64,000 nucleotides of DNA from Craspedostauros australis (taxonomy: Eukaryota; Bacillariophyta; Bacillariophyceae; Mastogloiales; Achnanthaceae), in NCBI GenBank assembly GCA_026770025.1, contig JAMXDE010000088.1, positions 1 through 64,000 of the forward strand, written 5' to 3'. Position 1 is the first letter of the stretch. The number at the start of each line of letters is the position of its first letter. The notes beneath the pieces are model-generated. The model searched no databases. It was given only the letters and a program-made list of their open reading frames with translations, and had not been told where the DNA came from. Of this stretch, positions 1-64,000 are shown one piece after another. The position numbers and the translations under genes were made by a program.

Positions 1-1605
1 GCGATGGCAATTGATGTTTTTGCATTTTTGGGTGTATGAGTTTGTGTTTGGCTTGCAACATCATGAGTGAGCTATGTTCCAACCATGTGTCAACCATGTG
101 GACAGTGTGTGCGGTGTTTGGAGTGTGTGCATGTGCTTGGGGTCGAGATTGGCCAGTTGTTGTTGTGGGTTGAGTGATGGCCATTCCTGTACAATGCATT
201 TTGGTAGAGTGAGTTTGTATATAGCTTGCAGAACTGTGTGTCAACCATGTGTCAACCATGTTGTCAGTGTGCAAGGTGGCTGGAGTGTGTGTATGGGACT
301 GTGACTACATATGGCTCAGTGTGAATTATGTGGTGGGTGATGGAAATGGCTGGTGCCTTGCATTTTGGACCTATCCGCAGCAATGAACCTTTATGTGTGA
401 GCCGTATGTGAGCCAGTGTTGAGCCATTTGTGAGCAGTGTGTGAGCAGTGTGTGAGTCATGTGGAGTCATGTGTGAGCTTGGTAGGACCAATGGGTTACC
501 TACTTGACAGTTGTTGGAAATCAAGGGTTATAGTCAGCATGAATCTAAGCTGTTTTTAGATCATCCCGTTTTAGAACTGTGAGCACATCCTCACTCTCAC
601 TCTCTTTCTCACTCTCTCTTTCAATTTCAATTTCATTGTTGGCGTTCTCTGTGGTGCCATAGCGAGGCATTGTTGTATTCCTGAACATATTCGATGTGTC
701 CTTGCTCATGCATCCTCCTGCACCTTCTATCATGCCCTCATCCTGATGCTTCATCGTCCGCATCTGCACACTTGTACCCTTCCACAATATGTGTGGTAGG
801 GGTCCACAGTCCTGCATGCTATCTTGTCATGTATTTCGGCTCTCGACCTCGTGACATCTCGTTTCCACTTGTTACGATTGGTGTCACCCTCGTGATGTCC
901 CAAACCTGCGGTCGTAGTGACCCTTTCTGAAGTTCCAAACCTGCAGTTGTTTTTGTCGTAGGGGGGGCGCATGCTGTCCCCCCAGATGGAATGAAGCTCT
1001 CGCCCACTGCCCTGCTGACGTCTTTGTTTGTGTCGTTGTCTTGTTTGGGTTAGTGTCAGGACATCCTGTCGAGCGTCATCATGGTTGTTCTTGATTCATG
1101 AGGACGGGCTGTTTTTTCCTGGTTCACGAGTGTGATGAGTAGGACTCGAATGTGTGATGGATAGTGGACAATCATGTGATGAATAATGTCCAAGGTGTGA
1201 TGAATAGTCTCTGAACATGTGACGAATAATCCTTGGGAGGTGCAGCAATCATGGCCTTTGAGTTGAACGCTGTCTGTCATCGTTTGTAAGAAGAGAAGGG
1301 TACAACGAGGAATGCAGGTTTGAGTAGTAGTGTTCATCACAGTGTTCAAATGAGTGCTATTGGGATGGTTGTTGAGGCATGCTTGCATGTACAACCATGT
1401 CAATCCATGCTTGTTAAGTATTGGTTTGATGTCATGCACAGACTATGATTTGGCATATAGGTGTTGGCCCTTATGTAGCGAATGCTATCACGAGTGTGGC
1501 TTCTGCCTTCCAACATCAAATCAGTCCACCAGTTTGCACTGGATATTGATGACCCATTCCAAACTGTTTTTGGGCACTTCTTGATTCCCCCAATAGTACC
1601 ACCCA
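1..1605. other. Block head, no gene recognised
   Basis: About 1.6 kb lying 3' of the YR relic. Positions 1-540 are GT-rich with variants of the words gtgagcagtgtgtgagc and caaccatgtgtcaacc, and are related to 17,612-18,170 and 42,890-43,690. Positions 540-1,600 are less repetitive. A minus-strand frame at 545-817 has a run of alternating E, S, R and K, but the frame is not kept in copy 2 (one-base difference near 695), so I do not call it a gene. Confidence 0.6.
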
Positions 1606-3129
1606 TCACATGGAGGTGGTGTAAGCGTAGAAACGGTTCGGACAAGCAGATCGAATTGGGCATAGTGGAATCGCATGTTGGTTTCGTTTCTCCGTCCTCC
1701 TCCTGGTCCTGGTTTCTCCCAACATTGACCAGTTTGGTGTCACCTTTCGCTCACCTTTTGCTCCAGAGCGCGTGTGTCCGAGGCTTGCCTGAAAGATTGA
1801 AAACAGTGGTAGCTTTCGCGTAGCTTGGATGCATTGGTGATGTCAGGAGAAACAACCCTTGGTTGGTCTCCCATATACCCTCCAAGACATCATGGAGTGC
1901 ATCGTTGAGATCTTTTGGAGTGTAGAGGGTACCTTGTTTCAATGAAATCGCGGGACCGTGATATGTGTTGCGACTTCTGCTTCACACTCAGGGGTGTGTT
2001 GATGATGCCTTGGACGTTGATACCCGATTTGGTTCGCTTGGATAGAGGGATGATATGTTTGTATGACTGATGTTTGCCTTTGAATTTGCCTTGTAGTAGT
2101 ACAATGGTGATATGGTCGTCTGGCTTTTGGCATGATTGTTCCTTGATGGTGGCCCTGGGGTCCAACATCTGTGCCTCAGAACCCCAAAGAGATATGGTGT
2201 AGGATAACATAGCACAGGTCATGAAGCAGCCCATCGATGTTGTTCTGGGGTTGTTGTGTTCACATTCGTCGAATTGTTGTTGTGCCATGTCCAAGATTGC
2301 CAATACAAGTGCTGTGGAGAAGCCTTTGTTGGGTCTCCAGTCCTGTCCCATTCAGTGTCAACAGCCCTCGTTGAACCTGGAGAACCAGAAGGAGCCACAT
2401 GGGTCATGAGCGATCCATTGGTACTTATCATTCTGATTGCCCATGCTCAATGATTGTTGTGTGGAGGCAGCTGACGCGCGAACTTGGTTGGAGTAGGTGG
2501 CACGCAATTTGCGGATAGTGTCGTACTGGATGTGAGTTTTGGAGTATTGTCCCGGTTTCAGCAACGCGAGTACCATTAGAATGGCCACTTGATAACTGCA
2601 ATGGTCGTATGCGGGTAGCGGACCTTTGGCTTCGAATGGTCCCTCCAGACCGAGTTCTTGTGCTTCCTTAATCATCTGTTTGGCTCTGCTGGTGTTCGCC
2701 TTGGCGGTGGTGGAGGCTCGACTCCAGAAAGCATCCAGATTGACTCTCCGGATGGCACCCATAATCCGTTTGTCAACAGCGTTGAGTGTGATGGGTTGTC
2801 TGTGCTTCAGCTTGACAAATATGCAATAATCGCGCTCGAAAGGAATCAGTAGGTGGTCACCATCGCGTGCTTGGCTGTATGCTGCACGATCAACGCTTCT
2901 GGCACCCCAGCTGATCAACATTCTCTTGTCCAGATCGCTTGCGTTTTGTGTTGCCGTCTTGAAGATGGAAGTGATGAAAGCCAAGGTGGTTGTCCGAAGT
3001 ATAGCAATAGCACCTGCCACACCACATATTTCGGCATGCTGGAAAACTGCCGATGCTCCAGTAGAAATTAACACAAAAGATGCCCTCTGTCCAGGTTCGG
3101 AGTCTTGAACATCTTCGACGCGTCTCTTT
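1606..3129 (-). pseudogene. Crypton-like tyrosine recombinase relic, copy 1 (distal part of RT/YR chimera)
   Basis: Minus-strand relic of a YR-like protein of a family I recognise from protist and fungal genomes. The N-terminal segment contains YDTIRKLRATYSNQVRA and NDPCGSFWFxRF-type words. The central part starts at MGQDWRPNK (just below 2,351) and contains LSYTISLWGSEAQMLD. The last exon-like stretch contains H-C-F-Q then SDTRALE (1,770-1,808) and ends in MRFHYAQFDLLV...FLRYTTSM with a stop at 1,606-1,608. The tyrosine of HYA (1,662-1,664) is the likely nucleophile. Two TGA codons (2,352-2,354 and 2,358-2,360) flank a single His codon just before MGQDW. An extra base near 1,965 and two near 1,624-1,638 break the frame relative to copy 2. 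Upstream it is joined in frame to an RT fragment at ~3,130. It is inactive as it stands. Confidence 0.75.
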
Positions 3130-4471
3130 CGCCTGTCCAGAGCAATGAGGCGGCATGGCATCATGGCGCGGTAGGCAGCCCATGGAGGATGGGAGTTGGA
3201 GAGCCAGTTGGTCCAAGCAGCAACCTCCTTGCGGAGATGCTTGGACTTGCTGCCAAAACCGCAGGAACCAGTTTCCCAGATGGACAGCATCAAGACCGCC
3301 TGGACCGGACCAGCCTCCCCGGAGAGTTTGCAAGCAACTGATCCAACCACCTCATTTGGTGATCTTGACAGGGACAGGGGTGGGAGCAGGACCGTCATAT
3401 GGCTCGAATGCTCTTGTCCCGTTGCCACTGATGTCAGGATCACGTATGACATGACAGGATGCCTGAGTCTCAGTGTCTCCTCCACGGGCAGACCAGACTT
3501 GGTGTCGATTTCTGCTGGCAAGAGGAGATCACCACCTTCACAAGATGTGTGTGAAGGTGCGAACCGCAGCATATGCAGACAACCAGAGAGAACCTTTGAC
3601 TTGAAGGCACGGGCATGTGGCGCATCGTTGCGGGTGCCACCAGATAGAATGGCATGCTGGCGCAGCTCTGGCTCGGTGGCCTCGACCAGCATGGCAAACT
3701 TGCTGGTCTCCCACAAATCCATGCAAGAGGGCAGCCACTTCCGGACATTGCTGCGGCCACACACACCAGGGGTGGTCTGGAGAGCCACTGCCGCAGGCAA
3801 CAGCAGTTTCTCTGAGTTCCACAGCCAGTCGCGAATCCCCCTGAGCTCCAGAGAGAGAGAGAGGAGGTGAAGGAATCTGTGACCAATGCAACAATGTGGG
3901 ACCAAGTATTGTTGTGGGAGAATGCAACGACGATGCAAGCCCAGCACTGCTGCCACACAGCATCTCCGCCAACACCACCATGGAGGTGGGAGCCGTCATT
4001 GTTGTCATTGTTGTGGGCGTGGTCGCCGTACACCTGATCCAGCTCGACATCTGCAGGAGGTACGGAATAGCCAGGGAGATCTGCACCCTTGTCAGGAGTC
4101 ACAACGTTGTCAGGAGCGAGCACAGGCCCATCATAGCAACGGAGAGGCTCTGGCAGTGGTGGCAGCCTTGGATCGAGCAGGATTGGATCCCTCAGGTGCA
4201 GGAGGGACCTCCACATAGAGTCAGTGGGAACAGGAGCGGCTGTTGGCACCGCGGCTGCCTCAGGGACAGGTGGAGGAGGGGGCGTGAGCTGCTGGGGGGG
4301 AGCAGCAGTATCAGCATCAGTGGTCTGGTTGGTGGCACCACAATTGCCTGTGTCGTTGGCATTGTTGGCACCATCACAGCAGCTATCATTGTTGATGACA
4401 ATGCCACTGTTGGCAGCACCACTGCAGTATGGATTCACCACAGCAGGATGGGCAGGAAGGAAGGAAGGCAT
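3130..4471 (-). pseudogene. Reverse transcriptase N-terminal half, copy 1 (proximal part of RT/YR chimera)
   Basis: Relic of the N-terminal region and first RT motif of a non-LTR-like RT family whose C-terminal half survives only in the third copy at 53.5-56.6 kb. Visible words are TTPGVCGRSNVRKWLP, TEPELRQHAILSGGTRNDAPHARAF, KVLSGCLHMLRFA, KLSGEAGP, then LSNSHPPWAAYRAMMPCRLIALD, after which RT homology stops at ~3,130. The expected GPGGLDAVHLGNWFLRF reads only in another frame (3,255-3,312), so two compensating indels are fixed here and in the other copies. The first ATG is at 4,469-4,471, only six bases from the satellite monomer. A one-base loss near 3,920 splits the frame in this copy. 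The N-terminal ~150 residues are low-complexity (P, N, A). Confidence 0.75.
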
Positions 4472-4476
4472 ATCAT

Positions 4477-4660
4477 GATCAGTCTTTGAGTGTGGCAGTA
4501 GCAATGAGCATCATGGAGTTGGCAGCCATATGTGCCACGCTCCTGCCATGTCATGCGTGGTGTGGGACGTCTCCTGCCGTTGTTGGATGTGTGACTACAG
4601 CGATCAGAGGTGTTGAGAGAGAGAGAGAGAGAGAGAGAAGCCGGAAGTGGCTGAAAGTGT
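4477..4660 (+). repeat. Single ~195-bp-type satellite monomer at RT 5' end, copy 1
   Basis: Starts gatcagtctttgagtgtgg and continues gagcatcatggag, then gttgttggatgtgtgac, then ggtgttgagagagag. This is the same word order as the last monomer of the array at 15,965-16,130. It abuts the RT relic directly at 4,471-4,477, and the same junction is present at 22,083-22,089 and 56,624-56,630. Confidence 0.8.
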
Positions 4661-5145
4661 GTGTTGTGTGGCAAGTGATGGCAATTTCTGTACATTGCAT
4701 TTTTGGGTGTGTGAGATGTGTGTGTGTGTGGCTTGCATAACGACATGTGAACCGTGCTGACAGTGTTCAAGGAATGTGGGGTGTGTCAATGGGCTGTGTC
4801 CATGGGCTGTGTCCATGGGCTGTGTCCATGGGCTGTGGATGGATATTGGCCAGTGTTTGCTTTTGTGTGATGTGTGGTGATTGATGGCCGTTGCTGTGCA
4901 TTCCATTTGAGCGTACAAGTTGTGTATGGCTAATGGAATTGTAATGAGAGTATGTCAGCCGTTTCACAGTGTGTTCCAACTATGTGTGTGAGTGTGTGCG
5001 AGTGTGTGCGAGTGTGTGCGAGTGTGTGCAAGTGTGTGCGAGTGTGTGCGAGTGTGTGCGAGTGTGTGTGAGTGTCTGAGATGGATATCGGACAGTGTTT
5101 TTGTGTGGTGACTGATGGTAATTTCTGTTCACTGCATGTTTGGGT
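4661..5145. repeat. GT-rich tract with 15-bp and 10-bp tandem repeats, copy 1
   Basis: At ~4,790-4,840 a 15-bp unit, GGGCTGTGTCCATGG, is repeated about four times. At ~4,984-5,075 a 10-bp unit, GAGTGTGTGC, is repeated about nine times with one variant. No coding content. Confidence 0.85.
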
Positions 5146-6465
5146 GTTAGGGTGCTAGGGTGCAATGAATTTCTATCAAGGGTTAGGTTAGGCGATACTT
5201 GCAGGAGTCAGTTGCGCGGTTGGGGGTGGGGTATAGGAATAGATATCGGCCAATGTGTGTTAATGTGTGATTAATTTGTATCAAGGGTTAATGTGTGATG
5301 AATTTGTATCAAGGGTTAGGTTAGGCGATACTTGCAGGAGTCAGTTGCGCGGTTGGGGGTGGGGTATAGGAATAGAAATCAGCCAATGTGTGTTGTATGG
5401 TGAGTGATGGCAAGGGTTAATGGGTGATGAATATGTATCAAGGGTTAGGTTGCGCGCTACTTTTAGGAGTTAGTTGCATGGTTGGGGGTGGGGTATAGGA
5501 ATAGATTTTGGCCTATATGTGTGGTATGGTGAGTGATGGTAAGGGTCAGGGTGTTCTGAATTTGTATCAAGGGTTAGTATGTGATGAATTTGTATCAAGG
5601 GTTAGTTTGGGCAATACTTGTAGCAGTTAGTTGGTTGGTTGGGGGTGGGGTATAGGAATAGATATTGGCCAATGTGTGTTGTTTGGTGAGTGCTGGCAAG
5701 AGTTAGGGTGTTAATGTGTGATGAATAAGTATCAAGGGTTAATCTGTGATGAATTTGTATCAAGGGTTGCGTCGGCAATACTTTTAGGAGTTAGTTGCGT
5801 GGTTGGGGGTGGGGTATAGGAATAGAAATCAGCCAATGTGTGTTGTTTGGTGAGTGATGGTAAGGGTTAGGGTGTTAGGGTGTTAATGTGTGATGAATTG
5901 TATCAAGGGTTAATGTGTGATGAACTTGTATCAAGGGTTAGTTTGGGCAATACTTTCAGGAGTTAGTTGGGTGGTTGGGGGTGGGGTATAGGAATAGATA
6001 TCGGCCAATGTGTGTTGTGCCATGAGTGACGGAAAGGGTCAGGGTGTTATGAATTTGTATCAAGGGTTAGTATGTGATGAATTTGTATCAAGGGTTAGTT
6101 AGGGCAATACTTGTAGCAGTTAGTTGGTTGGTTGGGGGTGGGGTATAGGAATAGATATTGGCCAATGTGTGTTGTTTGGTGAGTGATGGCAAGAGTTAGG
6201 GTGTTAATGTGTGATGAATAAGTATCAAGGGTTAATCTGTGATGAATTTGTATCAAGGGTTGCGTCGGCAATACTTTTAGGAGTTAGTTGCATGGTTGGG
6301 GGTGGGGTATAGGAATAGAAATCAGCCAATGTGTGTTGTTTGGTGAGTGATGAACTTGTATCAAGGGCTAGGGTGTTAATGTGTGATGAATTTGTATCAA
6401 GGATGAATGGGTGATGAATTTGTATCAGTTAGGGTTAGTTGGGGCAATACTTGCAGTAGTTAGTG
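5146..6465 (+). repeat. ~150-bp satellite array, copy 1
   Basis: Eight occurrences of ggggtataggaatag spaced 129-169 bp apart. Each unit carries tgtgatgaatttgtatcaag followed by ggttag, then ggcaatact, then gttagttg and a G-rich tract (ggttgggggtgggg). Short TTAGGG-like runs (gttagggtgttaggg) occur inside the units. Unit length varies because the tgtgatgaa...caagggtta submodule is present one to three times. Confidence 0.9.
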
Positions 6466-6696
6466 TCAGTATCGTGAGAGAGTGATGTGTGTGCTTTGGT
6501 GCTAATGATGGATTTATGGCCACAGAATGGTGATGACTTTTGTTGTGTTCGCTGCTGCTGATGATGACGTCTGTCATCGTACGGGTGTACAGATGCCTCC
6601 CCCCCCCCCCACACACACACGCACTAGCGTAAGCTAGCGAAAAGAATCGACTCTGTTGTAGAGAAGACAGGCATCACCACACTCCATGGGGAGCAC
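6466..6696 (-). other. Copia 3' flank with candidate polypurine tract, copy 1
   Basis: Read on the minus strand, 85-105 bases after the pol stop there is a run of twelve G followed by AGG (about 6,597-6,611), then TGTACACCCG. This is the expected place and composition for a polypurine tract followed by the start of a 3' LTR. I find no second copy of TGTACACCCG beyond the gag end, so the LTR assignment is weak. A short palindrome ctagc-gtaa-gctag lies at ~6,626-6,640. Confidence 0.4.
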
Positions 6697-8549
6697 TCAC
6701 TGGTGAACGTAGAAAGGCGGTATGCGTCCCATGAGCAGATCCGTATGCCAATAGAACAGAACCACTGGCGTCTGTTTGGTGCACACGTCTGAAGCATTGA
6801 GGTCCGAAGGCACGTTGGTTATCAGGATAAGATCTCTGTCCACCCAATCGCTGACGGCAAATGTGCGTATGTCAATGTGCCTGGAGTTCCGTGTCGGCTG
6901 GTTGGCGTTAACCATCATTCTCGCACCTCGATTGTCCTTGTAGATGAGCGTTGCATGCTTCTGCGCAACGCCAATCTCATCAAGAATAGACCGAAGCCAG
7001 AGTGCCATCTTTCCAGCATCGCTGGCGGCAAGGAACTCGACCTCGGATGTGCTGAGAGAGACAGTAGGCTGCACTCGAGTCTTCCATGCGACAGCTGCGC
7101 CACCTAGAAGGAAAGCAATGCTGCTGGTAGACCGACGATGCTTGGTGTCGGCACCCCAATCAGCATCCATGTAGGCATACAGAGAAGTTGCCTGGATAGT
7201 AGCCTGATCCGTCGTGTTGTGACGCTTGTCGTCAGCAGGGGACAGCTGTCGCGGGTTGGGAACATCCGCAAGCTGCATGAGAGGGGACTGTCGCCAATAT
7301 GTGACACCAAACTCCCTGGTGGCCGCAATGTACCAAAAAAGATACTTGACGGCTTCGTAGTGTGCACGTGCAGGGTTCATGGAGAACTGACTCAGCTTGA
7401 CCACCGGGAACGATATGTCAGACCGACACGAAACCATGGCCCATGTAAGCTCGCCAATGGCCTGTCGGTAGTTGAAGAACTCGGACTGCAGACGTTGCCG
7501 CTCGGTATCTGAGTCAGGCAGAACAGCCTGATCCAACTGGCGCACGTGCCCATTATCCGCTCGCATGGGGAGGCGTTGCGAAGACTTCAGCCCTTGCCAA
7601 TCGTGCCGTTCCAGCACCTTGTCAATGTAGGTAGAGCAGTGCACCGTCGTGTGCCGCCGCGCCTGGATGAGATCCAGTCCATTGTAATGTGCGAAGAGAC
7701 CGTGCCGAGTGATGGGCTGATTCAGACGAGCATTGAGCATGTCACAGAATCTTGTGTACGAAGCCTCATCGCGTGCTGCCACTGCAAAATCATCCACCTG
7801 CCGAAGTACGTAGACTTTGTTCTGGCACAGCTCACCAGTGTACAAACACGGCGCTTGCGTAGTGGCAGTGAAGCCCATGTCCTTGAGAAGGCGGTTGACA
7901 TGTAGACTCCACTGTCTGGGCGCTTCAGGATGGCCCTGGAGATTATTGAGAACGGGTACCACCACGTGTCGGTCCAGAACTTTGCCATACTTGTGTTGCC
8001 ACCAGTTGCAAAATTGATCATCCGCCCGCATGTAGTATCTCTGCGCACTGGCAGGCGCCTCCGCAATGCATTGGCAACGTCAGCTCCATACACCAGCAGT
8101 CCTTGCACTGCAGCAATGGCAACGAGGATGCGAAACTCGGTGAGGTCTGGGGTCGCCGCGTAGGTGTGACCAAAGACGCGTACACTGCCACCATGGGTTG
8201 ATCCATCGCACATGGCGCGAGCTTTCTTGCGGTTGTTCTCATGTGCCTTGATGACATAGACCCAGACCCAGTCGAAGATTGCCACATCCCGCGGTGGCTC
8301 AATAGGATCGCCAAACATGCCTTGATGTTGGTATTGATCCAGCTGCTTGTACTCCGCCTGTTGCCACTCGTCCCAATCGTCGCGTTGAAGAAGATGTCGC
8401 TGAGTTAGCTTGGGCGGTGCATCCAAAGGATGCGCCATTGGCAATATCGCTGAGAATGGACCCCACGTGCCGAAGTTGATCAAAATACAGCTGCGGGACG
8501 CCATGCTGCGTGAGAGAATTGCGAATATCATCAAAGGCGAACACAGCAT
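6697..8549 (-). pseudogene. pol: Copia RT and RNase H domains, copy 1
   Basis: Reverse transcriptase and RNase H of a Ty1/copia element, which copy element RNA into DNA and degrade the template. RT begins around DWDEWQQAEYKQLDQYQHQG with MFGDP, and reads through VWVYVIKAHE to YGADVANA near 8,075. There one base of the expected Phe codon is missing, and the frame resumes as EAPASAQRYYMRADDQF, so the enzyme is split. The catalytic VDD box (RQVDDFAVA, 7,781-7,800) is intact, as are the RNase H residues in YMDADWG (~7,160), STSEVEFLA (~7,035) and YKDNRGARM (~6,926). The stop is at 6,697. The one-base loss is also in copy 2, so the element was dead before the block was duplicated. Confidence 0.9.
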
Positions 8550-10645
8550 CGCATGCGTCCCGACCCTGCTGACGGGGCATCACGTATGGCCTGCACGACA
8601 TCCTGCACAGAGTAAATCTCACGCGCGTCAATGGCGAGTAGATACAACCCCTTGAGTCTGGACCTCCACCTTGGGATGCGCGCCGAAACCGAGCCGGGCT
8701 TGCACACCTTGAGCTGCAATCTGCCGCATAGCTCATCATGTTGGAACTCCAGACCTGCGGTGGGATCGTCGCCGGAAAGGACGAGGCGCTGTTGAAACGC
8801 TCGCTCGTACGGATCTCCTGTCATGTGAACGATATTGGGACTCTCGACTCCATCAGTAGAGCACGCTGCCGCCACTGCATGTAGAGCATTGTCATCATAC
8901 GTGACAGGGCGGGCGCACTCGACCGGAAGACTCATGTCACTGGCCTTGGCTTTCATGGGATCTGGGAGTTGTTCATCGGTGCCTCCATGATCCAGCTGGA
9001 GCCCGAGATCAAAAAGGAGTTGCGGCTCCAGCGGACGTTCATGAGCAGAGAAGTGCGCCTCATCAAAGATGAGATTGCCTGCCGATTTGATGCGCCCTGA
9101 ATCCAAGTCGTAGTAGTCATGGATCGTGGGTGTCGCAGTGTAGCCGACAAAAATGCCATCGTACGTGTGGACGTCCAGTTTCGCGGCTGGATACCCCGGT
9201 TTGCGTACAATCACTCTGGAGCCGAACACGTGCAGGTGTCGAAGATTGGGTTGGACACCATGTTGGAGCTGGTATGGAGTGGTGTCGATGCTCGAATGCC
9301 ACAACCGATTCTTGATGTACACCACATGAGTAAGGGCACGTGCCCAGAACTTGGGATGCAACCCTGAAGCATACAGCAGCGACCTCGTCATCACACCGAA
9401 CGTCCGATTGAGCCGCTTGACTTTGCCATTCATCCATGAGCACCCAGCCCTGGTGAGCTCAAGAGTGTGGCCGGCCGATTGGATGGCGGTTTGGAAAGCA
9501 CCAGACCGCGCGAGCTCGCCTCCAGAGTCCACTCTCACCGCCTCGCAACCGTCTTTGCATCCAAATTCCCGAAGGAGGTTGGTAAAGATGTTCACAGGCA
9601 GAGACCTGGTCTTGGTAGGAAATACCCAGGTGTACCTGGTGTAGGCATCAGTGACAAGGGGATATGAAGTGAAGCCTTCAATGGACTACACCACCCGATG
9701 TGTCTTGGTGGAATTGCGGGACGAGTCTCTGCCATAGTGCTGGTCCAACGACCGCATGAATCCGTAGTCAGCATGGAAGTGAGCACCAGCAATGGGTATC
9801 GGATCGGAATCCGTATGCCCTCGAGTGGCCTTGATCCGCCGGGCTTGGTCGCACACGGAACAGTGTCGCAACGGATGCGTGCCCTTGGCAAGGCCACTGG
9901 GTACACCGGAGCAGTGCGCTGGCAGCTGTTGCAGTTGATGCATGCCAGCATTCCCGAGCCTCATGTGCCAAAGCTCCGCTTGCAGTGCCGATGAAGCGCT
10001 CTGCACAGCGAATGCCGCGGGTTGCACGCCATGCTCCGCTGCAAAGTAGTAGAGGCCGTTGTGCCGCCGCATGGATGTGCTCACGGAACCTGTCGGGCCC
10101 TGAAAGGTGAGGATCGCGCCGTTGGGGCTATCGTCCAGGACGTACCAATGGAACGGATTGTCCCCTTGCCGCACAATGGCCTGCGGAGAAATCAATGTCA
10201 CAGTGAGCTCTGGGCAATACAGTGTGACAGCCCGAATATGACTGCCATCGGAAATGGGGATTGCCAAGATGCCAATGCCAGGGCACATCATGCACGCAGC
10301 GCTCGCATTGGCGGCTGCCAGGGGCACCGGATTATCGTAGGACTGGCATGCCTGTATGATGGAGCGGTCGGGAGTAGCGCTGACGTTGGCACCGGGATCG
10401 CACTGTTCGATTCCATTGCTGGGGTCCCACAGGTGCACGTTGCTATCAACAACAGCAGCTGCACGCACCAGACACACCGGCAGTAGCTCGACACGCACCA
10501 TCTTGCAGGGTATTGTGTCGGGCGGTGCAGGTAGTGCAAGCAAGGATGCCTCATCGTGACGACGACCTGCAAGCACCCCGCTACCACGCGTGAGAGGATT
10601 CTGCTGCTCATCAGGGGTTGCACCTATCCCTGACCGGCAGACCAA
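8531..10645 (-). pseudogene. pol: Copia protease and integrase domains, copy 1
   Basis: Protease-like CDPGANVSAT box at ~10,374-10,403, where LDSGA-type or DGGAN-type boxes are usual. An HHCC integrase zinc finger follows (WHMRLGNAGMHQL ... CSVCDQ, ~9,970-9,846). The core has the first Asp in HADYGF (~9,770) and the second in VRVDSGGE (9,527-9,529). The third catalytic residue, expected as Glu in NGxxERLNR, is Lys (NGKVKRLNR, codon 9,416-9,418); it is one CpG transition from Glu. An in-frame TAG at 9,686-9,688 interrupts between the first and second Asp. The GKY/copia C-terminal region follows (YKNRLWHSS-type word IKNRLWHSS, then VFGSRVIV). Frame is lost around 8,560. Inactive. Confidence 0.88.
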
Positions 10646-11282
10646 AAATCCTGGTCCAAAGACTCCTCCACGTCGGGCGAAAGGAGCAAGTCGACCCAGT
10701 GCTCGTCACCACGGTCGCCAAAACGCTGGAGAGCACGCGCGGTGGCCTTGCGCTTGTCGCGGCTGAAGTGAGTGCGGAAATTGTTCTGGATGGTCTCAAC
10801 CTCCTTGGGGTGCTCTTGGATGTAGTGCTGCATGTGAGAAGCACGTCCAAAAGCCTTGCATGTGGCAGGGCCATGTCCCATGGAGCAACAAGCGGGGCAG
10901 AACGCATCAGGGTCTGGTTTGTAGAAAGCGTTGGTGGGGCGACGCGAACGCTCGCGATCGGAGCCACCCTCGTCCGGAACGAGTGCTGACGCGATGAGCC
11001 GTGGGCTGGACGCCGGCGGTCGGCACATCCAGGATCTCCTGCGCCATCTGCTCCACGTGAAGGTTGAAGGGGAGAGACTTTGGAGACGTGATGGTGCGCA
11101 GCATGGTACGATAGTGTTCCAATGAGTACCCGTGCCCGCAGAGCTCTTCGAGGAAGATACAACTGAGCTCCAGAGTGGACACAGTACACAGTGCGCTGGA
11201 ACACCAAGCCTTCGACGTGCTGGAAACCAAGGAGTCTGGTGGCAAAACCGGACACGGACCCATCAAAGCTGGGCACTTTGTG
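10624..11282 (-). pseudogene. gag: Copia gag remnant with zinc knuckle, copy 1
   Basis: Gag C-terminal part. It includes SPKSLPFNLHVEQMAQEILD, then a frame change, then a CX2CX4HX4C knuckle, CPACCSMGHGPATC (~10,857-10,899), and the acidic tail LLSPDVEESLDQDF before a stop at 10,624. Gag N-terminal sequence ends near 11,282, where a dispersed repeat shared with 34.7 and 36.0 kb begins, so the element is 5'-truncated and I see no 5' LTR or primer-binding site. Gag binds and packages element RNA in copia particles. Confidence 0.75.
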
Positions 11283-12040
11283 TGTGTACAAGTGGATGTG
11301 CGTGAACATGTGTTCATCATGCTGTATAGTGGTGTACATGTTTCACACGGTGTATCGCTTGGCTCGTAGTATGTCGTGTTGTCTGGGAGTTGCGGATCAT
11401 TTTCCATACATTAACTTCTGTACGTTGACCGTACGTTATTGTGTGCCCCTAGAAATGTCTGTACGTCGACCGTCAACCGGCCCAAACATCGGTCTGGCCG
11501 TCCTACGTCACCGTGTTGTTTCCTCGTACATTAGGGTTTGATTGGTTGCTTGTGTGGACACTATGACAGCGATTGACAAGTTCATCATTAGGGCTAGTTA
11601 GGGTTAGGGTTGTGGTTGACAGAAACCTGAACCTCTGAAAGTCAAGGGCGTTATTTTTTAAGTTAGGGTTTATAAAAGCCGGAACCTGTGAAAGTCAGGG
11701 TTGATATTTTTGGCTTTTTTGTTGTTGGTGGTGTGGAGTTGGCTTTTGGGCACCTGTAGTGACGCTCGATTTTGTCAACAGGTGGATATTGAGCGAGCTG
11801 TGGGGTGTTGAAGTTTGTCACTATTTTGGGGTTTTAATGGTATTTTGGGAGGTGGGGGACATGGACATTTGGTGGTACATTTGGGAGTTGCGGAAAATGG
11901 AGACTTGGTGTACATTACCGTCCGTACGTCGTCCGTAGTGGACTGGATTGTGGATAATTGGTCTGTCACTTGTTGGATTGTGTGTTCGTGTGTGTGTACA
12001 GTCATTGGTCTGTACGTTGTTCGTTGTGCGTTGTGTGTTG
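11283..12040. repeat. Dispersed repeat with ACGT-rich and TATA-like words, copy 1
   Basis: Related to 36,020-36,680 and, over the first ~110 bp, to 34,690-34,795. It contains clustered ACGT motifs (gtacgttgaccgtacg, gtacgtcgaccgtc, cctacgtcacc; 11,418-11,510), an interstitial gttagggttaggg (~11,597), and gttagggtttataaaagcc (~11,663), a TATA-box-like word. No reading frame is conserved with the 36-kb copy, so it is probably non-coding. Confidence 0.6.
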
Positions 12041-12049
12041 TTCGCTGTG

Positions 12050-12103
<54 letters not shown>

Positions 12104-12120
12104 TGTGTGAGTGTGTGAGT

Positions 12121-12185
<65 letters not shown>

Positions 12186-12391
12186 AGTGTGTGTTTGAGT
12201 GTGTGTTTGAGTGCGAGGGTTAGTGTGTGTGTGTGTGTGTTTGAGTGTGTGTGTGTGTGTGTTTGAGTGTGTGTTTGAGTGTGAGTGAGTGTGTGTTTGA
12301 GTGTGAGTGAGTGTGTGTTTGAGTGCGAGGGTGAGTGTGAGTGTGAGTGTGAGTGTGAGTGTGAGTGTGAGTGTGAGTGTGTGCCATTGCT
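12041..12391 (+). repeat. (TG)n and (TGTGAG)n microsatellite, copy 1
   Basis: Long (GT)n with gagtgt, tttgagtg and gagtgagtg interruptions, ending in a pure GAGTGT hexamer run at ~12,330-12,382. It is slightly longer than copy 2 in the (GT)n part and shorter in the hexamer part. Confidence 0.95.
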
Positions 12392-13110
12392 GCTCATGTG
12401 TGTCGTGGGTGTAGTAATGTCCTTGTATTGTGGGTTATCGTGCAATGGCGTGTTGTGTGATCAAGTTTTGACTTTGTGGGCATTGTTCGGGCACTTGTGT
12501 GTGTGCATGTTTTTGCTGCCAGTGTGTTAGGGGCTATTAGCAACATTGTTTTGGGGTTATTGTGCATTGGGGTGTAGTGAGCTGTGTCTTGATGTATGAT
12601 TGGTGCTGTCAATTGTTAGGGTGATGCTTTTGTGTCCTGGATTATCGTGCTTTGGCCTGCAGTGAGCAGTGTCTTAGTGTATGATGGGTGCTGGAAATTG
12701 CCCTGTTCTTTTGTGTGGTTGGTTATCATGCATGGGTGTGTAGTGAGCAGTTGGTGACATGTTGTGCCATGGCCTTGTCTCTGTGCATGCCTTGTGTGTC
12801 TTGTGTGCCTTTGCTACTCGTGTATGGAGGGTTGCGGGTTATTAGTGATGTTGTATCTTGTGTTTTTGTGCATTTCCTTGTTGTGAGCACTGTATGGGCA
12901 CTGTATGGGCAGTGTATGGGCAGTGTATGGGCAGTGTATGGGCAGTGTGTTGTGATTTGGCCATTTAAGTTTGCAGGGAACCATGTGATCAGTGTGTGTG
13001 CACTGTGTGCATTGTGTGCACTGTCTATGTGTGCGTGTTGGCCAGTGAGTGAGGGGCTGCAAGTGACTGCACATGACTGCAAGTGACTGCAAGTGTGAGA
13101 TATTGTGATC
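12392..13110. repeat. GT-rich spacer with 12-bp repeat
   Basis: Low-complexity spacer with words such as tagtgagcagtgt and catgggtgtg, homologous to 30,000-30,620 and 36,830-37,450. A 12-bp unit, gcagtgtatggg, is repeated about five times at 12,887-12,948. This local expansion is absent from the homologous places, which carry gagcagtgtgt repeats instead. No gene. Confidence 0.75.
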
Positions 13111-16100
13111 CAAAATGGTCCATCTTTGAGGCTGATAATGAACATCGTGAAGTTGCCAGCTGCATGTGATATGGTGGTGGAGTATTGCGCGTGCCATGGG
13201 GCACGTGTGAACGTTGTGAGATGTGCGATTACAGCAATTGGCAGTGGTGAGAGAGTATCCGGAAATGTGTGCAAGTGTGAGATATTGTGATCCATCATGG
13301 TCCATCCTTGAGCATGACAATGAATATGATTGAGTAGCCAGCTGTATGTTCCACGCTTGGTGCCACGTCAAGGTAGCTTCGAAGTGTGTATGACCATTGT
13401 TGGATGTGTGATTACTGCAGTTGGAGGTGTTGAGATATGGGCCGGAAGTGACTGCAATTGTGAGATATTATTGTGATCCAACACGATCCATCATGATCCA
13501 TCTTTGAGTGTGACAATGAGCACGTTGGGGTGGCTGGCCGCATGTGATACACTTGGTCGATGTCATGCATGGTATGGGCGAGTGCGGCCATTGTTGGATG
13601 TGTAAAGTATATTGCTGTTGATGGTGTTGAGACATGGGCTGGAAGTGACTGCAATTGTGAGATATTATTGTGATCCAACATGATCCACCATGGTCCATCT
13701 TTGAGTGTTACTGTGACAGTAACAATGAGCATCTTGGAGTTGCTGGCCGCATGTGCCACGCTTGTATCGTGCCAATAGTGTTATGGGGCGTGTGTGAGCG
13801 TTGTTGGTTGTGCCATCACCACAATTGGTGGTGGTGAGAGAGGATCTGGAAATGTGTGCAAGTGTGAGATATTATTTTGATCCATCATGATCCAGGTTTG
13901 TGTGCAAAACTGAAGATCCTGGAGTCGCCAGCCACACGTGATACAGATGTGATGTATTGTGTATGGTGTATTGTATGTGCCATGGTGCGTGTGTGAGCGT
14001 TGTGGGGTGCGCGAGTATCACAGTTGATGGTGTTGTGAGAGTGGCCAGAAGCATCTGCATAATTCGAGATTGTGTGATCCATCATGGTCCATCTGTTGAG
14101 CGTGACTGTGACACCGAACATCGTGGAGTTGCCAGCCACGTGTGACATGGAGGTGGTGTATTGTACATTGTACGCTGTACGCTGTACGTGCTATAGCTAT
14201 GGAGCGTGTGCATACGATGTTGGATGTGTGATACATTGCATTAGATGGTGTTTGCAGAGGGACTGGAAATGACAGCATGTGCGAGAAATTGTGCTCCACC
14301 ATGATCCACATGTGAGTGTGAAGGCAACAACGAGTATCTTTGAGTTGCCGACCGCATGTGATACGGATGTACCATGTCATGCGTGCCATCAAACATGTGC
14401 GAGTGATGCTGGATGTGCGATTAGTGCAGTTGATCATGTTGTGAGAGTTAGGGTTAGCCGTTAGGGTTAGGGTTAGTATTGTATCTGCAAGTATGTGATT
14501 TTGTGAGCCATCTTGGTTCATCTTTGAGTGTTACTGTTACAGTGACAACGAGCATCATGTCGTTGCCAGCCACATGTGATATGGATGTGGTGTATTGTGT
14601 ATTGTACGTGCCATGGGGCGTGTGTGAGTGTTGTGGGATGTGCGAGGATTGCAGTTGTTGGTGTTGTTGTGAGAGGGGACGGAAGTGTCTGCATGTGTGA
14701 GAGTTTGTGATCCCCATCATCCATCATCCATCATCCATCATCCATCATCCATCATGGTCCATCTTTGAGTGTGAAAACGAACATCATGGCGTTGCCGGTC
14801 GCATGTGATATGGATGTGTTGTATTGTGTATTGTGCATGCCATGGGGCGTGTGTACGCGTTGTGGTATGTGCGAGTATTGCAGCTGATGGTGTTGTGAGA
14901 GTTAGGGTTAGCTGTTAGGGTTAGTATCAGCAAGTGTGAGATTTTGGGATTCATCATGGTCCATCTTTGAGTGTTACTGTGGCTGTGACAATGAGCATCC
15001 TGTAGTTGCTGGCCAGATGTGTTACGGATGTGCCATGCCAGGTGTGCCATGGGACATGTGTGATTGTTGGTGGTTGTGCAAGGATTGCAGTTGATGGTGT
15101 TGTGAGAGTTAGGGTTAGCCGTTAGGGTTAGCATTGTGTCTGCAAGTATGTGATTTTGTGAGCCATCTTGGTTCATCTTTGAGTATGTCAACGAGCATCA
15201 TGTCATTGCCGGCCACATGTGATATGGATGTGGCATGTCATGTGTTCCATGCGACGTGTGCGAGCGTTGTGAGATGTGCAAGGATTGCAGCTGATGGTGT
15301 TGTGAGAGTTAGGGTAAGCCAGAAGTATCAGCAAGTTTGAGGTTTTGCAATCCATCATGGTCCATCTTTGAGTGTGACAATGGGCATCATGTCGTTGCTG
15401 GCCAGATGTGATACAGATGTGGTGTATTGTGTATTGTGTATTGTGCGTGCCATGGGGCGTGTGTATGCGATGTTGGATGTGTGAAATATTGTAGTTGATC
15501 GTCTTGTGAGAGTTAGGGTTAGCCGTCAGGGTTAGCATTGTATCTGCAAGTTTGAGGTTTTGTGATCCATCATCCACCATGATCCATCTTTGAGTGTGAC
15601 AATGAGCGTCATGTCATTGCTGACCACATGTAACATGGATGTGGTGTATTACATGTGCCATGGGGTGTGTGTATGGGATGTTGGATGTGTGGCTACCGCA
15701 ATCGGAGGTGTTAAGAGAGAAGCCGGAAGTGACTGCAAGTGGGTGATTTTGTGATCCTTCTTGGATCATGTTTGAGTGTGACGGTAACAATGAGCATCAT
15801 GTCGTTTCTGACCAGATGTGATATGGATGTGGCATGTCATGCATGCCATTGGGCATGTGCAAACGTTGTGAGATGTGCGAGGATTGCAGCGGATGGTGTT
15901 GTGAGAGGGGCCAGAAGTGTCTGCATGTGTGAGAATTCGTGATCCATCATCCATCATCCATCATCCATCATGATCCATCTTTGAGTGTGGCAACGAGCAT
16001 CATGGAGTTGCCAACCACAAGTGCCACGCTTCTGCCATGTCATATGTGGTGTGGGGCGCCTCCTGGCGTTGTTGGATGTGTGACTACCGCAATCAGAGGT

Positions 16101-16180
16101 GTTGAGAGAGAGAGAGAAGCCAGAAGTGACTGCAAGTGGGTGCTGTGTGGTGAGTGATGGCAGTTGCTGTGCATTCCATT
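13111..16180 (+). repeat. ~195-bp satellite array 1
   Basis: About fifteen monomers spaced roughly 180-240 bp apart, each starting near gatccatcatggtccatctttgag (a long shared word). Each continues with gagcatcatgg and agttgccagccacatgtga, then gtgccatggggcgtgtg, gatgttggatgtg, and gatggtgttgtgagag. At the end of several monomers the gagag is followed by gttagggttag (~14,450, 14,900, 15,110, 15,510), that is, short TTAGGG runs at the same place. Local catccatcatccatc repeats occur at ~14,717-14,755 and 15,948-15,970. Confidence 0.9.
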
Positions 16181-16265
16181 TTGGGTGTGTGAGTGAGTGT
16201 GAGTGTGTGAGTGTGTGAGTGTGTGTGTGTGTGAGCACGTGTGTGAGCACGTGTATGTGTGTGTA
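16181..16265 (+). repeat. GT microsatellite between arrays
   Basis: A gtgtgagtgagtgtgag tract linking the ~195-bp array to the ~150-bp array, the same order as at 34.09 and 40.92 kb. Confidence 0.8.
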
Positions 16266-17611
16266 TGTGTGATGAATTTGTATCATGGGTTAGGTTGGGC
16301 AATACTTTTAGGAGTTAGTTAGGGTATGCATGGTTGGGGTTAGGGTATGGGGTTAGGGTATAGGAATGGATATCAGCTAGTTTTCGTTGTGCTGTGTGTG
16401 ATGGTAAGGGTCAGGGTGTTATGAATTTGTAGCAAGGGTTAATAGGGTGTTGCTGTGTGACGAATTTGTATCAAGGGCTAGGGTGTTAATGTGTGTTGGA
16501 TTTGTATCAAGGGCTAGGGTGTTGCTGTGTGATGAATTTGTATCAAGGGCTAGGGTGTTAATCGATGATGAATTTGTATCAAGGGTTATTTAGGGCAATA
16601 CTTTTAGGAGTTAGTTGCGTGGTTGGGGGTTAGGGTATGGGGTATAGGAATGGATATCAGCCAATGTGCGCTGTATGGTGAGTGATGAAAAGGGTTGGTG
16701 CTTTATGAACTTGTAGCAAGGGTTAATAGGGTGATGAATTTGTTAGGGTGTTAATGTGTGATGAATTGGTATCAAGGGTTAGGTTGGGCAATACTTGCAG
16801 CAGTTAGTTGCGTGGTTGGGGGTGGGGTATAGGAATAGATATTGGCCAATGTGTGTTGTATGGTGAGTGATGAAAAGGGTTCCAGCATTTTGAACTTGTG
16901 GCAAGGGTGAATGGCTGATGAATTTGTTAGGGTGTTAATGTGTGATGAATTGGTATCAAGGGTTAGGTTGGGCAATACTTGTAGGAGTTAGTTGGGTGGT
17001 TGGGGGTTAGGGTATGGGGTATAGGAATAGATATTGGCCAATGTGTGTTGTGCCATGAGTAATGACAAGGGTCAGGGTGTTATGAACTTGTGGCAAGGGT
17101 GAATGGCTGATGAATTTGTTAGAGTGTTAATGTGCGATGAATTGGTATCAAGGGTTAGTTTGGGCAATACTTGCAGCAGTTAGTTGCGTGGTTGGGGTTA
17201 GGGTATGGGGTATAGGAATAGATATCTGCTAATTTTCGTTGTGCTGTGAGTGATGGTCAGGGTCAGGGTGTTCTGAACTTGTGGCAAGGGTGAATGGCTG
17301 ATGAATTTGTATCAAGGGTTAATGGGTGATGAATTGGTATCAAGGGTTAGTTTGGGCAATACTTCCAGCAGTTAGTTGGTTGGTTGGGGGTGGGGTATAG
17401 GAATAGATATTGGCCAATGTGTGTTGTATGGTGAGTGATGAAAAGGGTTGGTGCTTTATGAACTTGTAGCAAGGGTTAATTTGTGATGAACTTGTATCAA
17501 GGGTTAATGTGTGATGAATTGGTATCAAGGGTTAGTTTGGGCAATACTTGCAGCAGTTAGTTGCGTGGTTGGGGGTGGGGTATAGGAATAGATATCTGCT
17601 AATTTTCGGTG
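16266..17611 (+). repeat. ~150-bp satellite array 2
   Basis: Same family as 5,146-6,465, with tgatgaatttgtatcaag modules and a G-rich tract in each unit. Some units have ggggttagggtatggggt in place of gggggtggggt. The array runs directly into the head of duplication copy 2. Confidence 0.9.
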
Positions 17612-19217
17612 TGCCGTTAGCGATGGCAATTGATGTTTATTGCATTTTTGGGTGTATGAGTTGTGTTTGGCTTGCAACATCATGAGTGAGCTATGTTCCA
17701 ACCATGTGTCAACCATGTGGACAGTGTGTGCGGTGTTTGGAGTGTGTGCATGTGCTTGGGGGTCGAGATTGGCCAGTTGTTGTTGTGGGTTGAGTGATGG
17801 CCATTCCTGTACAATGCATTTTGGTAGAGTGAGTTGTATATAGCTTGCAGAACTGTGTGTCAACCATTGTCAACCATGTTGTCAGTGTGCAAGGTGGCTG
17901 GAGTGTGTGTATGGGCTGTGACTACATATGGCTCAGTGTGAATTATGTGGTGGGTGATGGAAATGGCTGTGCCTTGCATTTTGGACTATCCGCAGCATGA
18001 ACCTTTATGTGTGAGCCGTATGTGAGCAGTGTGTGAGCCATTTGTGAGCAGTGTGTGAGCAGTGTGTGAGTCATGTGTGAGTCATGTGTGAGCTTGGTAG
18101 GACCAATGGGTTACCTACTTGACAGTTGTTGGAAATCAAGGGTTATAGTCAGCATGAATCTAAGCTGTTTTTAGATCATACCGTTTTAGAACTGTGAGCA
18201 CATCCTCACTCTCACTCTCTTTCTCACTCTCTCTTTCAATTTCAATTTCATTGTTGGCGTTCTCTGTGGTGCCATAGCGAGGCATTGTTGTATTCCTGAA
18301 CATATTCGATGTGTCTTGCTCATGCATCCTCCTGCACCTTCTATCATGCCCTCATCCTGATGCTTCATCGTCCGCATCTGCACACTTGTACCCTTCCACA
18401 TATGTGTGGTAGGGGTCCACAGTCCTGCATGCTATCTTGTCATGTATTTCGGCTCTCGACCTCGTGACATCTCGTTTCCACTTGTTTACGATTGGTGTCA
18501 CCCTCAGTGATGTCCCAAACCTGCGGTCGTAGTGACCCTTTCTGAAGTTCCAAACCTGCAGTTGTTTTGTCCGTAGGGGGGGCGCATGCTGTCCCCCCAG
18601 ATGGAATGAAGCTCTCGCCCACTGCCCTGCTGACGTCTTTGTTTGTGTCGTTGTCTTGTTTGGGTTAGTGTCAGGACATCCTGTCGAGCGTCATCATGGT
18701 TGTTCTTGATTCATGAGGACGGGCTGTTTTTCCTGGTTCACGAGTGTGATGAGTAGGACTCGAATGTGTGATGGATAGTGGACAATCATGTGATGAATAA
18801 TGTCCAAAGGTGTGATGAATAGTCTCTGAACATGTGACGAATAATCTTGGGAGGTGCAGCAATCATGGCCTTTGAGTTGAACGCTGTCTGTCATCGTTTG
18901 TAAGAAGAGAAGGGTACAACGAGGAATGCAGGTTTGAGTAGTAGTGTTCATCACAGTGTCAAATGAGTGCTATTGGGATGGTTGTTGAGCATGCTTGCAT
19001 GTACAACCATGTCAATCCATGCTTGTTAAGTATTGGTTTGATGTCATGCACAGACTATGATTTGGCATATAGGTGTTGGCCCTTATGTAGCGAATGCTAT
19101 CACGAGTGTGGCTTCTGCCTTCCAACATCAAATCAGTCCACCAGTTTGCACTGGATATTGATGACCCATTCCAAACTGTTTTTGGGCACTTCTTGATTCC
19201 CCCAATAGTACCACCCA
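17612..19217. other. Block head copy 2, no gene recognised
   Basis: Homologous to 1-1,605. It differs from that copy by numerous one-base indels, and no open frame is kept in both copies. Confidence 0.6.
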
Positions 19218-20740
19218 TCACATGGAGGTGGTGTAGCGTAGAAACGGTCGGACAAGCAGATCGAATTGGGCATAGTGGAATCGCATGTTGGTTTCGTTTC
19301 TCCGTCCTCCTCCTGGTCCTGGTTTCTCCCAACATTGACCAGTTTGGTGTCACCTTTCGCTCACCTTTTGCTCCAGAGCGCGTGTGTCCGAGGCTTGCCT
19401 GAAAGATTGAAAACAGTGGTAGCTTTCGCGTAGCTTGGATGCATTGGTGATGTCAGGAGGAAACAACCCTTGGTTGGTCTCCCATATACCCTCCAAGACA
19501 TCATGGAGTGCATCGTTGAGATCTTTTGGAGTGTAGAGGGTACCTTGTTTCAATGAAATCGCGGGACCGTGATATTGTTGCGACTTCTGCTTCACACTCA
19601 GGGGTGTGTTGATGATGCCTTGGACGTTGATACCCGATTTGGTTCGCTTGGATAGAGGGATGATATGTTTGTATGACTGATGTTTGCCTTTGAATTTGCC
19701 TTGTAGTAGTACAATGGTGATATGGTCGTCTGGCTTTTGGCATGATTGTTCCTTGATGGTGGCCCTGGGGTCCAACATCTGTGCCTCAGAACCCCAAAGA
19801 GATATGGTGTAGGATAACATAGCACAGGTCATGAAAGCAGCCCATCGATGTTGTTCTGGGGTTGTTGTGTTCACATTCGTCGAATTGTTGTTGTGCCATG
19901 TCCAAGATTGCCAATACAAGTGCTGTGGAGAAGCCTTTGTTGGGTCTCCAGTCCTGTCCCATTCAGTGTCAACAGCCCTCGTTGAACCTGGAGAACCAGA
20001 AGGAGCCACATGGGTCATGAGCGATCCATTGGTACTTATCATTCTGATTGCCCATGCTCAATGATTGTTGTGTGGAGGCAGCTGACGCGCGAACTTGGTT
20101 GGAGTAGGTGGCACGCAATTTGCGGATAGTGTCGTACTGGATGTGAGTTTTGGAGTATTGTCCCGGTTTCAGCAACGCGAGTACCATTAGAATGGCCACT
20201 TGATAACTGCAATGGTCGTATGCGGGTAGCGGACCTTTGGCTTCGAATGGTCCCTCCAGACCGAGTTCTTGTGCTGCCTTAATCATCTGTTTGGCTCTGC
20301 TGGTGTTCGCCTTGGCGGTGGTGGAGGCTCGACTCCAGAAAGCATCCAGATTGACTCTCCGGATGGCACCCATAATCCGTTTGTCAACAGCGTTGAGTGT
20401 GATGGGTTGTCTGTGCTTCAGCTTGACAAATATGCAATAATCGCGCTCGAAAGGAATCAGTAGGTGGTCACCATCGCGTGCTTGGCTGTATGCTGCACGA
20501 TCAACGCTTCTGGCACCCCAGCTGATCAACATTCTCTTGTCCAGATCGCTTGCGTTTTGTGTTGCCGTCTTGAAGATGGAAGTGATGAAAGCCAAGGTGG
20601 TTGTCCGAAGTATAGCAATAGCACCTGCCACACCACATATTTCGGCATGCTGGAAAACTGCCGATGCTCCAGTAGAAATTAACACAAAAGATGCCCTCTG
20701 TCCAGGTTCGGAGTCTTGAACATCTTCGACGCGTCTCTTT
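19218..20740 (-). pseudogene. Crypton-like tyrosine recombinase relic, copy 2
   Basis: Second copy of the YR relic, with the better distal part: GPAISLKQGTLYTPKDLND, then GLFPPDI, then H-C-F-Q (His 19,416-19,418; Gln 19,407-19,409) where HxxR is expected, then SDTRALE. A TGA at 19,350-19,352 follows, the frame resumes, and the probable nucleophile Tyr in RFHYAQ is at 19,272-19,274. The final stop is at 19,218-19,220. Two TGA codons at 19,963-19,965 and 19,969-19,971 precede MGQDWRPNK. One extra A near 19,834 shifts the frame before MTCAML, a place where copy 1 is still open. YRs of this type cut and join DNA through the tyrosine. With the second Arg replaced and several breaks this copy should be inactive. 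Confidence 0.75.
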
Positions 20741-22083
20741 CGCCTGTCCAGAGCAATGAGGCGGCATGGCATCATGGCGCGGTAGGCAGCCCATGGAGGA
20801 TGGGAGTTGGAGAGCCAGTTGGTCCAAGCAGCAACCTCCTTGCGGAGATGCTTGGACTTGCTGCCAAAACCGCAGGAACCAGTTTCCCAGATGGACAGCA
20901 TCAAGACCGCCTGGACCGGACCAGCCTCCCCGGAGAGTTTGCAAGCAACTGATCCAACCACCTCATTTGGTGATCTTGACAGGGACAGGGGTGGGAGCAG
21001 GACCGTCATATGGCTCGAATGCTCTTGTCCCGTTGCCACTGATGTCAGGATCACGTATGACATGACAGGATGCCTGAGTCTCAGTGTCTCCTCCACGGGC
21101 AGACCAGACTTGGTGTCGATTTCTGCTGGCAAGAGGAGATCACCACCTTCACAAGATGTGTGTGAAGGTGCGAACCGCAGCATATGCAGACAACCAGAGA
21201 GAACCTTTGACTTGAAGGCACGGGCATGTGGCGCATCGTTGCGGGTGCCACCAGATAGAATGGCATGCTGGCGCAGCTCTGGCTCGGTGGCCTCGACCAG
21301 CATGGCAAACTTGCTGGTCTCCCACAAATCCATGCAAGAGGGCAGCCACTTCCGGACATTGCTGCGGCCACACACACCAGGGGTGGTCTGGAGAGCCACT
21401 GCCGCAGGCAACAGCAGTTTCTCTGAGTTCCACAGCCAGTCGCGAATCCCCCTGAGCTCCAGAGAGAGAGAGAGGAGGTGAAGGAATCTGTGACCAATGC
21501 AACAATGTGGGACCAAGTATTGTTGTGGGGAGAATGCAACGACGATGCAAGCCCAGCACTGCTGCCACACAGCATCTCCGCCAACACCACCATGGAGGTG
21601 GGAGCCGTCATTGTTGTCATTGTTGTGGGCGTGGTCGCCGTACACCTGATCCAGCTCGACATCTGCAGGAGGTACGGAATAGCCAGGGAGATCTGCACCC
21701 TTGTCAGGAGTCACAACGTTGTCAGGAGCGAGCACAGGCCCATCATAGCAACGGAGAGGCTCTGGCAGTGGTGGCAGCCTTGGATCGAGCAGGATTGGAT
21801 CCCTCAGGTGCAGGAGGGACCTCCACATAGAGTCAGTGGGAACAGGAGCGGCTGTTGGCACCGCGGCTGCCTCAGGGACAGGTGGAGGAGGGGGCGTGAG
21901 CTGCTGGGGGGGAGCAGCAGTATCAGCATCAGTGGTCTGGTTGGTGGCACCACAATTGCCTGTGTCGTTGGCATTGTTGGCACCATCACAGCAGCTATCA
22001 TTGTTGATGACAATGCCACTGTTGGCAGCACCACTGCAGTATGGATTCACCACAGCAGGATGGGCAGGAAGGAAGGAAGGCAT
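20741..22083 (-). pseudogene. Reverse transcriptase N-terminal half, copy 2, in frame with the YR relic
   Basis: Same relic as 3,130-4,471 without the one-base loss near 3,920. From the ATG at 22,081-22,083 one open frame runs through the RT fragment and across the RT/YR junction at ~20,741 to a TGA at 19,969, about 704 codons. The stretch from ILTSVATGQ to LSLSRS, and the one reading VQAVLMLSIWETGSC, are out-of-frame translations of conserved RT sequence. The open frame is therefore partly accidental and I do not call it a functional protein. RT homology ends right after CRLIALD. Confidence 0.75.
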
Positions 22084-22088
22084 ATCAT

Positions 22089-22272
22089 GATCAGTCTTTG
22101 AGTGTGGCAGTAGCAATGAGCATCATGGAGTTGGCAGCCATATGTGCCACGCTCCTGCCATGTCATGCGTGGTGTGGGACGTCTCCTGCCGTTGTTGGAT
22201 GTGTGACTACAGCGATCAGAGGTGTTGAGAGAGAGAGAGAGAGAGAGAGAAGCCGGAAGTGGCTGAAAGTGT
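22089..22272 (+). repeat. Single ~195-bp-type monomer at RT 5' end, copy 2
   Basis: Same monomer and same junction as at 4,477. The (GA)n run at ~22,230 is slightly longer here. Confidence 0.8.
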
Positions 22273-22764
22273 GTGTTGTGTGGCAAGTGATGGCAATTTC
22301 TGTACATTGCATTTTTGGGTGTGTGAGATGTGTGTGTGTGTGGCTTGCATAACGACATGTGAACCGTGCTGACAGTGTTCAAGGAATGTGGGGTGTGTCA
22401 ATGGGCTGTGTCCATGGGCTGTGTCCATGGGCTGTGTCCATGGGCTGTGGATGGATATTGGCCAGTGTTTGCTTTTGTGTGATGTGTGGTGATTGATGGC
22501 CGTTGCTGTGCATTCCATTTGAGCGTACAAGTTGTGTATGGCTAATGGAATTGTAATGAGAGTATGTCAGCCGTTTCACAGTGTGTTCCAACTATGTGTG
22601 TGAGTGTGTGCGAGTGTGTGCGAGTGTGTGCGAGTGTGTGCAAGTGTGTGCGAGTGTGTGCGAGTGTGTGCGAGTGTGTGTGAGTGTCTGAGATGGATAT
22701 CGGACAGTGTTTTTGTGTGGTGACTGATGGTAATTTCTGTTCACTGCATGTTTGGGTGTTAGGG
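22273..22764. repeat. GT-rich tract with 15-bp and 10-bp repeats, copy 2
   Basis: Copy of 4,661-5,145 with the same repeat numbers as far as I can count. Confidence 0.85.
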
Positions 22765-24080
22765 TGCTAGGGTGCAATGAATTTCTATCAAGGGTTAGGT
22801 TAGGCGATACTTGCAGGAGTCAGTTGCGCGGTTGGGGGTGGGGTATAGGAATAGATATCGGCCAATGTGTGTTAATGTGTGATTAATTTGTATCAAGGGT
22901 TAATGTGTGATGAATTTGTATCAAGGGTTAGGTTAGGCGATACTTGCAGGAGTCAGTTGCGCGGTTGGGGGTGGGGTATAGGAATAGAAATCAGCCAATG
23001 TGTGTTGTATGGTGAGTGATGGCAAGGGTTAATGGGTGATGAATATGTATCAAGGGTTAGGTTGCGCGCTACTTTTAGGAGTTAGTTGCATGGTTGGGGG
23101 TGGGGTATAGGAATAGATTTTGGCCTATATGTGTGGTATGGTGAGTGATGGTAAGGGTCAGGGTGTTCTGAATTTGTATCAAGGGTTAGTATGTGATGAA
23201 TTTGTATCAAGGGTTAGTTTGGGCAATACTTGTAGCAGTTAGTTGGTTGGTTGGGGGTGGGGTATAGGAATAGATATTGGCCAATGTGTGTTGTTTGGTG
23301 AGTGCTGGCAAGAGTTAGGGTGTTAATGTGTGATGAATAAGTATCAAGGGTTAATCTGTGATGAATTTGTATCAAGGGTTGCGTCGGCAATACTTTTAGG
23401 AGTTAGTTGCGTGGTTGGGGGTGGGGTATAGGAATAGAAATCAGCCAATGTGTGTTGTTTGGTGAGTGATGGTAAGGGTTAGGGTGTTAGGGTGTTAATG
23501 TGTGATGAATTGTATCAAGGGTTAATGTGTGATGAACTTGTATCAAGGGTTAGTTTGGGCAATACTTTCAGGAGTTAGTTGGGTGGTTGGGGGTGGGGTA
23601 TAGGAATAGATATCGGCCAATGTGTGTTGTGCCATGAGTGACGGAAAGGGTCAGGGTGTTATGAATTTGTATCAAGGGTTAGTATGTGATGAATTTGTAT
23701 CAAGGGTTAGTTAGGGCAATACTTGTAGCAGTTAGTTGGTTGGTTGGGGGTGGGGTATAGGAATAGATATTGGCCAATGTGTGTTGTTTGGTGAGTGATG
23801 GCAAGAGTTAGGGTGTTAATGTGTGATGAATAAGTATCAAGGGTTAATCTGTGATGAATTTGTATCAAGGGTTGCGTCGGCAATACTTTTAGGAGTTAGT
23901 TGCATGGTTGGGGGTGGGGTATAGGAATAGAAATCAGCCAATGTGTGTTGTTTGGTGAGTGATGAACTTGTATCAAGGGCTAGGGTGTTAATGTGTGATG
24001 AATTTGTATCAAGGATGAATGGGTGATGAATTTGTATCAGTTAGGGTTAGTTGGGGCAATACTTGCAGTAGTTAGTGTCA
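22765..24080 (+). repeat. ~150-bp satellite array, copy 2
   Basis: Copy of 5,146-6,465, unit for unit. Confidence 0.9.
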
Positions 24081-24309
24081 GTATCGTGAGAGAGTGATGT
24101 GTGTGCTTTGGTGCTAATGATGGATTTATGGCCACAGAATGGTGATGACTTTTGTTGTGTTCGCTGCTGCTGATGATGACGTCTGTCATCGTACGGGTGT
24201 ACAGATGCCTCCCCCCCCCCCCCACACACACACGCACTAGCGTAAGCTAGCGAAAAGAATCGACTCTGTTGTAGAGAAGACAGGCATCACCACACTCCAT
24301 GGGGAGCAC
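24081..24309 (-). other. Copia 3' flank with candidate polypurine tract, copy 2
   Basis: As at 6,466-6,696, with one more G in the purine run (about 24,210-24,223). Confidence 0.4.
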
Positions 24310-26162
24310 TCACTGGTGAACGTAGAAAGGCGGTATGCGTCCCATGAGCAGATCCGTATGCCAATAGAACAGAACCACTGGCGTCTGTTTGGTGCACACG
24401 TCTGAAGCATTGAGGTCCGAAGGCACGTTGGTTATCAGGATAAGATCTCTGTCCACCCAATCGCTGACGGCAAATGTGCGTATGTCAATGTGCCTGGAGT
24501 TCCGTGTCGGCTGGTTGGCGTTAACCATCATTCTCGCACCTCGATTGTCCTTGTAGATGAGCGTTGCATGCTTCTGCGCAACGCCAATCTCATCAAGAAT
24601 AGACCGAAGCCAGAGTGCCATCTTTCCAGCATCGCTGGCGGCAAGGAACTCGACCTCGGATGTGCTGAGAGAGACAGTAGGCTGCACTCGAGTCTTCCAT
24701 GCGACAGCTGCGCCACCTAGAAGGAAAGCAATGCTGCTGGTAGACCGACGATGCTTGGTGTCGGCACCCCAATCAGCATCCATGTAGGCATACAGAGAAG
24801 TTGCCTGGATAGTAGCCTGATCCGTCGTGTTGTGACGCTTGTCGTCAGCAGGGGACAGCTGTCGCGGGTTGGGAACATCCGCAAGCTGCATGAGAGGGGA
24901 CTGTCGCCAATATGTGACACCAAACTCCCTGGTGGCCGCAATGTACCAAAAAAGATACTTGACGGCTTCGTAGTGTGCACGTGCAGGGTTCATGGAGAAC
25001 TGACTCAGCTTGACCACCGGGAACGATATGTCAGACCGACACGAAACCATGGCCCATGTAAGCTCGCCAATGGCCTGTCGGTAGTTGAAGAACTCGGACT
25101 GCAGACGTTGCCGCTCGGTATCTGAGTCAGGCAGAACAGCCTGATCCAACTGGCGCACGTGCCCATTATCCGCTCGCATGGGGAGGCGTTGCGAAGACTT
25201 CAGCCCTTGCCAATCGTGCCGTTCCAGCACCTTGTCAATGTAGGTAGAGCAGTGCACCGTCGTGTGCCGCCGCGCCTGGATGAGATCCAGTCCATTGTAA
25301 TGTGCGAAGAGACCGTGCCGAGTGATGGGCTGATTCAGACGAGCATTGAGCATGTCACAGAATCTTGTGTACGAAGCCTCATCGCGTGCTGCCACTGCAA
25401 AATCATCCACCTGCCGAAGTACGTAGACTTTGTTCTGGCACAGCTCACCAGTGTACAAACACGGCGCTTGCGTAGTGGCAGTGAAGCCCATGTCCTTGAG
25501 AAGGCGGTTGACATGTAGACTCCACTGTCTGGGCGCTTCAGGATGGCCCTGGAGATTATTGAGAACGGGTACCACCACGTGTCGGTCCAGAACTTTGCCA
25601 TACTTGTGTTGCCACCAGTTGCAAAATTGATCATCCGCCCGCATGTAGTATCTCTGCGCACTGGCAGGCGCCTCCGCAATGCATTGGCAACGTCAGCTCC
25701 ATACACCAGCAGTCCTTGCACTGCAGCAATGGCAACGAGGATGCGAAACTCGGTGAGGTCTGGGGTCGCCGCGTAGGTGTGACCAAAGACGCGTACACTG
25801 CCACCATGGGTTGATCCATCGCACATGGCGCGAGCTTTCTTGCGGTTGTTCTCATGTGCCTTGATGACATAGACCCAGACCCAGTCGAAGATTGCCACAT
25901 CCCGCGGTGGCTCAATAGGATCGCCAAACATGCCTTGATGTTGGTATTGATCCAGCTGCTTGTACTCCGCCTGTTGCCACTCGTCCCAATCGTCGCGTTG
26001 AAGAAGATGTCGCTGAGTTAGCTTGGGCGGTGCATCCAAAGGATGCGCCATTGGCAATATCGCTGAGAATGGACCCCACGTGCCGAAGTTGATCAAAATA
26101 CAGCTGCGGGACGCCATGCTGCGTGAGAGAATTGCGAATATCATCAAAGGCGAACACAGCAT
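24310..26162 (-). pseudogene. pol: Copia RT and RNase H domains, copy 2
   Basis: Translation is identical to copy 1 over the RT and RNase H parts, including the one-base loss after YGADVANA (~25,688) and the intact VDD box and RNase H acids. The stop is at 24,310. Identity of the lesion shows the duplication came after inactivation. Confidence 0.9.
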
Positions 26163-28258
26163 CGCATGCGTCCCGACCCTGCTGACGGGGCATCACGTAT
26201 GGCCTGCACGACATCCTGCACAGAGTAAATCTCACGCGCGTCAATGGCGAGTAGATACAACCCCTTGAGTCTGGACCTCCACCTTGGGATGCGCGCCGAA
26301 ACCGAGCCGGGCTTGCACACCTTGAGCTGCAATCTGCCGCATAGCTCATCATGTTGGAACTCCAGACCTGCGGTGGGATCGTCGCCGGAAAGGACGAGGC
26401 GCTGTTGAAACGCTCGCTCGTACGGATCTCCTGTCATGTGAACGATATTGGGACTCTCGACTCCATCAGTAGAGCACGCTGCCGCCACTGCATGTAGAGC
26501 ATTGTCATCATACGTGACAGGGCGGGCGCACTCGACCGGAAGACTCATGTCACTGGCCTTGGCTTTCATGGGATCTGGGAGTTGTTCATCGGTGCCTCCA
26601 TGATCCAGCTGGAGCCCGAGATCAAAAAGGAGTTGCGGCTCCAGCGGACGTTCATGAGCAGAGAAGTGCGCCTCATCAAAGATGAGATTGCCTGCCGATT
26701 TGATGCGCCCTGAATCCAAGTCGTAGTAGTCATGGATCGTGGGTGTCGCAGTGTAGCCGACAAAAATGCCATCGTACGTGTGGACGTCCAGTTTCGCGGC
26801 TGGATACCCCGGTTTGCGTACAATCACTCTGGAGCCGAACACGTGCAGGTGTCGAAGATTGGGTTGGACACCATGTTGGAGCTGGTATGGAGTGGTGTCG
26901 ATGCTCGAATGCCACAACCGATTCTTGATGTACACCACATGAGTAAGGGCACGTGCCCAGAACTTGGGATGCAACCCTGAAGCATACAGCAGCGACCTCG
27001 TCATCACACCGAACGTCCGATTGAGCCGCTTGACTTTGCCATTCATCCATGAGCACCCAGCCCTGGTGAGCTCAAGAGTGTGGCCGGCCGATTGGATGGC
27101 GGTTTGGAAAGCACCAGACCGCGCGAGCTCGCCTCCAGAGTCCACTCTCACCGCCTCGCAACCGTCTTTGCATCCAAATTCCCGAAGGAGGTTGGTAAAG
27201 ATGTTCACAGGCAGAGACCTGGTCTTGGTAGGAAATACCCAGGTGTACCTGGTGTAGGCATCAGTGACAAGGGGATATGAAGTGAAGCCTTCAATGGACT
27301 ACACCACCCGATGTGTCTTGGTGGAATTGCGGGACGAGTCTCTGCCATAGTGCTGGTCCAACGACCGCATGAATCCGTAGTCAGCATGGAAGTGAGCACC
27401 AGCAATGGGTATCGGATCGGAATCCGTATGCCCTCGAGTGGCCTTGATCCGCCGGGCTTGGTCGCACACGGAACAGTGTCGCAACGGATGCGTGCCCTTG
27501 GCAAGGCCACTGGGTACACCGGAGCAGTGCGCTGGCAGCTGTTGCAGTTGATGCATGCCAGCATTCCCGAGCCTCATGTGCCAAAGCTCCGCTTGCAGTG
27601 CCGATGAAGCGCTCTGCACAGCGAATGCCGCGGGTTGCACGCCATGCTCCGCTGCAAAGTAGTAGAGGCCGTTGTGCCGCCGCATGGATGTGCTCACGGA
27701 ACCTGTCGGGCCCTGAAAGGTGAGGATCGCGCCGTTGGGGCTATCGTCCAGGACGTACCAATGGAACGGATTGTCCCCTTGCCGCACAATGGCCTGCGGA
27801 GAAATCAATGTCACAGTGAGCTCTGGGCAATACAGTGTGACAGCCCGAATATGACTGCCATCGGAAATGGGGATTGCCAAGATGCCAATGCCAGGGCACA
27901 TCATGCACGCAGCGCTCGCATTGGCGGCTGCCAGGGGCACCGGATTATCGTAGGACTGGCATGCCTGTATGATGGAGCGGTCGGGAGTAGCGCTGACGTT
28001 GGCACCGGGATCGCACTGTTCGATTCCATTGCTGGGGTCCCACAGGTGCACGTTGCTATCAACAACAGCAGCTGCACGCACCAGACACACCGGCAGTAGC
28101 TCGACACGCACCATCTTGCAGGGTATTGTGTCGGGCGGTGCAGGTAGTGCAAGCAAGGATGCCTCATCGTGACGACGACCTGCAAGCACCCCGCTACCAC
28201 GCGTGAGAGGATTCTGCTGCTCATCAGGGGTTGCACCTATCCCTGACCGGCAGACCAA
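26144..28258 (-). pseudogene. pol: Copia protease and integrase domains, copy 2
   Basis: Same content as 8,531-10,645: CDPGANVSAT box, HHCC finger, and Asp, Asp and Lys at the three catalytic places (Lys codon 27,029-27,031). The same TAG falls between the first two (27,299-27,301). Confidence 0.88.
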
Positions 28259-28895
28259 AAATCCTGGTCCAAAGACTCCTCCACGTCGGGCGAAAGGAGC
28301 AAGTCGACCCAGTGCTCGTCACCACGGTCGCCAAAACGCTGGAGAGCACGCGCGGTGGCCTTGCGCTTGTCGCGGCTGAAGTGAGTGCGGAAATTGTTCT
28401 GGATGGTCTCAACCTCCTTGGGGTGCTCTTGGATGTAGTGCTGCATGTGAGAAGCACGTCCAAAAGCCTTGCATGTGGCAGGGCCATGTCCCATGGAGCA
28501 ACAAGCGGGGCAGAACGCATCAGGGTCTGGTTTGTAGAAAGCGTTGGTGGGGCGACGCGAACGCTCGCGATCGGAGCCACCCTCGTCCGGAACGAGTGCT
28601 GACGCGATGAGCCGTGGGCTGGACGCCGGCGGTCGGCACATCCAGGATCTCCTGCGCCATCTGCTCCACGTGAAGGTTGAAGGGGAGAGACTTTGGAGAC
28701 GTGATGGTGCGCAGCATGGTACGATAGTGTTCCAATGAGTACCCGTGCCCGCAGAGCTCTTCGAGGAAGATACAACTGAGCTCCAGAGTGGACACAGTAC
28801 ACAGTGCGCTGGAACACCAAGCCTTCGATGTGCTGGAAACCAAGGAGTCTGGTGGCAAAACCGGACACGGACCCATCAAAGCTGGGCACTTTGTG
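28237..28895 (-). pseudogene. gag: Copia gag remnant, copy 2
   Basis: As at 10,624-11,282, with the CX2CX4HX4C knuckle CPACCSMGHGPATC. One Val-to-Ile codon change comes from the C-to-T transition at 28,829. Confidence 0.75.
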
Positions 28896-29655
28896 TGTGT
28901 ACAAGTGGATGTGCGTGAACATGTGTTCATCATGCTGTATAGTGGTGTACATGTTTCACACGGTGTATCGCTTGGCTCGTAGTATGTCGTGTTGTCTGGG
29001 AGTTGCGGATCATTTTCCATACATTAACTTCTGTACGTTGACCGTACGTTATTGTGTGCCCCTAGAAATGTCTGTACGTCGACCGTCAACCGGCCCAAAC
29101 ATCGGTCTGGCCGTCCTACGTCACCGTGTTGTTTCCTCGTACATTAGGGTTTGATTGGTTGCTTGTGTGGACACTATGACAGCGATTGACAAGTTCATCA
29201 TTAGGGCTAGTTAGGGTTAGGGTTGTGGTTGACAGAAACCTGAACCTCTGAAAGTCAAGGGCGTTATTTTTTAAGTTAGGGTTTATAAAAGCCGGAACCT
29301 GTGAAAGTCAGGGTTGATATTTTTGGCTTTTTTGTTGTTGGTGGTGTGGAGTTGGCTTTTGGGCACCTGTAGTGACGCTCGATTTTGTCAACAGGTGGAT
29401 ATTGAGCGAGCTGTGGGGTGTTGAAGTTTGTCACTATTTTGGGGTTTTAATGGTATTTTGGGAGGTGGGGGACATGGACATTTGGTGGTACATTTGGGAG
29501 TTGCGGAAAATGGAGACTTGGTGTACATTACCGTCCGTACGTCGTCCGTAGTGGACTGGATTGTGGATAATTGGTCTGTCACTTGTTGGATTGTGTGTTC
29601 GTGTGTGTGTACAGTCATTGGTCTGTACGTTGTTCGTTGTGCGTTGTGTGTTGTT
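28896..29655. repeat. Dispersed repeat with ACGT and TATA-like words, copy 2
   Basis: Copy of 11,283-12,040. Confidence 0.6.
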
Positions 29656-29662
29656 CGCTGTG

Positions 29663-29716
<54 letters not shown>

Positions 29717-29733
29717 TGTGTGAGTGTGTGAGT

Positions 29734-29786
<53 letters not shown>

Positions 29787-29990
29787 AGTGTGTGTTTGAG
29801 TGTGTGTTTGAGTGCGAGGGTTAGTGTGTGTGTGTGTGTGTTTGAGTGTGTGTGTGTGTGTGTTTGAGTGTGTGTTTGAGTGTGAGTGAGTGTGTGTTTG
29901 AGTGTGAGTGAGTGTGTGTTTGAGTGCGAGGGTGAGTGTGAGTGTGAGTGTGAGTGTGAGTGTGAGTGTGAGTGTGAGTGTGAGTGTGTG
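29656..29990 (+). repeat. (TG)n and (TGTGAG)n microsatellite, copy 2
   Basis: Same tract as 12,041-12,391 with a different (GT)n length and one more GAGTGT hexamer. Confidence 0.95.
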
Positions 29991-30600
29991 CCATTGCTGC
30001 TCATGTGTGTCGTGGGTGTAGTAATGTCCTTGTATTGTGGGTTATCGTGCAATGGCGTGTTGTGTGATCAAGTTTTGACTTTGTGGGCATTGTTCGGGCA
30101 CTTGTGTGTGTGCATGTTTTTGCTGCCAGTGTGTTAGGGGCTATTAGCAACATTGTTTTGGGGTTATTGTGCATTGGGGTGTAGTGAGCTGTGTCTTGAT
30201 GTATGATTGGTGCTGTCAATTGTTAGGGTGATGCTTTTGTGTCCTGGATTATTGTGCTTTGGCCTGTAGTGAGCAGTGTCTTAGTGTATGATGGGTGCTG
30301 GAAATTGCCCTGTTCTTTTGTGTGGTTGGTTATCATGCATGGGTGTGTAGTGAGCAGTTGGTGACATGTTGTGCCATGGCCTTGTCTCTGTGCATGCTTT
30401 GTGTGTCTTGTGTGCCTTTGCTACTCGTGTATTGAGGGTTGCAGGTTATTAGCAATGTTGTATCTTGGTTGTTTGTGCATTTCCTCGTTGTGAGCAGTGT
30501 GTGAGCAGTGTGTGAGTAGTGTGTCATGATTTGGCCATTTAAGTTTGTAGGGAACCATGTGATCAGTGTGTGTGCACTGTGTGCGCTGTCTGTGTGTGCG
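29991..30600. repeat. GT-rich spacer
   Basis: Homologous to 12,392-13,020 and 36,830-37,440. It is near-identical to the first up to about 30,250 and closer to the second after about 30,367, so a recombination breakpoint between repeat types lies between those positions. Confidence 0.7.
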
Positions 30601-33600
30601 TGTTGGCCAGTGACTGCAAGTGACTGCAAGTGTGAAACATCGTGATCCATTCTGCATTATGGTCCATCTTTGAGTCTGATAATGAACATCATGAAGCTGC
30701 CGGCTGCATGTGCCACGCGTGTATCATGTCATACGTGCTATGTAACGTGTATGAATGTTGTTGGATGTGTGATTACCGCAATTGGCAGTGGTGAGAGAGT
30801 ATCCGTAAATGTGTGCAAGTGTGAGATATTATTTTGCTCCATCACGGTCCACTTTGGAGTGTGACAACTAGCATCATGGAGTATCCGACCGCATGTAATA
30901 CACTTGGTCCCATGTCAAGGTAGCTTTGAAGTGTGTATGAGGGTTGTTGGATGTGTGATTACTGCAGTTGGAGGTGTTGAGATATGGGCCGGAAGTGAGT
31001 GCAAGTGTGAGATATTATTGTGATCCAACATGATCCATCATGATCCATCCTTGAGTGAGACAATGATGGTGATGGAGTGATTGGCCGCATGCGATATACT
31101 TGGGCTATGTCATGCGTGCAATGGGGCATGTGTGAGGGTTGTGGAATGTGTGAAATATTGTGGTTGGTGGTGTTGAGATATGGGCTGGAAGTTACTGCAA
31201 GTGTGAGATTTCATTATCCATCTTGGTCCATCTTTGATTGTGACAGTGACAACAAGCATCATGGAGTAGCTGACCACATGTGCCACGCTTGTATCATGTC
31301 AAGGTAGCTTCGAAGTGTGGATGATCGTTGTTGGATGTGTGATTACCACAGCTGACAGTGTTGAGACATGGGCCAAAAGTAGCTGCAAGCGTGAGATATT
31401 ATTGTGATCCATTATGCATTATGGTCCGCCTTTGAGTGTGACAATGAACATGATTGAGCAGCCGGACGCATGTGCCACGCTTGTATCGTGCCATGAGTGT
31501 TATGGGGTGTGTGCGAGCGTTGATGGTTGTGCCAATGACGCAATTGGTGGTGGTGAGAGAGGATTTGGAAATGTGTGCAAGTGTGAGATATTATTCTGAT
31601 CCATCATGGTTCAGGTTTGTGTGCAAAACTGAAGATCCTGGAGTTGCCAGCCACACGTGATACGGATGTGATGTATTGTGTATGGTGTATTGCATGTGCC
31701 ATGGTGTGTGTGTGAGCGTTGTGGGATGTGCAAGTATTGTTGTTGATGGTGTTGAGAGAGTTAGGGTAAGCCAGAAGCATCTGCATAATTCGAGATTGTG
31801 TGATCCATCATGGTCCATGTTTGAGTGTAAAGGTAACAATGAGCATCATGTTCTTGCCAACCACCTGTGATACGGATGTGGTGTCTTTGTTCGTGCCATG
31901 GGGAATGTGTATGCGATGCTGGACGTGCGAGTATCGTTGTTCATGGTGTTGTGAGAGTGGCCGGAAGTATCTGCAAGTATGTGAGATAGTGTGATGCATC
32001 ATGGCCCGTCTTTGAGTCTGTCAATGAGCATCATGGAGTTGCTGACCGCATGTGATACGGATGTGGTGTATTGTGCATGCCACCAAGCATGTGCGAGCGA
32101 TGTTGGATGCACAATTATCGCAGTTGATCGTGTTGTGAGTGAGGCCAAAAATGCCTGCAAGTATGTGAGTTATGAGCCAAAATGGTCCATCTTTGAGTGT
32201 AAAAACTAGAATCATGGAGTTGCTGGTCACATGTAACATGGATGTGGTGTATTACATGTGCCATGGGGCGTGTGTATGGGATGTTGGATGTGTGATACAT
32301 TGCATGTGATGGTGTTGAGAGAGAGGCCGGGAGCATCTGCAAGTTTGAGTGTTTTTGGTCCATCATGGTTCATCTTTGAGTGTCATTGAGCATCATGGAG
32401 TTGCTGGCCGTTTGTTAGACGGATGTGACAAGTCATGTGTGCTATGGGGCGTGTGTATTGGCTGTCGGATGTGGGAATATCGCAGCTGATGGTGTTGTGA
32501 GAGTTAGGGTTTATAAAAGCCGGAAGCATTGTATCAGCAAGTATGTGATTTTGTGATCCATCTTTGAGTGTGGCAGCAACAATGAGCATCATGTCGTTGC
32601 TGACCAGATGTGACATGGATGTGGTGTATTGTGTATTGTGCGTGCCATGGGGCGTGTGTATGTGATGTTGATGTTGATGGTGTGAGTATTGTTGTTGATG
32701 GTGTCGTGAGAGGGGTCAGAAGCATCTCAAGTTTGAGGTATTGTGATCCATCATTCATCATGATTCACCTTTGAACGTGACAGTAACAATGAGCATCATG
32801 GAGTTGCCATTGCTGCCCACATGTGATACGGATGTATGTATTGTGTATCTTGCGTGCTATAGATATGGGGCGTGTGTATGCGATGTTGAATGTGCGAGCA
32901 TCGCTGTTGGTAGTGTCGAGAGAGTTAGGGTTAGCCAGAAGCATTGTATCAGCAACTGTGAGAATTCGTGCTCCACCATGATCCACATTTGAGCATGTCA
33001 ACGAGCATCAAGGCGTTGCCAGCCATAAGTGATACGGATGTGACGTATTGTGCGTCCTTCGTAGCGTGTGAGATCGTTGTAGGATGTGCGGGTATCGTTG
33101 TTGATGGTGTTGTGAGAGGGACCGGAAGTATCAGCAAAGTTTGAGATGTTAGGGTGTTGTGATCCATCATGGTCCATCGTTGAGTCTTACAATGAGCATC
33201 TTGTAGTTGCCAGCCGCATGTGATATGGATGTGGCATGTCATGCGTTCCATGGGGCGCGTGTATGCGATGTTGGATGTGCAAGTTTCACAGTTGATGGTG
33301 TTTTGAGAGTTAGGGTTAGCCAGAAGCATTGTATTGGCAAGTACATGATTGAGTGATCCATCATCCATCATGATCCATCTTTGAGTGTGACAGTAACAAC
33401 AAGCATCATGGAGTTGCTGGCTGCATGTGATACGGATGTGGTGCATTGTGCATTGTGCGTGCCATTTGGCGTGTGTATGCGATGTTGGATGTGTGAGCAT
33501 TGCAGTTGGTAGTGTTGAGAGAGGGGCCAGAAATATTTGCAAGTATGTGATCCATCATCCACCATAATCCATCTTTGAGTGTGACAATGAGCATCATGGA

Positions 33601-34087
33601 GTTGCTGGCCACATGTGCCGCGCTTGTATCGTGTCATGTGTGGTGTGGGACGCCTCCTGGCATTGTTGGATGTGTGACTACCGCAATCAGAGGTGTGAAG
33701 AGAGAAGCCAGAAGCGACTGCATGTGTGAGAGAATGTGATCCACCATCCACCATCCACCATCCACCATCCACCATCCACCATGGTCCATCTTTGAGTGTG
33801 ATGGTAACAACGAGCATCATCAAGTGGCTGGCCACATGTTCCATGCTTGCATCGGGTCATTCGTGGTGTGGGACGCCTCCTGGCATTGCTGGATGTGTTG
33901 TTGGATGTGTGACTACTGCAATCAGAGGTGTTGAGAGAGAGAAGCCAGAAGTGACTGCAAGTGGGTGCTGTGTGGTGAGTGATGGCAGTTGCTGTGCATT
34001 CCATTTTGGGTGTGTGAGTTGTGTATGGCTAATGGAATTGTATTGATAGTGTGTCAGCCGCTCCACAGTGTGTTCCAACCGTGTGTG

Positions 34088-34131
<44 letters not shown>

Positions 34132-34153
34132 TGTGTGTGAGTGTGTGTGTGTG
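30367..34153 (+). repeat. Segmental duplication B, copy 1 (offset 6,830)
   Basis: Matches 37,197-40,983 at a constant offset of 6,830. There are a few substitutions before ~30,551. I saw no difference in the parts I compared from there to 34,153, where one copy enters the hairpin-repeat region and the other continues in a longer GT tract. Confidence 0.9.
30601..33960 (+). repeat. ~195-bp satellite array 2
   Basis: About sixteen monomers of the family at 13.1-16.2 kb. gagagttagggttag occurs at monomer ends (~32,925 and ~33,308), and gttagggtttataaaagcc at ~32,503 is shared with the dispersed repeat at 11.66 kb. A ccaccatccaccatcc tract lies at 33,741-33,780. Confidence 0.9.
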
Positions 34154-34165
34154 AGCACGTGGATG
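34087..34165 (+). repeat. GT microsatellite
   Basis: Short (GT)n tract that ends the ~195-bp array and precedes the hairpin repeats. Confidence 0.9.
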
Positions 34166-34186
34166 TGTGAGTATCACAGTTGATGG

Positions 34187-34342
34187 TGTTGACTTCCCCC
34201 TCCTCCCCCACAAGTCAGCCATTTCATGGGACTTGTGCCATCCTCCAGTAGTTGGAATGGTGTTGACTTCCCCCTCCTCCCCCACAAGTCAGCCATTTCA
34301 TGGGACTTGTGCCATCCTCCAGTAGTTGGAATGGTGTTGACA
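34187..34342. repeat. 74-bp hairpin repeat, pair 1
   Basis: Two tandem units with a 74-bp period. Each has a pyrimidine tract (ttccccctcctccccca) followed by an inverted repeat: arms CACAAGTC and GACTTGTG, an inner stem CCAT/ATGG with a TTC loop, and a two-base AG bulge on one side (first unit 34,209-34,237). The unit then ends gttggaatggtgttgac. Confidence 0.9.
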
Positions 34343-34430
34343 GATAGTTCATTGTGTGTTGACAGATAGTTCATTTGCCGTTGACCATGTTCATCTGCCA
34401 TTGACGATGTTCATCTCACATTAACACGGT
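34343..34430. repeat. ~20-bp gttgac/gttcatc repeats
   Basis: Tandem variants of gttgacagatagttcattt and gttcatctcacattaac. The same kind of series recurs at 34,985-35,060, 35,312-35,390 and 35,650-35,760 after each hairpin pair. Confidence 0.7.
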
Positions 34431-34795
34431 TGCACGTGTTATCACATGTTGTTTGTGTTGTACTCATGCATCACTATCTCCATCACCAAGTTGATTCAGA
34501 GTGTGGATCTTGTTGTCACATGTGCGCATGGTCATGGTCAACATGTGTGTGTACTTACATGTACATGACACTGTGTATTGCAAGTACTGGTTGATGTTGA
34601 GTACTTTGATCATCAATATCTCACGCTGTAGAGGTCCGTTGAAGGTGGTAGAAGTATTGACGTGTACGTATGGACGTGGTGCGTGTGTCTGTGCACTTAG
34701 ATGTACGTGAACATGTGTTCATCATGGTGTAGCGTGGTGTACATGTTTCACACGGTGTATCGCGTGGCTCGTAGTATCCCGTGTTGTTTGGGAGT
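34431..34795. repeat. 365-bp dispersed repeat, copy 1
   Basis: Starts gttgcacgtgttatcacatg and ends in cgtgttgtttgggag. It is repeated at ~35,760-36,125 with about 95% identity by eye. Its right third (acttagatgtacgtgaac onward) also occurs at 11,283-11,400 beside the copia relic. No open frame is kept. Confidence 0.8.
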
Positions 34796-34835
34796 GTGTG
34801 TGTGAGCACATGGATGTGTGAGTATCACAGTTGAT

Positions 34836-34985
34836 GGTGTTGACTTCCCCCTCCTCCCCCACAAGTCAGCCATTTCATGGGACTTGTGCCATCCTCCAGT
34901 TGTTGGAATGGTGTTGACTTCCCCCTCCTCCCCCACAAGTCAGCCATTTCATGGGACTTGTGCCATCCTCCTATAGTTGGAATGA
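34836..34985. repeat. 74-bp hairpin repeat, pair 2
   Basis: Two units with the stem arms unchanged, introduced by gagtatcacagttgatggtg as in the other pairs. Confidence 0.9.
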
Positions 34986-35165
34986 TATTAACAATAGTTC
35001 ATTTGATGTTGACAGATAGTTCATTTGATGTTGACAGATAGTTCATTTGGTGTTGACTGTTGCATCACGGTCTCACCTGTTGTCGTGTGTTGTGCCTGGT
35101 TGTACGGTGTGGCAGTGTGTGTGTTTGTGTGAGCATGTGGATGTGTGAGTATCACAGTTGATGGT

Positions 35166-35312
35166 GTTGACTTCCCCCTCCTCCCCCACAAGTCAGCCAT
35201 TTCATGGGACTTGTGCCATCCTCCAGTAGTTGGAATGGTGTTGACTTCCCCCTCCTCCCCCACAAGTCAGCCATTTCATGGGACTTGTGCCATCCTCCTA
35301 TAGTTGGAATGA
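35166..35312. repeat. 74-bp hairpin repeat, pair 3
   Basis: Two units with the stem arms unchanged. Confidence 0.9.
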
Positions 35313-35497
35313 TATTAACAATAGTTCATTTGATGTTGACAGATAGTTCATTTGATGTTGACAGATAGTTCATTTGGTGTTGACTGTTGCATCACGGTCT
35401 CACCTGTTGTTGTGTGTTGTGGCTGGTTGTACGGAGTGGCAGTGTGTGTGTGTGTGTGTGTGTGTGAGCATGTGGATGTGTGAGTATCACAGTTGAT

Positions 35498-35648
35498 GGT
35501 GTTGACTTCCCCCTCCTCCCCCACAAGTCAGCCATTTCATGGGACTTGTGCCATCCTCCAGTAGTTGGAATGGTGTTGACTTCCCCCTCCTCCCCCACAA
35601 GTCCGCCATTTCATGGGACTTGTGCCATCCTCCTGTAGTTGGAATGAT
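35498..35648. repeat. 74-bp hairpin repeat, pair 4
   Basis: Two units. The second has CG in place of AG in the bulge, with both stems unchanged. Confidence 0.9.
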
Positions 35649-35747
35649 ATTAACAATAGTTCATTTGATGTTGACAGATAGTTCATTTGCCATTGACAGT
35701 GTTCATCTCACATTGACGATGTTCATCTCACATTGACCATGTTCATC

Positions 35748-36125
35748 TCACATTAACGTGGTTGCACGTGTTATCACATGTTGTTTGTGTTGTACTCATG
35801 CATCACTATCTCCATCACCAAGTTGATTCAGAGCGTGGTTCTTGTTGTCACATGTGCGTACGGGCATGGTGAACATGTGTGTGTGCTCACATGTACATGA
35901 CACTGTGTATTGCAAGTACTGATTGATGTTGAATACTTTGATCATCAATATCTCACGTTGTAGAGGTCGGTTGAAGATGGTAGAAGTGTTGACGTGTGTG
36001 TACGGACACGTTGCGTGTGTGTGTACACTTAGATGTACGTGAACATGTGTACATCATGGTGTAGCGTGGTGTACATGTTTAACATGGTGTATCGTGTGGC
36101 TCGTACTATCTCGTGTTGTTTGGGA
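35748..36125. repeat. 365-bp dispersed repeat, copy 2
   Basis: Second copy of 34,431-34,795. Here it continues without a break into the ACGT-rich sequence that also lies beside both copia relics. Confidence 0.8.
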
Positions 36126-37196
36126 GTTGCGGATGATGAACATTCGTCCGCACTTTCGGGGAGTTGCGGAACATCGATATTTTCCATACAAGAACGTCCG
36201 TACGTCGACCGTATGTATTGCGCGCCCATACAAACGTCTGTACGTCGTCCGTCAATCGACCCAAACTTCGGTCTGGCCGTCGTACGTCACCGTGTTAAAT
36301 CCTCGTACATTAGGGTTTGATTGATTGCACCTGTGGACCTTCAGACGCAAGTTAGGGTTTATAAAAGCCGGAACCTGTGAAAGTCAAAGGTGATATTTTT
36401 GGCATTTTTGGTTGTGGTGGTGTGGAGTGGGCTCTTGGGCACGTTTATTGACGCTCGCTTTTGTCAACGGATGGATATTGAGCGAGCTGTGGGGTGTTGA
36501 AGTTTGTCATTATTTTGGGGGTTTTGTGGTATTTTGGGAGGTGGGGGACATGGACATTTGGTGGTACATTTGGGAGTTGCGGAAAATGGTGAATTGGGTG
36601 GTACATTAGCGTCCGTGCGTCGTCCGTAGTGTATTGGATTGTGGATAATCGGTCTGTCATTCGTCCGTTTGTGTGTGTGTACAGTCATTGGTCTGTACGT
36701 TGTTCGTTGTGAGTGCGTAGTGTGTAGTGTGTGTACAGTCGTTGTGCGTTGTTCGCTGTGAGTGTGAGGGTGAGGGTGAGGGTGAGTGTGAGTGCGAGGG
36801 TGAGGGTGAGGGTGAGTGCATGCCATTGCTGCTCATGTGTGTCGTAGGGTGTAGTGACGTCCTTGTATTGTGGGTTATTGTGCAATGGCATGTTGTGTGA
36901 TCGAGTTTTGACTTTGTGGGCATTGTTCGGGCACTTGTGTGTGTGTGTTTTTGCTGCCAGTGTGTTGGGGGCTATTAGCAACATTCTTTTTGGGGTTGTT
37001 GTGCATTGGGGTGTAGTGAGCTGTATCTTGATGTATGATTGGTGCTGTCAAGTGTTAGGGTGATGCTTTTGTGTCCTGGATTATTGTGCTTTGGTCTGTA
37101 GTGAGCAGTGTTTTGATGTATGATGGGTGCTGGAAATTGCTTTGGTTTTGTGCATTTTGTTATCGTGCATGGGCATTTAGTGAGCAGTTGGTGTCA
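36126..37196. repeat. Copia-free copy of the dispersed repeat and GT spacer
   Basis: Homologous to about 11,390-12,850. It contains the ACGT cluster (36,195-36,300), gttagggtttataaaagcc (~36,352) and a gtgagggtgagg microsatellite (36,760-36,820) in place of the long (TG)n. No conserved reading frame. Confidence 0.7.
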
Positions 37197-40100
37197 TGTT
37201 GTGCCATGGCCTTGTCTCTGTGCATGCTTTGTGTGTCTTGTGTGCCTTTGCTACTCGTGTATTGAGGGTTGCAGGTTATTAGCAATGTTGTATCTTGGTT
37301 GTTTGTGCATTTCCTCGTTGTGAGCAGTGTGTGAGCAGTGTGTGAACAGTGTGTTGTGATTTGGCCATTCAAGCTTGTAGGGAACCATGTGATCAGTGTG
37401 TGTGCACTGTGTGCGCTGTCTGTGTGTGCGTGTTGGCCAGTGACTGCAAGTGACTGCAAGTGTGAAACATCGTGATCCATTCTGCATTATGGTCCATCTT
37501 TGAGTCTGATAATGAACATCATGAAGCTGCCGGCTGCATGTGCCACGCGTGTATCATGTCATACGTGCTATGTAACGTGTATGAATGTTGTTGGATGTGT
37601 GATTACCGCAATTGGCAGTGGTGAGAGAGTATCCGTAAATGTGTGCAAGTGTGAGATATTATTTTGCTCCATCACGGTCCACTTTGGAGTGTGACAACTA
37701 GCATCATGGAGTATCCGACCGCATGTAATACACTTGGTCCCATGTCAAGGTAGCTTTGAAGTGTGTATGAGGGTTGTTGGATGTGTGATTACTGCAGTTG
37801 GAGGTGTTGAGATATGGGCCGGAAGTGAGTGCAAGTGTGAGATATTATTGTGATCCAACATGATCCATCATGATCCATCCTTGAGTGAGACAATGATGGT
37901 GATGGAGTGATTGGCCGCATGCGATATACTTGGGCTATGTCATGCGTGCAATGGGGCATGTGTGAGGGTTGTGGAATGTGTGAAATATTGTGGTTGGTGG
38001 TGTTGAGATATGGGCTGGAAGTTACTGCAAGTGTGAGATTTCATTATCCATCTTGGTCCATCTTTGATTGTGACAGTGACAACAAGCATCATGGAGTAGC
38101 TGACCACATGTGCCACGCTTGTATCATGTCAAGGTAGCTTCGAAGTGTGGATGATCGTTGTTGGATGTGTGATTACCACAGCTGACAGTGTTGAGACATG
38201 GGCCAAAAGTAGCTGCAAGCGTGAGATATTATTGTGATCCATTATGCATTATGGTCCGCCTTTGAGTGTGACAATGAACATGATTGAGCAGCCGGACGCA
38301 TGTGCCACGCTTGTATCGTGCCATGAGTGTTATGGGGTGTGTGCGAGCGTTGATGGTTGTGCCAATGACGCAATTGGTGGTGGTGAGAGAGGATTTGGAA
38401 ATGTGTGCAAGTGTGAGATATTATTCTGATCCATCATGGTTCAGGTTTGTGTGCAAAACTGAAGATCCTGGAGTTGCCAGCCACACGTGATACGGATGTG
38501 ATGTATTGTGTATGGTGTATTGCATGTGCCATGGTGTGTGTGTGAGCGTTGTGGGATGTGCAAGTATTGTTGTTGATGGTGTTGAGAGAGTTAGGGTAAG
38601 CCAGAAGCATCTGCATAATTCGAGATTGTGTGATCCATCATGGTCCATGTTTGAGTGTAAAGGTAACAATGAGCATCATGTTCTTGCCAACCACCTGTGA
38701 TACGGATGTGGTGTCTTTGTTCGTGCCATGGGGAATGTGTATGCGATGCTGGACGTGCGAGTATCGTTGTTCATGGTGTTGTGAGAGTGGCCGGAAGTAT
38801 CTGCAAGTATGTGAGATAGTGTGATGCATCATGGCCCGTCTTTGAGTCTGTCAATGAGCATCATGGAGTTGCTGACCGCATGTGATACGGATGTGGTGTA
38901 TTGTGCATGCCACCAAGCATGTGCGAGCGATGTTGGATGCACAATTATCGCAGTTGATCGTGTTGTGAGTGAGGCCAAAAATGCCTGCAAGTATGTGAGT
39001 TATGAGCCAAAATGGTCCATCTTTGAGTGTAAAAACTAGAATCATGGAGTTGCTGGTCACATGTAACATGGATGTGGTGTATTACATGTGCCATGGGGCG
39101 TGTGTATGGGATGTTGGATGTGTGATACATTGCATGTGATGGTGTTGAGAGAGAGGCCGGGAGCATCTGCAAGTTTGAGTGTTTTTGGTCCATCATGGTT
39201 CATCTTTGAGTGTCATTGAGCATCATGGAGTTGCTGGCCGTTTGTTAGACGGATGTGACAAGTCATGTGTGCTATGGGGCGTGTGTATTGGCTGTCGGAT
39301 GTGGGAATATCGCAGCTGATGGTGTTGTGAGAGTTAGGGTTTATAAAAGCCGGAAGCATTGTATCAGCAAGTATGTGATTTTGTGATCCATCTTTGAGTG
39401 TGGCAGCAACAATGAGCATCATGTCGTTGCTGACCAGATGTGACATGGATGTGGTGTATTGTGTATTGTGCGTGCCATGGGGCGTGTGTATGTGATGTTG
39501 ATGTTGATGGTGTGAGTATTGTTGTTGATGGTGTCGTGAGAGGGGTCAGAAGCATCTCAAGTTTGAGGTATTGTGATCCATCATTCATCATGATTCACCT
39601 TTGAACGTGACAGTAACAATGAGCATCATGGAGTTGCCATTGCTGCCCACATGTGATACGGATGTATGTATTGTGTATCTTGCGTGCTATAGATATGGGG
39701 CGTGTGTATGCGATGTTGAATGTGCGAGCATCGCTGTTGGTAGTGTCGAGAGAGTTAGGGTTAGCCAGAAGCATTGTATCAGCAACTGTGAGAATTCGTG
39801 CTCCACCATGATCCACATTTGAGCATGTCAACGAGCATCAAGGCGTTGCCAGCCATAAGTGATACGGATGTGACGTATTGTGCGTCCTTCGTAGCGTGTG
39901 AGATCGTTGTAGGATGTGCGGGTATCGTTGTTGATGGTGTTGTGAGAGGGACCGGAAGTATCAGCAAAGTTTGAGATGTTAGGGTGTTGTGATCCATCAT
40001 GGTCCATCGTTGAGTCTTACAATGAGCATCTTGTAGTTGCCAGCCGCATGTGATATGGATGTGGCATGTCATGCGTTCCATGGGGCGCGTGTATGCGATG

Positions 40101-40917
40101 TTGGATGTGCAAGTTTCACAGTTGATGGTGTTTTGAGAGTTAGGGTTAGCCAGAAGCATTGTATTGGCAAGTACATGATTGAGTGATCCATCATCCATCA
40201 TGATCCATCTTTGAGTGTGACAGTAACAACAAGCATCATGGAGTTGCTGGCTGCATGTGATACGGATGTGGTGCATTGTGCATTGTGCGTGCCATTTGGC
40301 GTGTGTATGCGATGTTGGATGTGTGAGCATTGCAGTTGGTAGTGTTGAGAGAGGGGCCAGAAATATTTGCAAGTATGTGATCCATCATCCACCATAATCC
40401 ATCTTTGAGTGTGACAATGAGCATCATGGAGTTGCTGGCCACATGTGCCGCGCTTGTATCGTGTCATGTGTGGTGTGGGACGCCTCCTGGCATTGTTGGA
40501 TGTGTGACTACCGCAATCAGAGGTGTGAAGAGAGAAGCCAGAAGCGACTGCATGTGTGAGAGAATGTGATCCACCATCCACCATCCACCATCCACCATCC
40601 ACCATCCACCATGGTCCATCTTTGAGTGTGATGGTAACAACGAGCATCATCAAGTGGCTGGCCACATGTTCCATGCTTGCATCGGGTCATTCGTGGTGTG
40701 GGACGCCTCCTGGCATTGCTGGATGTGTTGTTGGATGTGTGACTACTGCAATCAGAGGTGTTGAGAGAGAGAAGCCAGAAGTGACTGCAAGTGGGTGCTG
40801 TGTGGTGAGTGATGGCAGTTGCTGTGCATTCCATTTTGGGTGTGTGAGTTGTGTATGGCTAATGGAATTGTATTGATAGTGTGTCAGCCGCTCCACAGTG
40901 TGTTCCAACCGTGTGTG

Positions 40918-40961
<44 letters not shown>

Positions 40962-40964
40962 TGT

Positions 40965-40983
<19 letters not shown>
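37197..40983 (+). repeat. Segmental duplication B, copy 2, with ~195-bp satellite array 3
   Basis: Copy of 30,367-34,153. The satellite monomers, TTAGGG runs and ccacc repeats are in the same places, shifted by 6,830. Confidence 0.9.
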
Positions 40984-40995
<12 letters not shown>

Positions 40996-41272
40996 AGTGT
41001 GTGTGAATGAGTGTGAATGAGTGTGTGTGTGTGTGTGTGTGTGTGAGTGTGAGTGTGAGTGTGAGTGTGAGTGTGAGTGTGAGTGTGATTGTGATTGTGA
41101 GTGTGAGTGTGAGTGTGAGTGTGAGTGTGAGTGTGAGTGTGTGTTAGTGTTAGTGTTAGTGTTAGTGTGAGTGTGAGTGTGAGTGTGAGTGTTAGTGTGA
41201 GTGTTAGTGTGAGTGTTAGTGTTAGTGTTAGTGTTAGTGTTAGTGTTAGTGTTAGTGTTAGTGCAAGGGTGT
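40917..41272 (+). repeat. GT tract grading into TGAGTG and TTAGTG hexamers
   Basis: From left to right: (GT)n, then (GAGTGT)n (41,042-41,140), then a mixed run of gttagt and gtgagt hexamers, then pure (GTTAGT)n to about 41,262. It then joins the ~150-bp array. Confidence 0.95.
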
Positions 41273-42885
41273 GTGTGATGAATTTGTATCAAGGGTTAGG
41301 TTGGGCGATACGTTCAGGAGTTAGTTTCATGGTTGGGGGTGGGGTATAGGAATAGATATCGGCCAATATGTGTTGTATGGTGAGGGATGAAAAGGGTTAG
41401 GGTGTTAGGGTGTTAATGTGTGATGAATTTGTGGCAAGGGTGAATGGCTGATGAACTTGTATCAAGGGTTAATGTGCGATGAATTTGTATCAAGGGTTAG
41501 TTTGGGCAATACTTTTAGGAGTTAATTGCGTGGTTGGGGTTAGGGGTTAGGGTATAGTAATAGATATTGGCCAATGTGTGTTGTGCCATGAGTGATGACA
41601 AGGGTCAGGGTGTTATGAATTTGTATCAAGGGTTGCTGTGTGACAAATTTGTATCAAGGGTTAGGTTGGGCGATACGTTCAGGAGTTAGTTTCGTGGTTG
41701 GGGGTGGGGTATAGGAATGGATGTTGGCCAATATGTGTTGTATGGTGAGTGATGAAAAGGGTTCCAGCATTTTGAACTTGTGTCAAGGGTGAATGGCTGA
41801 TGAATTTGTTAGGGTGTTAATGTGCGATGAATTTGTATCAAGGGTTAGGTTGGGCAATACTTGCAGCAGTTAGTTGCGTGGTTGGGGGTTAGGGTATGGG
41901 GTTAGGGTATAGGAATAGATATTGGCCAATGTGTGTTGTGCCGTGAGTGATGAAAAGGGTTCCAGCATTTTGAACTTGTGGCAAGGGTGAATGGCTGATG
42001 AACTTGTATCAAGGGTTAATGTGCGATGAATTTGTATCAAGGGTTGGGTGGGCAATACTTTTAGGAGTTAGTTGCGTGGTTGGGGGTGGGGTATAGGAAT
42101 AGATATCAGCCAACATGTGTTGTGCCATGAGTGATGGTAAGGGTTGGGGCTTTATGAACTTGTATCAAGGGTTAATGTGTGATGAATTTGTATCAATGGT
42201 TAATGGGTGATGAATTGGTATCAAGGGTTGGGTGGACACTACTCTCAGGAGTTAGTTGCGTGGTTGGGGGTGGGGTATAGGAAAGGATTTTGGCCAATAT
42301 GTGTTGTATGCTGAGTGATGAAAAGGGTTAGGGTGTTAATGTGTGATGAATTTGTGGCAAGGGTTAATGGGTGATGAATTTGTATCAAGGGTTAATGTGT
42401 TATTGTGTTAATGTGTTAATGTGTGATGAATTTGTTTCAAGGGTTAGGTTGGCAATACTTTTAGGAGTTAGTTTGCGTGGTTGGGGGTGGGGTATAGGAA
42501 TAGATATCGGCCAATGTGTGTTGTATGCTGAGTGATGAAAAGGGTTAGGGTGTTGGTGCTTTATGAACTTGTAGCAAGGGTTAATGTGTGATGAACTTGT
42601 ATCAAGGGTTAATGGGTGATGAATTGGTATCAAGGGTTGGGTGGACACTACTCTCAGGAGTTAGTTGCGTGGTTGGGGGTGGGGTATAGGAAAGGATTTT
42701 GGCCAATATGTGTTGTATGCTGAGTAATGAAAAGGGTTAGGGTGTTAATGTGTGATGAATTTGTGGCAAGGGTTAATGGGTGATGAATTTGTATCAAGGG
42801 TTAGGTTGGGCGATACGTTCAGGAGTTAGTTGTGTGGTTGGGGGTGGGGTATAGGAATAGATATCGGCCAATGTGTGTTGTATGG
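41273..42885 (+). repeat. ~150-bp satellite array 3
   Basis: Same family as 5,146-6,465, with ggggtataggaatag or a one-base variant in most units. The units near 42,230 and 42,640 share ggtggacactactctcagg, so there is a local higher-order repeat of about 410 bp. Confidence 0.9.
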
Positions 42886-43684
42886 TGAGTGATGGCAATT
42901 CATGTACATTCCATTTTGGATGCATGGGTTGCACTTGGCTTGCAACATCATGAGTGACCTATGTTCCAACCATGTGTCAACCGTGCAGACAGTGCGGACA
43001 GTGCGGACAGTGTGGACAGTGTGGATGATGTGTGCAGTGTGTGCAGTGTGTGCGGTGTGTGTGGTGTGTGTGGTGTGTGTGGTGTGTGTGGTGTGTGTGG
43101 TGTGTGTGGTGTGTGTGGTGTGTGTGGTGTGTGTGGTGTGTGTGGTGTGTGTGGTGTGTGTGGTGTGTGTGGTGTGTGTGGTGTGTGTGGTGTGTGTGGT
43201 GTGTGTGGTGTGTGTGGTGTGTGTGGTGTGTGTGGTGTGTGTGGTGTGTGTGGTGTGTGTGGTGTGTGTGGTGTTTTGGAGTGTGTACATGTGCTGTGGG
43301 TCGAGATTGGCCAGCTGTTATTGTGGGATGAGTGATGGCCATTGCTGCACTTTGAATTTTGGGAGAGTGAGTTGTATCAAGCTTGCAGAACTGTATGTCA
43401 ACCATTGTCAACCATTCCGTCAGTGTGCAAGGTGGCTGGAGTGTGTGCATGGGCTGTGACTGCATACGGCTCAGTGTGAATTATGTGGTGGGTGATGGAA
43501 ATGGCTGTGCCTTGCATTTTGGGTTGTCCACAGCATGAACCATTATGTGTGAGCTGTATGTGAGCAGTGTGTGAGCCATTTGTGAGCAGTGTGTGTGAGC
43601 CATATGTGAGCAGTGTGTGTGAGCCATATGTGAGCAGTGTGTGAGCCATATGTGAGCAGTGTGTGAGCCATGTGAGCAGTGTGT
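42886..43684. repeat. Diverged third copy of the block head, with 9-bp repeat
   Basis: Related to 1-480 and 17,612-18,100 (shared cttgcaacatcatgagtga and ccatgttccaacc-type words). It contains about two dozen copies of GTGTGTGGT (43,055-43,272), which are open in several frames on both strands only because the unit is a multiple of three without stops. Confidence 0.85.
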
Positions 43685-43930
43685 GAGCTTGGTACAAGCG
43701 ATGTGTTACCTTCATGACGGTGTGAAGAGTGGTGTGTGCGTGCAGTCGCCTCTAACTTGCGTTATTGTTTTCTTGCGCCATGTGAACAGTGTGTGAGTCA
43801 TGTGTGAGCTTGGTACAAGCAATGTGTTACTTACTTGACGGTGTGAAGAGTGGTGTGTGCAGACGATAGCCTCTAACTTGCGTTATTAGTTTTCTTGCGC
43901 CATTTGAACAATGTGCGTGATGTGTGCGCA
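43685..43930 (+). repeat. ~121-bp tandem duplication
   Basis: gtgtgagcttggtacaagc, then gacggtgtgaagagtggtg, then cctctaacttgcgttatt, then ttttcttgcgccat occur twice, about 121 bp apart and with few differences. It lies downstream of the YR gene. Confidence 0.85.
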
Positions 43931-44093
43931 GTTCAAGAGCTGTGTTTCAGTGTGAGGTGAACAGTGTGCTAGCCTTTTGAGCTGTGTGGTGAGATGGTAA
44001 TCGATATATGTATTATTGTGCTATGATGTAGATGTGGAAAGTGTGATGCATGGACCTCGCTGAGACTGCTTCATGGTTGCTGAGTGTGTGCAT
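43931..44093. other. Short region downstream of the YR gene
   Basis: Not repetitive. On the minus strand it would hold the 3' untranslated region and termination signals of the YR gene. I see no clear polyadenylation word. Confidence 0.4.
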
Positions 44094-47000
44094 TCACTCG
44101 TCATCTTCAGTTGCAGAAGCACGGATTTCTGTAAGCTCTTGATTCAAAGTGGTCACACTCTTCTCAAGGCCTTGGAGCCTCTTGAGGACGTTCTCCTTCT
44201 TGGTGTTCTGCTCATTCAACTTTAGATTGGCGGTTTTGAGGCCAACACATTGCTTTTGGAGCATCTCGATCATGAGACGCTGTTTCTTCATGGTTTGCTG
44301 TGATGTGTCTTCGTCACAATCGCAATCAGTGCGTGAGGCATCACTGTGTCCAACAAAACCACGTTTGGATGGAGATACGGCAGCTGTTGGAGCAATGGAG
44401 GGGAAGGGAGGCGGTGCGGCGACTGGTGCAAAGACAAAGGGAGAAGTGTTGGGCGATGTAGGCATCTGAGGTGGTGCTCTGTGAGTGCTGTTTTCATGAG
44501 ATGCGGTCATTTGAGATCCTTGATTTTTGTGTAGACGAGATGGAACGCTGCTGTGCTTGACAGGCAATGCAGATTCAGCAGCTGGTGCTGGTTGTGGCAT
44601 TGATGGTGTCCTGTGGGCGTCCTTGTGAGTCTTCCTGTACTTGGAGGGCGATACACACACAGATGCAGCTGCTGGTGGTGCCTTGCGGGTTCCCTTGCGC
44701 ATGAAAGGCGATGTGGCTGGTGCTAGTGGCGCTGCTGGTGGTGCCTTGCGGGTGGGTTTGCGCGTGAAAGGCGATGTTGGTGGTGCTGGTGCTGGTGTTG
44801 ATGGTGTCCTGCGGGCGTCTGTGTGAGTCTTCCTGTACTTGGAGGCCGATACACACGCAGATGCAGCTGCTGGTGGTGCCTGACAAGTATTCTTACGGGT
44901 GACAGGCCATGAAGATGCAGCAGCAGCTGCTGGTGGTGCCTTGCAGGTTCCCTTGCGCGTGAAAGGCGACGTTGGTGGTGCTGGTGGCGCTGCTGGTGGT
45001 GCCTTGTGGGTGTTTGTACGCGTGAAAGGCGATGGAGCTGTTGCAGCTGTTGCAGCTAGTGCTGATGGTGCTGATGGTGCCTTGCAGGCGCCATTTTCCG
45101 TGAAAGGTGATGTGGCTGGTGCTGGTGGCGTCTTGCAGGTGTTCTTGCGCATGAAAGGCGATGTTGGTGGTGCTGGTGGCGCTGCTGCTGGTGCCTTGCG
45201 TGTGGTTTTGTGCGTGAAAGGCGATTTGGCTGGTGCTGCTGGTGCCTTGCAGATGTCCTTGCACGTGTCCTTGCGCGTGAAAGACGATGTTGGTGGTGCT
45301 GCTGCTGCTGCTGCTGTTGGTGTTGGTGGTGCCTTGTGGATGTCCTTGCGCGTGTCCTTGCGCGTGAAAGGCGATTTGGCTGGTGCTGCTGGTGCCTTGC
45401 GGACGTCCTTGCGCGTGTCCTTGCGCGTGAAAGGCGATGTGGCTGGTGCTGTTGGTGCTGCTGCTGTTGGTGCTGTTGGTGCTGTTGCTGTTGGTGCTGT
45501 TGGTGCTGTTGGTGCTGTTGCTGTTGGTGCTGTTGCTGATGGTGCCTTGCGCGTGTCCTTGCGCGTGAAAGGCGATGTGGCTGGTACTGGTGGCACTTCT
45601 GGTGATGCCTTGCAGATATCCTTGTGCATATCCTTGTGCGTGAAAGGCAATGTGGCTGGTGCTGGTGGCGCTTCTGGTGGTGCCTTGCTGGTGTCCTTGC
45701 GCGTGAAAGGCAATGCAGATGCAGCTGTTGTTGGCACTGGTACTCCTGGTGGCGTTGGTGCTGGTGGCACCTTGTCCGTGTCCTTATGGATTGTCTTGTG
45801 CGAAGTTTGTTGCTCTTGCACAAACAAAGACTCAGTGGGCAAGGAACTGGAAGCTGGCTCACTGTCTCCATCATTGCTGCAATCCTGAGCACTGGTGTCA
45901 TCGTTGACAAGCATGTCTGTGCCATGGCTGTGTCCAGTTGCATTGCCTTCATTGCTTGTATTGGAAAGCTCAACCCATTCATTGTCGTCTCTGGCTAAAT
46001 CCATATGTTCCCAAGAATAATCCAAAAAGCGCCCACGACTGCGTCTGGTGTTTCTGGGGCGTCTGGTGCAGAAGGGACAACCTGCGGATCCTATCTCTGG
46101 TTCGAAGTTCCTGTTGCCTGTGAGATTGTTGTTGCCAATGCCATGTCCGCTGTCACCAACAATGTGACCAACATTGTGACCGACAATGTGGCCCATGCTT
46201 TCACTGTCATTGACACTGACAGTGTCAATGACATTGAGATGGTGATTGTCACGGCCATTGTCACTGTCATGGTCATGGTCACGGACATTTTGATGGCTAT
46301 TGTCGCTGCCATGGCCACTGTCACCCACATTGTTGGTGTCATCGTCTTCTTCCTTGTCAGAAGCATCATCTTCCTTGTCAGAGGTGTCGTAGACTGGCCT
46401 GGCTTGATTCTTGCTGTCACCCTCATTGTTGTCATCCTCGTCATTGTCATTGTCATTGTCATTGCTGTCATCGCTGTCATTGCCATCATCGCCGTCATTG
46501 CCATCATCGTCGTCCTTGTCGTCCTCGTCATCATCATCCTCGTCCTCTTCATCATACTCATTTTCATCATTATCATCATCATCATCATTGTTGTCTTCGT
46601 CCTTGTCATCATCCTCACTTTCGTCATCGTCATCATTGCCATCATTGACATCATTGCCATCATCATCAGATGCATCGTCATCAGATGCATCATAGACTGG
46701 TCCTCTTTGAATCTGGCTGTCATCCACATCGTTGTTGTCGTCGTCCTCCTCCTCCTCGTCATCAGACGCATCATAGACTGGTCCTCTTGGAAGCTCCTCG
46801 TCAGCAGCATGTGGTCCTGCATCATAGAAGGCTTGTTCATCAATGTTTCCCCCATGCTTCTTGCAGTAGTCAATCATTCCAAGCTGAGTATCGGTCAATT
46901 TTTCTGCTTTGTATCGGATGCGACCAACCACAGCAATGCCAGCAGCACGTGGATCGAGGCGGTTGGCTGTGGCTTGGGCAAAGAGACGCAAATTGGTGGA

Positions 47001-48713
47001 CTCAAGTGCATTGAAACTGGTCCTTGGCTTCTCCATTTGATTGTGTTCCTCCTCTGGTCCCAACCGAGGAAGCTCAAAGTACTTGATCACATGCTCAGAG
47101 GCTTCCATCTTTGTGTTGGGACGCAGCTCACCAGTATTTATTTTCTTCAAGAGCTTGTTGACCTTGCCAATGGAAAGTTCTGAGGTCATCAGCAGGAAAC
47201 GGACAGCCCTGGCCAATGACACCATGGGGTCTTGCTGATTCTCGGACTTGAGAGCAATGCCCATCTTCTTGATGCTCTCTCCAAGCAAATTGTGTTCATC
47301 GAGGCGGCGGGTCAACATTTGGAGCCAGTATGCAGGGATGCCATTATCCTTGATCTTCTTCGTGGTGTATCCACACGGGTTTTGGGGGTCAAGCCAGTCA
47401 ATAAATTGAATGACATGCTCCCGCATCTCTGGGGTCATGGGGCTGCTGGACTTGAGCAGGTGAGGCCTCACAATGGGTTGAAGCTTCCCCTTGAGTTCTG
47501 GATGGAGCTGCTCAACTGTCAGTTCTGACATGTCGTCAATCTGACCCACATACATGTCAGCTCGGTCGGAGAGACTGCGGAAGTAGAGGCGCATTGCATT
47601 GGAAGTTGTGGTGTAATCCCCAATGATGCGAGCATTGGCAACACCAGAGGATATTGGCAGTTTGTGCAACTTGGCCTTGCACATTTCATCATTGATGCGG
47701 CCTGTGCGAGGCGAGTGGGCAGAGAAGAACCTCTTGGGATACCCTGCAAGGAGGCAGAGCTTGCATGTGATGTTGTTGATCCTTTCGGTGCTTGCAACTC
47801 CAAAGAGCTTGTCCGGATGCTTCCAAATCTGGTTTCTGTGGCTTTTGAGGAACCTTGCCATTGCCACTGAAGCTTCCTTGGTTAGCACAGCCTCTCGCGG
47901 TGCCATGTCTGTTTCAGCCTTCTTCTGGGAGGCAAAGTAGACGATGTAGCGCTTGGTCTTGTGGTCATATTTTGGCCATTTCATTGCCTTGCCCACTGCA
48001 GCCTTTCCTCTTGCACCTGTCTCGAAGAGGAAGTAGAGAAGAGCAATGTCACGGTACCCATTTGGTGTTGGGTGTGCCGCAAGCTGTAGACGCCGGATGT
48101 CAGGGAGGGTGATTGGCTCTGCTCGTTGCACGTTCTGTGATGGCCTGATGCAGATCCGCTTGAGGTTCATGTAAACCTCGGCAAAGTGTTCAGAGTTCTC
48201 TCCAAGCTGCTTGAGGCCCGCAGCCGCGTTGTAGATGTTGGTCCAACCCTTGAAGCGTTGAGTGATCTCATGGAAGGCCATCCGAGCATCCTTGGCCACG
48301 ATGGTCAGCAGGCTTATTGTTGGTACGCGATAGAGTACCACCCAGGTGATGTAGAGTGCCAGACAGGAACCCAATGCATCATTGGGGAACATTGTCTCCC
48401 ATGTTTCCTGCTTGGTGAAGTCCACAGGATCCCGGTTGGGATTGTTGTCTGCTCGGTGGTCTTTGTAGACAGAATCCTCCCAGTTGCTGTGCTCAAAGAA
48501 GTCATCAATCAGCTTGCGCATCCTGCGGAGTTCTTGCTTCTCCTTGGGGCGCAGATAGATTTCTGGATCAACCCTCACTGTGTTGAAGAAGCCAAACATG
48601 CTGTTAGTGCCTGGAAAGAGATCATCCAGCAACTCACGCATGATATCATCATCCCTTGGGTTGGCATTGTTGGCTTTTTCAGCCGTGTGGGCATTGGTGT
48701 TGCGGTCAGTCAT
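44094..48713 (-). CDS. Large tyrosine recombinase-like protein with low-complexity tail (1,539 aa)
   Basis: The only long intact gene in the window. I start it at the first ATG (MTDRNTNAHT, 48,711-48,713); the frame is open 126 bases further up but without an ATG. The YR-like domain spans about residues 200-380: Arg in FETGARGKAAV (~235), a Lys-rich segment SQKKAETDMAPRE, the HxxR box in SAHSPRTGR (~335), and the putative nucleophile Tyr in NAMRLYFRSL (~377). A long Asp/Glu/Asn run follows (~640-795). After that comes GCPFCTRR, then about fourteen repeats starting SPFTRKDTRKAPP (~980-1,360, Pro/Ala/Thr/Lys-rich), and a C-terminal coiled coil (KKQRLMIEMLQKQCVGLKTA onward). YRs make and rejoin DNA breaks through the tyrosine. 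The tails suggest chromatin or DNA binding and oligomerisation. It could be a Crypton-type transposase or a domesticated gene; I see no known accessory domain. Confidence 0.75.
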   Translation of the reverse strand: MTDRNTNAHTAEKANNANPRDDDIMRELLDDLFPGTNSMFGFFNTVRVDPEIYLRPKEKQELRRMRKLIDDFFEHSNWEDSVYKDHRADNNPNRDPVDFTKQETWETMFPNDALGSCLALYITWVVLYRVPTISLLTIVAKDARMAFHEITQRFKGWTNIYNAAAGLKQLGENSEHFAEVYMNLKRICIRPSQNVQRAEPITLPDIRRLQLAAHPTPNGYRDIALLYFLFETGARGKAAVGKAMKWPKYDHKTKRYIVYFASQKKAETDMAPREAVLTKEASVAMARFLKSHRNQIWKHPDKLFGVASTERINNITCKLCLLAGYPKRFFSAHSPRTGRINDEMCKAKLHKLPISSGVANARIIGDYTTTSNAMRLYFRSLSDRADMYVGQIDDMSELTVEQLHPELKGKLQPIVRPHLLKSSSPMTPEMREHVIQFIDWLDPQNPCGYTTKKIKDNGIPAYWLQMLTRRLDEHNLLGESIKKMGIALKSENQQDPMVSLARAVRFLLMTSELSIGKVNKLLKKINTGELRPNTKMEASEHVIKYFELPRLGPEEEHNQMEKPRTSFNALESTNLRLFAQATANRLDPRAAGIAVVGRIRYKAEKLTDTQLGMIDYCKKHGGNIDEQAFYDAGPHAADEELPRGPVYDASDDEEEEDDDNNDVDDSQIQRGPVYDASDDDASDDDGNDVNDGNDDDDESEDDDKDEDNNDDDDDNDENEYDEEDEDDDDEDDKDDDDGNDGDDGNDSDDSNDNDNDNDEDDNNEGDSKNQARPVYDTSDKEDDASDKEEDDDTNNVGDSGHGSDNSHQNVRDHDHDSDNGRDNHHLNVIDTVSVNDSESMGHIVGHNVGHIVGDSGHGIGNNNLTGNRNFEPEIGSAGCPFCTRRPRNTRRSRGRFLDYSWEHMDLARDDNEWVELSNTSNEGNATGHSHGTDMLVNDDTSAQDCSNDGDSEPASSSLPTESLFVQEQQTSHKTIHKDTDKVPPAPTPPGVPVPTTAASALPFTRKDTSKAPPEAPPAPATLPFTHKDMHKDICKASPEVPPVPATSPFTRKDTRKAPSATAPTATAPTAPTAPTATAPTAPTAAAPTAPATSPFTRKDTRKDVRKAPAAPAKSPFTRKDTRKDIHKAPPTPTAAAAAAPPTSSFTRKDTCKDICKAPAAPAKSPFTHKTTRKAPAAAPPAPPTSPFMRKNTCKTPPAPATSPFTENGACKAPSAPSALAATAATAPSPFTRTNTHKAPPAAPPAPPTSPFTRKGTCKAPPAAAAASSWPVTRKNTCQAPPAAASACVSASKYRKTHTDARRTPSTPAPAPPTSPFTRKPTRKAPPAAPLAPATSPFMRKGTRKAPPAAASVCVSPSKYRKTHKDAHRTPSMPQPAPAAESALPVKHSSVPSRLHKNQGSQMTASHENSTHRAPPQMPTSPNTSPFVFAPVAAPPPFPSIAPTAAVSPSKRGFVGHSDASRTDCDCDEDTSQQTMKKQRLMIEMLQKQCVGLKTANLKLNEQNTKKENVLKRLQGLEKSVTTLNQELTEIRASATEDDE

Positions 48714-48881
48714 GGTGTGATGTACCGTGCTGTGATATGCTGTGTTGTGTTTTGTGTTTTTTGTGTGTTTGTGTTGTGATGCAACTTGGTGTGGCTTGTT
48801 GCGATATGTTGTGATGTGTTCCAGTGTGACGTGTTGCAATGGTGGTTCAGCTAGGATCAGCTTCGCTTGTTGTGGGCGAGA
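48714..48881 (-). promoter_or_regulatory. Putative upstream region of the YR gene
   Basis: 168 bases of tgtgttgtgatg-like sequence between the ATG and the first 102-bp repeat. I see no TATA box. Given its position it should hold the leader and core promoter. Confidence 0.3.
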
Positions 48882-49790
48882 GATCGATGCAGGGGATCAC
48901 AGTCAATCTCCTGTTGATGGGACAACTGATTCTGGCTCACACAGGTGACGCAATTGGTCTGTCTTTGCTTGTTGTGGGCGATAGATCAATGCAGGGGATC
49001 ACAATCGATTTCCTGTTGATGGGGCAAGTGATTCCAGCTCACACAGGCAATGCAATTGGTCTGTTGTTTGCTTGTTGTGGGTGAGAGATCAATGCAGGGG
49101 ATCACAGTCAGTCTCCTGTTGATGGGGCAAATGATTCCGGCTCACACAGGTGATGCAATTGGTCTTTTGTTTGCTTGTTGCGGGCGAGAGATCAATGCAG
49201 GGGGATCACAGCCAATCTCCTGTTGATGGGACAACTGATTCTGGCTCACACAGGTGATGCAATTGGTCTGTCTTTGCTTGTTGTGGGCGAGAGATCGATG
49301 CAGGGGATCACAATCAATCTCCTGTTGATGGGGCAACTGATTCTGGCTCACACAGGTGATGCAATTGGTCTGTTGTTTGCTTGTTGAGTTTGAAAGATCG
49401 ATGCAGGGGATCACAGTCAGTCTCCTGTTGATGGGGCAAGTGATTCCAGCTCACACAGGTGATACAATTGGTCTATCTTTTGCTTGTTGCGGGCGAGAGA
49501 TCAATGCAGGGGATCACAATCAATCTCCTGTTGATGGGACAACTGATTCCAGCTCGCAAGGGTGATGCAATTGGTCTGTTGTTTGCTTGTTGCGGGCGAG
49601 AGATCAATGCAGGGGATCACAAACAATCTCCTGTTGATGGGACAACTGTTCTGGCTCACAAGGGTATTGCAATTGGTCTGTTGTTTGCTTGTTGCGGGCG
49701 ATGGATCGATGCAGGGGATCACAATCAATCTCCTGTTGATGGGGCAAGTGATTCCGGCTTGCAAGGGCGTTGCAATTGGGCTGTCAGAGT
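48882..49790 (+). repeat. ~102-bp tandem array upstream of the YR gene
   Basis: Nine occurrences of gatcratgcaggggatcac spaced about 101-105 bp apart (48,882; 48,983; 49,087; 49,190; and so on). The rest of each unit reads caatctcctgttgatgggg, then caactgattctggctcacac, then aggtgatgcaattggtctg, then tttgcttgttg and gggcgagag. Units differ by scattered substitutions. Confidence 0.92.
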
Positions 49791-49995
49791 GCAGAATGCT
49801 GGTGAGTTTTGTATTGGTGCAAGTTGGTGTGGTGTAGAACTTATGAGCATGAGAGTTGTGATGATCCCCATGAATTGGATATCTGTGGCAAGTGAGGGAA
49901 GGGGGAGGAAGGTGGCAGTTCTGGTTCTTCATTGTTTAAAATTCCATAGCATGAGTGCGTCAACCTGCAAAATCTGGCACAGGATGCAGAACAAT
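49791..49995. other. Unique spacer between two tandem arrays
   Basis: About 200 bases with no repeat or gene that I recognise. Confidence 0.6.
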
Positions 49996-50930
49996 CGTGC
50001 TTGATGCAGCAGTGTGTGGATCAATGGCAATTGACCAAGCATGATGTTGATCATTGACACCTGCTCATGTAGGAATCAGTACAATTGTCGTTGATCAAGT
50101 AGGACACGGATGAATTGTACCTGGCCAAGTAGCATGCAGATGAATTCCACTTCACCAAACAGGACGTCAATCAACTACACCTGCTCAAGTAGGAATCAGT
50201 AGAGTCGTGCGTGATCAAGCAGGACACGGATGAATTGTACCTGGCCAGGTAGCATGCAGATGAATTCCACTTCACCAAACAGGACGTCAATCAACTACAC
50301 CTGCTCAAGTAGGAATCAGTAGAGTCGTGCGTGATCAAGCAGGACACGGATGAATTGTACCTGGCCAGGTAGCATGCAGATGAATTGCACTTCACCAAAC
50401 AGGATGTCAATCAACTACACCCGCTCAAGTGGGAATTGGTACAATCGTGCGTGATCAAGTAGGGCGCGGATGAATTCTACTTCACCAAACAAGATGTCAA
50501 TCAACTACACCAACTCAAGTAGGAATCAGTACAATCGTGCTAATCAAGTAGGGCACGAATGAATTGTACCTGGCCAAGTAGCATGCAGATGAATTCCACT
50601 TCACCAAACAGGATGTCAATCAACTACACCCGCTCAAGTAGGAATCAGTACAGTCGTGCGTGATCAAGTAGCACACGGATGAATTCCATTTCACCAAACA
50701 GGACGTCAATCAACTACACCAACTCAAGTAGGAATCAGTCTAATCGTGCTGATCAAGTATCACGCAGATGAATTGTACCTGGCAAGGTAGCATGCAGATG
50801 AATTCCACTTCACCAAACAGGACGTCAATCAACTACACCAACTCAAGTAGGAATCAGTCTGATCGTGCTTGATCAAGTATCACGCAGATGAATTCCACTT
50901 CACCAAACAGGATGTGGAACCGGATGCATC
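49996..50930 (+). repeat. 120-bp higher-order repeat of four 30-bp subunits
   Basis: Positions 50,161-50,280 and 50,281-50,400 repeat with a period of exactly 120 bp. Each 120-bp unit is four 30-bp subunits with a shared skeleton (about ..CAAGTAGGA....ATGAATT..ACCT): one reads gatcaagcaggacacggatg, the next ggccaggtagcatgcagatg, the third caccaaacaggacgtcaatc, the fourth gctcaagtaggaatcagtag. Later units lack one or two subunits. Confidence 0.9.
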
Positions 50931-53503
50931 CGAGTGTGGCCACGGCCTAGTTGATCAGTTTTTGCCTTCGGACGATTCTCCTTCGCGTCATGGAAAAAAC
51001 TCACAATCACCCGCGAATCACAGCAACCTCGATCGATGATCGCCAACGCGAAGTGCTCATGCTCGCTATTTCTCCTTTGGTGTGGTGTGGCAAAGCATGT
51101 TCGCTTCGCCGGTTCTCCATTGTCTTGCAGTGACGTGACATGATGCGACATGGCGATTTCTTGATCGCGTAAGGGGTAACAGGTAACGGCACCCACAACA
51201 CAGCGCGAACCGATCGAGGCAGCACAAAATGCGTCATCATGTTGATCCACGCACGTCTCCAACACACACAGAGCCCATCACCATTTTTATTGTGTTGTGA
51301 ACATTGCTGTATCGGAATAGACCACCACGCTTCCAACACACGCAAAGCACATCATCGTGTTCGCGACCCTCCAATTGGTTTGTTCATGCGAATTCGCGTC
51401 GCCACACGCACATTTTTCCCCGCCAAACATGCATTTTCAGCACAGCTGATGCACAACAACGTGCAAACAAGGATGTTCCACAGCATCCATACTAAATCCG
51501 ACTACACCATCGTGACCGCGACCTCCCACTTAGTCTCACTGCACTAGCACGCGTAATTTTCAGTTCATATCCAGAATACGACGGGCTGTTTTTGTTGATA
51601 GGTGTGCAAAAATGCATCAAAAGTCATGTTCTCGATGTGTCAGCACAAATCTGATTGCCTCGTAGTGACCGCCACCTCTCAATTGGTCTATCATATCAAC
51701 GAGCACAATTAACAACTCATTTTACAAAATACTGGTATGCGCGTTGACACTACATTTTTGACTATAACTCAAGACTGAGACATATTCAGGGCATGGCGAT
51801 ATCGGCACTGAGCTCGTGGTGGTCGTTTTAGTCGGTTGGGTGTATTACGTACGAAATAGCATGTGAAGTAAATATGCGCCCATTCCAGTACTGCTTGGTA
51901 CCGTCAACGACGTAGTCGCAATTTGGAGCGATGGATGAATGAGCTTCTCGCATGGTCCCACGCTCGTGGCGTCCCACACGACAATGATTTGATTGTTGTC
52001 GATCGGGCATGCCAATGATGTTGCATGGTCATTGTCGTTGCAATCAAATCAACCAAATCAATGCGAAACAATGCGAAACAATGCGAAACAAGCGTGCGCG
52101 ATCACCGACCAGACGAAGCTCCTTCTCGTTCCGTCGCGTGGTGGTGTGCAAGACAGGCGCGTCGTCACGATGTTCCACAAGATCTCTTGTTCTGAGCGGA
52201 GAAGTTGGCATCATACGAGGTTGTGCACGAGCGAGAAACAGCAGAACACGCAACGACCTGCCAACCACGACAACGCTCGTCGCGGATCAGAAAATGTTGA
52301 TTTTGTGCACACACACAATTTCCCTTTGTGTGTTGTGTTGTGTTGCGACGGCCAAAAATCACTTCTCCGATTTGAGTTTATTTTGTGTGATGTGATGTGA
52401 TGTCGTTGTTCGTCACCCGGACACCGGTACTCACATCGCTTTGTGTCAGTGGGAGCAGGGTGAGAGTTGCGACACCTATCTTGGCGTCATGATTGCAAGC
52501 ATCGACTCGAGTTTTCGTGCTACTGGTTGCCGTTATATTGGGCGTTAATTCAGTCGGACTGGTCAAACTACCGACACGATTGGATTTGTAGCTGACTCCT
52601 GGATCACGAGAGTGCGGGGATGATCGTGATTGAGTAGCGGTGGTCGTTTTACAAACGTATGACTGGCTGGATTGAGTCGAGTGAGTCCAATTTATAACGG
52701 TAAAATAACGTCTGTTCGCGACTTAGCGCTAGCTCTTGTGTCGCACCTGATGAACAAGTGCTGAAAGGTGGACAGGTCGCGTCACAGGCTTGCATGGTGT
52801 CGCAGCGGCCCTGCTTAACGTTGTTTGGGTGGCCAAGGATCAGCGGGGGGTGCTTGTTGTGGTGGTTGCAGGGCATTGGGCAAAAACAGCGAGAATAAGC
52901 GCATAGTAGTGAACGCGCATAAACTGTCGAATGTTTGTGCGTACCAACGAGCACCATGGAGGAGCCAGTCTGATGTTCAACCCTTGTATCATGTCCATAG
53001 ACATTCATGGGGAGTGTGTGTGCATTGTTGGTTGTGTGAAAAATGGTCGTTGTGGCACTTGTTTTGCATGTGGCAAAAACAGTGAGAACGCGCGTGCAAT
53101 GTTGGATGTTTGTGCGTACCAACGAGCATCATGGAATTGTTTGGCGCATTTGTCACTCATCTACCATGTGTGTGCGTGTGTGTGGAACTAAGTGGGTGTA
53201 TGTAACTAGGTGGGTGACAATTGCTACTGTGTGAAGTGGAACTGCAACCAGGGGAATTCGAAGAACAGGAATCAAGCATCAAGAGAATCAGAGTAGCACG
53301 ACAGGCCCTGCCTGGAACGACCAAGAGCGTCCCACATTGATGTAGCAAAGCCTGAGAGAGTAGAGTCAGGGACCCAATCTAGCAATAGAGTGAGAGGCCG
53401 TCAGCATTCTCCCATGGCAACACCTTTTGTGCCCCTGAATGGCTGCCGATCAGCATGCAGACATCAGCTTGTGGCTGGCACCAATACGATAGACCCTGTG
53501 CAA
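50931..53503. other. Low-repeat region, no gene recognised
   Basis: Richer in CpG and poorer in GT runs than its surroundings. Short frames exist on both strands (for example 51,993-52,400 plus and 52,649-53,122 minus), but none resembles a protein I know and none is long. Small repeats: three copies of gcgaaacaat at 52,063-52,092, and a two-copy ~190-bp tandem repeat at 52,857-53,145 (caaaaacagygagaa and tgtttgtgcgtaccaacgag). The segment just above 53,300 may hold a decayed tail of the RT element. Confidence 0.5.
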
Positions 53504-55988
53504 TCAAAGCACGCTCTTGGCGGATCTGGAGCGGCACATCCTAGCGTCTGTGTTGCAGATACGGATCTTGAAGATTGCATTGGACCCCCGCTTCCAGAAT
53601 CCGTGAATGACAACATCTCCTTGCAGCTCAGGATCAACCTCTGCAGCCAACCTCTGCAGCACTGCCACCAGCACCTCGGCTGTTCCAACTAGTATGGATC
53701 AATGGTTCGTTGGAGACAGAGGAAGGGTTGATGGCCTGGCTGCAAAGCTGGACCCACTTGCCGCATTCGTCAGTATGGCAAAGCAGAACGAGCCCTCCCT
53801 TCTTGCAGGAGCAGGCATGTTCCACAGAGAACCGCTCGCTGCAGCCATTGCATCGCTCAGGCAGCGACGCTGGGTGCAAGCCAAAGCAGATGCAGAGGAT
53901 GTTACAGAATTCATCAGCCAATAAATCGGTCCCATTGGGCTTGCTGGGCATGGCCGTGAGCCACGCCCCAGTGGATTTGGAGCGCTTGATGCGTCGAACA
54001 GCAAGGTTGCTGGAGTTGGTGATGATGTCTGCGAGGATACCAATACCATCCTCAGCCTCCTCGTTTGGCCTTGTGCCGCTTGCGTCTCGCACTCCTGGCA
54101 GTGTTGACGAACCGCTCCACATTGAGATTGGACCTTTGCACCACGGACTGGCTGAGGTGATCCATGGCATGGACGGATGCGGAGTGGTTCTCAGCCGCTG
54201 CAGCTGTGGGATTGAGGGATCCCAAGCCCAGCTTGCTTGGCTGGCAGGCCAAGGAGCTGACTCAATCCAGCCACCTCCGACACATCCGCATCCAGGAGGG
54301 CTGGGAGGAAGGTGCTGGCAATGGAGGCATTGACAGGGCGGAAGCAATCGCCAGCATCTTCTCCAAGTTGGTGCAGGCCGATTGGTCGTTCTTGCAGTGC
54401 ATTGGAGAGGCCAGCAAACGCAGTCTGTGGGAACTGCTTCGCCACCTTCGCTGGATCATGGATGCTGTGGACTCATTGCTCCATCTGAGGCGCAATCCAG
54501 GCCTCCCTGGAAACGTCAGACCTGACAAATCCGCCAACATAGCAGTGGTCATTGTGGTGGCTGAAGCCAAACTTGGCGAATGCGGTATGGTAGGCAGCAT
54601 CCTCATCCGCCTTGCAGCAGACAAACACACTCTTTGAAGGCTCAGGGAAGTATCCACAAGCTGGACCCTGCTGGGCCAGCGGGTGAGTAGCGGTGGCAAT
54701 ACAGTCCACAGGGCCCACCATGGCAGCATCGTTGGCATACCATGGCTGGAGCATGCTGGGGACGGTCTCCTGTAATGATGCTGCAAGTGGCAGGAGAGCA
54801 ATCTCCTAGAGAACCATTGAAAGAGGATCCCCTTGAGCCACGCCTGCCCAGCAGTGCCAAACAGTCCAGAGCATGGCCTTGCAGCTCAGATCGTCAACTC
54901 TGTTGCGAGCATCGACGAGCAGCATGCCCCATGGGGTAGAGGCTGCCTGGTGGCTGTCGTCACCGTCGTCGCCGTTGTCGCCACCGCCAGTGTTCATCGC
55001 ATGATCGCCTTCGCTGGAAGAGGCAGCTGGGGCGCCAGATTCGGTGCTGTCACTGCCACTGGCGAGCGCGGCATCGTTGCTTGGGCCGTCGTCGCCGTCG
55101 TGGAACGCATGTTGCACCGTGTGGATGGCACTCCCGATGCCTGCTGGCAAGCTGGCACACAGGTTCAGGTTGTTGCAGGCAGCAGTGGCACGACGACCAA
55201 TGGAAGCAAGGACGCATTTCGCCATGACACGACAGAACACTTCGCCAATGCCGAGAGGACGCACACCTGGACGCTTGTCCAGAGCAATGAGGTGGCACGC
55301 CATCATGGCGCAGTAGGCAGCCCATGGAGGATGGGAGTTGGAGAGCCAGTTGGTCCAAGCAGCAACCTCCTCGCGGAGATGCTTGGACTTGCTGCCAAAA
55401 CCGCAGGCACCAGTTTCCCAGATGGACAGCATCAAGACCGCCCTGACCGGACCAGCCTCCCCAGAGAGTTTGGAAGCAACTGATCCAACCACCTCTGCAG
55501 TGATCTTGACAGGGACAGGGGTGGGAGCAGGACTGTCATATGGCTCGAATGCTCTTGTCCCGTCGCCACTGATGTCAGAATCACGTATGACATGACAGGA
55601 TGCCCGAGTCTCAGTGCCTCCTCCATGGGCAGAGCAGACTTGGTGTCGATTTCTGCTGGCAAGAGGAGATCACTACCTTCACAAGATGTGTGTGAAGGTG
55701 CGAACCGCAGCATATGCAGACAACCAGAGAGAACCTTTGAGTTGAAGGCGCGGGCATGTGGCACATTGTCGCAGGTGCCACCAGATGGAATGGCATGCTG
55801 GCGCAGCTCTGACTCCGTGGCCTCAACCAGTGCGGCAAACTTGCTGGTCTCTCACAAATCCATGCAAGAGGGCAGCCGCTTCCGTACTTTGCTGCGACCA
55901 GGCACACCAGGGGTGGTCTGGAGGGTCACTGCCACAGGCAACAGCGGTTGCTCCGAGTTCCACAGCCGGTTGCGAACCCCCCTGAGCT

Positions 55989-56025
<37 letters not shown>

Positions 56026-56624
56026 GTGAAGGAATCTGTGGCCAATGCAACAATGTGGGACCAAGTATTGTTGTGGGGAGAACGCAATGACGATGCGAGC
56101 CCAGCACTGCTGCCACACAGCATCTCTGCCAACACCACCATGGAGGTGGGAGCCGTCATTGTTGTTGTTGTTGTGGGCATGGTCGCCGTACACCTGATCC
56201 AGCTTGACATCTGCAGGAGGTGCGGCATAGCCAGGGAGATCTGTGCCCTTGCCAGGAGTCACAATGTTGTCAGGAGCGAGCACAGGCCCGTCATGGCAAC
56301 GGAGAGGCTCTGGCAGTGGTGGCAGCCTTGGATCGAGCAGGATTGGATCCCTCAGGTGCAGGAGGGACCTCCACATAGTCAGTGGGAACAAGAGCGGCTG
56401 TTGGCACCGCAGCTGCCTCAGGGACGGGTGGAGGAGGGGGGCGTGAGCTGCTGGGGGAGCAGCAGTATCAGCATCAGTGGTCTGGTTGGTGGCACCACAA
56501 TTGCCTGTGTTGTTGGCATTGTTGGAACCGTTGCTGCGGCTGTGATTGTTGATGACAACGCCACTGTTGTCAGCACCACTGCAGTATGGATTCACCACAG
56601 CAGGATGGGCAGGAAGGAAGGCAT
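53504..56624 (-). pseudogene. RT with C-terminal CCHC/restriction-like endonuclease region, third and most complete copy
   Basis: Non-LTR-type RT relic. After the same N-terminal half as at 3,130-4,471 it continues through the junction into true RT sequence: KRPGVRPLGIGEVFCRVMAK, NLNLCASLPAGIGSAIHTV, VDARN, then AQGDPLSMVL. A TAG at 54,806 and the catalytic box YANDAAM follow (YADD expected; Asn codon 54,731-54,733), then GYFPEPSKS, FPQTAFAGLSNALQ, a finger CNGCSERFSVEH with SCKKGGLV (~53,800-53,870), and finally GDVVIHGFWKRGS with IFKIRI, ending at TGA 53,504-53,506. About 25 residues are missing before AQGDP. Other breaks are a TGG-to-TGA at 55,852 and frame changes near 55,495, 54,210 and 54,050. 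The three frameshifts of copies 1 and 2 are also here. Inactive. Confidence 0.82.
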
Positions 56625-56629
56625 ATCAT

Positions 56630-56800
56630 GATCAGTCTTTGAGTGTGGCGGTAGCAACGAGCATCATGGAGTTGACAGCCATATGTGCCACGCTCCTGCC
56701 ATGTCATGCGTGGTGTGGGAAATCTCCTGGAGTTGTTGGATGTGTGACTACGGTGATCAGAGGTGTTGAGAGAGAGAGAGAGAGAGGGACTGCAAGTGTG
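56630..56800 (+). repeat. Single ~195-bp-type monomer at RT 5' end, third locus
   Basis: Same junction as at 4,477 and 22,089. Confidence 0.8.
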
Positions 56801-58222
56801 TGTTGTGTGGCGAGTTATGGCAATTGCTGTACATTGCATTTTGGGTGTGTGAGATGTGTGTGTGTGTGAGTGTCTGAGATGGATATTGGACAGTGTTTGC
56901 TTTTGTGTGGTGACTGATGGTAATAGCTGTTCACTGCATGTTGGGGTGTTAGGGTGTGAGTTGTGGCAAGGGTTAGGGTGCTAGGGTGCTAGGGTGTTAC
57001 GAATTTGTATCGAGGGTTAGGGTGTGATGAATTTGTATCAAGGGTTAGTTTGGGCAATACATGCCAAAGTTAGTTGGTTGGTTGGGGGTGGGGTATAGGA
57101 ATAGAAACCAGCCAATATGTGTTGTATGGTGAGTGATGGCAAGAGTTAATGTGTGATGAACTTGTATCAAGGGTTAATGTGTGATGAACTTGTATCAAGG
57201 GTTAATGTGTGATGAACTTGTATCAAGGGTTAATGTGTGATGAACTTGTATCAAGGGTTAGGTTGGGCAATACTTTCAGGAGTTAGTTGGGTGGTTGGGG
57301 GTGGGGTATAGGAATAGTAATAGATATTGGCCAATGTGTGTTGTGCTGTGAGTGATGGCAAGGGTTAATGTGTGATGAACTTGTAGCAAGGGTTAATGTG
57401 TGATGAACTTGTAGCAAGGGTTAATGTGTGATGAACTTGTAGCAAGGGTTAATGTGTGATGAACTTGTATCAAGGGTTAGTTTGGGCAATACTTGCAGGA
57501 GTTAGTTGCGTGGTTGGGGGTGGGGTATAGGAATAGATATTGGCCAATATGTGTTGTATGGTGAGTGATGACAAGGGTTAGGGTGTTGGTGCTTTATGAA
57601 CTTGTGGCAAGGGTGAATGGCTGATGAACTTGTTAGGGTGTTAATGTGCGATGAATTTGTATCAAGGGTTAGGTTGGGCAATACTTTTAGGAGTTAGTTG
57701 CGTGGTTGGGGGTGGGATATAGGAATAGAGACTGGCCAATGTGTGTTAATGTGTGATTAATTTGTATCAAGGGTTAATGTGTGATGAATTTGTATCAAGG
57801 GCTAGTATGTGATGAATTTGTATCAAGGGTTAGTTTGGGCAATACTTGCAGCAGTTAGTTGCGTGGTTGGGGGTGGGGTATAGGAATAGATTTTGGCCAA
57901 TGTGTGTTGTATGGTGAGTGATGACAAGGGTTAGGGTGTTGGGGCTTTATGAACTTGTATCAAGGCTTAATGTGTGATGAATTTGTACCAAGGGTTAATG
58001 TGTGATGAATTTGTACCAAGGGTTAATGTGTGATGAACTTGTACCAAGGGTTAATGTGTGATGAATTTGTACCAAGGGTTAATGTGTGATGAACTTGTAT
58101 GAAGGGTTAATGTGTGATGAATTTGTATCAAGGGTAAATGGGTGATGAATTTGTATCAAGGGTTAGTTTTGGCAATGCATGCCAAAGTTAGTTGGTCGGT
58201 TGGGGGTGGGGTATAGGAATAA
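56801..58222 (+). repeat. GT tract and ~150-bp satellite array 4
   Basis: Short GT-rich tract, then ~150-bp family units from about 56,945. Local expansion of the tgtgatgaacttgtatcaag submodule reaches four to six tandem copies (57,170-57,260; 57,370-57,480; 57,970-58,160). The array is cut at gtataggaat by the LINE 3' end. Confidence 0.9.
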
Positions 58223-58382
58223 ATGAATTAATAAATAACTCATAGATTAGTCGGTCCTATGCTTCGACTGCGTCGGCGACGCTTTTCTCCGCCTTCTTTC
58301 AACTCCAGGTGGGACACCTGGAGAGGGTACGGAATCTGAAGGTTTGGTGCTAAGCACCTTCGTGCATGTATTGTTCTTGTTC

Positions 58383-58664
58383 TCACTTGTTGGGCTCGTC
58401 CTTGCGGCGTAGTTGGAATCCCGTCTTCGAGTGGACTTGCATCCACTTGAGTAGCAGGCCTGTCGCCAGGTTGGCGCGTAGCAGTCTCGCCGGCCGCTCC
58501 ATCCACAGTGCCACGCTTGCAGCATCAGACTCGCGTCCTGGACGTGCTGCCAACACTCGCTGGTGGATGGCGTTGTCGGCTTGGAGCATGCTTGCCAGGT
58601 CTTCCAACCTGTCTCGCATGGCCTCCATCATCTCCTGCTCACCTGACTCGGCTTCATTGAACAT
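58383..58664 (-). CDS. Small ORF downstream of the LINE RNase H ORF
   Basis: 93 codons starting MFNEAESGEQEMMEAMRDRL, charged and mostly helical in composition. Its ATG is one base after the stop of the RNase H ORF (TGACATG), which would suit termination-reinitiation or marks a frameshifted continuation of the same ORF. I do not recognise the protein. Confidence 0.35.
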   Translation of the reverse strand: MFNEAESGEQEMMEAMRDRLEDLASMLQADNAIHQRVLAARPGRESDAASVALWMERPARLLRANLATGLLLKWMQVHSKTGFQLRRKDEPNK

Positions 58665-58665
58665 G

Positions 58666-60177
58666 TCATGGTTTCGAAGCCGCCATTGCTCCCACGCTAT
58701 TCGCCATATGCTTCGGGCCAGCTCCGCCCCCCCATGTTAGGGGCGATCGTTGCGATCCTTGGCTCGCCAGAAACACCGCTTGCAGTTCCACCCACTTTGT
58801 GCCAATCAGCCCACGGGAAAGAGACACGTTCCCGATTCGCCGCTGCTGCTCTATCGCCTCGGTCAGCGCACTGCTCGCAGGTGCCGCCTGAAGATGTACT
58901 GTCCCTGCCAGCTGGCTTCTCAGCATGGCTGTTATGGCTGCAGTGACCTGTGGGCTCGTTGGATATTTCGCCATCCACATGCGGATATCCTGCAGGTGCT
59001 TGGCGGTCGCTTCCGCCCTGTGCTCGGCGGGGCAGGACCAGATGTGCGCCTGGACTTCCTCTGCCTTGCAGCTGGGGCACTGGCTGGACGTCCGGAGCCC
59101 CCACTGCTTCATCCTTTTCCCCACTGCCGCTTCTCCGGTGACCAATTTGAACGTCAGCATTGCGCTGGTGTGATCGAGGCCTGTGATGGCCCTTCCCACT
59201 GCCGGCCAACTGAATTCTTCTGCCCGGTCCACCACTTTCCTGTTTCGCAGTACCTCGAATATTGCTTTGGTCAGACCTTCCTCGGCTATGTGTTCATAAC
59301 ACACCGAGGTTATCTTCATACACCTGAAAAAGTATACTTCCTCGCCTTCGATGATGCCGTCATAGGGTATGGTGTCGCCGCTGACTCTTCTCTGGGCCCC
59401 AGCCAACCTGTCGGCTTCCACGTTCATTCTTGCCCAGTCGTCGAGCTCGTGCCACTGCTTGCCGTCATCTTGGTGCCCCTTCACATGCCTTCCCTCAATG
59501 CTGATCGATAGCTGCAGCATTTTGTTGCGGGTGACCCGCATTAGGTCAGCATCGGAGGACCTGGGCGTCAAGTGCCAAGTAACATCCAGCGCCTTGAGCG
59601 CGCCGATGTTGCCGCACCCGACGACCGCTCGTCCTGACATAACTCCCTGGGAGTCGCATATGCATTGGATCGTCACCATAAGGCTGTACAGACCTGATAG
59701 CTCCGCCCTGTAGGACTGCATTGTGTCGCTGCTGCGTGGGGTCCTGCAGGTTAACCACAGCTTGGCCATTTGGTTGTGGGTCTCGCCTGTGATCACTGCT
59801 CCTGCTGCTCCTCGCCCATCAGCTACCGAAATGTCGCTGCATGCGGTGAGTGTTCCATTCCTGATGGCGTCTCCAAGCACTTTCTCGTCTCCCACGATGT
59901 CCCATGCCTCGATCGCCCACGCTGACGAGTCCGAGAGATGCTGGAATGTTGCTGCGAGGTCCCGAATTGGCGGTGGCGGCTGGGCGACTATGCCTGGAGA
60001 GTGTCCTGCGACTGCCAAGCTCGACCCGCTGGTGTATCCATCCACAGGCTGCGTGCCCTGGGTAGCGGTGCCGACGGTTTGTGTGTACTCCCTCCTGCAT
60101 CCCCTGCGCGGGACCCGTCTATAGTACACTCCCGCCTGGTCTATGGGTGTGATTCTGTCTGCGCCCAGATCGTACAT
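58666..60177 (-). pseudogene. LINE RNase H domain region
   Basis: Frame open for about 503 codons. RNase H residues: Asp in SVADGRGAAGAV (~59,805), Glu in SYRAELSGLYS (~59,700), then VGCGNIGAL where CDN is expected (Gly codon 59,611-59,613), then RHVKGHQDDGKQWHELDDW and the last Asp in MNVEADRLAG (~59,400). The missing third acid should abolish activity. Downstream are a Cys-rich LRTSSQCPSCKAEEVQAHIW segment and a C-terminal tail with no recognised domain. Confidence 0.75.
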
Positions 60178-60327
60178 GTACTGGGGGTTTTCAGAGCTGT
60201 AGTTTTGCCACTCTCCGAGAGGTGGGGATATCGTTCTGGATGGCCCTCTGGTGGACGGGAAGCATCGGCCAATAACCTGTGACCATTCCTTCCACTGCCG
60301 TGGCGATGGTTCTCCGACGCGCGGCCA

Positions 60328-61060
60328 TCATATGCTGCTTTTCCGGAGAGGCGTTAGTCCTGGAGAGGTGGAGGCCGTTAGTACTTCGTCCCCTTGCACA
60401 TTCGCAATGTCGGAAACCCACAGTACCTGTTTCGCCAATCGGCACAGGTTGACTGCATGGAGCTCCGCCTTGGACAGGTTGAGGGAGAGTATGCATTCCA
60501 TGATGAACGAGTCCCCTTCCCTTGGCGGCGTCAGTGGTGATGTTTCGAACCGAAGGGTGACCTCAACGTGGTTGAGTTCGGCCCATACTGCCTTCATCCA
60601 AGAGTCTGGCAGCGCTCCTTGCCATTGGCTCAGCATCCTGGTGAATACTTGATCCATGCCAGCCTGCAGCTCCAGGGTGCCCATGACGTTGCGCATCAGT
60701 TTCCCTGTGATCGTGCTCTGGTTCAATGCTTGGTGATTTCCTCGACGTTCCGTGTGACTTGCGTATGATATATGTGTGGTGTTCCCAATCCAAATCGTCT
60801 TCGCGGACCAAAGACCAGCGCTCGCGATACGTTCTGTTGGACTCCCGTCGCAGGGAGCGCCGATTGTAGCATGGAGCGCATAATCCGTTCGGACTCTTCC
60901 TTCGTAAACGTCGCGCTTGCTAGGGGGTACTCCAAGGTTTTCATGATGGTAGCGTGTAGAGCTACCTTTGCCTGTCCTCGGAGCAGCCCGCCTCATCTTA
61001 TTGCGTCGGCCCATTTCCAAGCTTTCTGCGTGTACATTTCCGCGTTGTCCTGCTGCACCC
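60328..61060 (-). pseudogene. LINE post-RT thumb region
   Basis: Words FTKEESERIMRSMLQSALPA, then RALVFGPRRRFGLGTPHIY (60,944-60,730), match the segment after the RT palm in this LINE family. The frame changes near 60,725 into TITGKLMRNVMGTLELQAGM, then continues to 60,328. No catalytic residues lie here. Confidence 0.7.
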
Positions 61061-61099
61061 CGTCATGACGCACCATTACTCCAAGAGCCTTTCTTGCTT

Positions 61100-62021
61100 G
61101 GTCGACGGGCAGTCGTAGCAGCGTTGATCGTTCCGCGCTGTCTGGCTGTCGGATGCTGATGCTGCCCAGGATCTCCTCTTCGCTGCAGTGTATCCATTCC
61201 GTGCTGTTCCATTTGAATGCCAGGAGATACCAGTGGCTTTTCCGTGGTTCGAGAGCCCCGCCTGTGGCTCAGAGCATACCCTCCCACGTTTCCACCACTT
61301 GCTGTATCTCTGCCATGCATGCTTCCGCGTTGGCTGCGTCCTCTTGGATTGTGTGTATGATGTCTGTGTCATCTACAAATGAGAAGCAGACCAGTTTTGT
61401 GGCCTCGTTTGTCACTGGGTGCTCCGTGGAAAACCCATAGCCTTTATCTGCCATGGTCTTCATCAAGGGCAAGCTCATGGCTACCCATCCTGCTGGCGAT
61501 ATCCCGAGTCTCTGAAGTAGACCTTGGAGCTTGGGCCCCTTTTTGGGGTAGGTGTCCCTTGATAGCCCGTACCCTGGGAGTACGTGATGCCTCATTGCTT
61601 CCACTGCAGCTATCACACTCGCTCCCACCGTTGGTGGCACTCCGATTCCGCGCATGCTCAGGTGAAGGGGCACATGTGCCATTCGATTGTAGCAGCTCTT
61701 CGCGTTGTTGGAGCAGACAAAACTCGTTCGCCCTGTGCTTCTGATGATGTTGATGGTCAGCTGGTTGTTCAGACTTACTTCGGCGGCGCTCCGTTGCTTG
61801 CGACTGCCGTATTGTTCCTCTGGGAGCAGACTGTTGGCTTCGACGTGGCTCATCATCTCCCTTCCGATCTTCTTCAGGTTGGCGTTGAAGTCACCTTCGA
61901 CCAAACTGATGGTTCGGAATTGGTCGACTCTGAAGTTGCCTTCCTCCTTCAGTAGGGTGATATCTGAGCATTGGAGCCATCTCTTCAGGTCGTATCCAGT
62001 TCGTAGGGATATCTCGTGCAT
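61100..62021 (-). pseudogene. LINE reverse transcriptase palm
   Basis: RT motifs in one frame: LPEEQYGSRKQRSAAEVS, then SNNAKSCYNRM where NDAKxCYDR is expected (Asn codons 61,704-61,706 and 61,686-61,688), then YGLSRDTYPKKG, SPAGWVAMSLP, and the intact catalytic box FSFVDDTDII (~61,356-61,386). A TGA at 61,269-61,271 interrupts WEGML.ATGGALEP; the frame then continues through SHWYLLAFKWN. The first motif acid is lost and the second box is present. Confidence 0.8.
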
Positions 62022-62066
62022 GGCTGCGTCGGTGGCGGCTACCTCGAGGACTTTCGCGTTCGCTTT

Positions 62067-62861
62067 TCATGTTCCGAAGTGCAATCCTGAGGGCCCTGAA
62101 GCCGTACGCTCTCGGGCTCGTGCCCAAGCCTGCTGGTGCTCCTTTACCGGTATTTCCAATCGATGTTCGTCCCATAATGGCGCTAGACTGGCGGACTGCA
62201 GCTGCTCGAGAAGAGCCTGAGTGTGCTGGTCCATGGAGCTCCTGTGTCGTCTCGCGGCGTGGTCGATCCCGCCTTGCGCCAGGCTCCTCTTGAAGCTGTC
62301 TGTTTGCAGCGGCGTCATGTATGCCTGTCTGTATTTGTGCTCGTTGGCTTTCATGCATTGGGCGATGACATCTTGTTCCTTGCTGTACGTCTGTTATTCT
62401 CCTGCTCTGTCGGTGGCTATGACCATTGTGACTTTGCTTCCACTGGAGTCTCCCTGGATCGCACGCTTGATGGAGCGAAACGTTTTGGCGGTCTCCTCCC
62501 TTGCTATGAGTACTGCCAGCGCAGTGCTTGCGCAGGTGTTGCCGGCTTCGGCCATCTCGTCTGCTCGGTGTTCCAGGAACGTGCGTCGGTGCTCAAAGGC
62601 TTCGCGCTTTACCTGTTTCCAGTGTTCGTGCGCCACTTTGCGTCTTTGCTGGATTTCTGCCTGGGTGAGGTGCGCTGTCGGTTGTCGTATGCCTGGTTGC
62701 TTCTTAACGCGATCGTACCACTGTGCGCTGACCCTTGCTCCTTGCCTTCTTTTCCACGCGATCTCCCATAATTTCTTCTTCATGGCTGCTGTTTTTATTG
62801 TTGGTGAGTACGGCACTCGCCCTGCGAATACTCGTCGGGATCCTTTCTCTGCTTGTAGCAT
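62067..62861 (-). pseudogene. LINE linker between endonuclease and RT
   Basis: Basic, helical segment (KKLWEIAWKRRQGARVSAQW, then HLTQAEIQQRRKVAHEHW) leading to RTASGPSGLHFG just before the RT. In-frame TAA at 62,394-62,396 and TGA at 62,067-62,069. Confidence 0.7.
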
Positions 62862-62880
62862 GATCTCTGCTCGTGCCCTG

Positions 62881-63946
62881 TCAATGCTTTTGATCTCCTC
62901 GATGAGTGCGTCTGTTTGGTCTGGTTTGCATCATACTTCTTTTAGCACGGTCGCCGCTCGTTGTGGAAGCCTGGCTTTGTTGTGTTGTATCCTGATTCCA
63001 CTGCTTTTGGTATCTGAGCAGTGTGGCCAGTTTGTTGGTCTGTAAGCGCCTGCCCTCGAACTTTTTCGTTGGTCTGCTGTGGGCTCCAAAAATTGACTCG
63101 CCGGATATTTCTATCCATGCCGTGCGGTGATCCCAGCTCCCGAACTTGCTGTATCCTGCTTGCTGGATCACCACCGAATCAGAGACCCAGATGCTGTCGA
63201 TGACTCTGTCAGTCTCTGCGCGTATGTGGGTGGAGACTGGAGCTGTTTGTGGATGTTTGCTGAGTACTGCTTCTTTTAGTCCTTGCCTGTGCAACATTGT
63301 CGCCATTTGCGAGTTCGTCACCTTCATGTTGATGTCGCCGCCGAGGATTACCGTTTCCCCTTGACTGTGACATTTTTGTATCTCGACCGCGAGGTCTTCC
63401 AGAAGCACCGTGATTGGCGGGGTCGTGATTCCCTGGGATTCCAGCCATGCTGCCTGTTGGTTTGCGACTGTGCGCGGCCCTTTCCCTGACTTTGTGGGGA
63501 TGTAGACACTTACGACTCGTACAGCTTTGTCGTCTCGCCCCCAGAGCGTCATGTTGGACCACCTCCCCAGCTTCCTTGGGTCGTCCTCTGAGGTTTTGTG
63601 CCGTCCTGCTGCATTGTTGACGAGCAGGAATCCTGTTCCTCCCCATTGCCATATGGGCCCCATCTTCTCTTGTTTGTTGTGTGCCATGGTTTGGCGCCAC
63701 GAGTTGAACTGTCCCTTGACTCGCGCATGCCGCGAGTGGCGTTTTGGCTACCTTGGACCAGTTCAACCCGATTTCGGAGAACGGTATCATGTCGAGCTGC
63801 ATTATCTTTGTCCACTCCCATGTGTCGCGGTTCTTCCAGTGACCAGTCTCTTCCGGAAGACAACCCATGTTGAGGGCCCCTATTCGTATTGCTTGGCGCC
63901 CTTTGTCGCGAGGGTTGTCACCCCAGTAGGAGACCTGGAGGTCGTG
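62881..63946 (-). pseudogene. LINE APE-type endonuclease
   Basis: Starts in the region QAIRIGALNMGC (63,890-63,860), then FSEIGLNWSKVA (the motif Glu), a frame change, WGGTGFLLVNNAAGRH, VSVYIPTKSGKG, VILGGDINMKV (catalytic Asp and Asn), DRVIDSIWVSDSV, and GSWDHRTAWIEI (catalytic Asp-His). It nicks target DNA in active elements. A TAG lies upstream at 63,947-63,949. The frame change near 63,740 splits the domain. Confidence 0.82.
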
Positions 63947-64000
63947 CTAATTCCGACACACTTTCTCCCCAGGTGCATCCGTTATGCTTGTGGTGGTGGG

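Follow-up and report, generated by a model that had tools for sequence, protein, structure and literature searches.

Does a very long, tyrosine recombinase-like gene that has stayed open among broken elements serve a mobile element, the host or the chromosome end that carries it? The gene, hereafter YR1, lies in a stretch of 64,000 nucleotides of Craspedostauros australis (the window), on a contig denoted C86. Few eukaryotic tyrosine recombinases (YRs) are known apart from those of retroelements, and little has been learnt of their boundaries or activity. Among the titles and abstract openings surveyed, no report of a subtelomeric YR gene family devoid of a reverse transcriptase (RT) was found.

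An unbroken frame and its predicted fold

The initial annotation described an uninterrupted frame of 1,539 codons, which we recovered at the same coordinates and assigned to the minus strand, left unstated at the time (Table 1); frame 1 of the plus strand across 44094..48713 contains many stops. Measured from stop to stop, the YR1 frame spans 1,600 codons, against a longest frame of 372 codons in 200 dinucleotide-preserving shuffles (43901-49000), and is far longer than chance would produce. The translation also shows the other features noticed earlier, namely an acidic run, Pro/Ala/Arg/Lys repeats and a charged, heptad-like tail, the coiled coil being judged by eye. Between the full-length copies of the gene the FEPEIGSAGCPFC...RRPRNTRR segment differs by one nonsynonymous and four synonymous changes (68 codons), and its genome matches at E up to 0.01 are those two copies only. 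The C-terminal tail has four matches at the same threshold, namely this gene, the copy on contig C35 and two 3' fragments. Rfam and tRNA scans of the window returned nothing.

Table 1. Features of YR1, its surroundings and its relatives (positions in the window unless a contig is given).
Feature	Position	Strand	Basis or remark
YR1 gene	44094..48713	minus	single frame, 1,539 codons; ATG at 48713, TGA ending at 44094
Predicted tyrosine recombinase catalytic domain, aa 183-416	47466..48167	minus	AF2 model, Foldseek, VIA-align, PHROG, Pfam, residues
N-terminal helical region, aa 57-208	48090..48545	minus	homology; catalytic part absent from C52:314205-316847 relative
Region after YR domain, aa 417-650	46764..47465	minus	tblastn: partial matches in all three identity groups
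Acidic Asp/Glu-rich run	46134..46740 (approximate limits)	minus	translation; length differs between copies by whole codons
Conserved FEPEIGSAGCPFC...RRPRNTRR segment, 68 codons	45903..46106	minus	copy comparison
Basic Pro/Ala repeats, SPFTRKDTRKAPPA-like, units ~21 aa	44529..45731	minus	translation
Conserved charged tail of 143 aa at the C-terminus, heptad-like by eye	44097..44525	minus	copy and genome comparison
103-bp tandem array upstream of YR1	48865..49784		9 copies in the window, against 35 anchor matches on C35
30/120-bp tandem array further upstream	49972..50915		present on C35 too
Shared block	43837..56236		matches C35:1380-17217 in reverse, pieces of 83-93% identity
Second-YR-lineage relic	53611..56628	minus	matched at the DNA level by 3.1-4.1 and 20.7-21.8 kb; likely DIRS-type
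Group A	C86, C35, C74:4475, C53:373716, C20:1154210		5 loci, 89-100% identity
Group B			7 loci (14 rows), 36-63% identity
Group C			5 loci (9 rows), 34-42% identity
N-terminal-domain-only relative	C52:315648		43% identity

The proposed tyrosine recombinase-like identity is supported by the predicted fold (AF2 model, Foldseek, VIA-align), within the limits set by E-values, TM-scores and pLDDT, and the catalytic domain, as modelled, places YR1 in the tyrosine recombinase superfamily. No Foldseek match of the model passes E 1e-3, and whole-model TM-scores are 0.37-0.43 among the first 27 ranks. The pLDDT is below 50 at model residues 81-88 (K264/265) and 143-214 (H333, R336, D366, Y377), so that R235 alone falls in the better-modelled part. 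A full-length model of aa 1-649 (mean pLDDT 39.6) gave no usable match and was set aside as uninformative.

Among the checks that had been proposed, structure prediction returned a YR fold, and the profile search returned no match above a curated cut-off. Pfam PF00589 scores E 0.14 over the full length and 0.007 over the domain (16.6 bits, under the cut-off of 27.1), and a PHROG integrase profile matches the catalytic domain at E 3e-4; other Pfam families score nearly as well on YR1 by chance (Flu_NP 0.028, PSME4_C 0.026). Scanned over its entire length against Pfam with E values up to 10 admitted, the protein gave PF00589 and Snapin_Pallidin only, the HMMER filters dropping most matches above 0.1 even at this setting. 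PF00589 found no match in three other scanned family members nor in a search of the organism's own genome, and is therefore unusable for counting YRs here. Profile-profile comparison (hhalign) against an integrase set made up of lambda, Cre and HP1 together with 20 of 80 phage integrases from IMG/VR aligned FETGAR on the integrase TGxR, with a non-significant score of 17.0 that at least 10 of 50 column shuffles (top 38.2) and the reversed control (22.0) exceeded. Six exact peptide patterns, which reach close relatives only, matched nothing in the viral contigs scanned and gave three matches in bacterial and archaeal contigs, none of them confirmed.

In Cre the nucleophile is Y324. The YR pentad consists of R, K, H, R and H/W plus the nucleophile Y, represented by R173, K201, H289, R292 and W315 in Cre and by R191, K223, H305, R308, W330 and Y343 in Flp (PMC4381057). 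All four motifs listed in the initial annotation (FETGARGK, SAHSPRTGR, IGDYTTTSN, NAMRLYFRSL) are present in YR1 and lead to R235, K264/K265, H333, R336, D366 and Y377. Both full-length copies keep R235, K264/265, H333, R336 and Y377, with D366 at the usual H/W place. The atypical residue noted at this place recurs in the alignment, where Asp occupies it in 12 of the 14 rows covering the position, so that D366 is a family trait. Among the other copies R235 is replaced by G in C74, and R336 by L in one group C row and by Q in one group B row.

Distances between these residues can be set beside those of Cre and Flp: the R-to-K step is 29 in YR1, 28 in Cre and 32 in Flp; the R-to-H step 98, 116 and 114; and the HxxR-to-Y step 41, 32 and 35, respectively. 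D366 lies 11 residues from Y377, between the values for the counterparts in Cre (9) and Flp (13); what is unusual is therefore the Asp itself and not its distance from the Tyr. Judging from the residue itself, the enzyme could be altered or inactive.

Relatives and signs of constraint in the genome

The genome comprises 74.8 Mb in 90 contigs, with TTAGGG telomeres. Its ribosomal protein L3 is closest, narrowly, to PDB chains of the fungi Chaetomium and Neurospora, and nine loci (10 rows) match the chitin synthase family PF03142 at 204-531 bits, although that family also matches in 4 of 14 bacterial controls; by themselves these two markers would make a fungal host likely. A tblastn search of the genome with YR1 aa 1-650 recovered 29 match rows, which reduce to 18 loci. 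These loci and their three groups (Table 1) were set by position and identity, without a tree. YR1 had been presented as an intact gene among broken elements, but it is not alone: C35 holds a second full-length copy. The remaining 16 loci are all truncated or broken, and they include one intact gene that has kept just the N-terminal domain. The full-length copies, on C86 and C35 only, encode 1,539-1,609 aa. Also, the 3' end of group A occurs alone at two more loci, C86:72424-73839 and C34 near 4557-5261.

The three other group A copies all cease to match at one point (window 47410, ~aa 435), and each stands head to head with a group B copy. These pairs with a common breakpoint are located at C74:889-5782, C53:373716-378304 and C20:1154210-1157716, and in the C74 and C53 pairs the frame continues through some 160 codons of different sequence. 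In one group C copy (L024) the frame opens, as judged by eye, with a stretch read from the 74-bp subtelomeric repeat. This 74-bp repeat occupies window 34183-35646, with 22-bp and 327-bp periods, and has relatives near the ends of many contigs; its occurrence in the window may mark a former chromosome end, left behind in an interstitial position. The N-terminal-domain-only relative (C52:314205-316847; L031 58-2700, minus) is an 881-codon frame that carries the N-terminal domain of the YR1 family and no catalytic part, followed by a long, charged remainder, coiled-coil-like by eye.

Maintenance of YR1 by selection had been put forward, and the frame shows signs of it in its substitutions, its length relative to the shuffles and its indels. 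Comparison of the C86 and C35 copies over 677 codons gave 28 synonymous and 30 nonsynonymous changes, that is, dS 0.066 and dN 0.019 with a ratio of 0.29 (binomial p 8e-6, no transition correction). The dN/dS is 0.146 for aa 201-400, on 6 changes only, and 0.38 for the last 143 codons. Substitutions amount to 6.4% and 5.7% in two flank stretches, close to dS. All 14 coding indels between the copies are multiples of three, against 1/10 and 5/10 in the flank stretches, but most of them lie in codon-sized repeats, and repeats built of whole codons would produce part of this bias even without selection. Truncated copies have dN/dS of 0.46-0.91; over the same 435 codons one of three truncated pairs differs from the full-length pair (Fisher p 0.02; the others 0.33 and 0.22). 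Altogether, the fold, the location and the maintenance of the frame are reasonably supported.

Subtelomeric setting and the shared block

C86 ends in a (TTAGGG)n array from ~75,170, about 26 kb from YR1, and C35 begins with such an array; C3, C24, C34, C46, C52, C53 and C20 are telomere-capped at the end nearer the family copies. Thirteen of the 18 loci are found within 85 kb of a capped end and the C52 locus is about 95 kb from one, C74 carries three more, at most 23 kb from a contig end that is uncapped, and the last, on C28, is more than 230 kb from both ends of an uncapped contig. The subtelomere explains the setting of YR1, with a telomere array near and a block common to another chromosome end. 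On capped contigs, group A and C loci have their 5' end toward the telomere in 9/9 cases and group B loci the opposite orientation in 4/4, a uniformity that block copying between ends would give; since the loci are not independent, no probability is attached to this pattern.

The shared block holds YR1, both tandem arrays, DNA without long frames and a relic of a second YR lineage. Because the full-length copies have common flanks, they descend from one ancestral block rather than from independent insertions, and nothing here shows YR1 moving alone. The search for paralogues with target-site or terminal repeats yielded the paralogues, but comparison of the C86 and C35 flanks revealed no such repeats for YR1. 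A common 3' boundary at 43837 was ruled out, being produced by an 809-bp insertion in C35 (17218-18026), beyond which the linker continues as in C86, so that 43837 is not an element end. The inverted ends of the insertion agree at 15/18 bases, and it is accompanied by a 6-bp duplication, GACAGT.

Several minor observations concern the same regions. The C35 insertion, in the linker beside YR1, appears to be a solo LTR or a small DNA element, and a stretch related to it follows the same linker at window 18127-18848. A candidate YR core site in the 103-bp unit was rejected, the best 11-bp arms agreeing at 7/11 positions and 475 of 500 shuffles being equal or better, so no YR site is claimed there. 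The end of C34 carries 6,986 bases that are 99.7% identical to C86 68181-75170. At C86:74873-75171 (L044, L045) a frame with its ATG at 74900, gag-like by eye, is cut off directly by the telomere array, and C34 continues past the cut-off point; the junction would represent either a chromosome break that has healed or an exchange of ends in the recent past.

Origin and spread of YR1

Cryptons are YR elements of fungi, oomycetes and animals. The explanation that we favour, at somewhat better than even confidence, is that YR1 is a Crypton-like YR gene with no recognised RT, resident in subtelomeres, spread by block copying and with its full-length frames under selection. The N-terminal helical region, whose position makes it the likely core DNA-binding domain, would bind DNA, and R235, K264/265, H333 and R336 with the putative nucleophile Y377 would cut and rejoin it through a covalent 3'-phosphotyrosine intermediate. 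The acidic run and the H1-like basic repeats may tether the protein to chromatin, and the tail may multimerise it. Copies would now spread mainly as the whole subtelomeric block is copied between chromosome ends, the full-length frames presumably being kept by selection that favours either the spread of the element itself or the host. A family at chromosome ends in which both full-length copies appear maintained, accompanied by an N-domain-only gene, offers a concrete case for weighing subtelomere-shaping enzymes against host recruitment.

YR1 is like Cryptons in that a YR is the sole recognised enzyme, no RT is seen, copies are degraded and derived host genes are known. It differs from them in the Asp at the His/Trp place, its great length, the acidic run and H1-like repeats, the lack of detected terminal direct repeats and the location of copies near chromosome ends inside a shared block. 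Telomere-linked helicase (TLH) genes of fungi are carried near telomeres and copied with chromosome ends. They provide an analogy of behaviour, an enzyme gene copied with the ends, but encode a helicase and not a recombinase. Starship captains (DUF3435 YRs of Pezizomycotina) are likewise YRs thought to move DNA; YR1 has no DUF3435 match in the whole-protein Pfam scan at E up to 10, subject to the HMMER filters mentioned above, and no cargo-bearing giant element is seen, so YR1 does not qualify as a Starship YR. It is at most a candidate member of the Cryptons or of the DIRS/TATE elements.

YR1 might instead be the transposase of a still mobile, subtelomere-preferring Crypton-like DNA transposon, whose circles would integrate by YR-mediated crossover and whose frame would be selected for transposition; we regard this as unlikely while granting it real weight. 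It is consistent with a multi-copy family that includes degraded, more distant groups, with the lack of a recognised RT beside YR1 and with a group B copy (C28:234040-236057, of 730,146) far from both contig ends. Cryptons are described as having no terminal inverted repeats and 4- or 6-bp direct repeats (PMC3212892), which makes their ends hard to see and counts in its favour. Against it, no element ends or target duplications were found, the 43837 edge and the sole clear 6-bp duplication near YR1 both belonging to another insertion, and the common flanks of the full-length copies speak against independent insertions. Also, GCR1_C, which follows the YR in CryptonF, is absent from the whole-protein Pfam scan at E up to 10, again within the reach of the HMMER filters.

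We consider it rather unlikely that the host has domesticated YR1 for a function at chromosome ends, such as a chromatin role or the protection of ends, and that the protein has ceased to recombine DNA. The constrained frame, the Asp at the His/Trp place and the long chromatin-like tail, with conserved segments that match only YR1, the C35 copy and two 3' fragments, would all suit such a role, as would the intact C52 gene, which looks like a recruited YR DNA-binding domain. Parts of YRs have been recruited elsewhere: ALOG proteins took over a YR DNA-binding domain (PMC3537659) and yeast Cbf2/Ndc10 derives from a Crypton (PMC3212892). The C52 gene resembles these in reusing part of a YR without the catalytic site, and differs in that Pfam, at E up to 1, recognises nothing in its protein. 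In contrast to domesticated DUF3504 genes, described in PMC3212892 as having lost the catalytic site, YR1 keeps R, K, HxxR and Y in both full-length copies; moreover, these copies are just two, in a readily exchanging region.

We give little credence to a further proposal, in which the subtelomeres of this organism would encode a recombinase of their own: YR1, with its H1-like tail as tether, would act on sites in the subtelomeric repeat blocks such as the upstream 103-bp arrays to exchange or amplify ends, and would be kept because the blocks carrying it spread or stabilise those ends.

That YR1 is the YR gene of a DIRS- or TATE-type retroelement whose RT part was lost in these copies seems improbable. 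The resemblance lies in a YR gene at chromosome ends: TATE, a YR retroelement of kinetoplastids, is inserted within the hexamer repeats of telomeres (PMC6681497), whereas YR1 lies kilobases inward with no RT recognised beside it. A DIRS-like lineage does occur in this genome, these subtelomeres included. As proposed, the YR at 1.6 and 19.2 kb belongs to a lineage other than YR1, so that two YR lineages coexist in the window. Pfam, at E up to 0.1, recognises neither of its frames P0001 and P0002 (19.4-22.1 kb), and relatives of their family at 29-32% identity were found on C25, C4 and C50. A longer DIRS-like element at C25:432001-437500 (L158, L060) has, on one strand, an RT-like frame upstream, then an RNase H-like and a YR-like frame. 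The first two are named from RT and RNase H motif resemblance, on which the DIRS naming rests, and we assign the second lineage to the DIRS type with moderate confidence. The RT-like and accompanying frames of the C25 element have no Pfam match, so the absence of a Pfam RT match proves little for YR1. Nevertheless, a frame scan of this copy found no RT-sized frame at 48.9-53.6 kb, and searches of the genome with the YR1 and DIRS-like YR proteins gave disjoint loci.

Very improbable is a relic left intact by chance after a recent subtelomeric duplication: the other loci are truncated or broken, and with repeat units of codon size indels tend to be multiples of 3 anyway, but synonymous and flank divergence leave time for decay, dN is low and both full-length frames are open end to end.

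The elements around YR1 had been called broken, and those examined are. The Copia-type coding sequence at 24.3-28.3 kb is distributed over different frames, the matching 6.7-10.7 kb copy being so assigned by coordinates only; the second YR lineage is split in the same way, and the LINE-like frames (58.7-63.7 kb) are split too. The LINE RT (58.7-66.3 kb) falls outside the shared block. Closely matching segmental repeats link window ~4.4-11.6 kb with 22.0-29.2 kb, 17.6 kb apart, and 30.6-34 kb with 37.4-40.8 kb, 6.8 kb apart; they carry the broken Copia-type element and satellite arrays.
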